Shown here in pieces: positions 1-64,000 of a DNA stretch of 64,000 nt; position 1 is the stretch's first letter, and every line of letters begins with the position of its first letter. The stretch lies in the NCBI GenBank assembly GCA_040219085.1, contig JAVJTC010000034.1, positions 1 to 64,000 of the forward strand. The letters are read 5' to 3'. A program made the translations under genes and the position numbers. This DNA is from Acidimicrobiales bacterium (GTDB lineage: Bacteria > Actinomycetota > Acidimicrobiia > Acidimicrobiales > JAVJTC01). Below the pieces are notes generated by a model, which was not told where the DNA came from, made no database searches, and saw only the letters and a list, made by a program, of their open reading frames with translations.

Positions 1-313
1 CGCGGGCGACGTCGAGATCCCACGGCCTCCCGAAGGGGCCCCGGGTGCCGATCGCCTCGCCCGGTTCCGCGCCGCACAGCGCCGTGGTGGTGGCGCCGAC
101 GGCACGGATGGTGAAGGTGATCCGACCTGCACCGATCCGACTGACCGAGATCGGAACCTCACCGACACCGGGTGACCACAGCATGTGGAACATGCCGGGC
201 CCGCACCGTTCGGCGGTGTCGTCCGCGACGACGAGCGAGACGGTGTCAGGTGACTCGACCGTTCGCTCGACGATGCTGCGCATGACCGGCGTCATGGTCG
301 TCGTGTCACCCAT
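1..313 (-). CDS. FAD/NAD(P)-binding hydrogenase-associated subunit, HydG-like (partial)
   Basis: The 5' part (about 104 codons) of a gene running off the left edge. The protein begins MGDTTTMTPVMRS and shows a ferredoxin-reductase-like FAD-binding barrel (MLWSPGVGEVPISVS, then GRITFTIRAVG and GEAIGTRGPFG). This is the pattern of sulfhydrogenase gamma/HydG and AsrB proteins, which pass electrons between NAD(P)H and Fe-S centres. Its ATG at 313 overlaps the end of the preceding cNMP-domain gene by 8 bases, so the two are translationally coupled. With the Fe-S subunit upstream, the order matches group 3b [NiFe]-hydrogenase operons, whose small and large subunits would lie to the left of this window. 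The fold is seen; the hydrogenase role is inferred from gene order. Confidence 0.75.
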   Translation of the reverse strand, partial: MGDTTTMTPVMRSIVERTVESPDTVSLVVADDTAERCGPGMFHMLWSPGVGEVPISVSRIGAGRITFTIRAVGATTTALCGAEPGEAIGTRGPFGRPWDLDVAR

Positions 314-776
314 CGCGGGCATCGCAGAGGTCGAGGAGTTGCATGCGTGCCGCGTGGAGTCGGTTGCGCATCACGGCGGCGACGTTGCGGTACAGCACGA
401 ACCCCAGCGTGTGGTCCTCTTCGCACCGGGCGCGCAGACAGGAGGCGTCGAATTCGACGGCGTCGGTCGGTTCCACCGCCGACGCATCGAACACCACCCG
501 GTACGGCGCGGCGACCCACGACGCCCCGAGGAGGTCGCCGGGACCGAGGCGGGTGATCGTGGTCGTCTCCGACGGCATCGCGCTGATGGAGATGTCCACT
601 CGACCGCGCCGCAGGATCCAGAAGTGCTCGGCGGGAGCACCCGCCTGGACGATCGTCTCGGAGGCGTCGAAGTGGACGTTGCGCCCACAGCCGGCGACCG
701 CGTCGAGTGTCGCCGCGTCGAGGCCGGCGAAGACGGCCGTCCCGGCCACGAGATCGGCGATCGAGCGCATTTTCAC
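306..776 (-). CDS. cyclic nucleotide-binding domain protein of hydrogenase operon
   Basis: A 156-aa protein that is almost entirely one CRP-like cNMP-binding beta-roll (motifs ASETIVQAGAPAEHFWIL and RRGRVDISI, then GPGDLLGASW). No helix-turn-helix follows, so it is unlikely to be a DNA-binding regulator. Small single-domain cNMP proteins sit between the Fe-S and flavin subunits in actinobacterial group 3b hydrogenase operons. The GTG start at 776 overlaps the upstream stop as GTGA and has a good ribosome site (GGAGGTG) 7 bases before it. An ATG two codons later is the alternative start. Function beyond the domain is unknown; a sensory or assembly role is only inferred. Confidence 0.8.
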   Translation of the reverse strand: MKMRSIADLVAGTAVFAGLDAATLDAVAGCGRNVHFDASETIVQAGAPAEHFWILRRGRVDISISAMPSETTTITRLGPGDLLGASWVAAPYRVVFDASAVEPTDAVEFDASCLRARCEEDHTLGFVLYRNVAAVMRNRLHAARMQLLDLCDARDG

Positions 777-1921
777 GGTGTCACCTCCGCGAACATCGGG
801 ACCTCGACGGTCAGGTCGATCCCGGTCGGGCACCACGTGATGCAACGCCCACACCCGACACAACCCGAACTGTCGAACTGGTCGTGCCAGGTGACGAGCT
901 TGTGGAGCAGCCACTGGCGGTAGCGGGCCGCGGTCGAGGATCGGACCTGGCCGCCGTGGACCTCGGAGAAGTCCAGCGTGAAGCACGAAGCCCACTCCCT
1001 GTGCCGTTCGAACGTGGTCCCGGCCAGGTCGCTCGAGTCGTGGACCGACGTGCAGAAACAGGTGGGGCAGACCAGCGTGCAGTTCCCGCACGTGAGGCAA
1101 CGCGACGCGATGTCGTCCCAACGGGGGTGCTGGTCGGGAAGACGACGGGCGTCGTCTGGGTCCAGGTGTCGGACCTGAGCAGCGGCCGCCCCCAGCACCA
1201 GCTCGGACGCGGCTCGGATCGTCGCCCCCGTCGCCCGGTGTCGCCCGGCGACGGAGTCGAGGAGTCGCTCGCCGGTCTCCGTTAGTGCCTCCGCCAGGAA
1301 TCCGGCGTCGTCGGAGCCGAGGGGGGTGAGGACCACGTCGGCGCCGGGGCCCGGACGCGGACCCGTGCGGGTGGATGCACAGAAACACGTCGCCGCGGCC
1401 GATGTGCACGCCGCTGCGACGACGATCGTGTCGGCACGGGCGGTGGCGTAGCTCCCGTCGGGGTACCGGCCCCCGGCCAGGACCCCGTCGAGTATCGCCA
1501 GCCCGGCGAGGTCGCAGGCGCGGATCCCGAACAGTGCGAGCGGTTCCGGCTCCGGGTCGACCGACTCGATCCGCATGCCGTCGTCGTCACGGTGACCGCG
1601 GATGAGAACCGTGGACTCGCGATGGAACCAGCGCTTCCACCCCCGGGCCGGGACCGTTGGGCCGAAGACCTCGGCGTCGCCGTCGGCGGTGAACCGGTAA
1701 CGGCCCGGCGTCTGTTCGTCGTGTCCCCGGGCGACCTCCGCCAGCGACGTGACCACGTCGGTCGTCACGACCGCGCCCGACGCGACCGGGGCGACGACGG
1801 TCCGCCCGTCCCTCTCCAGGACGTCGAGAAGGTCGCCGAGGGCGGTGATGTCCAGAACCGCCACCGCGCGGGGTTCGAAGGACGCGTCACGCAGCTCGGA
1901 ACTCGGGTCCATCTCGGTCAC
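773..1921 (-). CDS. 4Fe-4S dicluster protein, HydB-like hydrogenase subunit
   Basis: A 382-aa electron-transfer subunit. Two [4Fe-4S] cluster motifs are visible near the C-terminus: C275/C278/C281/C285 (CLTCGNCTLVC) and C354/C357/C360/C364 (CVGCGRCITWC). Extra cysteines occur around residues 172-181, as in HydB and AsrA proteins. In group 3b [NiFe]-hydrogenases this beta subunit relays electrons between the flavin subunit and the hydrogenase core in the cytoplasm. The GTG start at 1921 has GGAG 8 bases upstream; an ATG at 1912 is an alternative. It is the first gene of the operon, with the next gene overlapping by 4 bases. Anaerobic sulfite reductase subunit A is the main alternative. Confidence 0.8.
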   Translation of the reverse strand: MTEMDPSSELRDASFEPRAVAVLDITALGDLLDVLERDGRTVVAPVASGAVVTTDVVTSLAEVARGHDEQTPGRYRFTADGDAEVFGPTVPARGWKRWFHRESTVLIRGHRDDDGMRIESVDPEPEPLALFGIRACDLAGLAILDGVLAGGRYPDGSYATARADTIVVAAACTSAAATCFCASTRTGPRPGPGADVVLTPLGSDDAGFLAEALTETGERLLDSVAGRHRATGATIRAASELVLGAAAAQVRHLDPDDARRLPDQHPRWDDIASRCLTCGNCTLVCPTCFCTSVHDSSDLAGTTFERHREWASCFTLDFSEVHGGQVRSSTAARYRQWLLHKLVTWHDQFDSSGCVGCGRCITWCPTGIDLTVEVPMFAEVTP

Positions 1922-2051
1922 GGAGCACACTCCTCGTATCGATGGTCTTTCGTTTCGCAGTTCTGGTACAGGGGAGAAGGTCACGGCTCCCGATGCCGTC
2001 CCCGGCGCCGGCCGCGGGTAGTGTCGGTGGCCCCCGCCGAGGATGAGCAGA

Positions 2052-2545
2052 TGAGTGAGATCCGCCAACCCGACGAGATACCGCCGAGGCTGATCGCCAC
2101 GTTCCCCCGTTACACGGAGGTCCAGGAGGCGGTCGACCACCTCTCCGACGAGGGGTTCGCGGTGTCGACCGTGTCGATCATCTGGGCCGGGCTGCGCAAG
2201 GTCGAGTACGTGACGGGACGCCGCACAGCGCTCACCGCCGCCCGCCAGGGTGGTCTCAGTGGCGCCTACTTCGGACTGTTCGCCGGCTTCTTGTTGAGTC
2301 TGTTCGTGGAACTGGACGAGGACGTGTCGGTCTGGTCGGTGGTGATCACGTGGGTCCTGGTGGCCGCCGCAGTCGGTGCCGCATGGTCCGCGTTCGGGCA
2401 CTTCATGCAGCGGGGCCGGCGGGACTTCTCCGCCGTGGACCGCCTGGAGGCGGAACGCTACGAGTTGTGGATCGACGAGGCCCAGGCAGACCGCGCTGTC
2501 TCGATCCTGACCGCAGGTGGTCTCATGCCGCCGTCAGCTGCGTGA
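2052..2545 (+). CDS. general stress protein, YflT-like domain
   Basis: A 164-aa protein with an N-terminal ferredoxin-like segment (PRLIATFPRYTEVQEAVDHL, residues about 9-28). Two hydrophobic stretches follow (about 77-95 and 98-115, the first containing GAYFGLFAGFLLSLFV), then a charged tail. This is the architecture of actinobacterial 'general stress protein' homologues of Bacillus YflT, whose biochemical role is unknown. It diverges from the hydrogenase operon across about 130 bases, and its stop codon overlaps the next gene's GTG by 3 bases, suggesting co-transcription. The family assignment rests on pattern similarity. Confidence 0.65.
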
Positions 2546-3441
2546 ACGTCCCTCACGACGAGGGGGCCGACCCCGACGAGTTCGGATTCCTCGCTGACAA
2601 CGCCCGGGAGGTGGGCGTCGCCCCGGGTGCGGTGGCCCCGGTGCGCAGGGTGGCCGTCGACAGCGAAGCGGGCGCTGTCAGTGCGCTCGTGTGGGGCTTC
2701 GGTCCTCCGGAGGTGGTGTTCCTCCACGGCGGCGCGCAGAACGCACACACCTGGGACTCGACCATCATCTCGCTGGGCCACGACGCGGTGGCGTTCGATC
2801 TCCCCGGCCACGGCCACTCGCACTGGAGGGCCGACCACGACTACCTCCCCGACGCCAACGCCCGCTCGCTGCTGGGGCCGCTCCGGGCGCTCGCCCCGAC
2901 GGCCGGCACCCTCGTCGGGATGTCACTCGGCGGGCTCACCGCCCTCAGAATGGTCGCCTCGACGCCGGGCCTGGTCGAGCGACTCGTCCTCGTCGACATC
3001 ACGCCGGGAGTGACCAGGGAGAAGGCGAAGGCGATCACGGACTTCACCTCCGGCCCCGAATCGTTCGCATCGGTGGACGAGGTCCTCGAGCGTACGATCG
3101 CCTTCCACCCCGGGCGATCCGTCGCATCGTTGACCCGCGGTGTCGTCCACAACACCCGCACCCGGCCCGACGGGCGCGTGGTGTGGAGATGGGACTCCAT
3201 CCGCTCCCACGACGCGGGCCACGACTTCTCGCCCCTCTGGGCCGACGTCGCAGCCCTCACCGTGCCGACACTGCTGGTGCGGGGCCTCGCATCGGCGGTG
3301 GTCGATGACGACGACGTCGCCCGGATGCGCGCCAGCTGCGCGGATCTCACCGTCGTGGACGTCCCTGACGCGGGTCACTCCGTGCAGGGCGACGACCCGG
3401 TCGCGCTCGCAGGGGCGATCAGCGACTTCGCACGCCTCTGA
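2542..3441 (+). CDS. alpha/beta hydrolase
   Basis: A 299-aa cytoplasmic alpha/beta-hydrolase fold enzyme. The nucleophile elbow is GMSLGG, the oxyanion segment is FLHGGAQNAHTW, a DLPGHGHS strand-loop follows, and the catalytic histidine lies in DAGHSVQGDD near the C-terminus. The substrate cannot be told from sequence; esters, epoxides and C-C bonds are all possible in this superfamily. The GTG start at 2542 overlaps the upstream stop (GTGA), so it is translationally coupled to the stress-protein gene. Confidence 0.8.
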   Translation: MNVPHDEGADPDEFGFLADNAREVGVAPGAVAPVRRVAVDSEAGAVSALVWGFGPPEVVFLHGGAQNAHTWDSTIISLGHDAVAFDLPGHGHSHWRADHDYLPDANARSLLGPLRALAPTAGTLVGMSLGGLTALRMVASTPGLVERLVLVDITPGVTREKAKAITDFTSGPESFASVDEVLERTIAFHPGRSVASLTRGVVHNTRTRPDGRVVWRWDSIRSHDAGHDFSPLWADVAALTVPTLLVRGLASAVVDDDDVARMRASCADLTVVDVPDAGHSVQGDDPVALAGAISDFARL

Positions 3442-3565
3442 TGCCGGCCGGCTGCGCCGGTGTGTGTCGATCCGTCGATAGGCGCCCGCTGGAATCGCAC
3501 GATCGGCGTTCAGCTGGAATCATCACGTCACCGCGATCCGACGACCACCGGAGGTCGAGATCACC

Positions 3566-4702
3566 ATGAGGTTCGAAGCGACCGAGCTCACCGATGCCGA
3601 GCTCGCGCTCCAAGCCGAGGTTCGGGCGTTCTGCGACGTGGAACTCGTGCCCGGCACCTACGAGCCGGGCCTCGGAATGGCCGGCTCCGTAGACCCGGGA
3701 TTCTCCAGGAAGCTCGCCGAGCGGGGCTGGCTCGGAATGGCGCTGCCCACCGAATACGGCGGAGGTGACCGCACTGCGGTCGACCGGTTCGTCGTCGTGG
3801 AGGAGCTGCTGCGCCGCGGCGCCCCGGTCGGCTACCACTGGATAGCGGACCGCCAGACGGGCCCCGTGATCAGCCGGTTCGGCACCGATGAGCAGAAGGA
3901 GCGTTTCCTTCCGGCGATCTGTCGTGGCGAGGTCGGCTTCTCGATCGGGATGAGCGAGCCCGACGCGGGCAGTGACCTTGCGGCGGTCTCGGCCCGGGCG
4001 GTACGTGCCGACGGCGGCTGGGTGCTCAACGGCACGAAGATCTGGACCACCAACGCCCACCACAACGACTGGATGGTCACGCTGTGTCGCACGAGCGACA
4101 CCGACGACCGTCACGGCGGGCTCAGCCAGCTGCTCGTGGACCTGCGGGCCGAGGGCGTCGAGGTCAACCCGATCCCGTTCCTCGACGGCTCCAGCGAGTT
4201 CAACGAGGTGGTGCTGAGCGACGTGTTCGTCCCCGACGAGCTGCTACTCGGAGCCGAGGGGGAGGGGTGGGCGCAGAACACGTCCGAGCTCGCCTTTGAA
4301 CGCGGCGGCCCCGACCGCTGGCTGTCCACCTACATCGTGGTCGAACAGTTCCTGCGGGAGTGCGAGGAGGAGGACCTCGACGGCTCGGTCGTCGAGTTGC
4401 TCGGATCCGCGACGGCCCGGTGGTTCGGTCTGCGCAACATGTCACTGGCTGTCGCGCGGATGATCGACGCAGGGGACGCCCCCGCCGTCGAGTCGGCGCT
4501 CGTCAAGGAGATGGGCACCCGGTTCGAACAGGACGTGCTGGCCGCACTGGAGCGCCTCGTCGGGCTCGAGGTGGCGCCGGGCTCGGAGTCACTGTTCGAG
4601 CGTCTGCTCGCAGCTGCCGTCCTGACCGGGCCGGCGTTCACCATCCGCGGCGGAACCATCGAGATCCTCCGATCCGTGGCGGCGAAGGGACTACGCCCGT
4701 GA
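3566..4702 (+). CDS. acyl-CoA dehydrogenase, subunit 1 of a pair
   Basis: A 378-aa flavin enzyme that desaturates acyl-CoA thioesters. The first family signature is present (IGMSEPDAGSDLAAV), followed by the flavin-contact region GTKIWTTNAHHNDW and the C-terminal IRGGTIEILRSVAAKGL. The usual REQFG signature of the C-terminal domain is missing here but present in the next gene. Such complementary pairs form alpha2beta2 dehydrogenases in actinobacteria, for example in sterol side-chain degradation. The ATG at 3566 has GGAGG upstream. The gene overlaps its partner by 4 bases (GTGA). The substrate is not predictable. Confidence 0.85.
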   Translation: MRFEATELTDAELALQAEVRAFCDVELVPGTYEPGLGMAGSVDPGFSRKLAERGWLGMALPTEYGGGDRTAVDRFVVVEELLRRGAPVGYHWIADRQTGPVISRFGTDEQKERFLPAICRGEVGFSIGMSEPDAGSDLAAVSARAVRADGGWVLNGTKIWTTNAHHNDWMVTLCRTSDTDDRHGGLSQLLVDLRAEGVEVNPIPFLDGSSEFNEVVLSDVFVPDELLLGAEGEGWAQNTSELAFERGGPDRWLSTYIVVEQFLRECEEEDLDGSVVELLGSATARWFGLRNMSLAVARMIDAGDAPAVESALVKEMGTRFEQDVLAALERLVGLEVAPGSESLFERLLAAAVLTGPAFTIRGGTIEILRSVAAKGLRP

Positions 4703-5757
4703 CCGATCAACTACTCATCGACACCGCCGAGCGTCTCTTCGGCGACGTGTGTGACTTCGCGGCGGTCGAGGCAGCCGAAGCCGAAGGATTCGCCACCGAT
4801 GCATGGAGCGCGGTGGCCGAGATGGGCCTGCCGTGGATCGGTGTGGACGAGGCCGCCGGTGGCGCCGGTGGCGACCTGGTCGACGCCCTGGCGGTCCTGC
4901 GGGTGGCCGGCGCGCACGCCGTGCCTCTTCCGTTGGCCGAGACGGGCGTGCTGGCCGGGTGGCTGCTCGCCTCGGCGGAGCTCACCGTCCCCGACGGGGC
5001 CGTGACGGTCGCTCCGGGCGATCCCGCCGACGACCTGACGTTGACCGACGGGCTCGTGTCGGGAACCGTGAACCGTGTTCCGTGGGGAAGCGCGGTCAAC
5101 GATCTCGTCATCCTCGTTGACGACGGGGACTCGGCGACTGTCGTGCTGGTCGACACCGCGTCGGCGACTCTCGAGCCGTATGTGAACCTGGCCGGCGAAT
5201 CCCGCGACACCCTTGTCTTCGACCGGGTCGAGCCTCTGGCATCGGGACCCGCCGGCGATGGCGTCGACGCGGACGCGCTGCTCTACCGCGGCGCTCTCAC
5301 CCGGGTCATGTTGATGGCCGGCGCGCTCGATGCGATGAGTCGACTCACGGTCTCCTACACCCACGAGCGTGAGCAGTTCGGGCGGCCGGTCGCCCGGTTC
5401 CAGGCCGTTCAGAGTCACCTCGTCACGTGCGCGCAGGAGGCTGCCATCGCCGGTGTCACCGCGGATGCCGTGATGCGTCGCCTTGCGCACGACGAGGCCC
5501 GCTTCGAGATCGCCGCCGCCAAGGTCGTGGTGTCCGAGGCCGCGACGAAGGCCACCGCGGCGGCCCACCAGGCCCACGGCGCGATGGGACTGACGAAGGA
5601 ATACGAGCTGCACCATCTCAGCCGTCGCCTGTGGGCGTGGCGCAACGAGTACGGCGGCGCCCGCTACTGGTCACAGGTCCTCGGCGAGGCCGTCGTGGAC
5701 GTCGGGGGAGACGGTCTCTACCCGTTGATCACCGGCGGATCCGCAGCTCTCGGCTAG
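4699..5757 (+). CDS. acyl-CoA dehydrogenase, subunit 2 of a pair
   Basis: A 352-aa partner subunit. It lacks the N-terminal SEPDAGSD signature but carries the C-terminal one (HEREQFGRPVARFQAVQSHL) and the flavin/dimer segment HGAMGLTKEYELHHLSRRL. Together with the upstream subunit one full set of acyl-CoA dehydrogenase motifs is made, which supports a heterotetramer. The GTG start is fixed by the 4-base overlap with the upstream gene. The N-terminal region is alanine-rich and short compared with single-gene enzymes. Converges on ribBA, with 14 bases between the stops. Confidence 0.85.
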   Translation: MTDQLLIDTAERLFGDVCDFAAVEAAEAEGFATDAWSAVAEMGLPWIGVDEAAGGAGGDLVDALAVLRVAGAHAVPLPLAETGVLAGWLLASAELTVPDGAVTVAPGDPADDLTLTDGLVSGTVNRVPWGSAVNDLVILVDDGDSATVVLVDTASATLEPYVNLAGESRDTLVFDRVEPLASGPAGDGVDADALLYRGALTRVMLMAGALDAMSRLTVSYTHEREQFGRPVARFQAVQSHLVTCAQEAAIAGVTADAVMRRLAHDEARFEIAAAKVVVSEAATKATAAAHQAHGAMGLTKEYELHHLSRRLWAWRNEYGGARYWSQVLGEAVVDVGGDGLYPLITGGSAALG

Positions 5758-5771
5758 CGCGGCCGGGTTCG

Positions 5772-6956
5772 TCAGCCGGGCGGGAGGAGGTGGCCCATGC
5801 GGGCGCGTGTGGTTTCCAGGTACCGCACGTTCTCGGGGTTGGGGGCGATCGGCAACGGCACCCGTTCGACCTCGGTCAGGCCGTAGCCGGCGAGGCCGGC
5901 GAGTTTCTCGGGGTTGTTCGTGAGGAGTCGGATCCTGCGCACGCCGAGGTCTACGAGGATCTGAGCGGCCACGCCGTAGGTGCGTGAGTCCACGGGCAGC
6001 CCGAGAGCGAGGTTGGCCTCCACGGTGTCATGGCCGCGGTCCTGGAGGGCGTAGGCCCTGATCTTGTGGACGAGGCCGATACCGCGGCCCTCGTGGCCGC
6101 GCAGGTAGACGACGACGCCGGCGCCTTCCTCGGCGACCCGGGCCATCGCCGCGTCGAGTTGGTCGCCGCAGTCACAGCGCAGCGAACCGAACACGTCGCC
6201 GGTGAGGCATTCGGAGTGGACGCGCACCAGTGCGGCGTCGGCCGCCGCCGGGTCGCCGAGAACGAACGCGACGTGTTCGCTCTCGTCGAGAAGGCCCCTG
6301 TAGGCGTGCGCGACGAAGTCACCGTGGACGGTCGGCACCCGCGCCCGGGCGATGGCGTCGACGGTGCGCTCGCCGCGTCGGCGGAACGCGATCACCGAAG
6401 CGAGCGAGACCATCGGGATCTCGTGGTCGTGAGCGAACTGACGCAATTCGGGAAGCCGGGCCGGGCCGCCGTCGGCGCCGGTGACCGTGGTCACCGCAGC
6501 GGCCGGTTCGTGACCTGCGAGGACCACCAGGTCCACCGCTGCCTCGGCATGGCCGGAACGGTTGAGAACGCCACCGCGTCGGGCGCGCAGGACCTCGACG
6601 TGTCCGGGGCGCGAGAAGTCAGTCGCGGAGGTGTCGGGATCGGCGAGCGAGCGCAGCGTGACCGAGCGATCCGTCGGGGACAGGCCGGACGTCACGCCGT
6701 GCCGGGCATCGAGTCCGCCGGCCGGGTTCTCCTGGTCGACGATGCCGAGGTCCTCGAATCGTCGTTCGGTGAGGGCCGCCCGCAGGCGTCCGGATCCGTG
6801 GCGGACGAGGAATGCGACGGTGTCGGGGCGGGCTCGCGCCGCCGCGACGACGAGACTGCCGTAGCCGTCGCGGTCGTCGTCGACGACCAGGACGACCTCG
6901 CCGCGGACCAGCGCGTCGATGCTCTCGGCGACCGCTGCGATCTCCAGTGTGCTCAC
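5772..6956 (-). CDS. ribBA: GTP cyclohydrolase II with degenerate DHBP synthase domain (RibBA-like)
   Basis: A 394-aa riboflavin-pathway protein. The C-terminal half (about 200-394) is a well conserved GTP cyclohydrolase II: zinc site ECLTGDVFGSLRCDC, GRGIGLVHKIRAYALQD and DTVEAN, which opens GTP to the first riboflavin precursor. The N-terminal half has the DHBP synthase fold (RPGHVEVLRARRGGV, GHAEAAVDL) but key acidic residues are lost. The usual DDEDRENEGDL stretch reads DDDRDGYGSL at 26-35, and the glutamate of the family's CEI motif is Thr158. The RibB activity is therefore probably absent. GTG start. A 36-base gap separates it from the upstream oxidoreductase, so it may share that operon. 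Confidence 0.85.
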   Translation of the reverse strand: MSTLEIAAVAESIDALVRGEVVLVVDDDRDGYGSLVVAAARARPDTVAFLVRHGSGRLRAALTERRFEDLGIVDQENPAGGLDARHGVTSGLSPTDRSVTLRSLADPDTSATDFSRPGHVEVLRARRGGVLNRSGHAEAAVDLVVLAGHEPAAAVTTVTGADGGPARLPELRQFAHDHEIPMVSLASVIAFRRRGERTVDAIARARVPTVHGDFVAHAYRGLLDESEHVAFVLGDPAAADAALVRVHSECLTGDVFGSLRCDCGDQLDAAMARVAEEGAGVVVYLRGHEGRGIGLVHKIRAYALQDRGHDTVEANLALGLPVDSRTYGVAAQILVDLGVRRIRLLTNNPEKLAGLAGYGLTEVERVPLPIAPNPENVRYLETTRARMGHLLPPG

Positions 6957-6992
6957 CTCCGCCCACCTCGCCGTGGGGGCGAAGCGTAGCGC

Positions 6993-8225
6993 TCACGCCG
7001 GATCGCGCAGGCAGGCCTCGGCGACGCGTCGGCCCGAGAACATGGCGCCCTGGATCGATGCCGTGTCCCGATGATCGCCGCAGACCCACAGGCCGTCGGC
7101 GACCCTCACGGTACGGCGTGGCCGGAACGGCGGACTCTGGTCCGGCTGACCGTGGGCGATCCGGTGGGTGACGAGGTGGTCCCAGGTGTCCACGACGGGG
7201 CCGAACCAGCCCCTCAGCTGATCACGGACCCGGTCGGCGAGGTCCTCGCCGGTCTCACCCGGACACGCCGCGACGATGGTCGCCCTCTTCGGCGGGGCGT
7301 AGTCCGGCGCGACGTCGCTGGGCACGGCGACGTTGAGAGCCGGACCCTGTCCTGTGCCGTCGAGGGCGATCACCGGTCTGTCGAGAGGCGACGCATCGGC
7401 TGAGAACCACACCGCACCGACGGACTTCGACCGGACCGGACCCAGCCCGAGGAGATCGGCGGCCACGGGTCCCTCGGTGGCGACGATGACGTGGCGGGCG
7501 GTGAACTCCGCTCCTGCCGTGCGGACCATTCCGGGAGAGACCTCGAGGACCGGTGTGGCGAGTCTGATGGCGCCCGCCGGCAGCCGGGCGGCGAGCTGGT
7601 CGGGGATCCGCTGCATGCCCCTCGCCGGGACGCCGGCCCCGCCTTCGCCGAGGCATTTGAAGATGGTGTCGAACATGCGGCTCGATGTGGCGAGGCCCGG
7701 GTCCAACTGGATCCCGCCGAACAACGGCCGGAAGAAGGAGCGGATCATCCGATCCGAGAAGCCGAGAGCTTCGAGGTGCGACAGCGTGGTCTCGTCGCGA
7801 CCTCGCAGCAGGTCCGGGGTCGAGGTCCGTGCGAGGCGGAGGCGGAGTCGGAGGATGCGCGCCTTGTCGGCCGGCGTCCCTACCCGGCTACGGACCGTCG
7901 CGGGAAGCGACGAGGGTCGCCGGAGGGGGTCGCCGAGGTCGTCGAAGCGGTCGCCGAGCCACACACGCGCTCCCGGGGCGAAGGTCCGGATGTCGAGGGC
8001 CCGCATGTCGAGGCGGCTGCGGAGCTCGGGGTAGGCCTCGAGAGCGACCTGGAAGCCGCGGTCGACCAGGTGACCGGCGACGTTGTCGGTGCGCACTCGT
8101 CCCCCCACGCCGTCACCGGCTTCCAGGACCGTGACGCTACGGCCGGCCTCGTGCAGGAGGGTCGCAGCCGACAAGCCGGCGAGTCCGGCGCCGACGACGA
8201 GGACGTCGGGGTCGGACCCGTTCAC
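6993..8225 (-). CDS. FAD-dependent oxidoreductase (amine oxidase / phytoene desaturase-like)
   Basis: A 410-aa flavoprotein. The N-terminal dinucleotide-binding motif is VLVVGAGLAGLSAA (residues 9-22), with EAGDGVGGRVRT after it, and the C-terminal FAD motif includes LWVCGDHRDTASIQGAMFSG. This is the layout of the flavin-containing amine oxidase/phytoene desaturase superfamily. It has no obvious signal peptide or membrane helix. The GTG start overlaps the anti-sigma stop (GTGTGA), placing it in a sigma/anti-sigma operon and suggesting control by that ECF factor. The substrate is unknown. Confidence 0.8.
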   Translation of the reverse strand: MNGSDPDVLVVGAGLAGLSAATLLHEAGRSVTVLEAGDGVGGRVRTDNVAGHLVDRGFQVALEAYPELRSRLDMRALDIRTFAPGARVWLGDRFDDLGDPLRRPSSLPATVRSRVGTPADKARILRLRLRLARTSTPDLLRGRDETTLSHLEALGFSDRMIRSFFRPLFGGIQLDPGLATSSRMFDTIFKCLGEGGAGVPARGMQRIPDQLAARLPAGAIRLATPVLEVSPGMVRTAGAEFTARHVIVATEGPVAADLLGLGPVRSKSVGAVWFSADASPLDRPVIALDGTGQGPALNVAVPSDVAPDYAPPKRATIVAACPGETGEDLADRVRDQLRGWFGPVVDTWDHLVTHRIAHGQPDQSPPFRPRRTVRVADGLWVCGDHRDTASIQGAMFSGRRVAEACLRDPA

Positions 8226-8845
8226 ACGTCGAGGACTCCGCGCAGGACGCTCGCGCCCGAGTGTGTCGGGTCACCGTCGGCGGGCTCGACGGAGATGTCG
8301 ACGACGGGGAAGTCGGCCGGGTCGAGGCCGTTGGGCAGGGGGAAGGTGCCGCTGCCGTTGACGATCCCCAGTGACTGCATCCCGGCGACATCGGTGTCGA
8401 TCAGCCACAGCTCGTAGAAACCGTCGGATTCGGGAAGGTCGGGAACATCGATTTCGAGTGCCAGTCGGCCATCCTCGGAGATGAGTTCGACTCCGCCGGA
8501 GCCGGCGAACGAAACCGGGAGGCCGTCGTTGGTGATGGATCCGGCGGCGATGACCTCGGTGTCGTCGCCACCCCCGCCGAGACTGACGGCGATGCCGGCG
8601 ACCAGCGCGATCGCGACCGCCACGGCGGCGGCAGCTCCGAGGACCCAGCGCGCCGGACGGGAGCGCAGCGCGCGCCGCTCGGCGATGTCGGCAACCGGAG
8701 CGCGGGTGGTGTCGGCTGTCTCGACCTGCGCGGCGATACCCGCCCAGACCTCGGGCGGCGGTGCGGTCTTGTGCACATCGGCGATCGTCACGGACCGGGC
8801 GATATCCCGGAGCCGCTCGAAGTCGCCTCGCTCATGAGTTGTCAT
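8222..8845 (-). CDS. anti-sigma factor, RskA-like
   Basis: A 207-aa single-pass membrane protein. A cytoplasmic N-terminal part (about 1-75) would bind the sigma factor; a transmembrane helix follows (WVLGAAAAVAVAIALVAGI, about 79-97). The extracytoplasmic RskA-type domain has FYELWLIDTD and SGTFPLPNGLD. No zinc HxxxCxxC motif is present. In known pairs the membrane anti-sigma is proteolysed to release the sigma. The ATG at 8845 has GGAG 7 bases upstream; ATG 8851 is an alternative. It overlaps the 3' end of the sigma gene, as expected for stoichiometric coupling. Confidence 0.8.
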   Translation of the reverse strand: MTTHERGDFERLRDIARSVTIADVHKTAPPPEVWAGIAAQVETADTTRAPVADIAERRALRSRPARWVLGAAAAVAVAIALVAGIAVSLGGGGDDTEVIAAGSITNDGLPVSFAGSGGVELISEDGRLALEIDVPDLPESDGFYELWLIDTDVAGMQSLGIVNGSGTFPLPNGLDPADFPVVDISVEPADGDPTHSGASVLRGVLDV

Positions 8846-9386
8846 CGTCATACTCCATATGACGCCGGAGTCTCGCCAGGCTGCGACGGATGTCGCTCTT
8901 GACGGTTCCGAGTGGGATTTCGGTTCGTTCGGCTATCTGCTGGTTGGTGAGGTCCTCGAAGAAGGCGAGTTCCATCACGTGGCGGGCTCGATCCGAGAGT
9001 GTCTCCATGGCCTCTGCGAGCAACATGGCGTCGGCGAGGCGGTCGACGGGTGTGCGCCCGCTGACGTCCGGGGAGTCCATGACCGACGGGTCCTCCATCG
9101 GGACGGCGTCGGGTCGGCGGCCCTTCTTGCGCAGGTCGTCGATGATCTTGTTCTTCGTGATCGCGACCAGCCACGCGATGAGGCTTCCCTTGTCCGGATC
9201 GAAGCGTTCATGAGAGCGCCACGCGGAGAGGAAGACCTCCTGGGACACCTCGATGGCGGTCTCGCGATCGAGCTTGCGCAGGCAGAGGTTGTAGACCGTG
9301 GAACCGTGCTCGTCATAGGCGCGACGAAGTGCGTTCTCGTCGCCGCGTCGGAATGCGGACTCGAGGTCGTCGACCACCGTCAGCAT
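8832..9386 (-). CDS. ECF sigma-70 family RNA polymerase sigma factor (SigK-like)
   Basis: A 184-aa extracytoplasmic-function sigma factor. Region 2 spans about 20-95 (AIEVSQEVFLSAWRSHERF, then GSLIAWLVAITKNKIIDDLR). Region 4 spans about 125-178 (LTNQQIAERTEIPLGTVKSD, then RRSLARLRRHM). It is followed by an RskA-like anti-sigma and an FAD oxidoreductase, so the unit resembles SigK/RskA loci. The ATG at 9386 is the most likely start although no strong ribosome site precedes it. It diverges from the DUF4397 gene across about 220 bases that probably hold both promoters. ECF factors usually autoregulate, but no consensus was identified here. Confidence 0.9.
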   Translation of the reverse strand: MLTVVDDLESAFRRGDENALRRAYDEHGSTVYNLCLRKLDRETAIEVSQEVFLSAWRSHERFDPDKGSLIAWLVAITKNKIIDDLRKKGRRPDAVPMEDPSVMDSPDVSGRTPVDRLADAMLLAEAMETLSDRARHVMELAFFEDLTNQQIAERTEIPLGTVKSDIRRSLARLRRHMEYDDDNS

Positions 9387-9605
9387 CGGAGCATCGCCAC
9401 GACGATATCGGCCGACGGGGTCGTCGGCCGTCTCGTGCAGTCGTGGTGCGAGAGATAGAGCCACGTGAATGTCTTCGCCCGGTGGCAGGATGTGGATGCA
9501 CCTGTGGCAGATTCTTACGACGCGGAAGTTTTCGGTTCGTGGCGCATCCGGGCGCGGCACCCTGTGCGAAGAGGGACCCAAATCCCACGAACAAGGAGCA
9601 CACAT

Positions 9606-10409
9606 ATGAAGCGGTTGATGATCCTGGCCGTAGCGGCCCTGCTGGCGATGATGTTCGCCGTGGCGCCCGCGTCCGCCCAGTCCGATGCCGAGATCACCCT
9701 GATCCACGGAATCCCTGACACCGACGTCGACGTCGTCGTCGACGGTGCCCCCGTGATCGAGGCCTTCGCATTCGGTGACACCGCCGACCTCACCCCCTTC
9801 GCCGGCGCCACGCTGGCAGGTCTGACCGTCAACCTCGCCGGCACCGACACGGTGGCCATCGACATCGGCGACTTCGACGTGCCCGCGACCGGTAACTACA
9901 CCGTCATCGCGCACCTCAGCGCCGACGGCACCCCGACCGTCGCCGTGTTCGAGAACGACACCTCGACCATCGCCGCAGGCGAGGGTCGTCTCGTCGTTCG
10001 TCACACCGCTGCCGCACCCGCGGTCGACGTTCTCGCCAACGGCGACGTCGCCTTCTCGAACCTCGAGAACCCCAACGAGGTCATGGCGGACCTTCCCGCC
10101 GGCACGATCTCCGCTGAGGTCGTCCCGACCGGTGCCACCGAACCCGTCGTCATCGGCCCGGCCGACCTGCCGATCGGCGAGGGCGCCTCGCTCATCGTCT
10201 ACGCAGTCGGCTCGCTCGATGCCGGCAACCTCTCGGTCCTCACGCAGTCCATCGAGGGCCTCGGCTCGGCTCCCAGCGCCGTCAACACCGGTAACAGCCC
10301 GGTTTCCGACGGTGCCTCGAGCACCGGCCTGATCCTCGCGATCGTCGCCGGCGCCGCTGCGCTGGTCATCGCCGCTCCCGTCGCCCGTCGTCTTGTCACG
10401 ACCCGCTGA
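9606..10409 (+). CDS. DUF4397 domain secreted protein
   Basis: A 267-aa exported protein. Signal peptide at 1-24 (MKRLMILAVAALLAMMFAVA, cleaved after ASA). Two DUF4397-type beta repeats follow: ITLIHGIPDTDVDVVVDG near 30-47 and a second starting RLVVRHTAAAPAVDVL. The C-terminus has a membrane helix (TGLILAIVAGAAALVIAAP) and a short basic tail, a wall or membrane anchor without a clear LPXTG. AAGGAG lies 7 bases before the ATG. A class F sortase gene follows directly, the usual neighbour of DUF4397 genes in actinobacteria. Its ligand is unknown. Confidence 0.85.
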   Translation: MKRLMILAVAALLAMMFAVAPASAQSDAEITLIHGIPDTDVDVVVDGAPVIEAFAFGDTADLTPFAGATLAGLTVNLAGTDTVAIDIGDFDVPATGNYTVIAHLSADGTPTVAVFENDTSTIAAGEGRLVVRHTAAAPAVDVLANGDVAFSNLENPNEVMADLPAGTISAEVVPTGATEPVVIGPADLPIGEGASLIVYAVGSLDAGNLSVLTQSIEGLGSAPSAVNTGNSPVSDGASSTGLILAIVAGAAALVIAAPVARRLVTTR

Positions 10410-11232
10410 CGAACTCTCCTTCCGTCTGAACGGGCCGGCGCACACGCGCCGGCCCGTTCGGCGCGTTCTGGCGGCGATCGTGGCGTGTCTCACGCTCGTG
10501 GCCGTCGCCTGCGGTGGCGGGTCGTCGGCCACGGGAGATCCGGTTGACGATGGCGGAGCATCAGCTGACGGAAGTGGTGCAGACGGGACCGCGGGGACCG
10601 ACCCGGAAGGATCGGACTCATTGCCGCGTGCCGAAGGTGGTGACGACACCACCGGCACCGAAACCGCCACAGGCGGCGCTGAGCTCGGAGACGGCGACGG
10701 AGAAGGTGCCGACGACGCGGCCACCGCCGTCCCGGTCGACCGTGGCCGGGCGCTACCCGCGTCACCCGGTGAAACGGGTCCTGTCCCCGTCTCGATCTCG
10801 ATCGGGTCGATCGACGTGTCCGGCGCGCCGGTCCGTGACGTCGGGGTCGAGGCCGACGGTCAGATGGAGATCCCCGGGGCACGTGAGGTGGGCTGGTACC
10901 GCTTCGGTGCGAAGCCGGGGGAGCAGGGCTCGTCGGTGCTCGCCGCACACATCGCCTTCAACGGCGTAGACGGGATCTTCCGTCATCTCGACCGGGCCGA
11001 GGAGGGTGACCTCGTCACCGTGGGATTCGACGACGGGTCCGAAGAAGTCTTCGTCGTCAGAGCGATCGAGGAGTACTTCAAGGAGGAACTACCCGGCGAC
11101 ATCTGGGATCGCGACGGCGATTCGCGCCTGGTGTTGATCACCTGCGGTGGGGACTTCAACGAGCAACTGCGCAGCTACGACTCCAACGTGGTGCTCTACG
11201 CGGAACCGCTCAGTGAAGTTTCCGCCGGCTGA
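10393..11232 (+). CDS. class F sortase
   Basis: A 279-aa secreted transpeptidase. The basic N-terminus and hydrophobic stretch end in a lipobox-like VAVAC, then comes a long acidic Gly/Asp/Thr linker (about 42-115). The sortase domain follows, with His in VLAAHIAF, the nucleophile Cys in VLITCGGDF and Arg in NEQLRSYDSN. Sortases cut sorting signals and join proteins to the cell wall. The start is uncertain: the only upstream initiator in frame is TTG at 10393, inside the end of the DUF4397 gene, and the leader then spans a strong hairpin (10429-10458). A GTG at 10480 would spoil the signal peptide. Confidence 0.8.
   Translation: MSRPADELSFRLNGPAHTRRPVRRVLAAIVACLTLVAVACGGGSSATGDPVDDGGASADGSGADGTAGTDPEGSDSLPRAEGGDDTTGTETATGGAELGDGDGEGADDAATAVPVDRGRALPASPGETGPVPVSISIGSIDVSGAPVRDVGVEADGQMEIPGAREVGWYRFGAKPGEQGSSVLAAHIAFNGVDGIFRHLDRAEEGDLVTVGFDDGSEEVFVVRAIEEYFKEELPGDIWDRDGDSRLVLITCGGDFNEQLRSYDSNVVLYAEPLSEVSAG
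10429..10458. terminator. strong hairpin after the DUF4397 gene
   Basis: A perfect 12-bp stem (AACGGGCCGGCG paired with its reverse complement) with a 6-base loop begins 20 bases after the DUF4397 stop codon. It has no T-run. It lies inside the apparent leader coding region of the sortase, so it may act as an attenuator or as a mRNA-stability element rather than a simple terminator. Confidence 0.6.
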
Positions 11233-11238
11233 TCGCAA

Positions 11239-11253
11239 CCCGCTCGGGGCGGG
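11239..11253. terminator. short hairpin between convergent genes
   Basis: CCCGC and GCGGG pair around a 5-base loop between the sortase and whiB stop codons. The stem is only 5 bp and there is no T-run, so it is weak evidence for termination. Confidence 0.3.
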
Positions 11254-11262
11254 CAGGCGGCC

Positions 11263-11589
11263 TCAGCCCGCAGCGCGCTCGGCTTCGCCTTCCCGGGCCG
11301 CAGCAGCCACCGAGCGTCGTTCGATGGAGCGGGGTGGGTACCCGGCGCGGGCGCGTTCCTCTTCGGACTCGCCGCCCCAGAATCCGCACTCGTTGTTGAG
11401 ACGGGCTTCCACGCGGCACTCGTCGACCACGGGACATACGGCGCAGTAGGACGCAGCCATCTGTTCGCGGCGTCGTCGCCGTGAGGGGCGTTCGCCCGGC
11501 GGGCCGAAGAAGAGGTGCGTCTTGCCCTGACAGAGGGCGTTGTCCCTCCAGTCTTCGGCAGGAACGGTCAGCAGCGGTGTGTCGGACAT
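11263..11589 (-). CDS. WhiB-family transcriptional regulator
   Basis: A 108-aa Fe-S regulator. The four cluster cysteines are at C20 (DNALC), C49 (ASYC) and the pair in CAVCPVVDEC, followed by the turn GFWGGESEEER and a basic C-terminal tail that contacts DNA. WhiB proteins work with the principal sigma factor and sense redox signals through a [4Fe-4S] cluster. The family is restricted to actinobacteria and their phages, which supports the host assignment. The ATG is 11589; the promoter region is shared with the divergent quinone oxidoreductase gene. The Wbl subclass was not resolved. Confidence 0.95.
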   Translation of the reverse strand: MSDTPLLTVPAEDWRDNALCQGKTHLFFGPPGERPSRRRRREQMAASYCAVCPVVDECRVEARLNNECGFWGGESEEERARAGYPPRSIERRSVAAAAREGEAERAAG

Positions 11590-11673
11590 CTGGTGGCCTC
11601 CACTGATGTCTTTCGCCCCGCTTGGTCCGATCGGATGCAGCGGCCGCGGGAATCGATCTGCGATGATCGCCGG

Positions 11674-12657
11674 ATGCGAGCAGTGGTCATTTCGACGCCC
11701 GGCGGCCCTGAGGTCCTGACCGTCGTCGAGGTCCCCGATCCGGTCCCGGGACCCGATGAGATCCTCGTCGAGGTCGTCGCGACGGCGGTCAACCGTGCCG
11801 ACATTCTTCAGCGACTCGGCCGCTACCCCGCGCCTGCCGGCGCTGCGGCCGACGTTCCCGGTCTCGAGTTCTCGGGCCGGGTTCGAGCTGTCGGGGGCCG
11901 GGTCACCCGCTGGTCGCCCGGTGACGCGGTGATGGGCCTGGTGGGCGGCGGCGCCTACGCGGAGCTCCTCACGCTGCACGAACGGGAGGCCATCGCCGTG
12001 CCGGAGGGAATGGCTGTCGCCGACGCGGGCGCCGTGCCGGAGGTCTTCACCACCGCCTACGACGCCCTGTTCCTCCAGGGCGGTCTGCGCGGGGGCGGTC
12101 GCGCCCTCGTGCACGCCGGCGCCTCCGGCGTCGGCACCGCTGCCATCCAGATCGTCAAGGCTCTCGGGGCGCGGGTGGCGGTGACCTGCTCTGCCGGGAA
12201 GGTCGCGGCCTGTGAGGCCCTCGGCGCAGACCTCGTCGTCGACTACACGTCCGCTGACTTCGGCGTCGAGGTCGCTGCCTGGACTGGTCCTGACGGGGTG
12301 GATGTGGTCCTCGACGTTGTCGGGGGCGAGTATCTCGACCGGAATCTCGACGTGTTGACGACGGGCGGAACGATCGTGCAGGTCGGGATCCTGGGTTCGC
12401 CCGACGCGATGCTCCCGCTGCCGAAGCTGTTGGCCCGGCGAGCGCGCCTGATCGGCACCGTCCTCCGTTCCCGGCCGTTGGAGGAGAAGATCGCCGTCGC
12501 CCGTCGCGTGGAGGCGGACCTGCTTCCGCTCTTCGACGCAGGATTGCTGCACCCGGTGATCGACCGGCGGGTGCCGTTCGCCGAGGTGGCCGACGCGCAC
12601 CGTGCCGTGGAGTCCAACGAGGTCATAGGCAAAGTCGCGATCGACGTCGCGTCGTGA
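11674..12657 (+). CDS. NAD(P)H:quinone oxidoreductase, zinc-free MDR family
   Basis: A 327-aa medium-chain dehydrogenase/reductase. Markers are VNRADILQRLGRYP near residue 42, EFSGRV, and the nucleotide-binding AGASGVGTAAIQIVKALGA. There is no zinc-binding cysteine set, so it belongs to the PIG3/QorA-like branch, which reduces quinones and enones with NAD(P)H. GATGAT ends 6 bases before the ATG at 11674, so the mRNA may be leaderless. The gene diverges from whiB across 84 bases. Confidence 0.9.
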   Translation: MRAVVISTPGGPEVLTVVEVPDPVPGPDEILVEVVATAVNRADILQRLGRYPAPAGAAADVPGLEFSGRVRAVGGRVTRWSPGDAVMGLVGGGAYAELLTLHEREAIAVPEGMAVADAGAVPEVFTTAYDALFLQGGLRGGGRALVHAGASGVGTAAIQIVKALGARVAVTCSAGKVAACEALGADLVVDYTSADFGVEVAAWTGPDGVDVVLDVVGGEYLDRNLDVLTTGGTIVQVGILGSPDAMLPLPKLLARRARLIGTVLRSRPLEEKIAVARRVEADLLPLFDAGLLHPVIDRRVPFAEVADAHRAVESNEVIGKVAIDVAS

Positions 12658-12711
12658 AACGTCGCGGTGGTGCCGGGTCGCAGACGGGCCTGACCCTCTA
12701 AGCTCTGCGTC

Positions 12712-12942
12712 GTGGCCGACGACCAGATCGAGTGGCTGAACACCGACGATGCCGCGCATCGCCTCGGGATCACCACACGGACTCTCTACAGGTTCATCGA
12801 CCAGGGCAAGTTGCCCGCGTACCGGTTCGGTCGGGTCTTCCGTCTGAAACTCGTCGATGTCGACGAGTTCATCGAGTCCTGCCGGGTCGAACCCGGGACC
12901 CTTCGTCACCTCTATCCCGACTCCGGCGGCGGCGAAGACTGA
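12712..12942 (+). CDS. small excisionase/MerR-type helix-turn-helix protein
   Basis: A 76-aa DNA-binding protein that is one winged helix: WLNTDDAAHRLGITTRTLYR (helix-turn-helix), then FIDQGKLPAYRFGRVFRLKL and VDEFIESCRVEP. This is the excisionase-family (HTH_17) fold, as in BldC-like proteins. No integrase is nearby, so a chromosomal regulator is more likely than a phage excisionase. TAAGCT at 12699-12704 lies 7 bases before the GTG, suggesting a near-leaderless transcript. It sits directly upstream of phoH, but the target genes are unknown. Confidence 0.75.
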   Translation: MADDQIEWLNTDDAAHRLGITTRTLYRFIDQGKLPAYRFGRVFRLKLVDVDEFIESCRVEPGTLRHLYPDSGGGED

Positions 12943-13023
12943 GTGCCGCCGACGTGAGGTCCGCGGTCCGGCGCGATACGCCTCGTCGCCACGGGCGCCG
13001 GGTGCAATAACCTGGCCTCACCG

Positions 13024-13986
13024 ATGCAGACCACGCCCATTCAGATCACCGTTCCCGGCAACCATCTCCTTCCCGCACTCATGGGTGCCGCGGACGAGAA
13101 CCTCCGCCTCGTCGAAGAGGCTTTTCCCGATACCGGCGTGCACGTACGCGGCGACCGGATCTCCATCGACGGGCCGGCCGCGGCCACCGTCGCCACGCTC
13201 TTCTCGGAGATGATCGTGCTCCTCGAGAACGGCGAGGGCCTCACCCGGCGCGACGTCGCGCGTGCCATCGACATGGTCGCCGCCGACGAGCGTCCGAGCG
13301 AAGTGCTGACCGACGAGATCCTCGTCGCCGGTCACGGCCGCACGATCCGGCCCCGGTCGGCGGGCCAGAAGCGCTACGTCGATGCCATGCGCACGAACGT
13401 CATCACGTTCGGTCTCGGCCCGGCCGGCACCGGGAAGAGTTGGCTGGCGGTCGCCATGGCGGTCCACGCCCTGCGCGCCGGCAAGGTGGAGCGGATCATC
13501 CTGACCCGGCCCGCCGTCGAGGCGGGCGAACGACTCGGTTTCCTCCCCGGAGACCTCATGGCGAAGGTGGACCCCTATCTGCGGCCGTTGTACGACGCCC
13601 TCTATGACATGACCGATGCCGACGCCACGCAGCGCCTCCTCGAACGGGGCGAGGTGGAGGTCGCCCCTCTCGCGTTCATGCGTGGGCGGACACTCAACAA
13701 CTCGTTCATCATCCTCGACGAGGCGCAGAACACGACCCCCGAACAGATGAAGATGTTCCTCACCCGCATCGGTTTCGGATCCCGCGTCGTGGTGACCGGC
13801 GACACGACGCAGATCGACGTTCCGGGTGGTCGGTCCGGCCTCGAAGGGCTCGAGCCGATCCTCTCGGGTATCGACGGACTCGGCTTCGTGCACCTGTCGA
13901 GCCGCGACGTGGTCCGCCACAAGATCGTCCAGGACATCGTCGACGCCTACGGTCGCATCGGCGCCGCCGGGGAGGCGGCGCTGTGA
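13024..13986 (+). CDS. phoH: PhoH family ATPase
   Basis: A 320-aa protein with a KH-like N-terminal part (about 1-75) and a PhoH ATPase core: Walker A GLGPAGTGKSW near residue 140 and Walker B NSFIILDEAQNTTPEQMKMF. The catalytic TGDTTQID and the C-terminal SRDVVRHKIVQDIVDAYG are present. It is the PhoH/PhoL type linked to RNA metabolism and often encoded next to ybeY, as here. The following gene overlaps by 4 bases (GTGA), so phoH, ybeY, the CNNM protein and era form one coupled cluster. Confidence 0.92.
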   Translation: MQTTPIQITVPGNHLLPALMGAADENLRLVEEAFPDTGVHVRGDRISIDGPAAATVATLFSEMIVLLENGEGLTRRDVARAIDMVAADERPSEVLTDEILVAGHGRTIRPRSAGQKRYVDAMRTNVITFGLGPAGTGKSWLAVAMAVHALRAGKVERIILTRPAVEAGERLGFLPGDLMAKVDPYLRPLYDALYDMTDADATQRLLERGEVEVAPLAFMRGRTLNNSFIILDEAQNTTPEQMKMFLTRIGFGSRVVVTGDTTQIDVPGGRSGLEGLEPILSGIDGLGFVHLSSRDVVRHKIVQDIVDAYGRIGAAGEAAL

Positions 13987-14528
13987 CCGGAGAACCTCCC
14001 AGTACCACCGCAGCGGCGCGGTCGTGCCCGGTCGTCGACGCTGCGGACACACAGAACGAGGTCGCCGTCGACCCTTCACGGTGGGGTTCCCTCCTGGCGG
14101 AGGTCCTCGGCGCCGAAGGCGTCGGAGTTCGTGCGTCGGCCTCGCTGACCTTCGTCTCCGAGGCCGAGATGGCGGCTCTCAACGCCGAACATCTGGGCGG
14201 GGACGGTCCGACCGACGTGCTCTCGTTCCCGATCGACGGCCTCGAGGCGCGCGCAGCGGGTTCCGGGTCTGCAGACACCCCGCCGGCAATCGTCGGCGAC
14301 GTTGTCGTGTGTCCGAAGGTCGCTGAACGCAACGCGGCTGCGCGCGGTCGTGAACTCGACGACGAGATCGCCCTTCTCGTCGTCCACGGCGGTCTGCACC
14401 TGGTCGGTTGGGACCATGGCGACGACGCCGCACGGTCGGCGATGTGGGAGCGTCAACGTGAGTTGCTCCTCGCATTCCACGGCGTCGCGGCCGACCCCGA
14501 CGACGTACGCCCGGGGGAGTGCCGGTGA
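13983..14528 (+). CDS. ybeY: endoribonuclease / rRNA maturation factor YbeY
   Basis: A 181-aa metalloprotein. The zinc-binding signature HGGLHLVGWDH is complete, and the family motif GPTDVLSFPIDG is present near residue 75. YbeY takes part in 16S rRNA 3'-end maturation and ribosome quality control. It has an unusual N-terminal extension of about 20 low-complexity residues. The GTG start is set by the overlap with phoH, and its stop overlaps the next GTG in the same way. Confidence 0.95.
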   Translation: MTGEPPSTTAAARSCPVVDAADTQNEVAVDPSRWGSLLAEVLGAEGVGVRASASLTFVSEAEMAALNAEHLGGDGPTDVLSFPIDGLEARAAGSGSADTPPAIVGDVVVCPKVAERNAAARGRELDDEIALLVVHGGLHLVGWDHGDDAARSAMWERQRELLLAFHGVAADPDDVRPGECR

Positions 14529-15817
14529 GCGGCCTCGAGGTCCTGGCCATCCTGGGTCTCGTCATGCTCACGTTCGCAGCGGCGGTCTTCGCCGCCGCCG
14601 AGACGAGCCTGACACGCGTGTCGCTCGCCAGGGCCGAGGCGCTGGCCGAGGACGGCCGCCGGGGCGCGGGCGTCCTGTTGCGACTCGTGCGGGATCGCGA
14701 GCGGGCGCTGAGTCCCATCCTGTTCGTCGTGCTCGCATGTCACCTGGGCGCCGCGTCCATCGTGGCGGCGCTCGTCCTGGATCGCTGGGGCGCCGGGGCG
14801 CTCGCCATCGCCTTCGCGGTGGAACTCGCCGTCGTGTACGTCGTGGCCGAGGCGATCCCGAAGACCCTCGCCCTGAAGTCCCCTGATCGCACGGCCCTGT
14901 TGGTGTCGCCGTTCGTGAGGCTGTTGACACTCGCGGCGCCGTTGCGGTGGATCGCGGACAGTCTCGCCAAGCTGGGCGGGGGGATGGAGGGCGCGGCGAC
15001 TCACGAGGGCGCTGTCACCGAGGAGGAGTTGCTCGCCCTCGCCGGACACGCCGAGGCGAGCGCCGCCATCGACCCGGCCGAGCGCGAGCTGATCGCGTCG
15101 ATCCTCACGTTCGGCGACACGATCGCCGAGGACGTCATGGTGCCCCGTCCGGACATGGTGACGGTCGACTCGACGTTCCGGATCGTCGACGTCCTGGAGG
15201 TCTTCTCGATGAACGGTCTCAGCCGGATGCCGGTGACGGGCGACGGGATCGACGACGTCGTCGGGGTCGTCCACGCCAAGGACTGCATGCGTGCGAATCT
15301 CTCCGGGGCCGGCGCCGAGGCCGTCTCCACGATCCAGCGGCCGCCCCGGTTCGTACCCGACTCGAAGAAGGTCGCAGAGCTGATGCGCGAGATGCAGGCC
15401 GAGTCGTTCCACCTCGCGGTGGTCGTCGACGAGCACGGCGGTGTCGCCGGGCTCGTGACCCTGGAGGACCTCATCGAGGAGCTCGTCGGCGAGATCGTCG
15501 ACGAGTTCGACGTCGAGGAGCCGGCGCTCAGCGTGGTGGAGGGCGACGACCACGAGTTCGTCGTCAGCGGCCGGTTGACCCTCGCGGAGCTCGAGTCTGT
15601 GACGGGGATCTCCCTGCCGGAGGGGGAGTGGCACACCGTCGGCGGTCTGGTGTTCACCTTCTTCGGGCACGTACCCGAGGTCGGTGCGGCGATCGAGGCC
15701 GAGGGGCACCGTCTGGTCGTCGAGCGAGTCGTCGGACGGCGGATATCGCGTGTGCGTGTGACGGCGGCGGAACCGGTGCTCGATGCCGACGTCGACGAGG
15801 AGGTCAGCGCCCCGTGA
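14525..15817 (+). CDS. CNNM/hemolysin-family transporter with CBS domains (CorC-like)
   Basis: A 430-aa inner-membrane protein. A DUF21 membrane domain has four hydrophobic segments within residues 1-150 and motif EAIPKTLALKSPDR. Two CBS domains follow (about 200-320, with DVMVPRPDMVTVD and VVVDEHGGVAGLVTLEDLIE), then a CorC_HlyC C-terminal domain (about 335-415). The family is linked to magnesium or other cation efflux; transport has not been shown for this subgroup. GTG 14525 is chosen because it overlaps the ybeY stop (GTGA) and has GGGAG upstream; GTG 14519 is the alternative. Confidence 0.9.
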   Translation: MSGLEVLAILGLVMLTFAAAVFAAAETSLTRVSLARAEALAEDGRRGAGVLLRLVRDRERALSPILFVVLACHLGAASIVAALVLDRWGAGALAIAFAVELAVVYVVAEAIPKTLALKSPDRTALLVSPFVRLLTLAAPLRWIADSLAKLGGGMEGAATHEGAVTEEELLALAGHAEASAAIDPAERELIASILTFGDTIAEDVMVPRPDMVTVDSTFRIVDVLEVFSMNGLSRMPVTGDGIDDVVGVVHAKDCMRANLSGAGAEAVSTIQRPPRFVPDSKKVAELMREMQAESFHLAVVVDEHGGVAGLVTLEDLIEELVGEIVDEFDVEEPALSVVEGDDHEFVVSGRLTLAELESVTGISLPEGEWHTVGGLVFTFFGHVPEVGAAIEAEGHRLVVERVVGRRISRVRVTAAEPVLDADVDEEVSAP

Positions 15818-16680
15818 GCATCGGAGCGGACGTACCCGAGGGTTTCCGGTCCGGCTTCGTCGCGCTGCTGGGCCGACCCAACGCCGGGAAGTCCACCCTC
15901 GTCAACCAGATCTGCGGCGAGAAGGTCGCGATCGTCTCGGACAAGCCCCAGACCACGCGCACCCAGATCCGCGGGGTACTCAACCGCCCCGACGCCCAGG
16001 TCGTGTTCGTGGACACTCCCGGCATCCACAAGCCCGTCACCGCCCTCGGTGAGCGGTTGAACTCGACGGCGTCCGCCACGATCGGTGACGTCGACGTCGT
16101 GTGCCTGCTGGTCGACGCGACTGCGCCGTTCGGACGTGGGGACCAGTTCGTGGCCGACAAGTTGCCACCGGGTGCGATCGGCATCGTGACGAAGATCGAC
16201 ATCGCCAAGCCGGAGAAGGTGCTGGCCCAGCTGGCGGCGCTCGGCGAGCTCGATCTCGAGGCGTATTTCCCGGTGTCGGGGCGCACGGGTGACGGCGTCG
16301 ACGCCCTCCTCGAGCACCTCATCGCGCGGCTGCCCGAGGGGCCCCGTTACTACCCCGATGACGCAGTGAGCGACGTCGAGGACGCCGTCTGGGTGGCCGA
16401 GTTGGTGCGCGAGCAGCTTCTCGCCGTGACCCGCCAGGAGTTGCCGTACTCGATCGCCACCCGGGTGACCGAGATGGAATGGCCCCGGATCCGCGTAGAG
16501 ATCGTCGTCGAGCGTGACTCCCAGAAGGGGATGGTCATCGGAAAGGGCGGCGAAGTCCTCAAGAAGGTCGGCATCGCCGCCCGGGCACAGATGCGCGAGG
16601 GCACGCACCTCGAACTGCACGTGGTGGTGGACCCCGACTGGCAGCGCAAGCCGCCCTCCATCGAGCGTCTCGGCTACTGA
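15814..16680 (+). CDS. era: GTPase Era
   Basis: A 288-aa ribosome-assembly GTPase. The G motifs are GRPNAGKS (G1), DTPGIHKP (G3) and TKIDIAKP (G4). The KH RNA-binding domain has GMVIGKGGEVLKKVG near residue 240. Era binds the 3' end of 16S rRNA and works in the same maturation step as YbeY, encoded two genes upstream. The GTG start is set by a GTGA overlap with the CNNM gene. Length and domains are standard. Confidence 0.97.
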   Translation: MSIGADVPEGFRSGFVALLGRPNAGKSTLVNQICGEKVAIVSDKPQTTRTQIRGVLNRPDAQVVFVDTPGIHKPVTALGERLNSTASATIGDVDVVCLLVDATAPFGRGDQFVADKLPPGAIGIVTKIDIAKPEKVLAQLAALGELDLEAYFPVSGRTGDGVDALLEHLIARLPEGPRYYPDDAVSDVEDAVWVAELVREQLLAVTRQELPYSIATRVTEMEWPRIRVEIVVERDSQKGMVIGKGGEVLKKVGIAARAQMREGTHLELHVVVDPDWQRKPPSIERLGY

Positions 16681-16780
16681 GCCGGCCCGGCGAGAACTTC
16701 GTCGTCATGGTGACCCGGCAATCCCTCACGGCTTCGGCTCCGTACTACAGGTCACACAGCCGATCCGAAGGAGACCTCGA

Positions 16781-17344
16781 ATGTCCCGACGCACGCCCCG
16801 ACGCCGAATCCCCGTCGCTCTGTCCCTCCTCGTCGTTCTGGCCTTGATCGTGGCGTCGTGCGGTGACGACTCCACGACGGAAACCGAGGCTCAGGGTGAT
16901 GCCGACGAGACGGCGCTCGACGACGGCGGCGCGGCTTCCGAGGGAGCGGCTTCCGACGACACGACCGGTGAGCCACTGGTCGAGGTCACGCGGTCATCGC
17001 TCGGGGACATCCTCTCCAGCGGCGGTTTCGCGCTGTACCTGTTCACCCCGGACCCCCCAGGTGAGACGACGTGCTTCGACTCGTGTGCCGGTCTCTGGCC
17101 GCCGCTCGAAGGCGATGGCACGGTGGAAGTCGGCGCCGGCCTCGACGCGGAGCGGTTCGGGCTGATCGACCGGGGTGACGGGACGATGCAGGTCACCTAC
17201 GACGGCACTCCCCTCTACTTCTACGCGCCGGACTCGCCGGGGACGACCGACGGGCAGGGCCTCAACGAGGTCTGGTTCGTCGTCGACGCGGACGGAGCAG
17301 CGGTCACCAGCACAGCTGGTGGTGGCAGCGGACCGGGCTACTAG
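16781..17344 (+). CDS. secreted lipoprotein with COG4315-type repeats
   Basis: A 187-aa lipoprotein. The signal peptide has RRTPRRR and a hydrophobic core ending in the lipobox VASC. A Thr/Ala/Asp-rich spacer follows, then the domain with GGFALYLFTPDPPGETTC, CAGLWPPL and YDGTPLYFYAPDSPGTTDG. The ALYLF...C..CAGLWPP and PLYYF patterns are the repeats of COG4315 lipoproteins, widespread but uncharacterised in actinobacteria. A strong ribosome site (GAAGGAG) precedes the ATG. It converges on the anti-sigma gene. Confidence 0.8.
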   Translation: MSRRTPRRRIPVALSLLVVLALIVASCGDDSTTETEAQGDADETALDDGGAASEGAASDDTTGEPLVEVTRSSLGDILSSGGFALYLFTPDPPGETTCFDSCAGLWPPLEGDGTVEVGAGLDAERFGLIDRGDGTMQVTYDGTPLYFYAPDSPGTTDGQGLNEVWFVVDADGAAVTSTAGGGSGPGY

Positions 17345-17365
17345 ATCCTGCACCGTTCCAGCGTT

Positions 17366-18007
17366 TCAGAACTGACCGCGACACCATTCGCGGCCTGATT
17401 CGTCGATGACCGCGAGGGAGCGGATCCGGCCGAGGTCGGCGCCGACCGTCATGGCGAACGTGCCGTCGTCGGCCGCGAACTCGACCGGTCCCAGGTCAAC
17501 GGTCGCATCGTCGGCGAGAACTGCCTCCAGTCGGTACCGGTGCGGGCCGGATTCCTCCCACAGCGTCCACCGTGGGATGGAGAGGAGTATCCACGGTTGA
17601 TCCTCTTCGAGGTTGTGCCAGACGGATCCGACGTCGTGGCCGGACGGCGTGACCATGGTCGCTTCGGCGATGGTGTCGTCGCCCGAGTCGAGCAGGGCGA
17701 GAAGGGCGAACGCTCCGAGCAGCGCGACGACGGCCGCGGCCGCGGCGACCAGCGCACGGCGTCGGTGTGGCTTCGAAGGAGCCGTGTGCGCCAGGACCGA
17801 CGTCTCGAAGCCGGGCGGCGGATCGACGGGGGGTCCCGCCTGTAGAAGGGTCTCCGTCACCTCGACGAGTGCGTGGAGTTCGTGGCGACAGTTCGCGCAG
17901 TCCGCGGCGTGAGCCAGGGAGTCGGCGCGCTCGCGGCCGTTGAGGTTCCCGAGCGCGAGGTCGACGAGCGTGTCGTCACCGAGGCATGTGTCGCGCGGCT
18001 CAGTCAC
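17366..18007 (-). CDS. zinc-type anti-sigma factor
   Basis: A 213-aa membrane anti-sigma factor. The ZAS motif is present as HAADCANC (HxxxCxxC, about residues 33-40). One transmembrane helix follows (ALVAAAAAVVALLGAFALLALL, about 86-107), and then an extracytoplasmic domain ending WCRGQF. The protein would hold the upstream ECF sigma inactive until a signal alters the zinc site or the outer domain. The GTG at 18007 overlaps the sigma stop by 8 bases. The signal is unknown. Confidence 0.85.
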   Translation of the reverse strand: MTEPRDTCLGDDTLVDLALGNLNGRERADSLAHAADCANCRHELHALVEVTETLLQAGPPVDPPPGFETSVLAHTAPSKPHRRRALVAAAAAVVALLGAFALLALLDSGDDTIAEATMVTPSGHDVGSVWHNLEEDQPWILLSIPRWTLWEESGPHRYRLEAVLADDATVDLGPVEFAADDGTFAMTVGADLGRIRSLAVIDESGREWCRGQF

Positions 18008-18566
18008 GGCGGGCCTCCTCTGTTGCGCTCAGGTTCTGCCGGACTTTTCTCAGACCGTCGCGGATGCGCGTTTTCGCTGTGCCGAGCGGGATCCCCTCGA
18101 TCTCGGAGATCTCCCGGGCGGTGCGGCCGCCGATCGTCGCGAGGACGACGCAGCGCCTCTGGGGTTCCGGAAGAGCGCCCAGGGCGTCGACCACATGGCT
18201 CGTCTCGCCGGCCGCCATGGCTGCGTCCTCGGGTCCGCGATGCAGCACGGGGTGGGCCAGCAGTAGCGGGTCGACCGGATCCGCCGGCCGGACGTCCTCC
18301 ATTCGGCGGCGGTCGATGGCGAGGTTGCGTGTGATGGTCAACAACCACGTGATCACCGAACCGCGCCGTGGATCGAACGACGCAGCGTGACGCCACGCAC
18401 GAACGAACGCGTCCTGGGCGACCTCGGCGGCGCGCCCCTCATCGCCGACGACGGCGAGCGCGAGCCCGAAGACCCGCCGCTGGAAACGGCGGACGAACAC
18501 GGCGGCTGCTCGGCGGTCTTCGCGACCGAACGCAGCGAGGAGCGCTTCATCGGACACGTCCCGCAT
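18000..18566 (-). CDS. ECF RNA polymerase sigma factor
   Basis: A 188-aa sigma factor. Region 2: RAAEVAQDAFVRAWRHAASF and GSVITWLLTITRNLAIDRRR. Region 4: TAREISEIEGIPLGTAKTRI and RDGLRKVRQNL. It forms an overlapping pair with the zinc-type anti-sigma downstream, the second such pair in this window. The ATG at 18566 matches family length. No target promoter was recognised. Confidence 0.92.
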   Translation of the reverse strand: MRDVSDEALLAAFGREDRRAAAVFVRRFQRRVFGLALAVVGDEGRAAEVAQDAFVRAWRHAASFDPRRGSVITWLLTITRNLAIDRRRMEDVRPADPVDPLLLAHPVLHRGPEDAAMAAGETSHVVDALGALPEPQRRCVVLATIGGRTAREISEIEGIPLGTAKTRIRDGLRKVRQNLSATEEARRD

Positions 18567-18688
18567 ACCTCACCTTACGCACGGGAGCTCGGAAGGGATT
18601 GGCCCCGTCGGGGCCACCGCGAGGATCGCCCGCCAGGGTCCCGCCGAGCACCGAGAGAACGACAGTGAAGAGGCCGACGGCGCCGCCG

Positions 18689-20593
18689 TCAGCCGTCACG
18701 AAGGAGGCGCAGGAACGCGAGGACCTCGTCACGCTCGGCCGTGCGCCGGAACGGCGGGAGTGCCTCGATGAGGGTCCACCGGTAGGACTTCGCCGTCGCG
18801 AGACGCTTGTCGAGGACGGCGACCACGCCCCTGTCGTCGCGTCGGCGGATGAGGCGTCCCGCGGCCTGAGCCAGCAGGATCGACGCGCGCTGCAGGTCGA
18901 TCGTGGCGAAGGCGGCCGATCCTGCGGCCTCGCGCCGCGCTGAGAGGAGGGGGTCGTCGGGGCGGGGGAAGGGGATCCGGTCGATCGTGACGAGGGTGAG
19001 CGTGTCGCCGGGCACGTCGATGCCCTGCCAGAAACCCATCGTCGCCAGCAGACTCGTGTGCGGGTCGGACCGGAACGCCTCCACCAGCGCCATCTTCGGT
19101 AGGTCCCGCTGGGTGAGGACCGGCCACGGCAGGCGACCGTCGAGATGCTCGGCCGCCTCGTCCATCCGGCGCCAGCTCGTGAACAGGGCGAGGGTGCGCC
19201 CACCGGCGGCGAGGATCAACTCCTCCAACTCGGCGTTCAGCGCCTCGGAGTGGTCGGGGGAGCGGGGATCGGGTAGGTGCGCCGCGCAGTACAACATGCC
19301 CTGCTCGGCGTAGTCGAAGGGGCTGGTCACCCGGAGGTGGTCGTGGTCGTCGGGTCCCAGGCCGAGAGTGGCCGGGAGGCTCGCCGGAAGGGTCGCCGAG
19401 GTGAGGATCGTGGTCGCCGTCGAGAACAACATGTCGCCGAGAAGGTCGCCGACGTCGAGGGGGGCGAGGCGCAGCCGTGGTGAACGTCCGGGACCCGATT
19501 CGACGAAGCTCACGTGGTCGTCGGGACGGGCCAATGCGAGGGCGAGCTCTGTGGCGAGTGCGGTGGCGGCCGACATCGCCCGTCGCTTCTTCGCCTCCAC
19601 GTCGGCGGACACGCCGTCGGGGACCCTGCGCAGGGCCTCGATGGCACCCTCCACGCGGGTGCGGGCGACGCCCAGCGCCTCGAGCAGGTCACGCGGACCG
19701 TCGCCCGGGGTGCGCTTCCCGACGAGAGGCTCGAGCTCGTCGCGCAGACGCCCTCCGGCCGCATTGAGGTCCTCGATGCGACCGGGGTCGTCGATGACCG
19801 AGGAGACGAGTCGGCCCAGACCCGCCAGTCGGCCCGCGGAGAGGTCGACACCCGTCGTCGCGGACACGATGTCGGCGAGCTGGTGGGCCTCGTCCACGAT
19901 CACCACGTCGGCCTCGGGCAGGACGACGCCGCCCGAGGCGATGTGGACACCGAGGAGATGGGTGTTGACCACCACGATGTCGGCGGCGTCGGCCGCGTCG
20001 CGTGCCTTCTCGGCGAAACACACGCCTCCTGACGGGCACCGGTGGCGCCCCGGGCACTCCTGGGCCGACACGCTGAGCGCGCTCCATGCACCCGGGTCGG
20101 GCTCGACGTCGAGGGTCGCCCGGTCGCCGCTCTCGGACGTGTCGCCCCAGGCGATGAGGCGGGCGATCTCGTCGCCGTCGGCGTCGCCGGCCAGATCGTC
20201 GAGGACGAGCTGGGTCCCGTCTCCCGCGATCTCGCTGACGCGTTGGCGGCACAGGTAGTTCGAGCGACCCTTCAGCACCGCGAACCGCAGGGGATCCTCT
20301 CGGATTTCGGCGAGTTGCGTCGCGAGGAACGGGAGGTCCTTGCCGGCGAGTTGGTCCTGGAGGGCCTTCGTGGCGGTCGCGACGAGCACTCTCTGCCCGC
20401 TGAGGATGGCGGGGACGAGATAGGCGAGCGACTTGCCCGTGCCGGTACCCGCCTCGACGGCGAGGTGTCGGCCGGTGCGGATAGCGGAGTGCACGGCCTC
20501 GGCCATCTCGCGCTGGCCGGGGCGTGTCTCGCCACCTGTCGCCAGGGCGTCGACGACGACGTCGAGGGTGGCGAGGACGTCAGGTGGGTTCAC
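18689..20593 (-). CDS. ATP-dependent DNA helicase, DinG/XPD-like
   Basis: A 634-aa superfamily 2 helicase. Walker A is VEAGTGTGKSLAYLVPAIL (about residues 40-58), the DEAH box is VVIVDEAHQLADI, and the C-terminal motor motifs include ALFTSWRRM, GFWQGIDVPGD and AAGRLIRRRDD. Four cysteines (C154 and the set CPGRHRC/GGVC around 187-201) suggest the iron-sulfur cluster of the DinG/XPD group. It probably unwinds damaged or structured DNA. GTG start at 20593. A small membrane-protein gene lies 28 bases upstream on the same strand. Confidence 0.88.
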   Translation of the reverse strand: MNPPDVLATLDVVVDALATGGETRPGQREMAEAVHSAIRTGRHLAVEAGTGTGKSLAYLVPAILSGQRVLVATATKALQDQLAGKDLPFLATQLAEIREDPLRFAVLKGRSNYLCRQRVSEIAGDGTQLVLDDLAGDADGDEIARLIAWGDTSESGDRATLDVEPDPGAWSALSVSAQECPGRHRCPSGGVCFAEKARDAADAADIVVVNTHLLGVHIASGGVVLPEADVVIVDEAHQLADIVSATTGVDLSAGRLAGLGRLVSSVIDDPGRIEDLNAAGGRLRDELEPLVGKRTPGDGPRDLLEALGVARTRVEGAIEALRRVPDGVSADVEAKKRRAMSAATALATELALALARPDDHVSFVESGPGRSPRLRLAPLDVGDLLGDMLFSTATTILTSATLPASLPATLGLGPDDHDHLRVTSPFDYAEQGMLYCAAHLPDPRSPDHSEALNAELEELILAAGGRTLALFTSWRRMDEAAEHLDGRLPWPVLTQRDLPKMALVEAFRSDPHTSLLATMGFWQGIDVPGDTLTLVTIDRIPFPRPDDPLLSARREAAGSAAFATIDLQRASILLAQAAGRLIRRRDDRGVVAVLDKRLATAKSYRWTLIEALPPFRRTAERDEVLAFLRLLRDG

Positions 20594-20621
20594 CGCGCCG
20601 GAGGCTATCCGGCCGCGGCGA

Positions 20622-20795
20622 TCAGCCGATGACGCCTGCGATGGCCAGGAGCGTGACGAGGGCGATGACGGTGATCGTCAGGCCGTACAGGACGACCGTC
20701 GGTCGCACCACCGACCGCGGCTGGTGACCGTGGTAGTAGCGCAGCGCCGTCACCCAGTCCGCCTGGCGGGAACCGGTGTGACCCTGAACACCCAT
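20622..20795 (-). CDS. 57-aa single-pass membrane protein
   Basis: A short gene of 57 codons. The protein is MGVQGHTGSRQADWVTALRY, then a basic stretch and one hydrophobic helix (VVLYGLTITVIALVTLLA, about 34-51) near the C-terminus ending AGVIG. ATG at 20795 and TGA at 20622-20624 are clear. The positive-inside rule places the N-terminus in the cytoplasm. It lies just upstream of the DinG-like helicase. No known family was recognised. It could be a spurious ORF, but the clean membrane helix and spacing argue for a real gene. Confidence 0.55.
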   Translation of the reverse strand: MGVQGHTGSRQADWVTALRYYHGHQPRSVVRPTVVLYGLTITVIALVTLLAIAGVIG

Positions 20796-20904
20796 GTGGT
20801 GAATCTATGACGAAACTCGCGCGTGGTGGTGGATGGTGGCCCTGTAGCTCATGTTGTTCATGTGGCGGAGCGCAGGGAGTTCATGTCCCATCGGGACGAC
20901 GTCC

Positions 20905-21651
20905 GTGTGGGACACTCCGGTCATCACGACGACGCTCGATCAACTCGACCGGGAGGCACTCCCGGCCCATGTCGCAATCGTCATGGACGGGAACGGACGC
21001 TGGGCCAACCAGCGGGATCTGCCGCGCACGGCCGGCCACGAGGCGGGGGAGGAGGCACTCTTCGACGTGGTCGACGGTGCCATCGACCTGGGACTGCGGT
21101 GGTTGACCATCTACGCCTTCTCGACCGAGAACTGGCGGCGACCCGCCGGCGAGGTCAGGTTCCTGCTCAACTTCAACCGCAAGATCCTGCGCGGTCGCGT
21201 CGACGAACTCCATGAACGGGGTGTCCGGGTGCGCTTCGTCGGTCGCCGCGACCGCAAGCTCCCACCCGGCGTCCTCAAGGACATGGTCGCGGCGGAGAAG
21301 AAGACGGCTTCCAACGCCGGTCTCACGATCAACGTCGCGTTCAACTACGGGGGACGCGCCGAGATCGTCGACGCGGTGCGGGCCATCGTCGCGTCGGGCG
21401 TCGCGCCCGATGACGTCGACGAGTCGCTGGTCGCCGCCCATCTGTATGCGCCCGACGTGCCCGATCCCGACCTGGTGATCCGTACTTCGGGGGAGTACCG
21501 CCTGTCGAACTTCCTCATCTGGGAGGTGGCGTACTCCGAGATGGTGTTCTCCGACGTGTTGTGGCCCGACTTCCGTCGGGAGCACCTGTTCGGCGCCATC
21601 GCGGACTTCCAACGCCGTTCACGACGTTTCGGCGGCGTCGCCGCATCGTGA
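20905..21651 (+). CDS. uppS: isoprenyl transferase (undecaprenyl diphosphate synthase)
   Basis: A 248-aa cis-prenyltransferase. The substrate-binding VAIVMDGNGRWANQR is near residue 15, followed by YAFSTENWRRP, INVAFNYGGRAEIVDA and the C-terminal VIRTSGEYRLSNFLIWEVAY. It condenses isopentenyl diphosphate units to make the lipid carrier for cell-wall synthesis. The start is uncertain: GTG 20905 gives family length, while ATG 20860 or 20851 would add 15-18 residues. recO follows with a GTGA overlap. Confidence 0.93.
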   Translation: MWDTPVITTTLDQLDREALPAHVAIVMDGNGRWANQRDLPRTAGHEAGEEALFDVVDGAIDLGLRWLTIYAFSTENWRRPAGEVRFLLNFNRKILRGRVDELHERGVRVRFVGRRDRKLPPGVLKDMVAAEKKTASNAGLTINVAFNYGGRAEIVDAVRAIVASGVAPDDVDESLVAAHLYAPDVPDPDLVIRTSGEYRLSNFLIWEVAYSEMVFSDVLWPDFRREHLFGAIADFQRRSRRFGGVAAS

Positions 21652-22373
21652 ACGATCGCAGCCGCGTCGTCCGCGACAACGCAGTCGTCATCCGTACGTA
21701 CAAGCTCGGCGAAGCGGACCGCATCGTGGTGGTGCTCACCCGCCAGAGGGGAAAGATCCGCGCCGTGGCGAAGGGCGTTCGTCGTACCCGCTCCAAGTTC
21801 GGTGCGCGCCTCGAACCGGGCTCACACGTCGACGCGCAGTTCTACGTCGGACGCGGGCAACTCGAGACCGTCACCCAGGTCGAGGCTGTCGAGCATCACG
21901 ACGCCCTGCGTACCGATCTCGATCGTCTCCATGCGGCCACGACCGTTCTCGAGGTCGCGGACCTGCTCTCACTCGAGCACCATCGAGACACCGAGTTGTT
22001 CGAGATGGTGACCGGTGCACTGCGCACGTTGGCGAGACACGACTCACCGCTCGTGCTGGCGGGATTCCTGTGGAAGGCGCTCGCCCACGCGGGCTTCGCC
22101 CCGATCGTGGACGCCTGCGTCGCGTGCGGGTCGTCCGGCCCACTCGTGTCCTTCGACGTCGAGGGAGGCGGGACCCGTTGCGAGGCGCACCGGGTCGGCG
22201 TCGCGATCGACGCGCAGACCCTCGATGTCCTGGCTGCGATCCTCTCCGGACGTCTCGCGACGGTCATGGACACGACGCCGGCGGCTGTGAGCTCGACGGT
22301 GGAGCGACTCGGCGTCACCGCGGTGGAGCACCACGTCGAGCGGCGGCTTCGCTCGGTGGCACCGTCGGGTTGA
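21648..22373 (+). CDS. recO: DNA repair protein RecO
   Basis: A 241-aa recombination mediator. The N-terminal OB fold has VIRTYKLGEADRIVVVLT and GKIRAVAKGVRRTRSKFG (about 14-50). A helical region and a zinc motif follow (CVACGSSGP, then GGGTRCEAH, the last ligand probably His). RecO loads RecA on gaps with RecR. GTG start fixed by the 4-base overlap with uppS. It converges on the RDD gene, with 13 bases between stops. Confidence 0.93.
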   Translation: MNDRSRVVRDNAVVIRTYKLGEADRIVVVLTRQRGKIRAVAKGVRRTRSKFGARLEPGSHVDAQFYVGRGQLETVTQVEAVEHHDALRTDLDRLHAATTVLEVADLLSLEHHRDTELFEMVTGALRTLARHDSPLVLAGFLWKALAHAGFAPIVDACVACGSSGPLVSFDVEGGGTRCEAHRVGVAIDAQTLDVLAAILSGRLATVMDTTPAAVSSTVERLGVTAVEHHVERRLRSVAPSG

Positions 22374-22386
22374 GCCTCGGCTGAGC

Positions 22387-23217
22387 TCAGTTCGCGGGAC
22401 GCCAGGACTGCGTGGCGTCGTCGAACTCGAGGAGGCGGCCAGACCCAGCCTGGATCTGGACGTAGCGTCCCCGGGCCGCGTCCCACACGGGGCCGTCCTC
22501 GGCGCCGGCCGGCACGTCGCCGGACTGCGTAGGGGCCGGGGGTGACGACGGGGCGGGCATCTGGGTCGGCGGCGGCGTCTGACCCATGCCCTGGCCGGGT
22601 GGCGGCGGCGTCTGACCCATGCCCTGGCCGGGCGGAGGCGGCGTCCACGTCGTGGGCTGTGACACCGCCACGTTCGGCGGAGATCCCACGTCGTAGGAGC
22701 GGACGACGTTGGTCCGCGCGGCCATGTCGCCCAGACGGCGCCGGTCCGAACGGTTCACGGCGACAAGGAACCCGACGCCCATGGCGGTCGGCAGGGAGTC
22801 GACGATCCCGACGATGGTGCGCCCCAACGCCTTGGGTATCCCACAGATGGCGCCCTGTTCGTCGACAACCCGCAGCCCGAGTATCGCCTTGCCGATCGTG
22901 GCACCGGTCAGACCCTGCACGATGCCGTTGAGGAGGAACCAGTAGCCGACGGGGATGAGGAAGATGAGCGCCGCCTGGGAGTCGGTGGCGTAGTACAGGG
23001 TGTCGCCGCCGGCGAAACACAGAGATGCGGATTCCGAACTCTCGATGAGGTCGCAGGCCAGGTCGCCGTCGAGCAGAGGTGGCTTGTCGATCCGCTCCGC
23101 GAGAGCGAAGAACAGGATCAGCGAGATCCCGAAGCCGATCAGGGCGTCGATGGCGTAGGCACCGACGCGCCGTCCGAGGACCCGACGCGGGTCACGTGTC
23201 ATCGTCGTGTCCACCAC
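22387..23217 (-). CDS. RDD family membrane protein with proline-rich tail
   Basis: A 276-aa protein. The N-terminal RDD domain has RRVGAYAIDALIGFGISLIL, a second hydrophobic segment (AALIFLIPVGYWFLLNGIV) and TIGKAILGLRVVDEQG. The tail (about 185-276) is Pro/Gly/Gln-rich with a perfect 11-residue repeat, PPPPGQGMGQT twice, encoded by the 33-bp repeat at 22568-22633. It ends with a WDAARGRYVQ / SWRPA-like module. RDD proteins are of uncertain function; some are cation antiporters. The start may be GTG 23217 or ATG 23202. Confidence 0.75.
   Translation of the reverse strand: MVDTTMTRDPRRVLGRRVGAYAIDALIGFGISLILFFALAERIDKPPLLDGDLACDLIESSESASLCFAGGDTLYYATDSQAALIFLIPVGYWFLLNGIVQGLTGATIGKAILGLRVVDEQGAICGIPKALGRTIVGIVDSLPTAMGVGFLVAVNRSDRRRLGDMAARTNVVRSYDVGSPPNVAVSQPTTWTPPPPGQGMGQTPPPPGQGMGQTPPPTQMPAPSSPPAPTQSGDVPAGAEDGPVWDAARGRYVQIQAGSGRLLEFDDATQSWRPAN
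22568..22633. repeat. 33-bp tandem repeat (2 copies) in RDD gene
   Basis: Two identical in-frame 33-bp copies encode the PPPPGQGMGQT repeat of the RDD protein tail. Near-identical DNA suggests recent duplication. Confidence 0.85.
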
Positions 23218-23279
23218 GGCGCTTGTTGTACCACGAGAGGTACAGGCCGACGACCATCGCGCCGGTAGCCTTCGTGCCC

Positions 23280-24632
23280 ATGACGACCGCCGAATCCGAT
23301 GCCGAAGCGCGCGCCATCAGCCCCGAGGAGTTGATGGACAAGGTCGTGAACCTTTCCAAGCGCCGCGGCATCATCTTCCAGTCCGCCGAGATCTACGGCG
23401 GGTTCCGCTCCGCCTACGACTACGGACCCGTCGGGGTGCTGTTGTTGCGCAACGTCAAGGACGCGTGGTGGCGCACGATGGTGCAGTTGCGCCACGACGT
23501 CGTCGGTCTCGATGCGTCGATTCTGTCGCCGCCGGCGGTGTGGGAGGCGTCGGGCCACCTGGCCGGCTTCAGCGATCCGCTCGTGGACTGCCGCAACTGT
23601 CACGAGCGGTTCCGCGAGGACCAACTCGCCGACACGGCCACGTGCCCGAACTGCGGCGCGGCCGACCCCTTCACCGAGGCACGCGACTTCAACCTCATGT
23701 TCAAGACGCACGCCGGTCCCGTCGAGGGTTCGGGCCACGAGGTCTACCTCCGGCCCGAGACGGCCCAGGGCATGTTCCTCAACTTCAAGAACGTCCTCGA
23801 GACCTCCCGCAAGAAGCCGCCGTTCGGCATCGCCCAGATCGGCAAGTCGTTCCGCAACGAGATCACCCCCGGGAACTTCGTGTTCCGGACTCGCGAGTTC
23901 GAGCAGATGGAGCTCGAGTTCTTCGTGCCGCCCGACGAGGCCGCGGACTGGTACCGCTACTGGTGCGACGAGCGGATGCGGTGGTACCACGACCTCGGGA
24001 TCCCCGGAGACAAGTTGCGTCTCCGCCCCCATGACGACGACGAGCTGAGCCACTACAGCTCCGGGACCTCCGACGTCGAGTTCCTGTTCCCCTGGGGGTG
24101 GGGTGAGCTCGAGGGCATCGCGAACCGCGGCTGCTACGACCTCACCCAGCACGCGGAGCACTCCGGTGAGCGCCTCGAGTACTTCGACCAGGCGGCCGGT
24201 GAGCACTACGTGCCCCACGTGATCGAGCCGGCAGCCGGCGCCACCCGGTCCATGATGGCGTTCCTGCTGGCGGCCTACGACGAGGACGTCGTCAACGACG
24301 ACACGCGCACCGTCCTGCGCCTCGATCCCCGCCTCGCCCCCTACAAGGTCGCCGTGCTGCCGCTCTCCAAGAAGGACGAACTGCGCCCGACGGCCATCGA
24401 GTTGTTCGACTCCCTGAAGACGACGTGGATGTGTGATTACGACGAGACCCAGAACATCGGTCGGCGCTACCGCCGTCAGGACGAACTGGGCACGCCGTAC
24501 TGCGTGACGGTCGACTTCGACACCCTCGAGGACCGGGCAGTCACCGTGCGTGACCGGGACTCGATGGACCAGGACCGGGTGGGAATCGACCGACTCGACG
24601 CGTATCTGCGCGAGCGACTTCCCGTCACCTGA
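23280..24632 (+). CDS. glyS: glycyl-tRNA synthetase (dimeric, eukaryal-type)
   Basis: A 450-aa class II aminoacyl-tRNA synthetase of the single-chain (alpha2) type. N-terminal catalytic residues include RRGIIFQSAEIYGGFRSAYD, and a zinc-like knuckle CRNCHERF...CPNCGAADP lies in the insertion. Motif 2 is GKSFRNEITPGNFVFRTREF, and ELEGIANRGCYDLTQH follows. The C-terminal anticodon-binding domain starts near 350 (YKVAVLPLSKKDEL). It charges tRNA-Gly. TAGCCT lies 8 bases before the ATG, suggesting a very short leader. Confidence 0.97.
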   Translation: MTTAESDAEARAISPEELMDKVVNLSKRRGIIFQSAEIYGGFRSAYDYGPVGVLLLRNVKDAWWRTMVQLRHDVVGLDASILSPPAVWEASGHLAGFSDPLVDCRNCHERFREDQLADTATCPNCGAADPFTEARDFNLMFKTHAGPVEGSGHEVYLRPETAQGMFLNFKNVLETSRKKPPFGIAQIGKSFRNEITPGNFVFRTREFEQMELEFFVPPDEAADWYRYWCDERMRWYHDLGIPGDKLRLRPHDDDELSHYSSGTSDVEFLFPWGWGELEGIANRGCYDLTQHAEHSGERLEYFDQAAGEHYVPHVIEPAAGATRSMMAFLLAAYDEDVVNDDTRTVLRLDPRLAPYKVAVLPLSKKDELRPTAIELFDSLKTTWMCDYDETQNIGRRYRRQDELGTPYCVTVDFDTLEDRAVTVRDRDSMDQDRVGIDRLDAYLRERLPVT

Positions 24633-24726
24633 CGGATATCTGGTCGAGCGAATTCCCATCACCTGGCACAGACCGTGCGGCCAGGGCCGGTGAGCTCTTC
24701 GCGGGTCGGGTGCGCGGGCTCGGTAG

Positions 24727-24732
24727 TAGCGT
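24727..24732 (+). promoter_or_regulatory. candidate -10 box of dnaG-rpoD
   Basis: TAGCGT ends 6 bases before the upstream ORF ATG at 24739. The same box-to-start spacing is seen at several other genes in this window. No clear -35 was found. Confidence 0.4.
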
Positions 24733-24738
24733 GCACCC

Positions 24739-24774
24739 ATGACCCCAGCCGGCGACACGACGAGGGCCCCCTAG
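24739..24774 (+). CDS. 11-codon upstream ORF before dnaG
   Basis: ATG at 24739 opens MTPAGDTTRAP and stops with TAG at 24772-24774, three bases before the dnaG ATG and in the same reading frame. A TAGCGT box (24727-24732) ends 6 bases before this ATG, which would make the short ORF the leaderless 5' end of the dnaG mRNA. It could couple or limit dnaG translation. It may also be chance. Confidence 0.4.
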   Translation: MTPAGDTTRAP

Positions 24775-24777
24775 GCC

Positions 24778-26613
24778 ATGGGGATCGTCGACGAGGACAT
24801 CGCCCGGGTCCGTGACGCCACCGACATCGTCGCCCTCGTCACCGAGCACACCCAACTCAAACGTGTCGGTCGGCGGTGGAGCGGCCTGTGCCCGTTCCAC
24901 AACGAGAAGACCCCTTCGTTCTCGGTGAACGGCGAGGAGGGCTTCTACCACTGCTTCGGATGCCAGAAGTCCGGTGACGTGATCACGTTCGTGCGCGAGA
25001 TGGACGGCCTGGACTTCGTCGGTGCCGTCGAGCGCCTGGCCGCTCGCGCCGGCGTCGCGTTGCGCTACGACGACGTGGACCAGGGCAGGGATCGCCGACG
25101 ACGCACGAAGCTGATCGAAGCCGTCGACAAGGCCGTCGAGTGGTACCACCAGCGGCTGTTGTCGGCTCCCGATGCCGCAGCGGCGCGTGGATACCTGCGC
25201 TCGCGGGGCTTCGACGGTGACCTCGTCCGCCGCTACAGGATCGGCTGGGCGCCCGACGACTGGGACGCACTCGCGAGCGGGATCGACGTGGACTCGCGCA
25301 CGCTGCGCGACGCAGGTCTCGCGTTCGAGAACCGTGCGGGGCGCCTCCAGGATGTGTTCCGGGCGCGTGTGCTGTTCCCGATCTTCACCCACGACGGTTC
25401 CGCTGTGGGTTTCGGCGGCCGGATCATGCCCGGGGCCGACGGACCGAAGTACAAGAACTCCGCCGAGTCCGCGGTGTACGCGAAGTCCAAGCTTCTCTAC
25501 GGCCTCAACTGGGCGCGCGACGAGATCGTGCGGATCGACGAGGCCGTGCTGTGCGAGGGCTACACGGACGTGATCGGCATGGCCACGGCCGGTATCGGTC
25601 GGGCCGTGGCCACGTGCGGCACCGCGCTGACAGACGATCACATCAAGCTGCTGGCCAAGTACACGCGGCGCCTCGTTCTCGCGTTCGACGCCGACGCGGC
25701 CGGCCAGGCGGCGGCCGAGCGCATATACGCATGGGAGAAGACGCACGAGTTGACCGTGGCCGTCGCGGAGCTCCCGGGCGGCGCGGACCCCGGCGATCTC
25801 GCCCGTTCGGACCCCGAGGCCCTCGTCGCCGCCGTCGAGGGGGCCCGTCCGTTCCTCGAGTTCAGGGTGGAGCGCATCCTCGGGGCCGCTGACCTGTCCT
25901 CGGCGGAGGGTCGGGCCCGGGCGGCCGCCCGCGCCAAGGGCCTGGTGGACCAGCACCCCGACGAGTTGGTGCGGGACCAGTACCTCATGACGATCGCCGA
26001 CCGTTGCCGGGTCGACATCGACCGCCTCCGTCACCTGGTCGTGCCTCCCGAACCCGAGCCGGTCGAACCGCGTCGCCGCAGGCGCCGGGACGAGGAGCCC
26101 GAGCACGTCGACGACGGCCGGAGAGTGCCGAACCAGCCCGACGACGGCGGGTCCGTCGACGTCGACGTCGCCGTGGCACGCCCGGCGCCCCGGGAGATGC
26201 CCGTCCTGCTCCTGGCGCTGCACCGGTCCGGGTCGATACCGGATTACCTCGACGCCGCCTGGTTCGACCGCGAGATCAGCGCCCGCGCGTTCAGGGCGAT
26301 CTCGGCGGCCGGCTCGGTGGCCGAGGCCCTCGCCGTCGAGGACGCGGCGCTGAGGCCTCTGCTCGCCGAGATGGCGGTGCTCGACGCTCCCGAGGATGCA
26401 GACGGTGCCCTGTCTCTGTTCCTCTTCGACGTGGGCGAGCGTGAGAAGGCGAATCTGGCGGCGGCTGCGCGGCGCAGCGGTGATCTGGAGATCGCCCGTC
26501 GCATGGCCGAGGTCCAGGCGGTGCTCGAGAAGGTTCAGGACTCCGACTTCGAGATCGGCGTGGCCGAGCAGTTGGTAGGTTTGCTACCGACCGCAGGGGA
26601 GCCGCATGACTGA
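24778..26613 (+). CDS. dnaG: DNA primase DnaG
   Basis: A 611-aa primase that makes RNA primers at the replication fork. The N-terminal CHC2 zinc finger is complete ([14 protein letters not shown], then [11 protein letters not shown]). The TOPRIM core has [30 protein letters not shown] and the acidic DPGDL site. A Pro/Arg/Asp-rich hinge (about 420-460) leads to the C-terminal helicase-binding domain. Its 3' end overlaps rpoD by 8 bases, a reduced form of the macromolecular synthesis operon. Confidence 0.97.
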
Positions 26614-27940
26614 GGGGACCGGAACGGTCGAGCGGGTCGTGGCCGACAACGCCGAACTCGCGACGCTGATCGAACAGAACCGCGAGCGGGGGACGTTGAC
26701 CCTCGACGAGGTCATGCGCGCCCTCACCAAAGTCGAACTGTCCGAGGACGTCATCGTCGCGGTCCGCCAGCACTGCGCGTCCGAGGGGATCCAACTCGAC
26801 GAGTCGGTACCCGACGCCGACGAGGAGGACACCGAAGGCGAAGAGGACGAGGATGGCGAGCCCGCCACCTCCGAGTACTCGCCGGCGGAGACAGCCCACC
26901 GGTCGGTGGCCCAGTTGCTCATCCAGTTGGAGGAACTCGACGTCGACACCCGTTCGGCGCGCCGCAAGCGGATGGCAGCCGTCGGGTGGGCCCGAACCCT
27001 CGAATCCGGCGGGACATCGGACCCGGTGCGGCTCTACCTCAAGGAGATAGGCCGCGTACCGCTGCTGACCGGCGCGGACGAGGTCTCGCTCGCCAAGCGG
27101 ATGGAAGCGGGTCTGGCCGCCACCGCTCAACTCGAGCGGCTCGGCGAGGAGGGCACGCTTCGGGACCTGCCCGTTGCCGATCGTCGTCGCCTCTACCGCG
27201 CCTCCCGTGACGGCGAAGAGGCCAAGCGGCAGCTGACCCGGGCCAACCTGCGGCTCGTGGTGTCCATCGCTAAGCGGTATGTCGGGCGGGGGATGCAGCT
27301 TCTGGATCTCATCCAAGAGGGGAACCTCGGGCTGATGCGTGCCGTCGAGAAGTTCGACTACACGAAGGGCTTCAAGTTCTCCACGTACGCCACGTGGTGG
27401 ATCCGCCAGGCGATCACGCGGTCCATCGCCGATCAGGCACGCACAATCCGGATTCCGGTGCACATGGTCGAGTCCATGAACAAGGTGATCCGCATCCAGC
27501 GTCAGATGATGCAGGAGCTGGAGCGTGAGCCGACCATCGACGAACTCGCGGACCGCGTCGACATGACACCGGCCCGCGTCCAGGAGATCCTGCGGATCTC
27601 CCAGGACCCCCTCTCCCTGGACTCACCGGTGGGGGAGGACGACTCCAACCTCGGTGACTTCATCGAGGACCAGACGATCGAAGCGCCTGCCGATGCCGCG
27701 GCCCGGATGATGCTCGGCGAGGCGGTCATCCGCGCCCTCGACGACCTGAACGACCGCGAGAAGCAGGTCCTCCGGCTGCGTTTCGGTCTGGAGGACGGCC
27801 GGATCCGCACGCTCGAGGAGGTCGGCCGGGAGTTCGGCGTGACCCGCGAGCGGATCCGCCAGATCGAGGCCAAGACGCTCGCGAAGCTGCGCCATCCCCA
27901 GCGCAGCGAGAAGCTGCGCGACTACCTCGAGGGTGACTGA
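26606..27940 (+). CDS. rpoD: principal RNA polymerase sigma factor RpoD/SigA
   Basis: A 444-aa housekeeping sigma factor. An acidic N-terminal region 1.1 (to about 95) precedes region 1.2 ([17 protein letters not shown]). Region 2 is [20 protein letters not shown], then [20 protein letters not shown]; region 3 starts [13 protein letters not shown]. Region 4.2 is [20 protein letters not shown]. These match essential group 1 sigma factors that read TTGACA/TATAAT-like promoters. The ATG lies inside the last codons of dnaG, indicating coupled translation. Confidence 0.97.
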
Positions 27941-27980
27941 AGCCGTCGAAACGCGGGGTCGTCGTCGCGCGGTGCGCTGG

Positions 27981-27986
27981 TATCCT
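27981..27986 (+). promoter_or_regulatory. candidate -10 box of tRNA-Asn
   Basis: TATCCT lies 11 bases upstream of the tRNA-Asn 5' end. No convincing -35 was seen. Confidence 0.4.
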
Positions 27987-27997
27987 GCGGCGGTCCT

Positions 27998-28070
27998 TCC
28001 GGGGTAGCTCAGCTGGCAGAGCAACTGACTGTTAATCAGTGGGTCGTGGGTTCGAGCCCCACCCCCGGAG
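27998..28070 (+). tRNA. tRNA-Asn (GTT)
   Basis: A 73-nt cloverleaf. Acceptor TCCGGGG pairs with CCCCGGA; the D arm has GCTC...GAGC; the anticodon stem ACTGA/TCAGT encloses loop CTGTTAA with anticodon GTT (28031-28033). The T arm contains GTTCGAG. Discriminator G. CCA is not encoded. It reads AAC and AAU codons. Confidence 0.95.
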
Positions 28071-28151
28071 CAAGTTCGTCCCTCCCTGTAGGCCCGGCGC
28101 GTCGTGCACCGGCAGCCGACGGGCGTCCGGGTCGCTTCACGGGGTCGCCGT

Positions 28152-28157
28152 TAGGAT
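28152..28157 (+). promoter_or_regulatory. candidate -10 box of CAT-anticodon tRNA
   Basis: TAGGAT ends 6 bases before the first base of the mature tRNA, consistent with transcription starting at or next to the tRNA 5' end. Confidence 0.45.
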
Positions 28158-28163
28158 CCGTGC

Positions 28164-28236
28164 GGGCCCGTAGCTCAGTGGTCAGAGCAGACGACTCATA
28201 ATCGTTAGGTCGCGGGTTCGATCCCCGCCGGGCCCA
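28164..28236 (+). tRNA. tRNA with CAT anticodon, probably tRNA-Ile2 (lysidine type)
   Basis: A 73-nt cloverleaf. Acceptor GGGCCCG/CGGGCCC, anticodon stem GACGA/TCGTT, loop CTCATAA with anticodon CAT (28197-28199), discriminator A, no encoded CCA. It is not an initiator, because position 1 pairs normally with 72. The acceptor C4-G69 and C5-G68 pairs and the G27-U43 pair match features I recall for bacterial tRNA-Ile2, whose C34 is changed to lysidine by TilS to read AUA. Elongator tRNA-Met is the alternative. Confidence 0.85.
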
Positions 28237-28297
28237 CTCTGACGAGGACCGCCATCGTGCCGGGCGTCCACGGCCCGGGGCGCGCGACCATTGGCGC

Positions 28298-29089
28298 ATG
28301 AACGAGACGATGACACCGCGGGGACTCCTGGTCGACATCGACGGTGTGCTGGTGGTGTCATGGGAGGCGATCGAAGGCAGCGCTGACGCGTTGTCGGCGT
28401 GTCGCAGGGCGGGGATCGGGCTGCGGTTCCTGACCAACACCACTTCGGCGTCGCGCAACGTCATCGCCGGTCGTCTCGACGCCGCAGGGATCGCCGTCGA
28501 CGTCGAGGAGATCATGACCGCGCCCGCTGCCACGGCAGCCTGGCTCGACGTCGAGTACCCCGAGGCGCGCTGCTACGTGATCAACAGTGGCGATCTCGGT
28601 GACGATTTCGCCGGTGTCCACCGGGTGGGAGCCGATGAGCATGCCGACGTGGTCGTGTTGGGCGGGGCAGGTGAGGAGTTCTCCTACACCCAGATGAATC
28701 ACGCGCTGGGTCTGCTGCTCGATGGAGCCGCGCTGGTAGCCATGCACCGGAACCTGTACTGGCGAACCGCCGAGGGCCTGAACCTCGACACGGGCGCGTA
28801 TCTCGCAGCGCTCGAAGAGGCCTCCGGGGTGTCCGCGACCGTGGTCGGCAAGCCCTCTGGCGAGTTCTTCGGGGCGGCCTTGGAAGCCCTGGGTCTCGAC
28901 GCCGGTGGGGTCGCGATGGTCGGCGACGACATCGACAACGACGTACTCGCGGCCCAGGCCGTCGGACTCACCGGGATCCTCGTCAAGACGGGCAAGTACC
29001 GGCCCGAGGCCATGACCGATGCCGATGGCCGCCCCGACATCATTCTCGACTCCATCGCCGACCTGCCTTCAGCCCTCGGATTGAACTGA
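28298..29089 (+). CDS. HAD-superfamily class IIA hydrolase
   Basis: A 263-aa phosphatase. HAD motif I is LLVDIDGVLVV (nucleophile Asp in DIDG), motif II is FLTNTTSASR, the motif III lysine is in VVGKPSGEFF and motif IV is AMVGDDIDNDV. The cap lies between motifs II and III, as in class IIA, with length close to LHPP-like and TIGR01458 proteins. The substrate is not known; phosphoamino acids and phosphosugars are possible. ATG 28298 is used; ATG 28310 is also possible. Confidence 0.85.
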   Translation: MNETMTPRGLLVDIDGVLVVSWEAIEGSADALSACRRAGIGLRFLTNTTSASRNVIAGRLDAAGIAVDVEEIMTAPAATAAWLDVEYPEARCYVINSGDLGDDFAGVHRVGADEHADVVVLGGAGEEFSYTQMNHALGLLLDGAALVAMHRNLYWRTAEGLNLDTGAYLAALEEASGVSATVVGKPSGEFFGAALEALGLDAGGVAMVGDDIDNDVLAAQAVGLTGILVKTGKYRPEAMTDADGRPDIILDSIADLPSALGLN

Positions 29090-29115
29090 GTGAGGGTCGC
29101 CGCTCGTCGGCTGGC

Positions 29116-29158
29116 TCGACGAGAACGAGCAGGGGCCTTGACGAGAATGAGCAGGGGC
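29116..29158 (+). repeat. 21-bp imperfect tandem repeat upstream of hsp20
   Basis: Copies at 29116-29136 and 29138-29158 match at 19 of 21 bases (period 22). The second copy begins with the TTGACG -35 element of the hsp20 promoter. It may be an operator or a promoter duplication. Confidence 0.6.
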
Positions 29159-29165
29159 GTAGTGT
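29138..29165 (+). promoter_or_regulatory. candidate hsp20 promoter
   Basis: TTGACG (29138-29143) and TAGTGT (29160-29165) are separated by 16 bases. The expected start of transcription falls on the GTG start codon at 29172, giving a leaderless mRNA. Confidence 0.55.
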
Positions 29166-29171
29166 TGGGGC

Positions 29172-29558
29172 GTGAGCGCGAAGCGGCGCAGCCACGCGCG
29201 GGTCCTCGAGACCACTGAGGAAACTGCTCGGTCGATGACGGCGCAGCGCGTGCCCGTCAATGCCTATGAAGCGCCCGGCGCGTTCGTCATTCTCGCTCCG
29301 GTTCCCGGCGTCACCGCAGACGACGTGACTGTCGAGCTGTTGGAGGACCACGTCCGGTTCTGGGCCGAGCTGCGCAGCTCGGGCCCCCGGGACTTCGTGC
29401 TGCACGAGTGGGAATACGGTGGTTATGAGCGCCGCGTCGATGTTCCCGATGGCTACGGCTCCGAAATCGTCGCATCGTTGGCAAACGGCCAACTCGCGAT
29501 CCGCGTGCTGGCAGGTGAGTTCAGCCAGGAACGCCGCGTGCAACCCACATCCCGCTAG
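29172..29558 (+). CDS. Hsp20-family small heat-shock-like protein
   Basis: A 128-aa protein with an alpha-crystallin-type domain: VPVNAYEAPGAFVILAPVPG, VTADDVTVELLEDHVRF, then YERRVDVPDGYGSEIVASL and NGQLAIRV. Small heat-shock proteins hold unfolding proteins in the cytoplasm without ATP. The C-terminal I-x-I tail motif is replaced by IRV within the last strand, and the tail is short. GTG start at 29172 directly after a promoter-like sequence. No HspR-type HAIR palindrome was seen. Confidence 0.75.
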   Translation: MSAKRRSHARVLETTEETARSMTAQRVPVNAYEAPGAFVILAPVPGVTADDVTVELLEDHVRFWAELRSSGPRDFVLHEWEYGGYERRVDVPDGYGSEIVASLANGQLAIRVLAGEFSQERRVQPTSR

Positions 29559-30500
29559 TTACCGACGGTTACCGACGCGAGCGTCATTCGCGGCCGACCT
29601 CTCGGGCGGGTTCGAGTTGTCCGCAGCGAGTTGGGCGACGACGACGCCGCCGATGATGAGACCGCCCCCGACGAGGGCGATCGCGTCCGGCACGATGTCG
29701 AGGACGAGCCACGACGCGCCGAGCGCGGCGAAAGGGACGCCGAACATGTAGGCGGCGGTCTGGCTGGCGTCGAGGCGCCGCAGAGCGCGGAACCAGATGA
29801 GGTAGGGCCCCACGGTCCCGCCGAACACGAGGAAGAGCATCCAGCCCCATGCCGACGCGGGTAGGTCGTCGAGGGCCTTCGCGGCGTGCGGCATGAGCGG
29901 GATCATGGTCAGTGCCCCGGCGACGAGCACGAGCCCGACGCCGTCCACCGGCGAGTAGCGGTCCATGTCGGTCATCGTCTTCGACAACACGGTGTAGAGC
30001 GCCCAGCCGATCGGGGTGACGAGGGTGAGCGCGGCGCCCCAGGGGTTGTCGACGGTGAGTTCAGTCTCGCCGCTTCCCGCGAGGATCACGATCGTGGCCC
30101 CGCACAGCGCGATGGCGAAGCCGGCGACCTGTCGCGGGCGGATCCTCTCGGAGAGCAGCGCTACGGCCAACAGGGTGGCCCACACCGGCGACGTGGAGAC
30201 GATCACCGACGTGAGCGGTGGTGACAGGAAGCGTTGGCCGTACACGACGGGGATCTGGGTCATCGGGACGGCGACGACACCCATCAGGAGGAGTCGCGGG
30301 AGGTCCGACCGGGTCACCCGGGGCCGCTTCGCTGGCCGGCTGTACATCAGCGCGGCGAACACCGCGGCGTTGGCCGTGACCCAGATCGTGGTGAGTTGGA
30401 TCGCGTCCACGTGCTCGAGGATCCTGGCGATCGCCGGGAAGGTGAACCCCCAGAGGATCACGTTTGCCACGAGTGACCCGTGGAGGGCGACCTTGTGCAT
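29559..30500 (-). CDS. EamA/DMT-family membrane transporter
   Basis: A 313-aa protein with about ten hydrophobic segments, beginning LVANVILWGFTFPAIARIL, in two EamA halves. The duplicated motifs include PPLTSVIVSTSPVWATLLAVA in the first half and AAYMFGVPFAALGASWLVL in the second. Drug/metabolite transporters export small metabolites or amino acids; substrate is not predictable. The ATG at 30500 matches the first membrane segment. It diverges from the molybdopterin gene across 234 bases. Confidence 0.85.
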   Translation of the reverse strand: MHKVALHGSLVANVILWGFTFPAIARILEHVDAIQLTTIWVTANAAVFAALMYSRPAKRPRVTRSDLPRLLLMGVVAVPMTQIPVVYGQRFLSPPLTSVIVSTSPVWATLLAVALLSERIRPRQVAGFAIALCGATIVILAGSGETELTVDNPWGAALTLVTPIGWALYTVLSKTMTDMDRYSPVDGVGLVLVAGALTMIPLMPHAAKALDDLPASAWGWMLFLVFGGTVGPYLIWFRALRRLDASQTAAYMFGVPFAALGASWLVLDIVPDAIALVGGGLIIGGVVVAQLAADNSNPPERSAANDARVGNRR

Positions 30501-30734
30501 CCGCGCGAACGCTACTCGGAGCGGGCGCAGCGCAGGCCTGGTGTCACGGTTCGGAGTCCGAGTGCCTCGGCCGGCCGCGACGTCGTCCTGGTCGACGACG
30601 ACTTCGACTGTGAGATAACGGGAAGTGTCGTCCTGGGCGACGACGACGTCCCGCAAAACCTGGCGGTCGCGCCGGCGCGCCGTGGGAGACTGGCACTGCC
30701 GCACGGGATCGTGCGAGAGGAAGGGTTTCGGCCT

Positions 30735-32917
30735 ATGAGGAGAGTGGCGCTCGCCCACTGGGGCGCGTACGAGATCGGGTCCGACGGGTCTTTGCGCGGC
30801 ACCCCTACCGATCCCGACCCCTCGACGATCGGACTACCGGCAGACGCCCTTCGATCACAGCGGGTCCTCGCTCCGATGGTTCGCAGGTCATGGCTCGACC
30901 ACGGCGTCCTCAGCCACCCGGAACGTCGCGGCGTGGACGATCTCCTCCCCGTCGAATGGGACCGCGCCCTCGACATCGTCGCCGAGGCGTTCGAGACGAT
31001 CCGCGACGCTCACGGAAACGAATCGATCTTCGCCGGTTCCTACGGGTGGGCCAGCGCGGGGCGCTTCCACCACGCCCAGAGTCAACTCAAGCGCTTCCTC
31101 AACTGCCTCGGGGGCTACGTCGACAGCGTCGGGACCTACAGCACCGGTGCCGCGGAGGTCGTCGCTCCCCGGGTGACGGGCCTCTCAGAAGCAGAGCTCG
31201 AACGGATCGCACCCCCACTCGACGAGGTCGTCGCCAACACCGATCTGGTGGTGAGCTTCGGGGGGTTCCCCGCCGGCAACACCCAGGTCGCGGGCGGCGG
31301 GCCGACCGAACACCTCTACAGGCCATCGCTGCGCGCACTGCGCGACCGGGGTTGTCGGTTCGTCACGATCGGCCCACTCCGGGGCGGATTCGACCGCGAG
31401 CTCGGCGCCGAGTGGATTCCCATGCGCCCCGGGACCGACGCCGCGATGATGATCGGTCTCGCCTCGGAGCTGGTCGGCCGCGCTACCACGTCGGCGGCTT
31501 CGGCTCCGCTCCTCGCGAACGACCTCGGACCGTTCCTCGCCTACCTCCGCGGCGACGACAGGGGTGCTCCACGGGACGCGACGTGGGCCGCATCGATCTG
31601 CGACGTCGACGCCGATGTGATCCGTGGGCTCGCAACGGCCCTGGGGCGGCGCCGGTCGCTCGTGAACGCGACCTGGTCGACCCAGCGCACCGAGAACGGG
31701 GAACAGGCGGTGTGGTCGCTGCTCGCGCTCGGCGTCGTCATCGGCCAGATGGGTCGACCCGGGTGTGGCGTCGCGTTCGGGTACGGCTCGATGGGATCGA
31801 TCGGCGACCCCGTCGTGCGTCCGAGCCTTCCGGCGCTTCCCCGGGGTGCCAACCCCGTGGGAGTCACCATCCCCGTGTCGCGCATAGCGGATGCCCTCGA
31901 GTCGCCGGGTGGGCGGTACATGTTCGACGGCGCCAGCGCCACCTATCCCGACATCCGCCTCGTCTGGTGGTGCGGGGGCAACCCGTTCCACCACGCCCAG
32001 GATCTCAACCGGCTGTCGCGTGCCTTCACGCGGCCCGAGGCCGTGATCGTCAACGAGCCCTACCTGACCGCGACCGCCGCCCGTGCCGACGTGGTCCTCG
32101 CCTCGACTCTGGGCGCCGAGCGCCGCGACATCGGCGGCGCGTCGACCGGGCGTCACATCGTGTTGACCACACCGGTCGGTCCACCGCCCGGTGACGCCCG
32201 CGACGACCACGAGATCTTCGTGGCGATGGCGCGCCGCCTCGGTGTCGAACACGAGTTCACCGGCGGCCGGGACCCCGAGGCGTGGATGGAGTCGTTCTAC
32301 GAGAAGGCCATAGCGAACGAACCCTCTCGTCACCCACGTGGGAGGTCGCCGTCGCTGATGGGTTGATCGAACGTAGCGCCACCGGGCCGACCGGTCGGCT
32401 CGCGGCGTTCCTGGCGGACCCCGACGGCTGCCCACTCCCGACCGTGTCGGGACGACTCGAGATCACCGTCGGCGAAGCCGAGCACCTTCTCGGACCCGGG
32501 GCCCGCGTGCACCCGGCGTGGTACGAGCCGACCGAGTGGTTGGGTTCGGCTGCGCCGGGACAGTTGCACCTCGTCACGCCGATGCCCTCGACGCGGCTCC
32601 ACTCCCAGTTCGCAGCGCTCGAAGCCGAAGTACCCCCGGCTCGGCTCAATGCCGTGACGGCACGGGACGTGGGCGTCAGCGACGGTCAGGAGGTCAGGGT
32701 CGTCAACGATCGCGGTTCGTGCGCGGCACGGATCGTCGTGACGCCGGACGTGGCCGACGGGGTGTTGGTCATCGAGAACGGCCGCTGGCTCGACGTCGAC
32801 GTAGACGGCCACTGCCGCCGCGGCAACGTCAACGTCGTGACGTCGGACAGGCCGACGTCGTCGTGGGGGCAGGCGACCGCCGCCCACAGCTGTCTGGTGC
32901 GCCTCGAACCCGCCTAG
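30735..32917 (+). pseudogene. molybdopterin oxidoreductase (BisC/TorA-like), frameshifted
   Basis: Two overlapping frames together make one DMSO-reductase-family enzyme. The first (30735-32366, 543 aa) has the start VALAHWGAYEI, the Mo-ligand region GSYGWASAGRFHHAQ with its serine, and VWWCGGNPFHHAQDLNRL. The second (to 32917) supplies the C-terminal molybdopterin-binding domain: GCPLPTVSGRLEI, LHLVTPMPSTRLHSQF and DGQEVRVVNDRG. One base missing near 32333-32336 (a C-run in CACCCACG) accounts for the break and would restore about 727 aa. The family reduces S- and N-oxides. No twin-arginine signal is seen, so a cytoplasmic BisC-like role is likely. True mutation, sequencing error or frameshifting cannot be separated here. 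Confidence 0.75.
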
Positions 32918-32960
32918 ACAGCGCGCCGGGAGCCGTCGGGGTCCGCCGCCGAAACGATCG

Positions 32961-35900
32961 CTAGATACAGGAACCGAGTAGCTGGTAGAGGCGCCCGCCC
33001 GGTCCCGGCGCGAGGAAAGGCGTCCACGGGGTCGTGCCCGTCGGGTAGTCGATCTGGGCTTCGGCCGTGTACAGCGGGAAGCCGTTGGTGAGATCGGGCC
33101 CCGCCGGGACGGAGTTCAGAGCGACCGAGTCCGCCTGCAGAAGCGACGCCTCGAGCTCGGCGATGCACTGGGCGCCCCTCGGCCCGGCCAGGAGTTGAGG
33201 CATCACCGTCGCGATCACGCCGTCACGGTCGCCGCTCGCCAGCGCGGCGTCGACGCGGGTGAAGAACTCCTCGAGCAGGACCCGCGTGAGGTGCTCGTCG
33301 GGGTCGCCGTCGAAGGCTTCGCGGGGCTGGCTTCCGTCGATGTCGGGCGGGATCGTGTCGTCGGCGTCGAAGTCGACGACGTCTCCCGGTACAGGGAGAA
33401 GTGGGTCGTCGATACCGGCGCCGCTGATGTCGCCGCCCGATGTGGCGGGATCGGGGATCGCGCCGGGTTCGCCGTCGTTGTGGAAGGCGGTGGCGCGGTA
33501 GCTGAGCTCACCGTCGGGGAGTTCCTCGCGGGGGATCAGCCACACGAGCGTGTCGTCGAACTCGATGACCGCAGCAGCGGAGTAGCGGGGAAGCCCCGGG
33601 ATCCCGTCGCTGAAGCCGTCGGCGTGCATCTGGCGGTCGCCGTCCTCGTCGATCTCGAGGCGGTACCAGAACTCGGTTCCATCGAAGAAGTCGGCGTCGA
33701 ACTCGGGCGGGGCGGAGTAGTCGGTGTCGTCCTCGGCGTCGTCGAAGGCGAGCCCGTAGGTGAAGCTGCGCGCGCCCTCGCCGATCGGTCCGGCCAGTTC
33801 CACGCCGACCATGACGAACTCACCCTCAGGGGCGGGCCCTGCTCCGATCGGGCACGTGACGCGGTACTCGTCGGTGACGCCGCCGCAGGGGAACGCCGAG
33901 GCGTTCATCAGCCGGCGCACGCGCTCGTCGACGAGGCGGATGATCGCGGACCACACCTGGTCTATCTGGGAACCGGGGAGAGGTTGCCCGTCGACGCCGA
34001 CGATGGAGAACGTGATCTCGTCCTCGTCGGGGTCGTCTTCGATCACCAGGAACTGCGCGGCGCCGTCCGGGCCGGCGAATCGGGCGACGACCTCCTGGTA
34101 GCGGCTCAGATCCGGGCCCGCGGGGGTGGGTTCAGGCGTCGGCTCCGGGGTCGGTTCGGGAGTGGCGTCGGGTTCCTCCGTCGGCTCCGGGGTGGGGTCG
34201 GGCTCCTGCGTGGGTTCGGGGGTCGGTTCGGCGGAGGCGGTAGCCGTAGGTGTCGGGTCCGATGCTGTCTCGTCGTCGTCACCGCCGCCGGACAGGGCGA
34301 TCACGCCGACGACGACGGCGATGACGGCCACGACGACGCCACCGATGATGATCGGGAACTTGAACTTCGATCCGCCGCCATCGTCTCCTTCACCGGCGGG
34401 GGTGTCGTCGGTGCCGGTGGGCGGCGGGGGCGGTCCCGCGTCTCGGCGGACCGTGCGGTCCTCGACGAAACCGGTGCTGTCGTCCCACAGCGGGTCGGGG
34501 TCGCCGACCCTCGCCAGGCGTTCGCGCCTTCTGATCTCCCGCTGGCTGTCGGTGATCGACACCAACGCCTCATAGACCGCGTTGAGCACGCTGGTTCGGA
34601 AGGTCGACCGATCGTCGGTGTCGTGGTCGCTTCCGACGATCATCCTCGGAAGGTTCCGCCGGACGTCCCAGACCCGCAGGTAGCAGCTCCAACCGCTGTA
34701 GGACCGCACCTCGCTCTCGGGATCGAGCTCGTCGTCTCGCTGCTCCCACTCGTGATACGCGAGATCGATGACGAACCAGCCGGCGAGGACCTGATCACGC
34801 CGCATCCACAGCGGTACGCGGATATCGATCGGCCGCCCGTGCTGATCGAGCGGGAAGCGCATGACCGTCCGGTGCTTCTCGAGGCTGTCGGGATCCGGAT
34901 CCCTCTGGCAGTTCCCGGGAGAGAAGGTCAACATCCCCTCGACGTCGAACCCGTAGGCCCGGAGTGCGTCCTCGGCGGCGAATCGGGCCCGCAGGTGGTC
35001 CGGGTGCATGGCCTGGTCCGACCGGGGCTCCAGAGCGAAGCCGAACGAGGGCCCCGCCCATCCGATCGCCCTCGCCGCGTCCCAGCGCTCCTTGGGGACG
35101 GGTTCCCCCGACCGCCAGGCCTGGACCTCTTCGGGCGTCGCCGGCGCGACCTCGGGCTCCTCGGCGACGTCATCCGCGCCTTCCCGCGCGTCCAGTTCGG
35201 CCTCCACGGCGGCGACGGCGGCCTCCACTTCGGATCCGATCCCGATGGTCGCGTCCTCGGTCGCTGAGCGGGTTTCGTCGTCCTCATCGTCGGCCATCCC
35301 GGCGATGTCGGGACACATCTCGCGCTCGCACCGCTCGAGTAGCTCCCTCAGAATGGCGAGCCTGGACTCCGCGCGGCGGGCCACCCGCTCGTCGTTGTCC
35401 GCGCCGCGCAGCAGCTCCCGGCGTTCGAATCCGTCGGCATCGAGGGCACGCCGTCGGTCTCTCGCCGCTCGTCTGGCGCAGGCGACGATGAAGTGTCGTT
35501 TGTAGGCGATCTCGTCGCAGAGGGCCTGGCAGTGCGGGCAGTCGCTGGTGGGACGTACCGAGGCGATCTCCTCGGCGATCTCGGGTGAGTTGACGGCGCT
35601 CTCCATGTTCGTGAATCGCTCGGCGTCGCTCGGGGGGTCGCAGAGGAGGTCGCGGCAGTAGCGGAGTCGGATTCGGGCACGCCACTCGGCCTCCTCGGCG
35701 TCGACCAGCGCTTCGGGTGAGCGCAGCTCGCCGAGGAGATTCGCATCGTCGAGAGCCGAGCGGTGCCGCTGGGCGTCCCGAAGAGCGTCGTAGTCCTCAC
35801 GACACGGCTCGCAGATCTCGTCGCGGGGATCCCGGTCCGGGACACCGATCGGCTCGACCTCGGTCTCGACGCCGGTCTCGGATAGCGGAAGGTCGTCGGG

Positions 35901-36398
35901 GGCGTCCTCCAGATCGCCCTCCCAGGAGACCTCGGGCGGGACGGGTACCTCGTCGATGAGCTCACCGAGATCGGCCATGGCGTCGTCGAGGGACATCCCG
36001 CACGAGTGAATCCGGCACTCGACGAGGCTCTGGGCCATCGTCGCCGCGCTGATGCGCTCGGTTGTGAGTCGGCGGGCGATCTCAGCTCGTGCCGCCCGGA
36101 TGTCGGCGCCACGGGTGTCGCCGTACTCGCGCTCGAGGAACTCGAGGCGTCGATCGTCCGCGGCGAGCACGTCGGCGAAGCTGCGGTGCAGTGTCACCGC
36201 GTGCGCAAGAGTGTCGCACTCCTGGCAGTGCGACTCGACTGCGTTGGCGAGCCAGATGTCGTGGTGTCGTCCGCCTGGCTCGTAGGAGTCGGGGTTCGAC
36301 CAGGATCGTGGAGCGTCGTCGCTCAGCCACTCCTCGTCGTCGAGTGGCGAACCCCCGTCCGAGTTGCTGCGACCCGATCCTTCGTCCCCGTCGTTCAC
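32961..36398 (-). CDS. large membrane protein with triple cysteine-repeat cytoplasmic region
   Basis: A 1145-aa protein of no family I recognise. N-terminal cytoplasmic part (1-680): three repeats, each a CxxC pair, a helical charged stretch and a CxxxxC pair (C58/61-C128/133, C196/199-C248/253, C287/290-C357/362). The first and third have identical spacing (66 residues between pairs), the second 48. A domain with WMRRDQVLAGWFVIDLAYHE follows. One membrane helix (681-701) and a Thr-Pro-Glu-Pro linker (715-759) lead to a 385-aa acidic outer domain. GTG 36398 is chosen for its GGGGGG site; ATG 36464 would add 22 residues. Zinc binding by the repeats is inferred. Confidence 0.75.
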   Translation of the reverse strand: MNDGDEGSGRSNSDGGSPLDDEEWLSDDAPRSWSNPDSYEPGGRHHDIWLANAVESHCQECDTLAHAVTLHRSFADVLAADDRRLEFLEREYGDTRGADIRAARAEIARRLTTERISAATMAQSLVECRIHSCGMSLDDAMADLGELIDEVPVPPEVSWEGDLEDAPDDLPLSETGVETEVEPIGVPDRDPRDEICEPCREDYDALRDAQRHRSALDDANLLGELRSPEALVDAEEAEWRARIRLRYCRDLLCDPPSDAERFTNMESAVNSPEIAEEIASVRPTSDCPHCQALCDEIAYKRHFIVACARRAARDRRRALDADGFERRELLRGADNDERVARRAESRLAILRELLERCEREMCPDIAGMADDEDDETRSATEDATIGIGSEVEAAVAAVEAELDAREGADDVAEEPEVAPATPEEVQAWRSGEPVPKERWDAARAIGWAGPSFGFALEPRSDQAMHPDHLRARFAAEDALRAYGFDVEGMLTFSPGNCQRDPDPDSLEKHRTVMRFPLDQHGRPIDIRVPLWMRRDQVLAGWFVIDLAYHEWEQRDDELDPESEVRSYSGWSCYLRVWDVRRNLPRMIVGSDHDTDDRSTFRTSVLNAVYEALVSITDSQREIRRRERLARVGDPDPLWDDSTGFVEDRTVRRDAGPPPPPTGTDDTPAGEGDDGGGSKFKFPIIIGGVVVAVIAVVVGVIALSGGGDDDETASDPTPTATASAEPTPEPTQEPDPTPEPTEEPDATPEPTPEPTPEPTPAGPDLSRYQEVVARFAGPDGAAQFLVIEDDPDEDEITFSIVGVDGQPLPGSQIDQVWSAIIRLVDERVRRLMNASAFPCGGVTDEYRVTCPIGAGPAPEGEFVMVGVELAGPIGEGARSFTYGLAFDDAEDDTDYSAPPEFDADFFDGTEFWYRLEIDEDGDRQMHADGFSDGIPGLPRYSAAAVIEFDDTLVWLIPREELPDGELSYRATAFHNDGEPGAIPDPATSGGDISGAGIDDPLLPVPGDVVDFDADDTIPPDIDGSQPREAFDGDPDEHLTRVLLEEFFTRVDAALASGDRDGVIATVMPQLLAGPRGAQCIAELEASLLQADSVALNSVPAGPDLTNGFPLYTAEAQIDYPTGTTPWTPFLAPGPGGRLYQLLGSCI
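34122..34256 (-). repeat. low-complexity Pro-Thr-Glu-Pro coding repeat
   Basis: Irregular short repeats encode the linker just outside the membrane helix of the 1145-aa protein (PTPEPT units). Such stretches act as extended wall-spanning spacers. Confidence 0.7.
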
Positions 36399-36489
36399 CG
36401 TGACCCCCCGATCCGTCGAGAACAGGTTTCCCCACAGGAGAGAGGTGTACAACCGATCTTGCATTCACGAGCCGGTCTTCGGTGTTGGG

Positions 36490-37671
36490 TCAGCCCCTGA
36501 ACTGGCGGAAGAAGTCCCGGACCTCGGTTGCGACGAGGTCGGGCTCCTCGGCGGCGGCGAAGTGGCCTCCGGCGGGCTGCAGGGTCCAGCGGGCGATGTT
36601 GGCGACCCGCTCACATGTTCTGCGCGGTGTGAAGACGAGATCACCGGGGAACACGGCCATGGCCGTCGGCGCCTCGACGATGGGGGAGCGGTCATGTGCC
36701 GGCTTCCACGGCACCGAGAAGCGGCCGTAGTAGATGCGCAGGCAGCTCCAGAAGCTGTCGGTGTGCCAGTACAGCGAGGCGAGCGTGATCAGCTCGTCTT
36801 TGCTGAAGCGGCGCTCGACGTCACGGTGACCGGTGTCGTCCTCGCAGTCGCTCCAGTTCCGGCGCCTCTCGACGAGCCAGGCGAGCAGACCAGATGGGGA
36901 ATCGTGCATGGCGTACGCGAGCGACTGCGGGTCGGTGCCCTGGACCGCGGAGTGGGCCTTGGCGAACGCCAGGCGGGCCCGCGTGCGCTCCTGGTAGTCC
37001 TCTTCGCCGGGGTCGCAGTCAGCCGGGTCGATGTTCTCGCGGTCGATGCCGTTGAACGCGGGCATCGTGATCTGGAGGCCGTGAATCCGGTCGGCGTAGG
37101 CGTGGCCGAGTTCCGTGCAGACATGGGCGCCCCAGTCGCCGCCCTGGGCGCAGAACGTGTCGTACCCGAGCACGTCGACCATGAGCTTCACCCACAGGCC
37201 GGCCACGTCACGGGTGCTGTAGTGGCCCACGGACAGCGGCGTCGAGAACGTGAATCCGGGAAGCGACGGGATGACCACGTCGAAGGAGTCGGAGGCGTCG
37301 AGTCCGTGGGCGACCGGATCGGTGAGTGGCCCGATGAGGCCCCGGAGGTCCCAGAAGCTCCACGGCCAACCATGGGTGCACACGATGGGCAGCGGGTCCG
37401 GACCCTTGCCCCGTACATGGATGAAATGGATCGGGAAGCCGTCGATCTCGGTGCGGAAGTGCGGCAACTCGTTCATGGCCGCCTCGTGGGCCCGCCAGTC
37501 GTAGCGGTGCCGCCAGTGATCGACGAGTTCTTCGAGATAGGGGCGGGGGGTCCCGTAGCGCCAGTTGTCGTTGTCGGCGTCTCCGGGCCAGCGGATCGAG
37601 GCGAGCCGGCGGTCGAGGTCGTCGAGCGACGACTGTGGGATGTCGATTCTGAACTCGTCGACCGTGGTCAT
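36490..37671 (-). CDS. epoxide hydrolase family protein
   Basis: A 393-aa alpha/beta hydrolase with the N-terminal epoxide-hydrolase domain (FRIDIPQSSLDDLDRRL, RYDWRAHEAAMNELPHF). Oxyanion HGWPWSFWD, nucleophile Asp in CAQGGDWGAHV, and the catalytic His near the C-terminus in AGGHFAAAEEPD are all in place. Such enzymes open epoxides to diols in the cytoplasm; some actinobacterial homologues act on lipids. ATG 37671 is the natural start. It diverges from the phosphatase gene across 107 bases. Confidence 0.88.
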   Translation of the reverse strand: MTTVDEFRIDIPQSSLDDLDRRLASIRWPGDADNDNWRYGTPRPYLEELVDHWRHRYDWRAHEAAMNELPHFRTEIDGFPIHFIHVRGKGPDPLPIVCTHGWPWSFWDLRGLIGPLTDPVAHGLDASDSFDVVIPSLPGFTFSTPLSVGHYSTRDVAGLWVKLMVDVLGYDTFCAQGGDWGAHVCTELGHAYADRIHGLQITMPAFNGIDRENIDPADCDPGEEDYQERTRARLAFAKAHSAVQGTDPQSLAYAMHDSPSGLLAWLVERRRNWSDCEDDTGHRDVERRFSKDELITLASLYWHTDSFWSCLRIYYGRFSVPWKPAHDRSPIVEAPTAMAVFPGDLVFTPRRTCERVANIARWTLQPAGGHFAAAEEPDLVATEVRDFFRQFRG

Positions 37672-37778
37672 CGCCGTCCCGATTCCTCGCGTGTCGATGG
37701 GGGCCGCCAAGACCGTAGTGGCACCCGCGTGGGCTGGTACTTTCGACTGCCCAGGCCACGACATCCGAGACGTCACAA

Positions 37779-39305
37779 ATGCACGGATCCGCCACTGACA
37801 TCGAGACCCCCGCTGTGGTCATGGTCGGCTTCGACGCCATGGATCCCGGCTTGGCCCGTGAGCTCGCCGAACGTGGCGAGATGCCGAATCTCAAGCGGCT
37901 GTTCGATGAGGCTGCCAACGCCGTGGTGCGCAACCCGGTCGGCTTCGTCGTCGGCGGCGTCTGGCCGTCGTTCATCACGGCCACCCCACCTTCGGTCCAC
38001 GGCCGTCACTGCTACGCGCAGCTCCGACCGGGCAGCTACGACGTCGTCGACGTGAGCCCGCTGGGAATCGAAGGAAAGCCCTGGTGGCAGCCGCTGATGG
38101 AGGCCGGAGGACGTGTGTGCAACGTGGACATCCCGTTCACGATCCCGCGCCCGGATCTCGGTGGCGTGCAGATCGTCGACTGGGGCACCCACGACCGGTG
38201 TCTGGACTTCGTGACGGTTCCGGAGGCGGAGGCCCACCGGATCCTGGACCGGTTCGGAGCCCATGTGACGCCGGGGATGTGCGATGCGGTGATCGCCCGG
38301 GGCCGATGGGCGGAGTTGCGCGACCAACTATTGACGGGCCCGGCGACGCGCACCGACATCGTCCTCGACCAGCTCGCGCGGGCGGACTTCGACCTCGTCC
38401 AGGTCGTCCACGCCGAGAGCCACTGTGTCGGTCATCAGTTCTGGAAGGTCCATGACCCGGACTACGTGGACCACGACCCACAGTTGCGGGCGCACCTCGG
38501 CGACCCACTCGTCGACGTCTACAGGGCCCTCGACACCGAGCTGGGTCGTCTTCTGGAGGCCACTGCGGGCGCACTCGTGTTCGTCCTACTCAGCCACGGG
38601 ATGGGTCCACACCACGACGGAGATCACCTCGTCCCCGAGATCCTGCGCCGGCTCGATCAGGGTGCTTCGGAGCAGTCCGGCACCGAGCATCTGTCCCGGG
38701 TCGTCCAGCGGGCGAAGGCGGCCGTGCGTCCCCTGGTCCCGGGGCGCCTACTGGACCGCTACTACGTGCGTCGTCGCAATTCGGAGACCGTGAAGGCCCA
38801 GGCTGCGCAGAACCGGGCCCGCTCGCGGTTCTTCCACCACGTGAACAACACGATGTACAGCGGCATCCGCCTCAACCTCGCCGGCCGCGAACCACAGGGG
38901 CGCGTAATGACGCACGAGGTGGACGACACCATTGCGATGTTGACGGAGCAATTCGAAGCTCTCGTCGAACACGGGACGGGTCGCCATGTCGTCAATCGCG
39001 TGATCCGCGTCTCCGACATCTACGAAGGGCCTCACCTGGTCGACCTTCCCGACCTTCTCGTCGACTGGAATCGCGATGAGCCGATCGGCGACGTGTCATC
39101 GCCGTCCGTCGGCCGCGTCCTGAGCCACTACGTGGGCCAGCGGAGCGGGGACCACCGTCTCGACGGCCGGATCTTCGTCACCGGGCCCGGTGCCGACTCT
39201 GTCGGACTGGGCGACGAGATCGACTGCCTCGAGGTCGGCCCGATGATCGCCTCCCGGGTGTTGGAGCGCCTCGGGGTCGACGATGGTGATCGCGAACCGG
39301 CGTAG
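37779..39305 (+). CDS. alkaline phosphatase superfamily phosphodiesterase/pyrophosphatase
   Basis: A 508-aa metalloenzyme. The core motifs are VMVGFDAMDPGLARELAERG (metal Asp), the nucleophile region WPSFITATPPSVHGRHCY, VVHAESHCVGHQFWKVHD and FVLLSHGMGPHHDGDHL (metal His/Asp). These place it with type I phosphodiesterases and nucleotide pyrophosphatases of COG3379 type. There is no signal peptide, so it is probably cytoplasmic. Two hairpins follow its stop codon. The substrate is unknown. Confidence 0.8.
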   Translation: MHGSATDIETPAVVMVGFDAMDPGLARELAERGEMPNLKRLFDEAANAVVRNPVGFVVGGVWPSFITATPPSVHGRHCYAQLRPGSYDVVDVSPLGIEGKPWWQPLMEAGGRVCNVDIPFTIPRPDLGGVQIVDWGTHDRCLDFVTVPEAEAHRILDRFGAHVTPGMCDAVIARGRWAELRDQLLTGPATRTDIVLDQLARADFDLVQVVHAESHCVGHQFWKVHDPDYVDHDPQLRAHLGDPLVDVYRALDTELGRLLEATAGALVFVLLSHGMGPHHDGDHLVPEILRRLDQGASEQSGTEHLSRVVQRAKAAVRPLVPGRLLDRYYVRRRNSETVKAQAAQNRARSRFFHHVNNTMYSGIRLNLAGREPQGRVMTHEVDDTIAMLTEQFEALVEHGTGRHVVNRVIRVSDIYEGPHLVDLPDLLVDWNRDEPIGDVSSPSVGRVLSHYVGQRSGDHRLDGRIFVTGPGADSVGLGDEIDCLEVGPMIASRVLERLGVDDGDREPA

Positions 39306-39487
39306 CTCACCCGCGGCCCCGGGTGGCGCGAGCTCGGATCGAGCGGAACATCGTTGATCACGGCCTGAACGTGGCGTCTGGGGTGCGGTGAGGGGACGGC
39401 CCGTCATCTGCCGTGAGGGATTGGACTCACTGCGTTCACAAGATGGAAGCACCCGGTTCGCGTTGCGTCGCTAGCGTGCTCTTCGAA

Positions 39488-39517
39488 CCGCACGGGCCCC
39501 CACCGACACCCGTGCGG
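39488..39517. terminator. hairpin between convergent genes
   Basis: A 9-bp stem (CCGCACGGG with its complement) and a 12-base loop lie after the phosphatase gene in the 292-base gene-free stretch 39306-39597. No T-run. Confidence 0.5.
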
Positions 39518-39535
39518 CTCGATCCGCGAAGGATC

Positions 39536-39579
39536 GCGGTGGTGTCTTCCGATAACCCCCCCTCGGAAGGCACCACCGC
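39536..39579. terminator. long bidirectional hairpin
   Basis: Arms of 9 and 7 bp (GCGGTGGTG, CTTCCGA) pair around a C-rich 10-base loop with one T-G position, giving a stem of about 17 bp. It sits between the convergent phosphatase and DUF4349 genes and could end both transcripts. Confidence 0.65.
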
Positions 39580-39597
39580 GCCCGCGCGGTGGTCATC

Positions 39598-40605
39598 TCA
39601 CGGTCGGGTGACGGCGGCTCGCGCAGCGGGAACCGGCCCCGGAGGGTCCGTCGGAGGGCGTCGCCGTCGCAGCGCGGTCACCACCGCACCGCTGACGACC
39701 ACGGCGACGCCGAGGAAGGGCAGCGCAGCGAGAACGCCGACCACGAGGCCGGAACCGATCCGGCGGAACGCGTCCCAGCCGCCGCCGAGCGCCTCGGCGA
39801 ATCCCGGAAGCGGCGCGTCGTCGTCGCCGGGCGCCGCCGGCGGATCGTCGGGCAGGGGAACCAGGGTCGCCACGATCGTCGACAGGGAAACCCGCGACTC
39901 GACGGAGCGCAGTTCTCCCCGGAGCTGTTCGAGTTCGGTCTCGCGTGACACGAGCTCCGCCTCGAGCTCGCGTACGTCCGATGTGGTCGTCGCTCCCGCA
40001 AGGAACTCGCGGAGCCTTGCCACGCTCACATCCGCCGTGCTGATACGGGACTCGAGGTCCACCACACGTTCGGTGACGTCGCTCGAGTCGACGCTCTGCG
40101 ACCTGACCTCACCGAGGTCGCCCAGGCGGCCGAGGAGCGACCGGAACCCCTCCGGCGGGACTCTGAGGGTGAGCACCGTCGACGGATGATCGTCGAAGCC
40201 CGACTGCTCCGCCGCCACGAAGCCACCCAGTGCCTCAGTCGCCACGGCGGTCCGCTCGCCGGCCGACACGAGGTTCTCGACCTCGACGGTGATGGACCCG
40301 GTGAACACGATGCTGCGGCCGACGGTGCCCGGGCCCGACTGCGATGTGAGGGTCGCGTTCTCCGACAGCACGCCCGACGTCGAAGTGCCCGTTGCGACGG
40401 CGCCGGACCCGGAGCTGCCGTCGTCGGAGGCGGCCCCGTCATCGGATCCCGCGTCGCCCCCGTCGTCGTAGGGACCCTCGTCGAAGGCGCCCGCGCCGTC
40501 TCCCGAAGACGACGTGTCGTCGTCACCGTCGGCGCCGCACGCGGCGAGCACCAGTAAGAGGGCAGCCGCGGCTGCCAGGAATCGCGAACCGTGTCGAATG
40601 GCCAT
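39598..40605 (-). CDS. DUF4349 lipoprotein
   Basis: A 335-aa lipoprotein. Signal peptide with lipobox VLAACG (Cys about 23), an Asp/Gly/Ser-rich spacer to about 75, then the DUF4349 domain with IVFTGSITVEVENL, TLRVPPEGFRSLL and SSDVTERVVDLESRI. A coiled-coil follows (ELEAELVSRETELEQLRGEL). A C-terminal membrane helix lies near 283-308 with a basic tail. The function of DUF4349 is unknown. It lies 81 bases downstream of the BMC operon on the same strand and may be read from it or from its own promoter. Confidence 0.8.
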   Translation of the reverse strand: MAIRHGSRFLAAAAALLLVLAACGADGDDDTSSSGDGAGAFDEGPYDDGGDAGSDDGAASDDGSSGSGAVATGTSTSGVLSENATLTSQSGPGTVGRSIVFTGSITVEVENLVSAGERTAVATEALGGFVAAEQSGFDDHPSTVLTLRVPPEGFRSLLGRLGDLGEVRSQSVDSSDVTERVVDLESRISTADVSVARLREFLAGATTTSDVRELEAELVSRETELEQLRGELRSVESRVSLSTIVATLVPLPDDPPAAPGDDDAPLPGFAEALGGGWDAFRRIGSGLVVGVLAALPFLGVAVVVSGAVVTALRRRRPPTDPPGPVPAARAAVTRP

Positions 40606-40686
40606 CTCTGAACCCCCCGTTGTCGCTGGACGGGGAAGGTACGTCCGGCGAGGGTGTGGAGTTCCGCGGGTCGGTGAACTGTCGCG

Positions 40687-40971
40687 CTACCGCAACCCGT
40701 CCGACATGGCTGTCGCGGATTCGTCATGGACGTCGTCGATGATGCCCACGACGACCGTTCGGATCGGTCCCGACGTCACGCCCAGGATCTGACGGGCGCC
40801 CGTCCCCTCGTCGAGCAGGAGGACACGGTCGCCGATTCCCGCGTCGACGACGTCGACGGCGATCAGGTACTCCGCCGAACCCTCGAGCTCACACATGAGC
40901 AGGCGCTGCGCGTCGAAGATCTCGTGGTTGATCGTGGAGACCACCGTGCCGATGACGTTCGCGAGCTTCAC
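40687..40971 (-). CDS. EutN/CcmL-family BMC shell vertex protein (BMC-P), copy 1
   Basis: A 94-aa pentameric shell protein that caps the vertices of a bacterial microcompartment. Family features are VIGTVVSTINHEIFDAQRLL, a central AVDVVDAGIGDRVLLLDEG and the C-terminal VVGIIDDVHD. It is the last gene of the operon and its GTG overlaps the upstream EutN stop (GTGA). With the two other copies it gives three distinct vertex proteins in one locus. Confidence 0.9.
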   Translation of the reverse strand: MKLANVIGTVVSTINHEIFDAQRLLMCELEGSAEYLIAVDVVDAGIGDRVLLLDEGTGARQILGVTSGPIRTVVVGIIDDVHDESATAMSDGLR

Positions 40972-41282
40972 GGTTCGACGTGTCGACCGGTTCGACGTCC
41001 CGCCCGGCCCGTCGGGTCGAGGTCGACGTCGTCGACGATGCCCACGATGGCGTGGTCGACGGGGACGAAGGACGGTTCGAGAGCCTCGGCGGCTTCCCGC
41101 GACGCCACGTAATAGACGAGTTCGCCGGGGCCGGACATCCGCACGGCGTCGGCAGCGACCACGCACCGGCCGGCCGGCTCGCGGTTCTTGTCGAGCGGCT
41201 GGACGACGAGGAGCTTCACTCCTCGGAGGCCGGGACTCTTCACGGTTGCGACCACGGTGCCGCGTACCCGCCCGAGCAGCAT
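40968..41282 (-). CDS. EutN/CcmL-family BMC shell vertex protein (BMC-P), copy 2
   Basis: A 104-aa EutN/CcmL protein: MLLGRVRGTVVATVKSPGL, VKLLVVQPLDKN, SGPGELVYYVASREAAEAL and VDHAIVGIVDDVDLD. It is more divergent in the central loop (residues 45-75) than copy 1. ATG at 41282 overlaps the BMC-T stop by one base. The basic tail (GRAGRRTGRHVEP) is unusual for the family and could contact cargo or another shell protein, which is inference only. Confidence 0.9.
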   Translation of the reverse strand: MLLGRVRGTVVATVKSPGLRGVKLLVVQPLDKNREPAGRCVVAADAVRMSGPGELVYYVASREAAEALEPSFVPVDHAIVGIVDDVDLDPTGRAGRRTGRHVEP

Positions 41283-41893
41283 CAGGCGCTGCCCGTCCGC
41301 ACGACGCGGCGGAACCGCAGGTCTGCGGCGAGGTCGGCCCGCATCTCCGGAGCGAGTTGGGCGATCACGACCGAGTGCAGCACTCTTCCCGGGTCCAGGC
41401 GGGAGAGCCCTGCCTCCACCGCCGCCTCCGTCTCCGCGAGCACGCCGCCGAGCATGACATAACCCTTTCCGCCGAGGCCGTCGGCGAGTCGCAGGGTGGC
41501 GATCTGGACGTCCGCCGCTTTGACGGCGGCGTCCGCAGCGTCGATGGCGGCCGCCACGCCGGTGCACTCGATGATGCCGACCGCCTCGCCGTCCGCGGTT
41601 GCGGCCTGGGAGTCCGTCACAATCGCGGCTGCTACTGCAGCGGCGACGGCGGGAAGGAACACTTCGTCGATCACCACGTTCCCAGCGGTCGCACGGCCGG
41701 TCTCGAGAGCGATCTCGACGCTCGCCGTGTCACCGGTGACGGCCAGGAGGTAATGGCCCGGATGAACGGTGCCGCTGTAGATCGCCGAGACGGGAGATGC
41801 CTTCACCATCGCGTCGCCGGTGAGCACTCCGATGGCGACGGAATCGAGTTCGAGCAGACCCAGGGCCGGGTCGGCGGTCGTGGCGAGGGCCAC
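41282..41893 (-). CDS. tandem-domain BMC shell protein (BMC-T)
   Basis: A 203-aa protein with two BMC folds: ALGLLELDSVAIGVLTGDAM (about 10-29) and EAVGIIECTGVAAAIDAADA (about 103-122). Three copies form a pseudohexameric facet tile. Pore-loop candidates are SGTVHPGHY in the first domain and DGLGGKGYV in the second. BMC-T tiles can gate larger pores for cofactors or substrates. GTG start two bases after the aldehyde dehydrogenase stop. No Fe-S cysteine was seen at the pore. Confidence 0.9.
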   Translation of the reverse strand: MALATTADPALGLLELDSVAIGVLTGDAMVKASPVSAIYSGTVHPGHYLLAVTGDTASVEIALETGRATAGNVVIDEVFLPAVAAAVAAAIVTDSQAATADGEAVGIIECTGVAAAIDAADAAVKAADVQIATLRLADGLGGKGYVMLGGVLAETEAAVEAGLSRLDPGRVLHSVVIAQLAPEMRADLAADLRFRRVVRTGSA

Positions 41894-41895
41894 GT

Positions 41896-43353
41896 TCAGA
41901 CGATCCGCAGTGAACCGACGACCGTCACGCGCCGTATGCGCGAGAAAGTGCGGGGACGCGTCAGCCCTTCACCGGTGGGGCTGGCGATGGAGAACGAGGT
42001 GAATCCTTCGCCTCCCTGGCCGAGCCCGGCGAAGTTGGGGCCGTTCGCCACGAGAATCGAACAGTTCATGGCCCTCGCCATCCGGGTGATGGTGTCGACG
42101 TTGGTGGAGTGGATCGAGGCGGTGTGGCGGAAGCCGTGCTCGGTCTTCACGGCGAGTTCGATGGCGGCCTCGACATCGTTGACCCGTACGACCGGCATGA
42201 CCGGCATCATCTGCTCGGTCCAGACGAGGTTGTGTTCCTTCGGCACCTCGGCGACGAGGAGGCGCACATCCGCGTCCACCTGAACGCCGATCTCTGCGAG
42301 GATCCGCCCTGCGTCCTTGCCGATCCAGGCCGGGTTGATGGAACCGGGCTTGTTCGGTGGGCCCATCTCCCGGAAGATGACCCGCTCGAGCCGCTTGAGT
42401 TCGTGCTCCTTGAGCCTGTAGGCGCCTGCGGCGGTCATCGCCGTCACGAGGCGATCGGCGACGGAGTCGACGACGATCGTCGTCTTCTCGTCGGTGCAGA
42501 TGATGCCGTTGTCGAAGGAGGCGCCCCGCACGATGTCGTGGCCGGCCTGGTCGACGTCGGCGGTCGTGTCGACGACGGCCGGTGGATTGCCCGGACCGGC
42601 GGTGATGGCCTTCTTCGGGGTCCGCAGGGCCTCGCCGACGACGGCCGGACCGCCGGTGACGAGTAGCACCGACACATCGGGGTGGCTCATGAGCTCCCTG
42701 GCCGAGTCCAGCGTCGGATTCGGCACGGCGGTCACCAGATCTGGCGGGCCGCCGGCGGCGACGATCGCGCGGTTGAGGATCTGGATGTTCTCGACGGAGA
42801 CGTTCTTCGCGCTCGGGTGGACGTTGAAGGTGACGGCGTTGCCGGCCGACACCATCGCGATCGTGTTGTTGATGATGGTCGAGGTCGGGTTGGTCGTCGG
42901 GGTGATGGACCCGATGACGCCGTAGGGCGCGTACTCGGTGACCATCATCCCGCCGTCGCCGGTGACCGCCTGCGGCTCGAGATCCTCGGGCCCCGGTGTC
43001 TTCGTCGTCACGAGGTGGTTCTTGATGACCTTGTCCTCGGCGCGCCCGAGGCCGGTCTCCTCTCGGGCGAGGTACGCGAGTCGCTCACCCTCGCGCAGCA
43101 TCGCCTCGCGGATCGCCTCGACGATGGTCTTGCGGCTGCCGAGCCCGGACTCGCGGTAGGTCACCGAGGCGCGTTTGGCAGCCGAGACCGCCGCGTCGAT
43201 CGTGGGATGGATTCCGTCGCCGAGACGTGCGGTGACATCGGCCATCTCCGCGGCGGCGTCGAGGGCCGGCCCGGTGTGTGTGCGCCCTTCGACGGCGGCG
43301 ACGCGTCCCTTGACCCGCGAGATGATCGCCTGGATCTCGGTGTCGCTCAGCAC
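41896..43353 (-). CDS. BMC-associated CoA-acylating aldehyde dehydrogenase (PduP/EutE-like)
   Basis: A 485-aa enzyme oxidising an aldehyde to acyl-CoA with NAD+ and CoA. The catalytic Cys is in SFDNGIICTDEK, the fold core is YGVIGSITPTTNPTSTIINN, and GPGNPPAVVDTTADV is present. These match PduP/EutE rather than hydrolytic dehydrogenases. The N-terminus (LSDTEIQAIISRVKGRVAAV) is a predicted amphipathic helix set off from the fold by a linker, the pattern of an encapsulation peptide. Its likely substrate is acetaldehyde made by DERA in the same operon. GTG start at 43353. Confidence 0.93.
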   Translation of the reverse strand: MLSDTEIQAIISRVKGRVAAVEGRTHTGPALDAAAEMADVTARLGDGIHPTIDAAVSAAKRASVTYRESGLGSRKTIVEAIREAMLREGERLAYLAREETGLGRAEDKVIKNHLVTTKTPGPEDLEPQAVTGDGGMMVTEYAPYGVIGSITPTTNPTSTIINNTIAMVSAGNAVTFNVHPSAKNVSVENIQILNRAIVAAGGPPDLVTAVPNPTLDSARELMSHPDVSVLLVTGGPAVVGEALRTPKKAITAGPGNPPAVVDTTADVDQAGHDIVRGASFDNGIICTDEKTTIVVDSVADRLVTAMTAAGAYRLKEHELKRLERVIFREMGPPNKPGSINPAWIGKDAGRILAEIGVQVDADVRLLVAEVPKEHNLVWTEQMMPVMPVVRVNDVEAAIELAVKTEHGFRHTASIHSTNVDTITRMARAMNCSILVANGPNFAGLGQGGEGFTSFSIASPTGEGLTRPRTFSRIRRVTVVGSLRIV

Positions 43354-43369
43354 GGTTCGACCTGAGCCG

Positions 43370-43657
43370 TCACTTCGACCACACCGTGTCGCCGTCGACC
43401 TCCCACGTGTCGACGATCGCCATGATGACGGCGTCGACGGGACGGTCGCGGGTGGCGGCCGTCTGGCGGGCGGAACTTCCCGACGCGTAGAGGACGACCT
43501 CGCCGACGCCCGCGCCGACGGAGTCGACGGCTACGACGTAGCCGCCGGTCTCTGTGTCGTCCACGTCGAGTTGGCGCACGAGCAGCAGCGTCGACCCCTC
43601 GAGCAACGGCTCCTTACGACTGGCCACCACGGTTCCGGCGACCCTTCCGAGGAGCAC
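43370..43657 (-). CDS. EutN/CcmL-family BMC shell vertex protein (BMC-P), copy 3
   Basis: A 95-aa vertex protein: [52 protein letters not shown] and [15 protein letters not shown]. It is separated from copies 1 and 2 by the dehydrogenase and a BMC-T gene, so the duplication is not recent. GTG start one base after the BMC-H stop and 16 bases before the dehydrogenase start. Confidence 0.92.
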
Positions 43658-43658
43658 G

Positions 43659-43961
43659 TCAGCCGAGCTCGTTCTGCGCGTCCTGCGCGCGGCCCAGCGG
43701 CAGGACCAGGTCGATGTTGAGGTGCGGGCGGGCGATGACGTGGCTGGCGATGACCTCGCCGACCTTCTCCGCGCCGCGTACCCCGGCGTCGATGGCCGCC
43801 TTCACGGCCGCGACATCACCCCGGACCACCGCGGTCACGTAGCCCCCGCCGGTCTCGGCGTAGGAGACGAGCTCCACCTTGGCCGCCTTCACCATGGCAT
43901 CGGCCCCCTCGACCATCGCCGCGAAGCTCCTGCATTCGATCATGCCGAGCGCATCAGCCAT
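43659..43961 (-). CDS. hexameric BMC shell protein (BMC-H)
   Basis: A 100-aa single-domain BMC protein, the only BMC-H in the locus and thus the main facet tile. Family features: [20 protein letters not shown], then [20 protein letters not shown] (pore loop around ETGGGY) and [13 protein letters not shown]. The C-terminal [17 protein letters not shown] is typical. The ATG has an AGGGAG-type ribosome site, and the upstream 69-base gap contains a hairpin (43994-44016), the only long gap in the operon. Confidence 0.95.
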
Positions 43962-43993
43962 TCCTGACTCCCTTCTCGTTTCCGAGTCTCATG

Positions 43994-44016
43994 GACGCCC
44001 GACTCAGCCGGGCGTC
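43994..44016 (-). promoter_or_regulatory. intra-operon hairpin upstream of BMC-H
   Basis: An 8-bp stem (GACGCCCG with its complement) and a 7-base loop lie between the BMC-T stop and the BMC-H start. Placed before the most abundant shell protein, it may be an mRNA processing or stabilising element; partial termination is the alternative. Confidence 0.45.
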
Positions 44017-44030
44017 GTGGATCACTGCGT

Positions 44031-44657
44031 TCACGGTGTCCGTCCCTCGAGTCCCTCGAGGGCCGCGACGGCGGCCTGCCAGCCGACGTCGATGTCGCGC
44101 TCCTCGCCGCCCAGGTACACCCGTCCGACCGCACCGTACGCCCGGACTTCCAGGACGTTGATGTCCGCAGCCTTCTCGGCTTCGTTGGTGGCGAGCGCGA
44201 TGTAGGCGGCGGGCTCACATTCGAGCGTGTAGAGGGTCTGACCGGGAATGATCATCTGCCCGTGGCGGACGCGGTTGATGAGCTGCGCGTGGTGGTCGTC
44301 GATGCGCCGGATGATCTGGCTCGACAGGATCTTCGGCTTGATGCGCTGGGACTCCGACAGGCCGACCGCTTCGAGGATCGCCTCGCCCGCGGCGCGGGTC
44401 TCGGCCTGGTCGGGGGAGTGCACCTCCAACATCCCGTACACGCGCTCGATGATCTGCATGCCGGGGCGTACCGAGGTGGACTTCATGGCGACGTCGGTCA
44501 GGCGGTTGATCTCGATGCCGGGTGCGATCTCCACGTAGAGCGACGCGTCGCCGGCCAGCGGGAGGAAACCCTGCGACACGGTCCCGATGAAGGCGGCGTG
44601 TTGGGGTTGGAGGTTGTCGAGGAAGACGAACGATCGAAGGTCAATACCCGTCGTCAC
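44031..44657 (-). CDS. tandem-domain BMC shell protein, probable stacking type (BMC-T)
   Basis: A 208-aa BMC-T distinct from the other copy. The first domain has [20 protein letters not shown] and [20 protein letters not shown]; the second has [40 protein letters not shown] and [11 protein letters not shown]. This resembles the BMC-T proteins that stack as double trimers with gated pores. The GTG start lies 17 bases inside the end of deoC, so it is translationally coupled. The stacking assignment is by remembered similarity only. Confidence 0.88.
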
Positions 44658-45489
44658 CGGTGGCTCCTTGTGTCTCGTTGACGATCTGCACACCGGCGGA
44701 GGCCCCGATCCGGGTGGCGCCGGCGGCGATCATGTCCTTCGCGTCGGCGGCGGTTCGCACACCGCCGGAGGCTTTCACGCCCATCTCGGGTCCCACGGTC
44801 TCGCGCATCAGAGCGACGTCGTAGACGGTGGCGCCGCCACCGCCGAATCCGGTGGATGTCTTGACGAAGTCGGCCTTTGCAGCCTTGGCGATGGCCGAGG
44901 CGACGACCTTCTCCTCATCGGTGAGCAGCGCCGTCTCCAAGATGACCTTGACGATCGCGCCGGCCTCGTGCGCCGAGTCGACCACCTTCTCGATGTCCTC
45001 GCGGACGAGATCGAGATGGCCGGATCTGAGTGCTCCGATGTTGAGGACCATGTCGACCTCGCGTGCACCGTCGCGTAGTGCCTGCCGTGCCTCCATCGCC
45101 TTGATGCGCGGGGTGGTGGCACCGAGGGGAAAGCCGATGACGGTGCAGACCTTGACGTCGGACCCGCGGAGGTTGCCGGCGCACCGTGCGACCCAGGTCG
45201 GGTTCACGCACACGGAGGCGAAGTGGTACTCGGCCGCCTCGGAACACAACGTGTCGATCTCGTCGGCCGTGGCATCGGGCTTGAGGAGCGTGTGGTCGAT
45301 GTAGCGCGCCATCTCGAGGGGGACCGAGGCCGCGTCACCGTGGTACGCCACCCGGTCGGCGCCGTTGGCGACCGCGTTGGCCACCTTCTCGGGCGTCTCG
45401 CAGATGTCGGTGCGGGCGGCCAGTACCGACAGCACCTCCTGGGTGATCAACTCGACGAGCATCTCGCGATCGAGCGGGGTGGTGGTCAC
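44641..45489 (-). CDS. deoC: deoxyribose-phosphate aldolase (DERA), BMC-associated
   Basis: A 282-aa class I aldolase that splits 2-deoxyribose-5-phosphate into acetaldehyde and glyceraldehyde-3-phosphate. Schiff-base Lys is in [14 protein letters not shown], the second Lys in [15 protein letters not shown], and [15 protein letters not shown] starts the core barrel near residue 65. The extra N-terminal 60 residues, with helix [20 protein letters not shown], look like an encapsulation peptide plus linker. GTG start overlaps rpiB (GTGA) and has GAGGTGGGG upstream. DERA defines the SPU class of microcompartments. Confidence 0.93.
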
Positions 45490-46139
45490 GCCCCACCTCG
45501 CGACGGTTCGAGGAGGCGGGAGTACCGATGTTCGAAGTCGTCGATCATGGCGACCCGTCGGGCGTGACGGTCGGGGCCCCAGGAAACCGACAGCCACTCC
45601 TCGACGATCTGCCAGGCGAGGGCGGGACCGGTGAGCCCGGCGCCGAGCGTCATGACGTTGGCGTGGTTGTGCTCGCGGCTGTTTCGCGCCGTGGAGAGGT
45701 CGTAACACAGCGCGGCCCGCACGCCGGGCACCTTGTTGGCCACCATGGCCGAGCCGATGCCGGCCCCGTCGATGATGATTCCCGCGCCGACGGCGCCCTC
45801 GGCGACCAGGCGGGCGACGGCGTGCGCGACGTCGGGATAGTCGACCGGATGGGGGCTGTCGGTGCCACAGTCGACGACGCGGTGTCCGGCGACGGCGAGC
45901 TTGCCCGCCAGGTCCTGTTTCAGCGCGAAGCCACCGTGGTCGGCGCCGATCGCGATTCCCGCCGACGCGGACCCGTCACCGGGCCGGCCTCCCGTTTCCA
46001 CGGCGGTGGAGTCCGACAGGTGCATGCGGGTGCCGGGGTCGGCCGCGTCGGTGGAGAGGTCCGCTTCCAGTACGCCCTGGGTGACGCGGCGCACGATGGC
46101 ACGGATCTCGTCGGCGGGGAGCGGTGAGTGATCGGCCAT
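45486..46139 (-). CDS. rpiB: RpiB-family ribose-5-phosphate isomerase, BMC-associated
   Basis: A 217-aa sugar-phosphate isomerase. The fold motifs are [44 protein letters not shown] and [16 protein letters not shown]. At the position of the E. coli catalytic Cys (CGTGIG) the sequence is DGAGIG, so Asp replaces Cys. An N-terminal extension of about 60 residues starts with the amphipathic segment [20 protein letters not shown], a likely encapsulation peptide, followed by a Gly/Ser/Asp linker. First gene of the BMC operon; ATG at 46139. Confidence 0.88.
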
Positions 46140-46149
46140 GGAAGTGTCG

Positions 46150-46163
46150 CGGACCGTGGTCCG
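46150..46163. promoter_or_regulatory. palindrome at the BMC operon promoter
   Basis: A perfect inverted repeat, CGGACC-GT-GGTCCG, lies just after a candidate -10 for the BMC operon and 11 bases before the rpiB start. It could be an operator or a 5' mRNA hairpin. Confidence 0.4.
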
Positions 46164-46169
46164 AGCCGC

Positions 46170-46175
46170 ATCCTA
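46170..46175 (-). promoter_or_regulatory. candidate -10 box of the BMC operon
   Basis: TAGGAT on the minus strand would start transcription near 46163, about 24 bases before the rpiB ATG. No good -35 was seen, so an activator or alternative sigma may be needed. Confidence 0.35.
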
Positions 46176-46203
46176 GGTCAGCCACCGCGGTCGTGTGGCG
46201 GGC

Positions 46204-46209
46204 TACGTT
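46204..46209 (+). promoter_or_regulatory. candidate -10 box of coiled-coil gene
   Basis: TACGTT ends 6 bases before the ATG at 46216, consistent with a leaderless transcript divergent from the BMC operon. Confidence 0.4.
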
Positions 46210-46215
46210 CGATCT

Positions 46216-46713
46216 ATGGAACCCACGACGCGTTGGGAGACGGCGGCGCTACGTGAGAGCGGCGGGCGTCCACGTCCGAGAACGACTCAGACCGGTGGTC
46301 ATGGCGGCGGCGGCGAACGCGTCCCCACCGGGTCTGATCCGGTCGCCGACGCCGATCTTGCACCGCGGACACCGGAGATGGGCGCGGTCGAGGGGGAGGC
46401 CCTTCTCGTACCGCTGAGTGCGTGGAATCGGATGCTCGACCAGTTGGGCAACCTCCACGAGGCCGGTCGGGAACTGGCGGAGGCTCGCGAGCGCGCCGCG
46501 CGGGCCGAGACCGAGGCGGCATTCCTGCGGGAACGTCTCGCCGACCTACGTGAGGCCGGGACGGCACAACAGCCCCGGGCCGAGGCCGGCGCGGATGAAC
46601 GCGGCGGAGCCGACACGGTGGGTGTCGGCTCCGAATCGGGTCATGGGTTGTTGGGGGTCGGTCGTCGGGCCGCCGCAGCGGCCGGCGGGTGGATCCGCCG
46701 ACGCGGCGGCTGA
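46216..46713 (+). CDS. coiled-coil protein divergent from the BMC operon
   Basis: A 165-aa protein of unknown family. Low-complexity N-terminus (1-62), then LLVPLSAWNRMLDQLGNLHE and a coiled coil (about 80-118, ELAEARERAARAETEAAFLR) rich in Glu/Arg/Ala, then a glycine-rich stretch and a basic end (GWIRRRGG). There is no membrane helix or signal peptide. It shares a 76-base promoter region with the BMC operon, so it could be a BMC accessory or positioning factor, but this is only position-based. GTG 46195 is an alternative start. Confidence 0.6.
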   Translation: MEPTTRWETAALRESGGRPRPRTTQTGGHGGGGERVPTGSDPVADADLAPRTPEMGAVEGEALLVPLSAWNRMLDQLGNLHEAGRELAEARERAARAETEAAFLRERLADLREAGTAQQPRAEAGADERGGADTVGVGSESGHGLLGVGRRAAAAAGGWIRRRGG

Positions 46714-46734
46714 CTTCGACGTCGCAGGCGCTCG

Positions 46735-47148
46735 TCAGGGTACGCGGCCCTCGCCGGTGTTCTCGGCGCCGAGCCGGGCCATCTCGTCGTACGTGTCGCC
46801 GACGTCGGGGGCCGTCTCGGCAGCCTTCTCGGCGTCGAGCTCCTCGGCGGCGGTCGGCGGCCGGTCCGCAGATCCGAAGCCGTCCGGTGTGGTGGATCCG
46901 TTCGTCGCATCGACGGCGCCGGTGACGGCGTCACCGGCTGTGGCCGCTGCGCTCGTGACCCGGTCGGTCACCGCGTCGGCCACCTGACCCGCGTTGCGGC
47001 GGACCGAGTCGGTGACCCTGCTGATGCGGGGGTTGTCGCGGGCCTCCGCCAGGCGTTGTTCGAGCTTTCGGCGCTGGTCGGCGGTGAGGAACTGCGACAG
47101 CGAGTAGCCCGCGGCCGCGCCTGCGATGAATCCGAGTTTGAAGTTCAT
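46735..47148 (-). CDS. YtxH-like small protein
   Basis: A 137-aa protein beginning with a glycine-rich hydrophobic segment (LGFIAGAAAGYSLSQFL, about 5-21), then DQRRKLEQRLAEARDNPRI and a long Ala/Thr/Val stretch that would form an amphipathic helix (VADAVTDRVTSAAATAGDAV). The tail is acidic. This matches YtxH/gas-vesicle-like stress proteins, which are poorly understood. The ATG at 47148 begins the hydrophobic segment directly. Confidence 0.6.
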   Translation of the reverse strand: MNFKLGFIAGAAAGYSLSQFLTADQRRKLEQRLAEARDNPRISRVTDSVRRNAGQVADAVTDRVTSAAATAGDAVTGAVDATNGSTTPDGFGSADRPPTAAEELDAEKAAETAPDVGDTYDEMARLGAENTGEGRVP

Positions 47149-47230
47149 GCACAGGGGATACCCGCCGGCGCCGGGCCTGAATCATCGAGCGCCGGCCGAG
47201 GCGGGGATCTGTGGCGCCGTCGCCGGCCCG

Positions 47231-48568
47231 TCAGTAGACCCAGACGTCGGTGCCGATCGGCATGATGTTCTCGGCCCACACCCAGTCCATGGCATCGAGC
47301 GTGAGCCGGACGCATCCGTGTGAAGCCGCAGCGGTCGGGACGCTACCGAACCCGTGGAAGGCGATCCCGCCGACGAAGTAGCGGGGCCGGTACAACGAAC
47401 CGTACGGACCGGGATCCCACGCGTTGACGCTGCGGAAGACCTCGAAACGCCCGGGAGGCGTAGGGGTGGACGCCTTGCCGGTCGAGGCGTCGAGGATCGC
47501 GTCGATGTGTCCCGTGTCGACCACGTAGACGACCTGCAGGTCCAGATCCACCTCCATCACCCGCCCTGAACTCGAGCGGGCCGCCGGGCGCACCCCGTCG
47601 TCCAGAGCGGCGCGGGTCGCCGAATCCACGACACCCGTGAGAGGGAGCCCGGCGACCTTCTGGAGGGCGGTCACCGCGTGTTTCGTGCCGTCGCCGAAGA
47701 CACCCGCCGGATCGTCGTGCCAGTAGCCGAGTTGGAGAAGGCGCGTCTGTACGTCCGCGGCCGCCTCACCGCCGACTGCGACGCGCCGGCAACCCAGCAG
47801 TGAGTCCGGGCCGGACCGCGTTGCCCCGGCCCCGAGCCCCATCGCGTAGATGCACACCTCGTGGATCCCCGGCCCGACGGGGACCGTCCAGCCGAATCCG
47901 TGGGCGCCGTCCACGCCGAGAGCGGCGTTCACGTCGGGCCGGGCCGAGTCGGCGAGGCGGCTGCCGAGGAACCGTCCGCTGGACCACACCTGGATGGTGA
48001 CGGGGCTCGACGAGGCGTTGCCGTCCAGCGCCCACCCCGCGATCGTGATGCCCCGATCCGACGAACGGACGCGGTCGAGGTTGCCGCGCGGGGCCAGGGC
48101 CGCACCGCTCCCTCCGGTCGAGCCGGAAGTCCCCGTCGAGCCGATGGTGACGTTGCGACACCCGATTCGGGGATTGTCGCCGTCGGGTGTGCCGCCTGCG
48201 GAGACCCCGAGCGCGTAGACGCAGAGTTCCCAGGAGCCGGGGCCGAGTGGCACGGTCCAGCCGAATCCGTGGCCGCCGGTGACGCCGAGAGCGGCGTTCA
48301 CATCGGGTCGCAGCGCCGATGCCCTGCGACCGTCGACGTAGCTGCCGTTCGCGTAGACGTGCACGGTCACAGCGTCTGCGGGCCGGTCGGCGTCGACGGC
48401 CCAGCCGGCCACATCGACGCCTCCGGGGACCACGCTGACCGAGTCGACCCACCCTCGTGGGGATCCCGGGCTCGCCCCGGCGGGGTCGACTCCGGCGACG
48501 GCCAGGGTTGCCATCAGCGCGGCCGTCGCTGCGACGGCGATCGCGCGCAATCCGTGTCGTCGACTCAT
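47231..48568 (-). CDS. L,D-transpeptidase with peptidoglycan-binding domain
   Basis: A 445-aa exported enzyme. Signal peptide about 1-32. Two homologous modules of about 105 residues follow (near 38-143 and 158-265), each with a RPDVNAALGV..GHGFGWTVP core and a Cys pair. A PG-binding helix bundle comes next (VQTRLLQLGYWHDDPAGVFG, about 275-320). The C-terminal YkuD domain has the catalytic AFHGFGS and ASHGCVRL motifs. It cross-links peptidoglycan by 3-3 bonds, or attaches proteins, outside the cell. The function of the repeated modules is unknown. Confidence 0.92.
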   Translation of the reverse strand: MSRRHGLRAIAVAATAALMATLAVAGVDPAGASPGSPRGWVDSVSVVPGGVDVAGWAVDADRPADAVTVHVYANGSYVDGRRASALRPDVNAALGVTGGHGFGWTVPLGPGSWELCVYALGVSAGGTPDGDNPRIGCRNVTIGSTGTSGSTGGSGAALAPRGNLDRVRSSDRGITIAGWALDGNASSSPVTIQVWSSGRFLGSRLADSARPDVNAALGVDGAHGFGWTVPVGPGIHEVCIYAMGLGAGATRSGPDSLLGCRRVAVGGEAAADVQTRLLQLGYWHDDPAGVFGDGTKHAVTALQKVAGLPLTGVVDSATRAALDDGVRPAARSSSGRVMEVDLDLQVVYVVDTGHIDAILDASTGKASTPTPPGRFEVFRSVNAWDPGPYGSLYRPRYFVGGIAFHGFGSVPTAAASHGCVRLTLDAMDWVWAENIMPIGTDVWVY

Positions 48569-48665
48569 GTACTTTCCCTCCGGAACCAGCCCGTGTCGGC
48601 ACTGGAATCGTAGAACTGACGGGCCGGGTTCGGGGCGACCCCGAGGCGAATTTCTCCGGGGCGCC

Positions 48666-49301
48666 TCAGGTGCGCGCGAGGGCCCGGCTCAACAGGGCCT
48701 TCATCGTGACGATCTCCTGGGCGCCGGGAATCGCCCATGCGCCGTCCACCACGAACGTCGGGACCGCGCTGACGCCGAGTTCCGCGGCGGCGTGCAGGTC
48801 CTCCTGCACGCGCTGCGCACCGGCATCCGACGCGAGGGCCTCGGCCGCGAGTCCCGCGTCCAGGCCGGTCTCGTCCGCCCAGCGGGCCAGCGCGCCGTGG
48901 TCGGCGATGTTGCCGCCCTCGGTGAAATAGGCCTCGAAGAGACGCGCGAGGAGCACCTCCGCCGCCTCGGGACCCTCGGTCTGGTCCGTCCACGCGAGCA
49001 GCCTCATCGCATCCCAGCTCCGGACGCGTTGGACCAGGTCGAAGCGGTACTCGATGCCCACTTCGGGAGCGGCTGCGCCCAGACGCGCCGTCATCGCCTC
49101 GTAGGACCCGGGTCCGTACTTGCGCTCGAGGGCAGGCCTGAGCGGACGGGGTTCCGCTGGTGCTGTGGGGTCGAGTTGGAAGGCCCGCCAGCGCACCTCG
49201 ACATCGCCGCCCCCGTCGATGTCGGCCAGGGCAGCGGCGAGGCGTCGCTCGCCGAGGTAGCACCACGGACACACGACGTCGGAGAACACATCGATTCGCA
49301 T
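48666..49301 (-). CDS. DsbA-family oxidoreductase, FrnE-like
   Basis: A 211-aa thioredoxin-fold protein with an N-terminal active site CPWC (IDVFSDVVCPWCYLGERRL), a helical insertion, and the cis-Pro loop VSAVPTFVVDGAWAIPGAQ. There is no signal peptide, so it is a cytoplasmic FrnE-type disulfide oxidoreductase or isomerase rather than a periplasmic DsbA. Such proteins are linked to polyketide tailoring or oxidative stress. ATG 49301. Confidence 0.92.
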   Translation of the reverse strand: MRIDVFSDVVCPWCYLGERRLAAALADIDGGGDVEVRWRAFQLDPTAPAEPRPLRPALERKYGPGSYEAMTARLGAAAPEVGIEYRFDLVQRVRSWDAMRLLAWTDQTEGPEAAEVLLARLFEAYFTEGGNIADHGALARWADETGLDAGLAAEALASDAGAQRVQEDLHAAAELGVSAVPTFVVDGAWAIPGAQEIVTMKALLSRALART

Positions 49302-49369
49302 GGTCGGTCCAACCGGGTCCGGGGCGGGATCCTTCCACGCCCGCGGGTGGTCTTCCGGTGCCGGCGCCC

Positions 49370-49840
49370 TCAGCCGCTTCCGCCCTCGTCGTCCCAGAAC
49401 GCGGCGTAAGTCAGATCGGCGCCCTGTTGGCGGTGGTAGGTGAGCTGGCCCATCAGTGCGCCGGCGGATGCGCGGACTCGATCCACCCACGCCGCGTGGT
49501 CCCCGCTCACCCCGGCGGCCAGCGTGACGAGGTTCTCGCGCAGGCAGTCGTCGATCCGTTGATGGTCGATCCGCAGCGTCTCGACGGCGGCGGCGAGGCC
49601 GGGGGAGCGCCTCATCACGTCGGCGAACAGGCCGTCGGCGTCCTCCGTGAAGTGGACGTGCTCGGCGAACGCGTCGGCCACGCGCGTCATCGCCGCCGCG
49701 ACGTCGGCGGACCAGTCGTCGATCCTGCCCGGCCCCGCGCCTGCCAGCGCCCTCTCCAACTCGATCAGACGTGTGTGTAGTGACTCACGTTGTTCGAGGA
49801 GCCCCTCGGGGTTCGAAGTCCCGGTCTCGTCGTTCGCCAC
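49370..49840 (-). CDS. hemerythrin-like domain protein
   Basis: A 156-aa helical protein with spaced His/Glu residues typical of hemerythrin-like di-iron bundles: LHTRLIELERAL, AEHVHFTEDADGLFADV, LRIDHQRIDDCL and QLTYHRQQGADLTY. Such proteins bind oxygen, NO or act in iron and redox sensing. The GTG start at 49840 has GGGAGG 8 bases upstream. The assignment is by ligand pattern; not every ligand could be matched with certainty. The 146 bases upstream (49841-49986) hold no gene. Confidence 0.65.
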   Translation of the reverse strand: MANDETGTSNPEGLLEQRESLHTRLIELERALAGAGPGRIDDWSADVAAAMTRVADAFAEHVHFTEDADGLFADVMRRSPGLAAAVETLRIDHQRIDDCLRENLVTLAAGVSGDHAAWVDRVRASAGALMGQLTYHRQQGADLTYAAFWDDEGGSG

Positions 49841-49986
49841 GGCATGCCTCCCGTAGGTGTCGGTCCGTGTCCGGTTCGCACGGCCATCGGATCCGAGGTT
49901 ACGGGACCCGTTCTGAGCGGCCCAGTGTCCTTGGACCATCCGCCGGGTCTCCCTCGGCCCTTTCCTCGACTGTCCGGACGCAGGAG

Positions 49987-51027
49987 TCAGGTCACCACGG
50001 TCAGGCCGGTCGCGAGGCGCAGATCGTCGATGGCGGCTCCGTCGGGCATCCGGATAATCATCTCGGTCACCTCGGCTGCAGGCTCGAGGAACCACGTCAC
50101 CGATGCTCCGGGCGGCGGGGAGTCCATCTCCTCGAGTCCGAGAACGGATCCGTCACCGTCGCGATAGACGATCGTCACCGTCCCTGCATCCTCTGCGGCC
50201 CCGAGCACGCGGATCGACCATGGGGTCGCGGCGCCGTCACCGAGGGAGCTGAAGTCGAAGGTCACCGTTCCGCCTGCGCTGACCAGGGCGTGGTGTGCAT
50301 CATCGAAGGTCGCGTCGACGCCGGGGCACCCCAGACCGCAGCGAAGGTCGACGATTCCTATGGCGACACCTGGAGGTGAGACCGCGGCGACTCCGACCAG
50401 ACCGTCGCGTTCGTCCAGGTCGGTGCCGGTTCCCGCCCCGAGTGTCGCCGGCACGGGTCCGTCTGCGATCCCCTCGAAATGGATTGTCGTCAGCGCGACC
50501 GACGCAACCTCGGTCGCGGTCAGGTCGGTCGTCTCCATGCCGAGGACGGGGGCGACGACGCCGCCGACGTTCGTCTCGACCTCCTCGCGGTGCGCGGTCA
50601 CGCGCACAGCCGAGACCGGGACGTCACCGCCGGTGCCGGTCGGCATGAACATCTCCGCGTCGGGATCCCACCATCCGAACTCGATGTCGTCGGTGTCGTC
50701 GAGAGTGCCGAGACCCGCCACGTCGTTGGCCGCCGCGTAGGTGAACGCAGAGGTGCGGGCGGCGTCGGCATCGGGGAGCTCAGCCAGGGCGGCCAGGGCG
50801 GCGCCCCCGGCGTTCTCGTGGAGATGGTGGCGCGCCGTGCGGATGCTGCCGACGTCGACGGCTACCACCGCCGCTCCGATGAGGCCGAGTCCCGCGCTCA
50901 ACAACAGGGCGACTGCACCCCGTTCACAACGGCTCACGCGCCCGCGGCGACTGACGGGCTCGCTGCGACGGACAGCGTGGCGACGCAGCGCCATGGCCGT
51001 CATCACGGCGCGACGGGTCGTGCCCAT
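49987..51027 (-). CDS. TadG-like secreted/pilus-associated protein
   Basis: A 346-aa protein. After a basic N-terminus is the hydrophobic helix of the Flp-pilus TadE/TadG family (RGAVALLLSAGLGLIGAAVV, about 36-56) and ALAALAELPDADAARTSAF. The C-terminal half is a beta-rich extracellular domain with one Cys pair (LRCGLGCPGVD) and no catalytic motif. No tad ATPase or prepilin genes are in the window. ATG 51027 has GGGGAG upstream. It diverges from the XRE regulator gene. Confidence 0.7.
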   Translation of the reverse strand: MGTTRRAVMTAMALRRHAVRRSEPVSRRGRVSRCERGAVALLLSAGLGLIGAAVVAVDVGSIRTARHHLHENAGGAALAALAELPDADAARTSAFTYAAANDVAGLGTLDDTDDIEFGWWDPDAEMFMPTGTGGDVPVSAVRVTAHREEVETNVGGVVAPVLGMETTDLTATEVASVALTTIHFEGIADGPVPATLGAGTGTDLDERDGLVGVAAVSPPGVAIGIVDLRCGLGCPGVDATFDDAHHALVSAGGTVTFDFSSLGDGAATPWSIRVLGAAEDAGTVTIVYRDGDGSVLGLEEMDSPPPGASVTWFLEPAAEVTEMIIRMPDGAAIDDLRLATGLTVVT

Positions 51028-51139
51028 GATCGTCTCCCCTGTGGATTCCCTGCCGGCCACGTTCGTCTGCCCCTGCCAGGACGTTCACTGAGCGTGGCCT
51101 ACTCGCCTCCAATTATCACCTAGAGTGGGTATTGACGCC

Positions 51140-51910
51140 ATGAGCCGATCGACCCATTGGGCGTTTTCGCGGTCGCGGTTCAAGACCACCGGCCCTGCGG
51201 CCGATATGAACGCCATGACGATGGAACTGTCACCGGAGTACGCGCAGGTGCTCGAAGTGCCCGCTGCCAGGCTGGGCCGGTTCCTGGCCGCCGCCCGGAC
51301 CCGCGAGGGCATCGCGCTCGCCGACATCGCCCGCCGGCTGGAGTGGAAGTTCACTCCGGTCGTGCTGTCCATGATCGAACGGGGCGTGTACCCCATTCTG
51401 CCCGAAGACGTCCCGGGCCTGGTCGACGCGTACCGGGTGGACCTCGACAAACTCCTGCCCGAACGCGACAACCTCGAGGTGAACCTCGACTCGGGGACCA
51501 TCGGCTCCGGTGAGAGCATCCAGCAGCTCGCCGACCGTCTGACGATCACCGAACTGCTCCGCAACTACCTGTCGTTCGTGCGCGAGATCCGCGGGCTCCG
51601 CCCCGATTCCGAACTTCCCCGCCGGTCGCTGCGTCACGACGACATGGAGATCCTCGCCCGCACCCTGCGCCTCGAATCCGACGATGTCGAGCAGCGCCTG
51701 GCTGTGATCCTCGACCCGGCCGCCGCCAACGCCCGGCGCGCCATCGAGAAGCCGAAGGCCGATGATGTCGAACAGTTCCCCCAGCCGATGACCGATGTCG
51801 ACACGACACCGCCCGACCGGGATCATCGACGTCTCTTCTCCGAGCGTGCCGGCTCCAAGCGGGGCCTGCGCGAGCGTCTCCTGGAAGCGACCGAGAACAA
51901 GCGCGACTGA
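51140..51910 (+). CDS. XRE-type helix-turn-helix regulator
   Basis: A 256-aa protein with a Cro/CI-like domain (LGRFLAAARTREGIALADIA, RRLEWKFTPVVLSMIERG, about 47-88 from this start). A helical region (SIQQLADRLTITELLRNYL) and a charged C-terminal tail follow. The N-terminal start is uncertain: ATG 51140 is used, but ATG 51209 or 51218 would place the HTH closer to the start. No ligand domain was recognised. It may regulate the divergent TadG-like gene. Confidence 0.7.
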   Translation: MSRSTHWAFSRSRFKTTGPAADMNAMTMELSPEYAQVLEVPAARLGRFLAAARTREGIALADIARRLEWKFTPVVLSMIERGVYPILPEDVPGLVDAYRVDLDKLLPERDNLEVNLDSGTIGSGESIQQLADRLTITELLRNYLSFVREIRGLRPDSELPRRSLRHDDMEILARTLRLESDDVEQRLAVILDPAAANARRAIEKPKADDVEQFPQPMTDVDTTPPDRDHRRLFSERAGSKRGLRERLLEATENKRD

Positions 51911-51968
51911 CCCCCTGGCCCCCTCGGGGGGCTGCTTCGACGACCCTTCGCCGACGACGGGGCCCCAC

Positions 51969-51974
51969 TAGGGT
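51969..51974 (+). promoter_or_regulatory. candidate -10 box of zinc-ribbon gene
   Basis: TAGGGT ends 6 bases before the GTG start at 51981, pointing to a leaderless mRNA. Confidence 0.4.
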
Positions 51975-51980
51975 CGCGGC

Positions 51981-53312
51981 GTGCCGGCCCCCGACCTGTG
52001 TCCGTCCTGCGGCGGCCTGATCGACGACCGTGATGCCTTCTGTCGCCTGTGCGGACTCCCCGTAGCTGACGCGGTCGCGATCATCGAGCTCGAGGACAAC
52101 CCTGAGGTCGCGGGCGGTCGCGATCACACCGTGGGAGCGGAGCCCGGCGACCCGGTTCCGGCACCGGCGGCAAGTCATCCGGGCCGCTTCGGCGGCGGGT
52201 TCCGGCGTTGGTTGGTGCTCGGAGCGGGAATAGCCATGGCGGCCTGGGCGACGGTGGTCGTCGTCCTCGGTGGTGGTGACGACGTCGCCCCGACGCCCGA
52301 GCCGGGGGGACAGCCGGCCACCGAATCCTCCGGCCCGTCGGACCCGTCCGAACTGGTGACGGAACGCGACGGCGGACGCTCGACGGAACCCCCCGGGGGC
52401 GCAGGTGCGGTTGCGACAGGACTTCAGGTCGTCGTGGCGACCAGGGGTGGGGCCGAGTTGGTGGACGTCGCGGGCGGAGAGCGGGCCACCGTCGTTCCGA
52501 TCGGATCCATGGGCACGGCGACCCCGGTCGGCATGGCGGGCCGTTGGCTCGTCGCCCGCGACGGCGACGAGACGCTGGCGCTGGCACTCGACACCGGAAC
52601 CCGCGTGGAGTTGGCGCCGTCGCAGGACCTGATCGTGTGGTCGTCGCGGGCCACCACCGTGTGGCGCGTGAGTGAGCCCGACGACCGCTACGACCACGTG
52701 CGGGCCCAGCTCATGGATCTGAACGGCGACGATCCACAACTGACGCTGCGCCTACCGGCGGTCGCCGAGGTGGTCGGAGCCACCGGGTCGGGTGTGGTCG
52801 CGGAGACGCCGGGCGGCATCTTCTTCGTCGACCGCGCCGGGGCGCGCGAGTTGGTCGCCGGCACCGTGAGGGGTGTGGCCGATGGCGCGGTCTACTACTG
52901 GGGGTGCGACGGCGACTTCGACTGTGGGACCGGCATCGTCGAGATCGCCACAGGGGAGGTCCGGCCCGCCGATTTCGATCTGGGACCCGCGCCGCGGTTC
53001 GCTGTGATCACGTTCGCTCCGACGGGGCAGGCGATCAGCTACTACGCGTTCTCCAACTCGGGGCCGCTGACCTTCGAAGTGGTCGAGGTGGAACGGGCGG
53101 ACCGCACGGTCATCTACGAGCCGCTCGTCTCGGCGTTCCCGACGGCATGGTCTGACGACGGTCGCTTCTTCGTGTACACCGTCGACGGCATGCTCGCGAT
53201 GCACGATCGGATGTCGGGGACGACGACGCACACCGGGATCGAGATCCCGGTCGGCAACAACGTCGGGTTCTATGTCGTGGCCGGTTCGGTCAGCCCGCTC
53301 CCGGTGAGCTGA
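51981..53312 (+). CDS. zinc-ribbon membrane protein with outer beta domain
   Basis: A 443-aa protein. An N-terminal zinc ribbon (CPSCGGLIDDRDAFCRLCG, C7/C10 and C21/C24) lies in the cytoplasm. One membrane helix is near 75-97 (WLVLGAGIAMAAWATVVVV), then a Thr/Pro/Gly spacer. The outer part (about 145-443) has repeated strand pairs like a beta-propeller (GGIFFVDRAGARELVAGTV, DGRFFVYTVDGMLAMHD). No enzyme motif was seen. It may sense or bind at the envelope; no family name can be given. Confidence 0.75.
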   Translation: MPAPDLCPSCGGLIDDRDAFCRLCGLPVADAVAIIELEDNPEVAGGRDHTVGAEPGDPVPAPAASHPGRFGGGFRRWLVLGAGIAMAAWATVVVVLGGGDDVAPTPEPGGQPATESSGPSDPSELVTERDGGRSTEPPGGAGAVATGLQVVVATRGGAELVDVAGGERATVVPIGSMGTATPVGMAGRWLVARDGDETLALALDTGTRVELAPSQDLIVWSSRATTVWRVSEPDDRYDHVRAQLMDLNGDDPQLTLRLPAVAEVVGATGSGVVAETPGGIFFVDRAGARELVAGTVRGVADGAVYYWGCDGDFDCGTGIVEIATGEVRPADFDLGPAPRFAVITFAPTGQAISYYAFSNSGPLTFEVVEVERADRTVIYEPLVSAFPTAWSDDGRFFVYTVDGMLAMHDRMSGTTTHTGIEIPVGNNVGFYVVAGSVSPLPVS

Positions 53313-53319
53313 CGAGACG

Positions 53320-53350
53320 GCCGCCGCGGTCAGCGTCGCGATGCGGCGGC
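53320..53350. terminator. bidirectional hairpin
   Basis: An 8-bp perfect GC stem (GCCGCCGC/GCGGCGGC) with a 15-base loop fills the 39-base gap between the convergent zinc-ribbon and DUF4332 genes. No T-run. Confidence 0.5.
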
Positions 53351-53351
53351 G

Positions 53352-53756
53352 TCAGTACGTGACTGCGGGCTCGAGTTCCTTGGCGGCGGCGACCCAGCGC
53401 TCGACCATGGACAGACTCGGCGGGCGCCGGACCCGGCCACGTCCACCCGATCCCTCGAGAAGCTTCGCGTGCAGTGACTTGGGGCTCCGGCGACGGAGTT
53501 CCTTGACCGTGTCGACTCCGCACGCCTCGAGAAGGTCGCTGTACTCCTCGCCGACACCCTTCACGCGGAACAGGTCGGCCTTGTTCACCCAGGTGAGGAT
53601 GGCCTTCTCGTCGAGGCCGGTCTCGGCGGCGAGAGCCTTGCGGTCCTTCTTGGCGCCGGCGGCCTTCAACAGGGCCGCCGGCGTGCGGATCCCAGCCTTC
53701 ACGAGCTTCGCGCCGTTGCGCTTGCCGATTCCCTCGATCTTCTCGATGCCTGCCAT
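53352..53756 (-). CDS. DUF4332 helix-hairpin-helix protein
   Basis: A 134-aa protein with two helix-hairpin-helix-like repeats: IEKIEGIGKRNGAKLVKAGI (1st) and KADLFRVKGVGEEYSDLLEA (2nd), as in DUF4332 proteins. These repeats resemble DNA-binding HhH units of polymerases and nucleases, but the function here is unknown. The C-terminus (about 98-134) is basic with MVERWVAAAKELEP. ATG 53756. Confidence 0.85.
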   Translation of the reverse strand: MAGIEKIEGIGKRNGAKLVKAGIRTPAALLKAAGAKKDRKALAAETGLDEKAILTWVNKADLFRVKGVGEEYSDLLEACGVDTVKELRRRSPKSLHAKLLEGSGGRGRVRRPPSLSMVERWVAAAKELEPAVTY

Positions 53757-53851
53757 GTGTCAACCCCGGTGCTCGTCGAACGACACGGCGAGGCTAGAAG
53801 GTCCGGGCTCTGCACGCCCAAATCGCAGGAGCGGTCCCGTCGAGGTGGTCC

Positions 53852-54415
53852 TCAGAAGTCGCCGAGCCACGCCGGCGCGCGGTCCAGCAGGTACTCCGAG
53901 ACGTTGCGGACCCGGTCCAGGACATCGTCGAGTTGCTGATGGTTCATGTGGATCTGACCGAGGGGCACCGCCACGCGGGTCGTGATGGCGAGGGTGCGTT
54001 CGGGCGCATCGGTGACGGCCATGTAGGCATCCACCGCGGAGACCTCCAGGGGCAGGTCGGCGCCGCCGACGCCGGCGAGTTCGGTGGCGAGCACGAGCAG
54101 ATCCGGACCCTGGGGGAGCGGCGGGAGCGCCCAGGTGAACGACATCTGGAGTTCGTGGCCCTCCGGAGGGTCCTCGCCCTCGGGGAGATCCACCAGGGCG
54201 TCTTCGAACGCCAGCATCACGCGGGGGTCGACCTCGAGCGCCAGATGGATGTCCAACGGGCCACCGCAGGCGTGGGCCGGGTGCAGGTCCACCTCCCACG
54301 CCTGGCGCATCGAGTACGTCTCGACGAAGTGCCGCTCGTCGTGGACATGGAAGCCGTAGTCGCCGGCGAGGTCCTTCACGTCGGTGATGAACGTTGCGAT
54401 GTCGACAACCGCCAC
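53852..54415 (-). CDS. hypothetical protein
   Basis: A 187-aa protein I do not recognise. It begins VAVVDIATFITDVKDLAGDY and has mixed alpha/beta composition, several conserved-looking histidines (FHVHDERHF, HPAHACGG) and no signal peptide or membrane helix. The C-terminus reads LDDVLDRVRNVSEYLLDRAP, a likely amphipathic helix. GTG 54415 has GAGGAG upstream. It diverges from the IMPase-like gene across 116 bases. Confidence 0.7.
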   Translation of the reverse strand: MAVVDIATFITDVKDLAGDYGFHVHDERHFVETYSMRQAWEVDLHPAHACGGPLDIHLALEVDPRVMLAFEDALVDLPEGEDPPEGHELQMSFTWALPPLPQGPDLLVLATELAGVGGADLPLEVSAVDAYMAVTDAPERTLAITTRVAVPLGQIHMNHQQLDDVLDRVRNVSEYLLDRAPAWLGDF

Positions 54416-54519
54416 GTGTGCAGTCTCCTCTGAATGGTGTTTCGAAGGGCTGATGAGCCCCTTCGTCGCCACAACGCTACTCAACCACGGTGACGTCACC
54501 GACTGCCGGCCGCGGCGAC

Positions 54520-54525
54520 TAGCTT
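54520..54525 (+). promoter_or_regulatory. candidate -10 box of IMPase-like gene
   Basis: TAGCTT ends 6 bases before the GTG start at 54532, again the leaderless arrangement. Confidence 0.4.
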
Positions 54526-54531
54526 CGCCGG

Positions 54532-55275
54532 GTGGACCCCGACTCGCTCCTGACCCTCTTCGACGACGTTGTGGCCGGCATCACCGAGGCCCTGGCCGGC
54601 CACGACGGCTGGCAGCTCGCCGACACGGTTCCCGGCCAGTACACCCACGACATCGTTGCCGACGACGTGGCGGTCGCCATGTTGCTGGACGCCGGTGTCG
54701 GCGTGTTCTCCGAGGAGACGGGCCTGCACCAGTCCCAGCGGGAGGTGGTGGTCGTCGTCGATCCCGTCGACGGGTCGACGAACGCGAGCCGCGGCATCCC
54801 GTGGTACGCGACGAGCCTCTGTGCGGTGGACGCGCAGGGCCCGTTGGCCTCGGTCGTGACGAACCTCGCGTCGGGCGAGCGGTATTCCGCTGTCCGGGGT
54901 GGTGGCGCGACCCGCGATGGTGAGGCCATCGCGCCCAGCGGTTGTGAGCGCTTCTCGGACGCCCTCGTCGTCCTCTCGGACCTGCCGCCCGCGCGTCTCG
55001 GTTGGGGCCAGTACCGCACCAACGGAGCGTCGGCGCTGGACCTGTGTCTCGTCGCGGCGGGTGTCATCGACGGATTCATCGACTGCGGACAGCACGGGCA
55101 CGCCCCCTGGGACTACCTGGGCGCGCAGCTCGTGTGCACCGAGGCCGGTGCCGCGATCACCGAGGCGAGGGGGCGCGACCTCGTCGTGCTCGAGCCAGGC
55201 GAGCGGCGCTTGCCGGTCGCCGCCGCCACACCTGCGCTGCTGGCCGAGATGGTGGAGGCGCGGGCGACCTTCTGA
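54532..55275 (+). CDS. inositol monophosphatase family protein
   Basis: A 247-aa magnesium-dependent phosphatase. Metal-binding motifs: SEETGLHQ (Glu near 63), VVVDPVDGSTNASRGIPWYA (DPVDGSTN) and APWDYLGAQLVCTEAGAAI (WD motif). The family acts on inositol-1-phosphate, histidinol phosphate or PAP; the substrate cannot be fixed by sequence. GTG start at 54532. It converges on the DUF4235 gene. Confidence 0.9.
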   Translation: MDPDSLLTLFDDVVAGITEALAGHDGWQLADTVPGQYTHDIVADDVAVAMLLDAGVGVFSEETGLHQSQREVVVVVDPVDGSTNASRGIPWYATSLCAVDAQGPLASVVTNLASGERYSAVRGGGATRDGEAIAPSGCERFSDALVVLSDLPPARLGWGQYRTNGASALDLCLVAAGVIDGFIDCGQHGHAPWDYLGAQLVCTEAGAAITEARGRDLVVLEPGERRLPVAAATPALLAEMVEARATF

Positions 55276-55293
55276 GCGGCCTGCATCGGGGCC

Positions 55294-55581
55294 CTAGACG
55301 GAACCGCCCGTGAGCCGCCGACGCGCTTCGAGACGGCGTTCCGTCTCACGTCGGACGAGGAGCTTCGCCGCTCCCGCGGCTGCGCCGACCATCGCCGACC
55401 ACGCGACGGCACTGATCCGGCTCGCGTTCTCCCGGGCGGGGTGGGTCGGCGGAGGTAGGCCGCGGCGGCGCGCGAACGCACGGTCGAGCACCGCCTTGAC
55501 CGCTGCCGCCGTGATGACCGCCGCAACCGTCTGCGCGACGGTCTCGATCATGGCTTCGCTGAAGTCCCCGTTGTCTGCCAC
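55294..55581 (-). CDS. DUF4235 small membrane protein
   Basis: A 95-aa protein with two hydrophobic segments (VAAVITAAAVKAVL, about 18-31; AVAWSAMVGAAAGAAKLLV, about 58-76) separated by the basic RRRGLPPPTHP. This is the pattern of actinobacterial DUF4235 proteins (R..G.PP..P, then ALAWA...G). Function unknown. ATG 55581 is 13 bases after the PEPCK stop, so it may be the last gene of the pckG transcript. Confidence 0.7.
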   Translation of the reverse strand: MADNGDFSEAMIETVAQTVAAVITAAAVKAVLDRAFARRRGLPPPTHPARENASRISAVAWSAMVGAAAGAAKLLVRRETERRLEARRRLTGGSV

Positions 55582-55594
55582 GGATCCCGGTCTA

Positions 55595-57442
55595 TCAGGT
55601 CGGGTCGGGGTTCATCTCCCAGCGGTCGGGGGAACGCCACAGCGCACCGGCCACGAGTTCGCGAATCGATCGCATTTCCGCGGGCAGCCGCGTGTGGAGC
55701 TTCATGAACAGTTCCTCCAGCTGCAACAACTCGGCGTCCCACTCGGCGCGGTCGATCGAGAGGCATTCGAGGAAATCCGATTCGCTGAAGTCCTCCAGGC
55801 CCTTCCAGTCGAGATCCTGGTGTCGGGGCATCCAGCCGAGCGGGCTCTCTACACCGACGGCGCGTCCGTGTGAGCGCTCGACGATCCACCGCAGGATCCG
55901 CATGTTCTCGCCGAACCCCGGCCACACGAAGTCCCCGTTGTCGTCGCGGCGGAACCAGTTGACCTCGAAGATCCGCGGCGGATTGTGGATGTTGCGCCCG
56001 AACGACAGCCAGTGGTTGATGTAGTCGCCCATGTGGTATCCGGCGAAGGGGAGCATCGCGAAGGGGTCGCGTCGCACGACGCCCTGCTGGCCGAAGGCGG
56101 CTGCGGTGGTCTCGGATCCCATGGTGGCGGCCATGAACACGCCGTAGGCCCAGTTGAAGCTCTGGACGACGAGGGGGATGGTGCCCGAGCGGCGGCCACC
56201 GAAGATGAACGCGTTGATGGGCACGCCCTTGGGGTCGTCCCAGTCGGGGTCGAGCGCCGGGTTCTGTGACGCCGGAGCTGTGAAACGGGCATTGGGGTGC
56301 GAGGCCTTGCGGTCGGAATCGGGCGTCCAGTCCCCGCCCTGCCAGTCGATCAGGTGGTCGGGGACGTCGCCGTCGATGCCCTCCCACCAGACATCGCCGT
56401 CGTCTGTGAGCGCGACGTTGGTGAAGATGGTGTTGGCCCGGATCGACTCCATCGCCATCGGGTTCGTGTCGAACGACGTTCCGGGCGCCACGCCGAAGTA
56501 GCCGGCTTCGGGGTTGATCGCGTAGAGCTTGCCGTCGGGCCCGGGCTTGATCCAGGCGATGTCGTCGCCGACCGTGGTGATCTTCCAGCCTTCGTCGGTG
56601 AACGACGGCGGCGGGACGAGCATCGCGAAGTTCGTCTTCCCGCAGGCGCTGGGGAACGCCGCGGCCACATAGGTCTTCTCGCCGCCCGGGTCGGTGACGC
56701 CCATGATCAACATGTGCTCGGCGAGCCACCCGTCGTCGCGGGCCATCGTCGACGCGATCCGCAGGGCGAGGCACTTCTTGCCGAGCAGGGCGTTGCCGCC
56801 GTAGCCGCTGCCGTAGCTCCAGATCGAACGCTCCTCGGGGAAGTGCACGATGTACTTGACGTCGGGATTGCACGGCCACGCCACGTCCTCGTCGCCTTCG
56901 GCGAGCGGCGCCCCCACCGTGTGCATGCACGGGACGAACGATCCGTCGGTGCCGAGCACCTCCACCGCGGCGCGGCCCATGCGCGTCATGAGCTTCATGT
57001 TCACGGCGACGTATGCGGAGTCGCTGATCTCGACGCCGAGCTGAGCGATGTCGGAGCCGAGCGGGCCCATCGAGAACGGGATCACGTACATCGTCCGTCC
57101 CGCCATGCAGCCGTCGAAGAGGCCGGTCAGCTCGGCCTTCATCTCGTCGGGGTCCATCCAGTTGTTGGTGGGGCCCGCGTCCTCGGCGGTCTTCGAGCAG
57201 ATGAAGGTGCGGTCCTCCACGCGGGCGACGTCGCTCGGGTCCGAGCGTGCGAGAAAGCTGTTGGGCCGTTTCTCGTCGTTCAGGCGGATGAACGTGCCGG
57301 CGTCGACGAGTTCCTGACACAGGCGGTCGTACTCGTCGTCGGACCCGTCACACCAGTGCACGCGAGCCGGCTTGCAGAGCTCGACCATCTCGGCAACCCA
57401 TGCCTTCAGGCCGTCATGTCGGACGTAATCGGGGGTCTCCAT
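55595..57442 (-). CDS. pckG: phosphoenolpyruvate carboxykinase (GTP)
   Basis: A 615-aa GTP-dependent PEPCK linking oxaloacetate and phosphoenolpyruvate in gluconeogenesis. Motifs: P-loop [13 protein letters not shown], substrate region [19 protein letters not shown], and [15 protein letters not shown]. The catalytic lid and [13 protein letters not shown] region follow. Length and order are standard for the GTP type used by actinobacteria, unlike the ATP enzyme. ATG 57442 has GGGGG near it. It lies upstream of a 291-base stretch (57443-57733) without recognised features, then tRNA-Val. Confidence 0.97.
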
Positions 57443-57733
57443 GTCTCCGAGTCTGCCCAACAGGTGAGGGGTCCGTCCAGTGTCGGGTCTGCTCGGTGCT
57501 TCGGCCGGCCGGGGTCGCGGCGAATGTCGACGAGATCGCTGCCCCCTACCGGAGGGCTCTGGACGGCGGGTCCCGGTCAGCGACGGTGTCGTAGCGAATT
57601 CGTCCGTCATGACGAGCGACGGTGTAGGCGGCGTCGTGTGGGGTCCGATTCGCTATGACACTGCTCCGCATTGGCGCCGGCCGCGATGATCTCCCAGCAC
57701 CGCTCGCTCACCTCCGGAGACACCCCGCCAGAG

Positions 57734-57807
57734 TGGATCGGGAGGGGCTCGAACCCCCGGCCCCCTGCTTGTAAGGCAGGTGCTCTGACCAACTGAGCTA
57801 CCGATCC
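57734..57807 (-). tRNA. tRNA-Val (TAC)
   Basis: A 74-nt cloverleaf on the minus strand. Acceptor GGATCGG/CCGATCC, D arm GCTC..GAGC, anticodon stem CCTGC/GCAGG with loop CTTACAA and anticodon TAC, T arm with GTTCGAG, discriminator A. CCA is not encoded. It reads GUA and other valine codons by wobble. Confidence 0.95.
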
Positions 57808-57817
57808 GTGGGGTCCA

Positions 57818-57823
57818 ACGGTA
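57818..57823 (-). promoter_or_regulatory. candidate -10 box of tRNA-Val
   Basis: TACCGT on the minus strand lies 10 bases upstream of the tRNA-Val 5' end. No clear -35. Confidence 0.35.
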
Positions 57824-57952
57824 GCCGCAGCCGGTTCGACCCGAACCGCTGCGGAACCTAGTGTTCGGGCTCTGGAAGCCAGCATGGCTGATCGCACTGC
57901 GCGGGTCGGTCCGGCGGAGACGGCGGGGCGGCGGCCCCCGGAAGGACCTGAC

Positions 57953-58678
57953 ATGACCACGAGCGGTGACGGAAGGTCGGACCAGCCCGGCCCCGGGTGG
58001 TGGCTCGCCTCCGACGGCAACTGGTACCCACCCGATCAGCAACCCGGCGTGGCGCCTCCGCCACCAGAGCCACAACCGCCGACGCCGCCAGCCGTCCCGC
58101 CCCCGACGGTCGACGGACCCGGCGGCTACCAGGCGCCCCCTCCCCAGTATCCCGGTGGGTGGGACGCCCGGGTGCCACCACCGCCGGGCCCCGGCAGCGG
58201 TCCGGCCCACATGGATTTCGCCGGTTTCGGTGCCCGACTCGGCGCGTGGATTCTCGACACCCTCATCGTCGGCATCCCGGTGGGTGTGATCTCCGTCGTC
58301 GTGACCCTGAACCTTCCGACCGAGATCACCGCTTGCACCGTGAATGGGCGACCCGGGTTGTGCGAAGGGCCGACCACGGCGTCGGCGCTGCTCATCTTGT
58401 TCCTCAACCTGGGCCTCGGGGCGCTCTCGCTGTTCTGGTACTACCCGTACTTCGATGGTGTGACGGGGGCGACGCCCGGCAAGCGGATGATCGGTCTGCG
58501 TGTCGTCGACGACCGGACCGGCGAGTCCATCGGCTACGGCCGAGGTCTGGGGCGGTCGCTCTTCAAGATCATCTCCGGTCTCGTCCTCCTGCTGGGGTAC
58601 CTCTGGGCGATCTGGGACCGCGAGAAGCGGGCCTGGCACGACATGGTCGTGTCGAGCCGCGTCGTCCGTTCACACTGA
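57953..58678 (+). CDS. RDD family membrane protein with DUF2510-like N-terminus
   Basis: A 241-aa protein. N-terminal PGWWLASDGNWYPPDQQPG module (DUF2510-like), a proline-rich linker (about 35-85), then an RDD domain: ARLGAWILDTLIVGIPVGVI, a second hydrophobic segment (SALLILFLNLGLGALSLFWY), GATPGKRMIGLRVVDDRTG and the final LLLGYLWAIWDREKRAWHDM. The last motif (W...R...HD) is typical of RDD proteins. It differs from the other RDD gene at 22387 in layout. ATG 57953 has GAAGGA 8 bases upstream; ATG 57884 is the alternative. Confidence 0.82.
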   Translation: MTTSGDGRSDQPGPGWWLASDGNWYPPDQQPGVAPPPPEPQPPTPPAVPPPTVDGPGGYQAPPPQYPGGWDARVPPPPGPGSGPAHMDFAGFGARLGAWILDTLIVGIPVGVISVVVTLNLPTEITACTVNGRPGLCEGPTTASALLILFLNLGLGALSLFWYYPYFDGVTGATPGKRMIGLRVVDDRTGESIGYGRGLGRSLFKIISGLVLLLGYLWAIWDREKRAWHDMVVSSRVVRSH

Positions 58679-58689
58679 GGACGGTCCGC

Positions 58690-59709
58690 TCACCGCGCCG
58701 GAGGGATGCGTCGGGCGGGGCCGGAGGCGTCCAGACGCCACCCGCCGATCTCGGCGGGATCGACGTCACGATGCGCGAAGACGACGATGCAGCCGCCGAA
58801 ACCGGCACCGGTGAGCCGCGCGCCGATGACACCCGGTACCCGCCTGGCGCGCTCTACCGCCGCGTCGAGCGCGACCGACGAGACCTCGTAGTCGTCGCGC
58901 AGGCTGCGGTGGCTCTCATCTGCCAGGTGGCCCATAGCGTCGAGATCGCCGGCGTCCATCGCGTCGGTGAAGTCGCCGACCCGGGCGATCTCGCTCACGA
59001 CGTGACGGGCCCGCCGGCGGCGCCCCCGGTCCGCCAACGAAGCGATGTCGTCCATCGTCGCATCACGGAGTGGGCCGATCTCCCGTTCGATGTCCTCACA
59101 CGCCGTCCGCCGCGAGGCGTACGCGGATCCGGTGAGGCTGCGGGATTCCCCGCAGTGCACCGCGTGGATCGCGAGGCCGTCGGGCAGGCGAACGGCACGG
59201 GTGGACAGGTCACGGCAGTCGACGAGCAGCGCTGCGCCGTCGCATGCCGAGGTGATCGTCAACTGGTCGAGGATCCCCGTCGGAACCCCTGTCGCCGCAG
59301 CTTCGGCCCGGTGACAGGCCAGAGCAAGGTCGAGTCCGGTCAGGTCGGTCCCGAAAGCGAGTGCCACGGCCACCTCGAGGGCCGCGCTCGACGACAGGCC
59401 GGCCCCCACCGGCAGCGAGGTGGTGACGGTCCCCGTTCCACCGGCGCTGATCGCGAGTTCCCTGAGCACGGCGACCACGTGACGTCCCCACGGCGGGTCG
59501 ACTGTCGCCGGGTCGGCGTCGATCGCCACGTCCAGCGCCCCCGGCACGGCGTCGGAGCTCAGCCGGATCCGCGTACCTCCGCGCCCGGCCAGCGTGACCG
59601 TCGTGCCGAGTTGGATGGCCATCGGCAGGGCCCGCCCACCGACGTAGTCCACATGGTCGCCGATCAGGTTCACGCGGCCCGGTGCGAAGGCCGTGTCGGC
59701 GCCGTTCAC
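58690..59709 (-). CDS. galK: galactokinase
   Basis: A 339-aa GHMP-family sugar kinase. The galactokinase signature FAPGRVNLIGDHVDYVGG is near residue 8 (Asp for Glu in the family's GEHTDY). The ATP-binding GHMP motif is LPVGAGLSSSAALEVAVAL and the C-terminal motif TGAGFGGCIVVF. It would phosphorylate galactose or a related sugar at C1. The usual partner genes (galT, galE) are not in the window. GTG start at 59709, 34 bases after the TrpB2 stop. Confidence 0.85.
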   Translation of the reverse strand: MNGADTAFAPGRVNLIGDHVDYVGGRALPMAIQLGTTVTLAGRGGTRIRLSSDAVPGALDVAIDADPATVDPPWGRHVVAVLRELAISAGGTGTVTTSLPVGAGLSSSAALEVAVALAFGTDLTGLDLALACHRAEAAATGVPTGILDQLTITSACDGAALLVDCRDLSTRAVRLPDGLAIHAVHCGESRSLTGSAYASRRTACEDIEREIGPLRDATMDDIASLADRGRRRRARHVVSEIARVGDFTDAMDAGDLDAMGHLADESHRSLRDDYEVSSVALDAAVERARRVPGVIGARLTGAGFGGCIVVFAHRDVDPAEIGGWRLDASGPARRIPPAR

Positions 59710-59743
59710 CGATGCCTGGCTCGGACCCGGCCGACCACGATGC

Positions 59744-61117
59744 TCAGTCGACGACGGGAACGCGGGCCATCGCCGCGGCGATCGTCTCCGACGACAGCTC
59801 GTGGTCGACCATCTCGCCCGAGAGGTAGCTCTCGTAGGCGGGGAGGTCGAGGTGTCCGTGGCCGCACAGCGCGGTGAGGATCGTCCGGGACTCGCCCTCT
59901 TCGCGGCACCGCAGCGCCTCGCGGACAGCGGCGGCGATCGCATGGGTCGGCTCCGGTGCGGGGACGATGCCCTCGGTGCGGGCGAACTGGACGGCCGCGT
60001 CGAAGCACTCGTTCTGGCTGATGGCCTCCGCCTCGACCAGGCCGGTCTCGTAGAGATGCGATACGAGCGGTGCCATCCCGTGGTAGCGGAGACCCCCGGC
60101 GTGGATCGGATCGGGGATGAAGTCGTGACCGAGCGTGTGCATCTTCACGAGGGGTGTCATACCGGCGGTGTCGCCGAAGTCGTAGCGGTACTCGCCGCGG
60201 GTGAGGGTCGGGCACGCCGCCGGCTCGACGCAGCGGATCACCGGGTCCATCCGCCCGGCGAGCTTCTCGCGCAGGAACGGCAGGCTGAGCCCGGCGAAGT
60301 TGGATCCTCCACCGGTACAGCCGACCAGGACGTCGGGCGTCTCGCCGACCTTCGCGAGCTGCAGCAGGGTCTCCTCGCCGATGATCGTCTGGTGCAAGAG
60401 GACGTGGTTCAGCACCGAGCCGAGCGCGTAGCGCGTCTTGGGATCGGCGACGGCCATCGAGACCGCCTCGGAGATCGCGATCCCCAGGCTGCCGGGATGG
60501 TCGGGGTTCTCCGCCAGGAGTGACCGGCCGAAGTCGGTGAGCTCCGAGGGGCTCGAGTGCACGGTGGCGCCCCAGACCTCCATCATCGTCTTGCGGTAGG
60601 GCTTGGCGCGGTAGGAGGCGGCCACCTGCCACACCTCGCACTCCATGTCGTACTGCGCGGTGGCGAACGCGAGAGCCGATCCCCATTGGCCCGCGCCGGT
60701 CTCCGTCGTCAGCTTCGTGATGCCCTCGGCATGGTTGTAGAAGGCCTGGGGTACCGACGTGTTCGGCTTGTGCGAGCCGGCGGGGCTCACGCCCTCGTAC
60801 TTGTAGAAGATCTTCGCCGGGGTATCGAGGATCTTCTCGAGCCGACGCGCCCGGAACAGCGGGCTGGGTCGCCAGAGCCGGTACACGTCGAGCACGCCGC
60901 CGGGGATGTCGATGTAGGACTCGGTCGAGACCTCCTGGGCGATGAGCGCCATCGGGAACAGCAGCGCCAGGTCGTCGGGGCCGATCGGCTCGCGTGTCCC
61001 GGGATGAAGGGGCGGCGGCGGTGGCGTCGGCAGGTCCGGGATCGCGTTGTACCACTGCGTCGGCATCTCGGACTCGTCGAGAAGAACCTTCGTGTAGCCG
61101 TCCCTGTTCGAGTTCAT
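59744..61117 (-). CDS. tryptophan synthase beta-like protein (TrpB2 type)
   Basis: A 457-aa PLP enzyme. The Schiff-base Lys is in [15 protein letters not shown], the glycine-rich phosphate cup in [20 protein letters not shown], and [12 protein letters not shown] and [13 protein letters not shown] are near the C-terminus. The N-terminal extension and these motifs match the TrpB2 subgroup, which may make tryptophan from indole and serine without TrpA. No other trp gene is nearby. ATG 61117 lies one base after the stop of the upstream gene. Confidence 0.93.
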
Positions 61118-61118
61118 G

Positions 61119-62135
61119 TCAGAGCTCGCGGCCGGAGAGAGCGAGGAGGCGGGTCTGGGCGTCGGCGTCGTCGCCCGTGGACACCACCGGTCCGTACATT
61201 CCCGGCCCGCGCAGCTCCTCGGTGACCGCGTCCATCGCGGCGGTGGCGGCGGCGACCAGGTCCGGCGGAAGGGCGTCATCGGTCCCCACGCTGCGCGCCA
61301 GGTCCCAGGTGTGGATGACCATGTCACGCATCAGCGCGACCACGAGGTAGTCGGTCGCCACCTCCCGTTCGCCCAGCTTCAGCGTCGTGACGTCGTGCGC
61401 GAGCGCCCGGGTCACAGCCGCTTCACCCGCCGCGCGGGCATCGGTCCACGCGGTCGTGCGGTCGGCGTCGACCGGGCGGGCGACCCCGGTGAAGAAGTCG
61501 TCACCGTCGATCCCGGCCGACAGTCCGTGGAGGTTCGAGACGACGTGGTCGATCACGTCGCCCGCGTCCCAGCCGTCACAGGGCGAGGCGGCGGCGAAGT
61601 CGTCGTTGGACAGCGGCATGACGCGGCTGTCGAACAGGGCCAGCGCGTCCACGAAGGCCCGCAGATCCGCACGGCCGACGGTGTCGCGCGGCAGTGCGTT
61701 CTCGCCGGTCACCTGGTACAGCTCGATGATGTTGCCGAACGGGTCCCGCCCGTAGATCGAACGGTTCTCGCCGAGGGTCACCGGCGGCCCGTGGAAGGTC
61801 ATGCCTGCGGCGCCGAGGCGCTCGAACTCCATGTCGATGTCGGAGACCTGGAGACAGAAGTGGGTGATCCCGTGGTCGGCGGGGGAGTAGCCCGGGTCCA
61901 TGGGACGCGGCTCGGGGGACCGGTAGCACCACAGCTCGATGTACGCGTTGTGCCCGCGCAGCATCTTCATCTCGGTGGAGGTGCCCTCCAGCCCGATGAC
62001 GCGGTCGGCTTCCGGGCGGGTCTTGTCCCAGTCGCCGACGAACGCCTCGGTGAATCCGAGAACGTCCATGTAGAAGCGCGCGGCCTCGGCCATGTCCGGC
62101 ACCGAGATCCCCACGTGGTGTACGCCGTGGATCAT
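61119..62135 (-). CDS. VOC-family protein fused to MDMPI-like domain
   Basis: A 338-aa two-domain protein. Residues 1-150 are a glyoxalase/bleomycin-resistance (VOC) domain: [52 protein letters not shown] with the metal Glu. Residues 155-338 match the maleylpyruvate-isomerase/mycothiol-type four-helix domain ([31 protein letters not shown]). The fusion is uncommon and suggests a thiol-dependent rearrangement or detoxification. ATG overlaps the MOSC stop (ATGA). Substrate unknown. Confidence 0.75.
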
Positions 62136-62797
62136 GTCGTTTCCCCCTTCCGGGCGAGCATGCGCCGCGCCCAGTCCTTCCATTCGGGATCGAGTTCCTC
62201 GACGTCGAGGAGTCTCTCGATCATCTCGCGTTCTCCCGCGTTGGCACGAACCATCATGTCGATGGTGACGCCATGGCCCGGTGGCCGTCCCACCTCGATC
62301 GTGTCGCCGGCTGTGACCGTGCCGCCTGTGGAGATCTCGAGATAGGTGCCGTTGCGGCGCGCTGCATCGAACCGTGCGACGAACGCGGCGTCGCCCATCG
62401 CCATCCCGAGCTTGAAGCAGGGGAACCTTGCGGTGCTGACGGCGAGCGTCGCCGAGCCGACGCGCCACGGCGTGCCTATCACCTGGTGTTGCAGGTCGAT
62501 CCCCTCGACGGTCAGGTTCTCGCCGAAGCGCGCCCACGGTACGGTTTCGCCGAGCTCGTCGCTCCACCACCGGTAGTCCTCGGCGGAGTAGGCGTAGACC
62601 GCCTTGTAGCGACCGCCGTGAACCCGCTGGTCGGACTGTTCATCGCCGCTCAGATTCACCCCGTCGACCAGAACGGGGCCGCTCACGGGCTTCTTCGCGA
62701 TCGACGAGGTCACCGCGCGCCCGTGCCATTCGACGGTGGTCGGGCGCCCTACGTTGACCTGCACTATCCGTGGAGCTTGGCGGTTTTCGGACGTCAC
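62132..62797 (-). CDS. MOSC domain protein, YiiM-like
   Basis: A 221-aa MOSC protein (molybdenum cofactor sulfurase C-terminal-like). Markers: IVQVNVGRPTTVEWHGR, VNLSGDEQSDQRVHGGRYKA, RFGENLTVEGID and the sulfur-carrying Cys in STARFPCFKLGMAMG. YiiM-like proteins use molybdenum cofactor to reduce N-hydroxylated compounds. A C-terminal helical tail (LLDVEELDPEWKDWARRML) is present. GTG start. First of the overlapping group with the VOC fusion and TrpB2, divergent from the antiporter. Confidence 0.88.
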   Translation of the reverse strand: MTSENRQAPRIVQVNVGRPTTVEWHGRAVTSSIAKKPVSGPVLVDGVNLSGDEQSDQRVHGGRYKAVYAYSAEDYRWWSDELGETVPWARFGENLTVEGIDLQHQVIGTPWRVGSATLAVSTARFPCFKLGMAMGDAAFVARFDAARRNGTYLEISTGGTVTAGDTIEVGRPPGHGVTIDMMVRANAGEREMIERLLDVEELDPEWKDWARRMLARKGETT

Positions 62798-62814
62798 TGT
62801 GCCATTCTGACCCG

Positions 62815-64000
62815 GTGACCGACCCGATGGTGCAACTCGCCGTCATCGTGGGACTCGGTGTCGGGTGTCAGTGGATCGGGGCCCGGATCGGGGTCCCGTC
62901 GATTCTCCTGCTGCTGGCGGGCGGGATTCTCGTCGGTCCGGTCAGCGACGTCGTCGAGCCCGACGCGCTCTTCGGCCCCCTCCTGTTCCCCGGGATATCA
63001 CTGGGCGTCGGGATCCTCCTGTTCGAAGGGGGCCTCGCCCTGCGTCGTGACGAGGTCGGTGCGGTGTCGCACCCGCTCGCCCGCCTCGTGACCATCGGCG
63101 CGGTCGTGACCTGGCTGATCGGCGCTGCGACGACGGCGCTGCTCTTCGACGTGACGAGCGAGGAGGCGCTGCTGACCGGCGCGATCCTCGTCGTGTCCGG
63201 TCCCACCGTCGTCCTCCCGCTGCTCCGGATCATCAACGCCCGACCGGCCTCGGCGTCGTTGTTGCGTTGGGAGGGCATCGTCATCGACCCGATCGGCGCC
63301 ATCCTCGCGGTGGTGGTCCTCGAAGCTGCGCTGGGCGCCGACGACGCCGCCTCGATCACGGGTCGGATCCTCGCCACACTCGGGGGTGGCGCGGCCGTCG
63401 GATTCGTCACCTCGCTGCTGCTCATCGAGGCGCTCGCCCGCCACTGGATCCCCGACCGGCTCCAGACGACGACGACGCTGGGCGCCGTCATGGCCGCCTT
63501 CACCGCCGCGGAACAGATCCAGGTCGAGGCGGGGCTGACGGCGACAACGGTGATGGGGATAATGCTCGCCAACCAGCGCCGGGCGCCGGCCGCCCACATC
63601 AAGGAGTTCGGGGAGGACCTCGGCGTGATCGTTCTCGGCTCGCTGTTCATCGTTCTCGGGGCACGGGTGGATCTCGACGACCTCGCTGAACACCTGGCAC
63701 CGTCACTGATCATCCTGGCGGTGCTCGTGGTCATCGCCCGGCCGCTTGCAGTCCTCCTCTCGACGTGGGGGACGAACGTGCCTGCGGCCGACCGCCGATT
63801 CGCGGCGGCCATGGCACCACGGGGCATCGTGGCGGCCGCCGTCGGGTCCCTGTTCGCCCTCGAACTGGAGGAACACGGGACCGAGTTCCCCGAGCTGGTG
63901 CCCATCGTCTTCACGGTCATCGTGGGCTCGGTGATCTTCTACGGTCTCACGGGTCGGCTCTTCGCCCGGGCGTTCCGGGTGGCGAGGGCGCAGGCGAAAG
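62815..64000 (+). CDS. Na+/H+ antiporter, CPA1 family (partial)
   Basis: At least 395 codons, cut by the right edge. About twelve hydrophobic segments are seen, beginning VQLAVIVGLGVGCQWIGARI and GVPSILLLLAGGILVGPV. The ion-path motif WEGIVIDPIGAILAVVVLEA and the C-terminal MAPRGIVAAAVGSLFALEL are typical of CPA1/NhaP-like proteins. It exchanges sodium or potassium for protons at the membrane. GTG 62815 is used because CATTCT ends 6 bases before it; ATG 62827 is the alternative. A cytoplasmic tail may follow beyond the window. Confidence 0.88.
   Translation, partial: MTDPMVQLAVIVGLGVGCQWIGARIGVPSILLLLAGGILVGPVSDVVEPDALFGPLLFPGISLGVGILLFEGGLALRRDEVGAVSHPLARLVTIGAVVTWLIGAATTALLFDVTSEEALLTGAILVVSGPTVVLPLLRIINARPASASLLRWEGIVIDPIGAILAVVVLEAALGADDAASITGRILATLGGGAAVGFVTSLLLIEALARHWIPDRLQTTTTLGAVMAAFTAAEQIQVEAGLTATTVMGIMLANQRRAPAAHIKEFGEDLGVIVLGSLFIVLGARVDLDDLAEHLAPSLIILAVLVVIARPLAVLLSTWGTNVPAADRRFAAAMAPRGIVAAAVGSLFALELEEHGTEFPELVPIVFTVIVGSVIFYGLTGRLFARAFRVARAQAK

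Follow-up and report, generated by a model that had tools for sequence, protein, structure and literature searches.

The three cysteine units encoded on the minus strand of the 64,000-nucleotide stretch of Acidimicrobiales DNA analysed here (the window) are conserved and are a real feature of a rare, orphan actinobacterial membrane protein, which together with its single orthologue constitutes a genuine new protein family of two known members. The protein matches no described family but is composed of parts of known kinds: a cysteine-pinned helical hairpin, an extracytoplasmic beta domain and an NTF2-like domain. The reading that we favour, to which we assign a probability of roughly one half, is that three Cys4 metal staples, presumably of zinc, would hold a rigid cytoplasmic arm in a receptor-like protein whose N terminus lies inside the cell and whose C terminus lies outside.

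Read from the GTG at 36398, the coding sequence (32961..36398, minus strand) specifies 1145 amino acids, which is the length given in a preliminary description of this DNA. An in-frame ATG is located upstream, at 36464, such that the full open reading frame (32961-36464, minus strand) comprises 1167 residues, and residue numbers below refer to this longer form. The GTG is preceded by a G-rich stretch, and the orthologue also starts near that position. The orthologue (locus L024, 3757–7146) was found in the Acidimicrobiales metagenome-assembled genome (MAG) OFTM10 when 84,980 species genomes were scanned with an alignment of the outer domain, and is 59% identical to the window protein over its whole length. 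Third codon positions vary most overall between the two genes, as expected of a translated sequence.

The preliminary description had claimed three CxxC...CxxxxC units, and these are present exactly as reported, at window positions 36227-35313 (minus strand). In unit 1 (36000..36227, minus) C80xxC83 is followed after 66 residues by C150xxxxC155; unit 2 (35640..35813, minus) comprises C218xxC221, 48 residues and C270xxxxC275, while unit 3 (35313..35540, minus) contains C309xxC312, extended by xxxC316, and, after 66 residues, C379xxxxC384. Two further cysteines in the region had been overlooked, C316, which is conserved, and C329, which is not. In composition-preserving shuffles of residues 60-400, three such units were never obtained (0/400,000) and two units arose 19 times in 400,000. 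As judged from the sequence, the three units are repeats of one pattern. Outside the cysteines, however, the window protein's own units resemble each other no more than shuffled controls do (z of 0.5-0.9), and a recent duplication as their origin is unsupported. The spacing of 66/48/66 holds for the window protein, but the identical spacing in the first and third units, to which attention had been drawn, does not extend to the orthologue, where the spacing is 66/48/68. Because the cysteine pairs of the orthologue's unit 3 are separated by 68 residues, the 66/66 match is, on this comparison, coincidental.

In this single pairwise comparison with one orthologue, none of the 12 pattern cysteines has been lost, nor has C316 (13 of the 14 cysteines of the region are kept), giving each putative site four conserved cysteines, while C329 and C594, both outside the pattern, are missing from the orthologue. 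Identity to the orthologue climbs along the protein, from about 44% in the cysteine arm through 66% in the middle domain (residues 440-680) to 78% in the outer beta domain, and the arm is thus the least conserved and fastest-evolving part. It is because the 12 cysteines are kept in a region that is only about 44% identical that the objection that they might not be conserved in homologues fails. Searches of 59 relatives and about 400 sampled genomes of the order and class did not reveal the cysteine half a second time, and the orthologue is the only other sampled genome sequence to contain cysteine units.

AlphaFold2, run on the two-sequence alignment, returned a model with a mean pLDDT of 59.5 and a pTM of 0.39, of which the cysteine arm is the most confident part. 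The units are helical, as had been proposed, with pLDDT values of about 75-86 and a turn about midway between the cysteine pairs. Units 2 and 3 are modelled as helix–turn–helix, the turn of unit 2 lying near RSPEA. Unit 1 is one continuous helix by DSSP, but its confidence dips at a Gly/Pro-containing stretch, Y114-GDTRG (YPGHRS in the orthologue), which probably marks its turn. In model numbering, the helix breaks occur at 185-190 in unit 2 and at 284-285 in unit 3, and the dip in unit 1 spans 51-60, against midpoints between the cysteine pairs of 186.5, 286.5 and 57.5, respectively. The turns of units 2 and 3 are therefore no more than about two residues away from the midpoint, and the dip in unit 1 spans it. 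Turns so placed are what a meeting of CxxC with CxxxxC would require, and the two pairs within each unit may be in contact. A Foldseek search with the cysteine and middle regions of the model yielded no match to a solved structure at E <= 0.001.

The one membrane helix that had been claimed is found at about residues 703-725 (34290..34358, minus), with lysines (K700/K702) preceding it and Asp and Glu residues following on its C-terminal side, charges that point to an N-in/C-out orientation. The Pro-Thr-Glu linker (34113..34289, minus), also described previously, is present in the window protein; it is not conserved, however, and the orthologue has a shorter, acidic linker at this position. The preliminary description did not record two domains of the protein, an NTF2-like C-terminal domain, considered below, and a conserved alpha/beta domain that connects the hairpin region to the membrane helix. 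The latter (about residues 483-652; 34509..35018, minus) would lie in the cytoplasm, is conserved in the orthologue and is modelled, at low confidence, as four strands and a long helix. In a single comparison, it is weakly similar (E of 5e-4) to the same position in a relative from an Acidimicrobiales MAG, ANT-92 (G098/L025).

That a large domain lies outside the cell, as had been suggested, is borne out by relatives that carry the outer beta domain (about residues 785-1010; 33435..34112, minus; conserved C860/C871) behind lipoprotein-type signals or single transmembrane helices, judged by eye (L016, L026, L050, L053 and L054). It is because the relatives bear such signals that we place the C-terminal half outside and the cysteine arm in the cytoplasm, and the inside-to-outside topology proposed here thus derives its support from related sequences. 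The relatives include a 391-residue transmembrane protein in genome G044 and a myxobacterial lipoprotein (L026), and another family of the class encodes up to three outer-domain lipoproteins or transmembrane proteins per genome. The 687-residue protein of ANT-92 resembles the window protein in its outer domain (50% identity), its single transmembrane helix and a possible remnant of the middle domain, but lacks any cysteine units; the hairpin arm is thus an optional N-terminal part. Similarly, lipoproteins and transmembrane proteins of other genomes of the class (G571, G411 and G634) and of the myxobacterium share the outer beta domain, its cysteine pair and the motif F-D-x-D-x-F ... T-x-x-W-Y, but differ in their N-terminal parts, which contain no CxxC/CxxxxC arrays. 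At loci L046-L054 (genomes G411, G491, G551, G571 and G634), the domain is found in lipoproteins and transmembrane proteins with the conserved cysteine pair and the longer motif F-D-x-D-x-F ... T-x-x-W-Y ... R-x-T-A-F, and one of these proteins has a marginal match to ZU5. The outer beta domain represents a wider, unnamed extracytoplasmic family that merits its own profile.

The C-terminal 110 or so residues (about 1055-1167; 32964..33302, minus; conserved C1100/C1166) look NTF2-like in the model, where, at pLDDT values mostly of 57-92, three helices are predicted to precede a curved sheet (HHH-EEEEEE), which would be the arrangement of the NTF2-like/SnoaL-like superfamily. Proteins with an NTF2 fold account for several of the top Foldseek matches, including a designed NTF2 fold (Foldseek probability 0.96) and NsrQ (0.84), although these matches are weak (E of about 0.1) and the resemblance is confined to the C-terminal domain and to the level of the fold. 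A Pfam scan of the outer-domain members returned no relevant NTF2-like profile. In G044, the gene directly after that for the outer-domain protein (L023 6667-7710) appears to specify a protein with a membrane anchor and, at its C terminus, a part that looks like the NTF2-like tail of the window protein, suggesting from sequence that the two outer domains can occur either split or fused.

The claim that the protein belongs to no known family withstood searches of Pfam, NCBIfam, PHROGs and the PDB. Scans with Pfam, NCBIfam, PHROGs and PADLOC returned only linker, low-complexity or insignificant matches, those to SslE, GltJ, TonB and PD-T4-6 all falling over residues 681-784. Sequence searches of the PDB gave nothing meaningful; the match to guanine deaminase (E of 0.019) covers only the CxxC-helix half of one unit. 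No relatives were found among plasmids, phages and viral contigs. A profile of the units (A3) searched against 346 genomes of the phylum produced no match to the cysteine units, the partial matches being devoid of the cysteine motifs and judged to be chance. Weak matches across the order were likewise set aside: L011 and L012 lie in unrelated frames of, by eye, mutase-type and SecD/F-type sequence, and the matched frame of L013 is interrupted by a stop. Paralogue matches within the organism's own genome were confined to the transmembrane helix and the Pro-rich linker.

An epoxide hydrolase gene (EHN and abhydrolase domains; 36490..37776, minus) is positioned upstream and co-directional, ending 26 bp before the ATG, but is probably unrelated to the cysteine-unit protein since it is absent beside the orthologue. 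The other window neighbours are a molybdopterin oxidoreductase gene on the opposite strand and, further off, a bacterial microcompartment locus (40687-43353, minus) that encodes a tandem BMC shell protein, an aldehyde dehydrogenase and two EutN/CcmL vertex proteins whose frames partly overlap. The orthologue, by contrast, sits beside small coiled-coil genes, with a gene for a tyrosine recombinase at L024 7784-8743 and, on the minus strand at 969-2129, one for an AAA ATPase. Three short L024 open reading frames in these flanks (2270-2800, 2903-3304 and 7193-7756) are alike, each having an 'ESMPP..W..LATK' motif, a coiled coil and a C-terminal hydrophobic segment. As no gene context is common to the two loci, and no functional partner was found, the neighbourhood provides no clue to function and assignment from operon neighbours was abandoned.

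We propose that the protein crosses the membrane once, its N-terminal half being cytoplasmic and its C-terminal half outside, and that the N-terminal arm would be made up of three antiparallel helical hairpins in succession. At the base of every hairpin, the CxxC that opens helix 1 would meet the CxxxxC that closes helix 2, and the four cysteines may jointly hold a single metal ion, in all likelihood Zn2+, stapling the hairpin shut. Cysteines that would be cytosolic and arranged as two facing pairs in every hairpin are best interpreted as Cys4 metal sites, with zinc as the default. The staples would keep the highly charged arm folded as three rigid hairpins, which most plausibly serve as a docking platform for a cytoplasmic partner. 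Through the alpha/beta domain and the membrane helix, the arm would be linked to the outer beta and NTF2-like domains, whose probable role is to recognize some ligand or partner within the cell envelope. We infer hairpin closure, metal binding, the identity of the metal and the receptor or scaffold role from this arrangement.

It could be argued that the arm is a plain, charged coiled-coil N terminus in which the cysteine pairs are individually incidental and have no joint function, a view consistent with the dissimilarity of the units outside the cysteines and with the rapid evolution of the arm. Conservation of 13 of 14 cysteines against a background of about 44%, the turns at the midpoints and the failure of 400,000 shuffles to generate three units, however, make this interpretation rather doubtful. 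A redox switch, in which reduced Cys4 hairpins carry zinc but release it as disulfides form under oxidative stress, altering the shape of the arm and signalling in a manner similar to RsrA, is unlikely, if slightly easier to entertain. Zinc-bound cysteine clusters in the bacterial cytosol can indeed switch in this way (RsrA; PMC4381287), and the conserved C316 gives unit 3 a CxxCxxxC arrangement with a possible spare thiol, but the two orthologues have no conserved neighbouring gene for a sigma factor, a reductase or a stress protein, and three equivalent sites appear structural rather than regulatory. A transmembrane sensor, in which the metal or redox state of an arm of three metal-stapled hairpins is coupled through the one helix to an extracellular ligand-binding domain, we consider as doubtful as incidental cysteines.

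The four conserved cysteines of each unit would, by pattern alone, also be compatible with an iron-sulfur cluster. It should be emphasized, however, that long helices separate the pairs, that the protein has no redox-enzyme domain and that the adjoining molybdopterin oxidoreductase gene runs in the opposite direction and is absent from the orthologue locus; an iron-sulfur protein is thus improbable. The topology might instead be reversed, with the cysteine arm outside and closed by two CHCH-like disulfides per hairpin, and the C-terminal domains in the cytoplasm. Helical hairpins with twin cysteines belong to the classic disulfide folds of the mitochondrial intermembrane space, and this would accord with such an orientation. 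Against it are the lack of an N-terminal signal, the charges flanking the membrane helix (lysines ahead of it, acidic residues behind) and the relatives that display the C-terminal beta domain, with its own conserved cysteine pair, outside the cell as lipoproteins or after a transmembrane helix, and we regard this as the least credible of the alternatives.

The closest parallels to the proposed metal-stapled arm are the small Tim proteins (Tim9/Tim10) and the CHCH, or twin CX9C, proteins, which have a helix-loop-helix with two facing cysteine pairs of the kind proposed here. These, however, are short mitochondrial proteins of an oxidizing compartment, with one hairpin per protein and CX3C or CX9C motifs, whereas the window protein and its orthologue combine CX2C with CX4C and the window protein has three predicted hairpins in one bacterial cytoplasmic arm; no unit has a relevant Pfam match to these families. 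When reduced, small Tim proteins, with their helix-loop-helix and twin CX3C, bind Zn2+ 1:1 through all four cysteines (PMC3759932). ComFB, a competence protein of Bacillus subtilis, is a cytosolic, helical bacterial protein with a Cys4 zinc site that is thought to lock a helix (PMC4381287). The window protein would resemble ComFB in having an unusually spaced Cys4 zinc site, but ComFB is a small obligate dimer with three close cysteines and one distant (C25, C27, C30 and C88), and a Pfam scan of the window protein gave no match to the ComFB family, returning only a low-complexity match in the linker.

The list of paired-cysteine helical hairpins is short, and the best-known examples are disulfide folds that reside outside the cytosol. 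Three consecutive, predicted Cys4-closed hairpins in one bacterial cytoplasmic arm are an unusual addition to this list and, if zinc is confirmed, would represent a compact and easily tested metal-stapled coiled-coil module.

Follow-up and report, generated by a model that had tools for sequence, protein, structure and literature searches.

The RpiB homologue encoded in a nine-gene bacterial microcompartment (BMC) operon of an Acidimicrobiales bacterium carries Asp and Ala in place of the canonical Cys66 and Thr68, and these residues suggest that the RpiB of sugar-phosphate-utilising (SPU) compartments is probably not a canonical ribose-5-phosphate (R5P) isomerase. The compartment is a further member of the known SPU kind and the altered RpiB is the new point; no SPU RpiB without the isomerisation residues was found among the top literature matches listed. 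The operon occupies positions 40687-46139 on the reverse strand of the window, the whole 64,000-nucleotide stretch analysed (contig JAVJTC010000034.1). All nine ORFs were confirmed in place. They encode RpiB, DeoC, a CcmP-like BMC-Tdp, a BMC-H, three BMC-Ps, an acylating aldehyde dehydrogenase (AldDH) and a tandem BMC-T. With the chosen starts the genes abut or overlap, rpiB and deoC by 4 nt and deoC and the BMC-T gene by 17 nt. The first-pass annotation had described nine tightly packed genes with these products, and the ORFs, their strand and the profile matches bear this out. The features are as follows.

45486..46139, reverse strand: RpiB homologue, 217 aa (PF02502, 164.7 bits, match from residue 62)
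45750..45770, reverse strand: codons of the D-G-A-G-I-G-S loop, E. coli positions 66-72 (pattern match 45751-45773)
44641..45489, reverse strand: DeoC, deoxyribose-5-phosphate aldolase (DERA), 282 aa (TIGR00126, 283.4 bits)
44031..44657, reverse strand: BMC-Tdp shell trimer, CcmP-like, 208 aa (NF053796, E 3e-101)
43659..43961, reverse strand: BMC-H shell hexamer, 100 aa (PF00936, 96.8 bits)
43370..43657, reverse strand: BMC-P vertex protein 1, 95 aa (PF03319, 101.9 bits)
41896..43353, reverse strand: CoA-acylating aldehyde dehydrogenase, 485 aa (NF011927, 612.9 bits, profile reaching the N-terminus)
41282..41893, reverse strand: BMC-Ts tandem-domain shell protein, weakly PduT-like, 203 aa (two PF00936 stretches, 109 bits)
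40968..41282, reverse strand: BMC-P vertex protein 2, 104 aa (PF03319, 86.0 bits)
40687..40971, reverse strand: BMC-P vertex protein 3, 94 aa (PF03319, 66.6 bits)

A profile search of the rest of the source genome (96.4% complete) gave no further match to PF00936 or PF03319.

Gapless alignment to RpiBs in the PDB places D-G-A-G-I-G-S in the window RpiB where canonical enzymes have C-G-T-G, giving Asp66, Ala68 and Ser72. The protein does not have a canonical base (Cys66, or the Glu of the M. tuberculosis type) together with Thr/Ser68. In the available text of PMC4783025 and PMC3755991, Cys is the base of the RpiB mechanism, Thr the proton shuttle and His the residue for ring opening; the C69S and C69A mutants and LacB C65A are inactive, and T67A is down about 20-fold. 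The protein is like canonical RpiB (E. coli, C. thermocellum 3he8) in its phosphate and ring-opening residues and in its predicted fold, which is intact (pLDDT 92.9; Z 27.8 and rmsd 0.8 Å against 3he8), and by this fold and its PF02502 score it belongs to the LacAB_rpiB family. The SPU protein differs from canonical RpiB in C66D, T68A, an N-terminal helix extension and its pairing with DERA. The window RpiB passes two subfamily cut-offs (NF004051, 157.8 against 135; TIGR00689, 146.1 against 88.3) and misses both equivalog cut-offs (TIGR01120, 128.9 against 138.65; TIGR02133, 128.4 against 168.2).

The same change was found in nearly every related copy. Cys66 to Asp together with Thr68 to Ala occurs in 70 of 72 operon RpiBs, the other two being truncated, and Asp9, His10, Tyr43, His99, Asn100, Arg133 and Arg137 are kept wherever readable. 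Cys66 is present in all nine neighbouring non-BMC RpiBs. For comparison, 23 non-BMC RpiBs were read from 26 related genomes; 18 have Cys with Thr/Ser and five have Gly with Ser and Glu. The residue counts for both operon and non-BMC copies are alignment-based. Since the 80 related loci were chosen via a shell protein, a DeoC-led sample served as a check on the bias of this choice: among the best-scoring 30 DeoC loci, RpiB adjoins DeoC in 14, and all 14 have D-A-S. In addition, across 247 genomes of the class, 43 of the 48 places with the motif lie 2.0-2.4 kb from a BMC-P, and the other five comprise four that are not RpiB and one RpiB at a contig end. In a tree that included the motif columns, one branch (SH-aLRT 94) separates the altered RpiBs from the rest. 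Because they share this single branch, the 70 altered copies represent one origin with later conservation and not 70 events.

RpiB adjoins DeoC or is fused to it, the two forming a single ORF in 12 of the 72 loci. Loci L084 and L085 have DeoC and no RpiB in the locus or the genome, and thus RpiB is not always needed. The idea that altered RpiB occurs only inside shell operons was rejected. In the Anaerolineae, the class of L079, the pairs L179, L180, L181 and L185 have no shell gene nearby, as searched in 2.3-9.6 kb on each side of the pair with profiles from the shell proteins of the operons analysed (E 1e-4), which divergent shell proteins could escape. Each of these four genomes has three BMC-P matches elsewhere, and in G370 two BMC-P matches lie about 30 kb off on the same contig as the RpiB-DeoC pair. 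In the loci analysed a narrower claim does hold: where a genome bears shell genes, its altered RpiB is paired with DeoC.

The first-pass annotation had also assigned the gene set to the SPU class, and the gene content supports this assignment, which rests on gene families. A pfam01791 aldolase and a pfam02502 protein are encoded with shell genes and an acylating AldDH (NF011927, 612.9 bits) whose catalytic Cys is present. SPU loci are described in the available text of PMC8217296 and PMC4207490 as having a DeoC-type pfam01791 protein, an RpiB-type pfam02502 protein, AldDH and shell genes, and the former ascribes R5P isomerisation to the pfam02502 protein. The operon shares these components and three BMC-Ps with the published loci, and its CcmP-like BMC-Tdp is as in SPU2 and SPU3. 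Unlike the loci in those texts, the nine genes include no PTAC, PduS or alcohol dehydrogenase. PTAC (PduL) was reported in all of the first SPU loci but those of Marinimicrobia (PMC4207490), and in the available text of PMC8217296 it is not a defining SPU feature. PMC4207490 also describes SPU-like loci in Latescibacteria, with an aldolase of class II. A second difference is that RpiB, in the loci analysed here, is without the catalytic Cys and Thr, whereas in print it is an isomerase. The related loci spread over nine named phyla. All nine genes were found in 53 of the 80, in the same order in all 53, and in the remaining loci, many of which end at contig edges, the genes present are also in order. 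This conserved order indicates that the nine-gene grouping is not due to chance.

An SPU-class compartment acting on 2-deoxyribose-5-phosphate (dR5P) is very probable. The catalytic residues of DERA and AldDH are intact, and the expected chemistry therefore remains that of the earlier proposal, in which dR5P gives acetaldehyde and glyceraldehyde-3-phosphate (G3P) and the acetaldehyde then yields acetyl-CoA. DeoC is well above the TIGR00126 equivalog cut-off (283.4 against 117.3 bits) and keeps Lys210, Lys239 and Asp146, which we take from their E. coli equivalents to be the Schiff-base Lys, the second Lys and the Asp. The catalytic Cys of AldDH is Cys286, and a Cys is present in 74 of 76 aligned rows, the other two having no letter there. 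The earlier description of the shell can be refined, as the two BMC-Ts appear to differ in kind, one being CcmP-type and the other a weakly PduT-like tandem. NF053796 is the nearest model for the first (337.4 bits over 204 of 213 positions, narrowly missing the equivalog cut-off of 340), for which no Pfam family is listed; the second scores 92 bits against TIGR02526, under the cut-off of 250.3.

Helices resembling encapsulation peptides were found in the N-terminal extension of RpiB (about 60 aa) and at the N-termini of DeoC and AldDH (DTEIQAIISRVKGRVA in the latter). When similarity to the window helix was compared with that of shuffled N-termini, 41 of 58 RpiBs, 50 of 59 DeoCs and 61 of 75 AldDHs were above threshold; these counts exclude rows at contig edges and, in the case of RpiB and DeoC, fusions. 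Some of the 17 operon RpiBs below threshold clearly have another N-terminus. None of 23 non-BMC RpiBs showed the helix (nine were too short upstream to score), and no linker of the 12 RpiB-DeoC fusions reached the threshold for the DeoC helix (best 17 against 29). Hydrophobic moments over 16 residues were rejected as proof of encapsulation peptides, RpiB alone being significant; shuffled sequences equalled or exceeded the observed moment in a fraction of 0.0085 for RpiB, 0.87 for DeoC and 0.62 for AldDH.

PduL was found in one of 47 related genomes, and a search of the source genome gave no match to PduL or Pta. These compartments thus appear mostly to be without the standard CoA-recycling enzyme PduL; a lack of PduL in related SPU genomes was not found in the literature among the top matches listed. 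Among 30 ORFs flanking the operon in the window itself, no deoxyribose gene was found. Of 209 same-strand flanking ORFs of relatives, 85 were scanned (none from L007-L044), and these included five Sugar-bind (SorC-type) regulators and three PNP_UDP_1 phosphorylases, mostly from other phyla. DeoR of B. subtilis, of the SorC family, has dR5P as its effector (available text of PMC11229326). Separately, an ABC-ATPase-like gene cluster was seen by eye to flank 15 loci.

In the mechanism we propose, one BMC-H, one CcmP-like BMC-Tdp, one BMC-Ts and three BMC-Ps would form a shell around three enzymes, the RpiB homologue, DERA and AldDH, which their N-terminal helices may bring into the lumen. dR5P from DNA or deoxynucleosides would enter, and DERA would cleave it, presumably in this direction, to G3P and acetaldehyde. 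AldDH would convert acetaldehyde to acetyl-CoA with formation of NADH; this would draw the retro-aldol reaction forward and hold acetaldehyde within the compartment. As the genome search found neither PduL nor Pta, passage of acetyl-CoA/CoA across the shell is probable, perhaps through the BMC-Tdp. dR5P has no O2, and therefore aldose-ketose isomerisation of it is impossible. The RpiB homologue keeps the pocket for the sugar phosphate and for ring opening, but C66D removes the base and T68A the O2-O1 proton shuttle; most likely it would bind dR5P, open the furanose ring with His99 as acid and Asp66 as a possible partner, and pass the open aldehyde to DERA. The explanation as a whole, an SPU metabolosome with an altered RpiB serving DERA, we regard as evenly balanced between right and wrong. 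That the altered RpiB is a ring-opener for dR5P specifically is a tentative reading of its residues. Besides RbsD, FucU and RhaM are sugar mutarotases of catabolic operons, and RbsD-type mutarotases differ from RpiB in fold. RbsD (PMC5522865) shares the role of supplying the following enzyme with its substrate in the suitable ring form, although for SPU RpiB mutarotase activity is only proposed. In the available text of PMC5975929 the rate of R5P ring opening is put at 40-100 per second; ring opening of dR5P is not expected there to limit the rate of DERA, and this enzyme may open the ring on its own. The kinetic argument weakens the need for a ring-opener.

Alternatively, the altered RpiB could have remained an aldose-ketose isomerase in which Asp66 serves as the base and Ser72 or water shuttles the proton, with R5P from RNA debris or another sugar phosphate as substrate alongside the DERA route; Ser72 might also be the base. 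The base can move in this family, as M. tuberculosis RpiB uses Glu75 (available text of PMC4783025) and the source genome has an RpiB copy of this type; the substrate pocket is kept, the NF004051 and TIGR00689 cut-offs are passed, and the altered copy is the sole PF02502 match in 5 of 24 genomes having one. Nevertheless, we consider this unlikely, though well worth weighing, for several reasons. First, base and shuttle Thr are both changed in all 70 readable copies. Secondly, LacA of LacAB also has Asp at the Cys position (GIVIDAYGAG), and the LacA half supplies no base in the available text of PMC3755991. Third, RpiB is paired with and fused to DERA, whose substrate cannot isomerise. Lastly, another likely R5P isomerase is encoded on C23 of the source genome.

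A catalytically dead scaffold or sensor organising DERA and the dehydrogenase in the lumen would fit the helix tag in 41 of 58 copies, the 12 fusions and the two loci without RpiB; it is improbable, as the pocket residues listed above are invariant where readable and a pure scaffold would not need them. It is very improbable that the altered RpiB needs a canonical RpiB as partner in a hetero-oligomer to act at all, in the manner of LacA with LacB. The Asp shared with LacA and the location of active sites between subunits (PMC3755991, available text) are in keeping with such an arrangement, but LacA is without His10 (Leu) and Tyr43 (Phe), both of which SPU RpiB keeps, the canonical copies scored show no helix, and the five genomes above have no second PF02502 match. 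DERA is reversible (PMC8403123, available text) and the compartment chemistry is predicted from its genes, but operation in reverse (DERA making deoxysugars) or on another aldehyde is hardly credible, as the dehydrogenase would drain acetaldehyde and the regulators and phosphorylases flanking relatives argue against it.

With ring opening retained as the preferred reading, the Asp-Gly-Ala loop may mark a third RpiB-family active-site class, a tentative proposal in which the protein would be no isomerase but a dedicated enzyme that opens the ring and presents dR5P, as one unit with DERA. If true, RpiB would have an enzyme activity not recognised before, which would account for its retention alongside, and its fusion to, an aldolase acting on a sugar that cannot undergo isomerisation. 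The published SPU pathway holds an isomerase without an evident step in the deoxyribose route, and the residue pattern offers a way out. The near-absence of PduL makes these compartments a test case for a metabolosome without the standard CoA-recycling enzyme, and the role of RpiB in the SPU compartment reduces to an assayable question via two point mutations.

Along the minus strand (46139 to 40687), the operon consists in order of rpiB, deoC, a CcmP-like BMC-T, BMC-H, BMC-P, aldehyde dehydrogenase (AldDH), a tandem BMC-T and two further BMC-P genes. The nine genes claimed in the first-pass annotation are thus present, and family scans confirmed the identity of each. By gene content the operon is, as had been proposed, a member of the published sugar-phosphate-utilising (SPU) class of microcompartments. 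The first BMC-T matched the NCBIfam CcmP model (E 3e-101, 337.4 bits vs a cut-off of 340), and no family was listed for it by Pfam. The 3.77-Mb genome contains one DeoC match, the operon copy, and three RpiB-family matches. PF00936 or PF03319 domains outside the operon, PduL and phosphate acetyltransferase were not found in this genome, which is 96.4% complete, so that these absences are uncertain. The operon and its neighbouring features are:

40687 to 46139, minus strand: nine-gene SPU operon
46195 to 46713, plus strand: divergent ORF upstream of rpiB
37779 to 39305, plus strand, downstream of the operon 3' end: type I phosphodiesterase/nucleotide pyrophosphatase family (PF01663, E 1e-9)

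The phosphodiesterase-family protein may be linked to nucleotide breakdown. Ten related operons are preceded by a divergent gene whose C-terminal coil aligns with the divergent ORF. By eye that gene comprises an HTH-like region and a coil, and the aligned part of the ORF lacks the HTH-like region; the ORF is possibly a truncated regulator.

Related loci were gathered with the CcmP-like shell protein as the lead; 497 were confirmed, and the 80 best of these were retained. By title, these 80 comprise 42 Actinomycetota (mostly Acidimicrobiia), 9 Chloroflexota, 7 Acidobacteriota, 6 Gemmatimonadota, 3 Planctomycetota, 3 Fidelibacterota (Neomarinimicrobiota), 2 Calditrichota, 1 Kiritimatiellota, 1 Fraseribacteriota and 6 without a phylum. 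All nine genes were present in 53 of them, always in the window's order, and the genes found stood in that order in 80/80. In two Chloroflexota loci (L084 and L085, titled as Caldilineaceae and Anaerolineae), DeoC accompanies CcmP-like shell genes, and PF02502 had no match in either genome. In locus L188 (G371:C105), a tandem pair of DeoC-family genes and a BMC-P come after RpiB; genome G308 likewise shows a pair of neighbouring DeoC matches. Flanking ORFs were scanned from locus L045 on, mostly in other phyla (85 of 209). Five of these 85 matched Sugar-bind (SorC-type), two in L052 and L083, and three matched PNP_UDP_1. In B. subtilis, the SorC-family protein DeoR is reported to have 2-deoxyribose-5-phosphate (dR5P) as its effector (PMC11229326).

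The RpiB of this operon is altered in its active site. In a gapless alignment with solved RpiBs, the window protein reads I-D-G-A-G-I-G-S where E. coli reads I-C-G-T-G-V-G-I. Asp66 and Ala68 (E. coli numbering) occur in all 70 readable sequences among 72 operon RpiBs. Asp9, His10 and Gly12 are kept in 69/69 readable sequences, Tyr43 in 70/70, His99, Asn100, Arg133 and Arg137 in 72/72, and Arg97 and His134 in 71/72. Cys66 is present in all nine non-BMC RpiBs near related operons. A search of 26 genomes of other loci gave 47 PF02502 matches, spread over 24 of the genomes, and 41 were read. The 18 copies beside DeoC, which are genes of the 80 loci, all have Asp66-Ala68-Ser72 (D-A-S), and the 23 elsewhere have Cys with Thr or Ser (18) or Gly, Ser and Glu (5); judging from contig and frame length, the other six matches appear to duplicate operon copies within the set of 72. 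In the window's genome, the non-operon RpiBs are a Glu-type on contig C23 and a Cys-type on C29. The latter, the genome's third RpiB-family gene (G000:C29:100533-100886, L089), keeps Cys and Thr and has Trp at the expected ring-opening His99.

The predicted fold of the altered RpiB is intact (pLDDT 92.9; Z 27.8, rmsd 0.8 A over 148 residues vs 3he8). The protein misses both NCBIfam RpiB equivalog cut-offs and passes two subfamily cut-offs. In a quick tree of 64 rows, motif columns included, a branch with SH-aLRT 94 separates the 33 altered RpiBs from the other rows. The pfam02502 protein of SPU is said to isomerise ribose-5-phosphate (R5P) (Sutter 2021, PMC8217296). The alteration was not found among the best-ranked matches in the open-access literature.

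A nucleotide pattern for the motif was run on 247 genomes of the window's class, a sample that overlaps with the 80 loci, and matched 48 places in 46 genomes. As an instance of the overlap, the contig of G058 is as long as that of L049. Forty-three places (43 genomes) lie 2045-2425 bases from BMC-P, start to start; four others are not RpiB and one is an RpiB at a contig end (G210). BMC-P was found in 59 of the 247 genomes. The motif is near BMC-P in 43; G058 and G109 have D-G-A-G-L-G instead, and in G156 and G183 the contig ends before RpiB. Seven (G074, G014, G199, G225, G144, G106, G197) have shell genes and no RpiB or DeoC in the stretches read; these probably represent further BMC types within the class. 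The rest are G237 (pattern match not RpiB, BMC-P unread) and the unread G134, G176, G189 and G212. Of the listed genomes that belong to the window's taxonomic order, its own is the sole one with the motif beside BMC-P.

A second sample was led by DeoC (class of locus L079; 150 genomes, 137 with a match), from which the 30 best-scoring loci were taken. RpiB stands beside DeoC in 14 of these, including L176 (L079's own genome), with D-A-S in 14/14. Seven pairs have a shell gene within the ~3.6-kb locus. Wider stretches around the other seven revealed shell genes for two, a contig too short for one and none for four; each of the four genomes concerned carries three BMC-P matches in other places. 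RpiB-DeoC pairs thus exist without a shell gene in the stretch read, and therefore the constant partner of the altered RpiB is DeoC. The two form a single ORF in 12 of 72 loci.

In RpiB and LacB, the Cys is reported to remove the C2 proton, the Thr to move a proton between O2 and O1, and His99/102 to open the furanose ring; activity is abolished in the mutants C69S, C69A and LacB C65A and falls ~20-fold in LacB T67A (PMC4783025; PMC3755991). Judged by its residues, the SPU RpiB retains the elements for binding and ring opening and has lost the two that isomerise. dR5P has no oxygen on C2, so the O2-contacting Thr would have no partner. LacA, the LacAB subunit that does not supply the base, likewise has Asp at the Cys position; however, it lacks His10 and Tyr43, which the SPU RpiB keeps. 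In contrast to RpiB, both DeoC lysines are kept in 78/78 rows, window included, and the AldDH Cys in 74/76 (two without a letter).

The window's RpiB, DeoC and AldDH all have N-terminal helices resembling encapsulation peptides. With the threshold at the 99.9th percentile of shuffled N-termini, 41/58 RpiBs, 50/59 DeoCs and 61/75 AldDHs scored above it, as did 0/23 canonical RpiBs (nine with an upstream frame too short to score). By eye, such a helix lies in the linker of several RpiB-DeoC fusions, with none ahead of RpiB; no linker reached the DeoC threshold (best 17 vs 29). A TPLARQxAxER-like stretch occurs in the N-terminal segment of the L060, L075, L079 and L188 RpiBs, following the helix tag in L188, with no helix seen in the other three. 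Ahead of the aldolase domain, 27 of 75 DeoC relatives carry at least three cysteines (CxC/CxxC; L067, L052, L083, L019 and others), which suggests a metal or Fe-S site in those relatives; the window DeoC has one.

Of 47 genomes bearing related loci (mostly metagenome bins), one had a PduL match, and therefore the standard scheme, in which PduL recycles CoA within the shell, does not fit the majority. The shell would instead be crossed by acetyl-CoA/CoA and NADH/NAD, possibly via BMC-Tdp; sugar phosphates or large cofactors have been suggested as cargo passing this type (PMC8217296). In the lumen, RpiB would bind dR5P and open its ring, DERA (DeoC) would split the opened form, and AldDH would then form acetyl-CoA. 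A DERA study reports that dR5P is 99.8% furanose with <0.2% open aldehyde (PMC5975929). The main evidence against the need for a ring-opener is kinetic: the study puts R5P opening at 40-100 per second and does not expect dR5P opening to limit DERA. Speculatively, ring opening may be of greater consequence at enzyme concentrations such as those within a shell.
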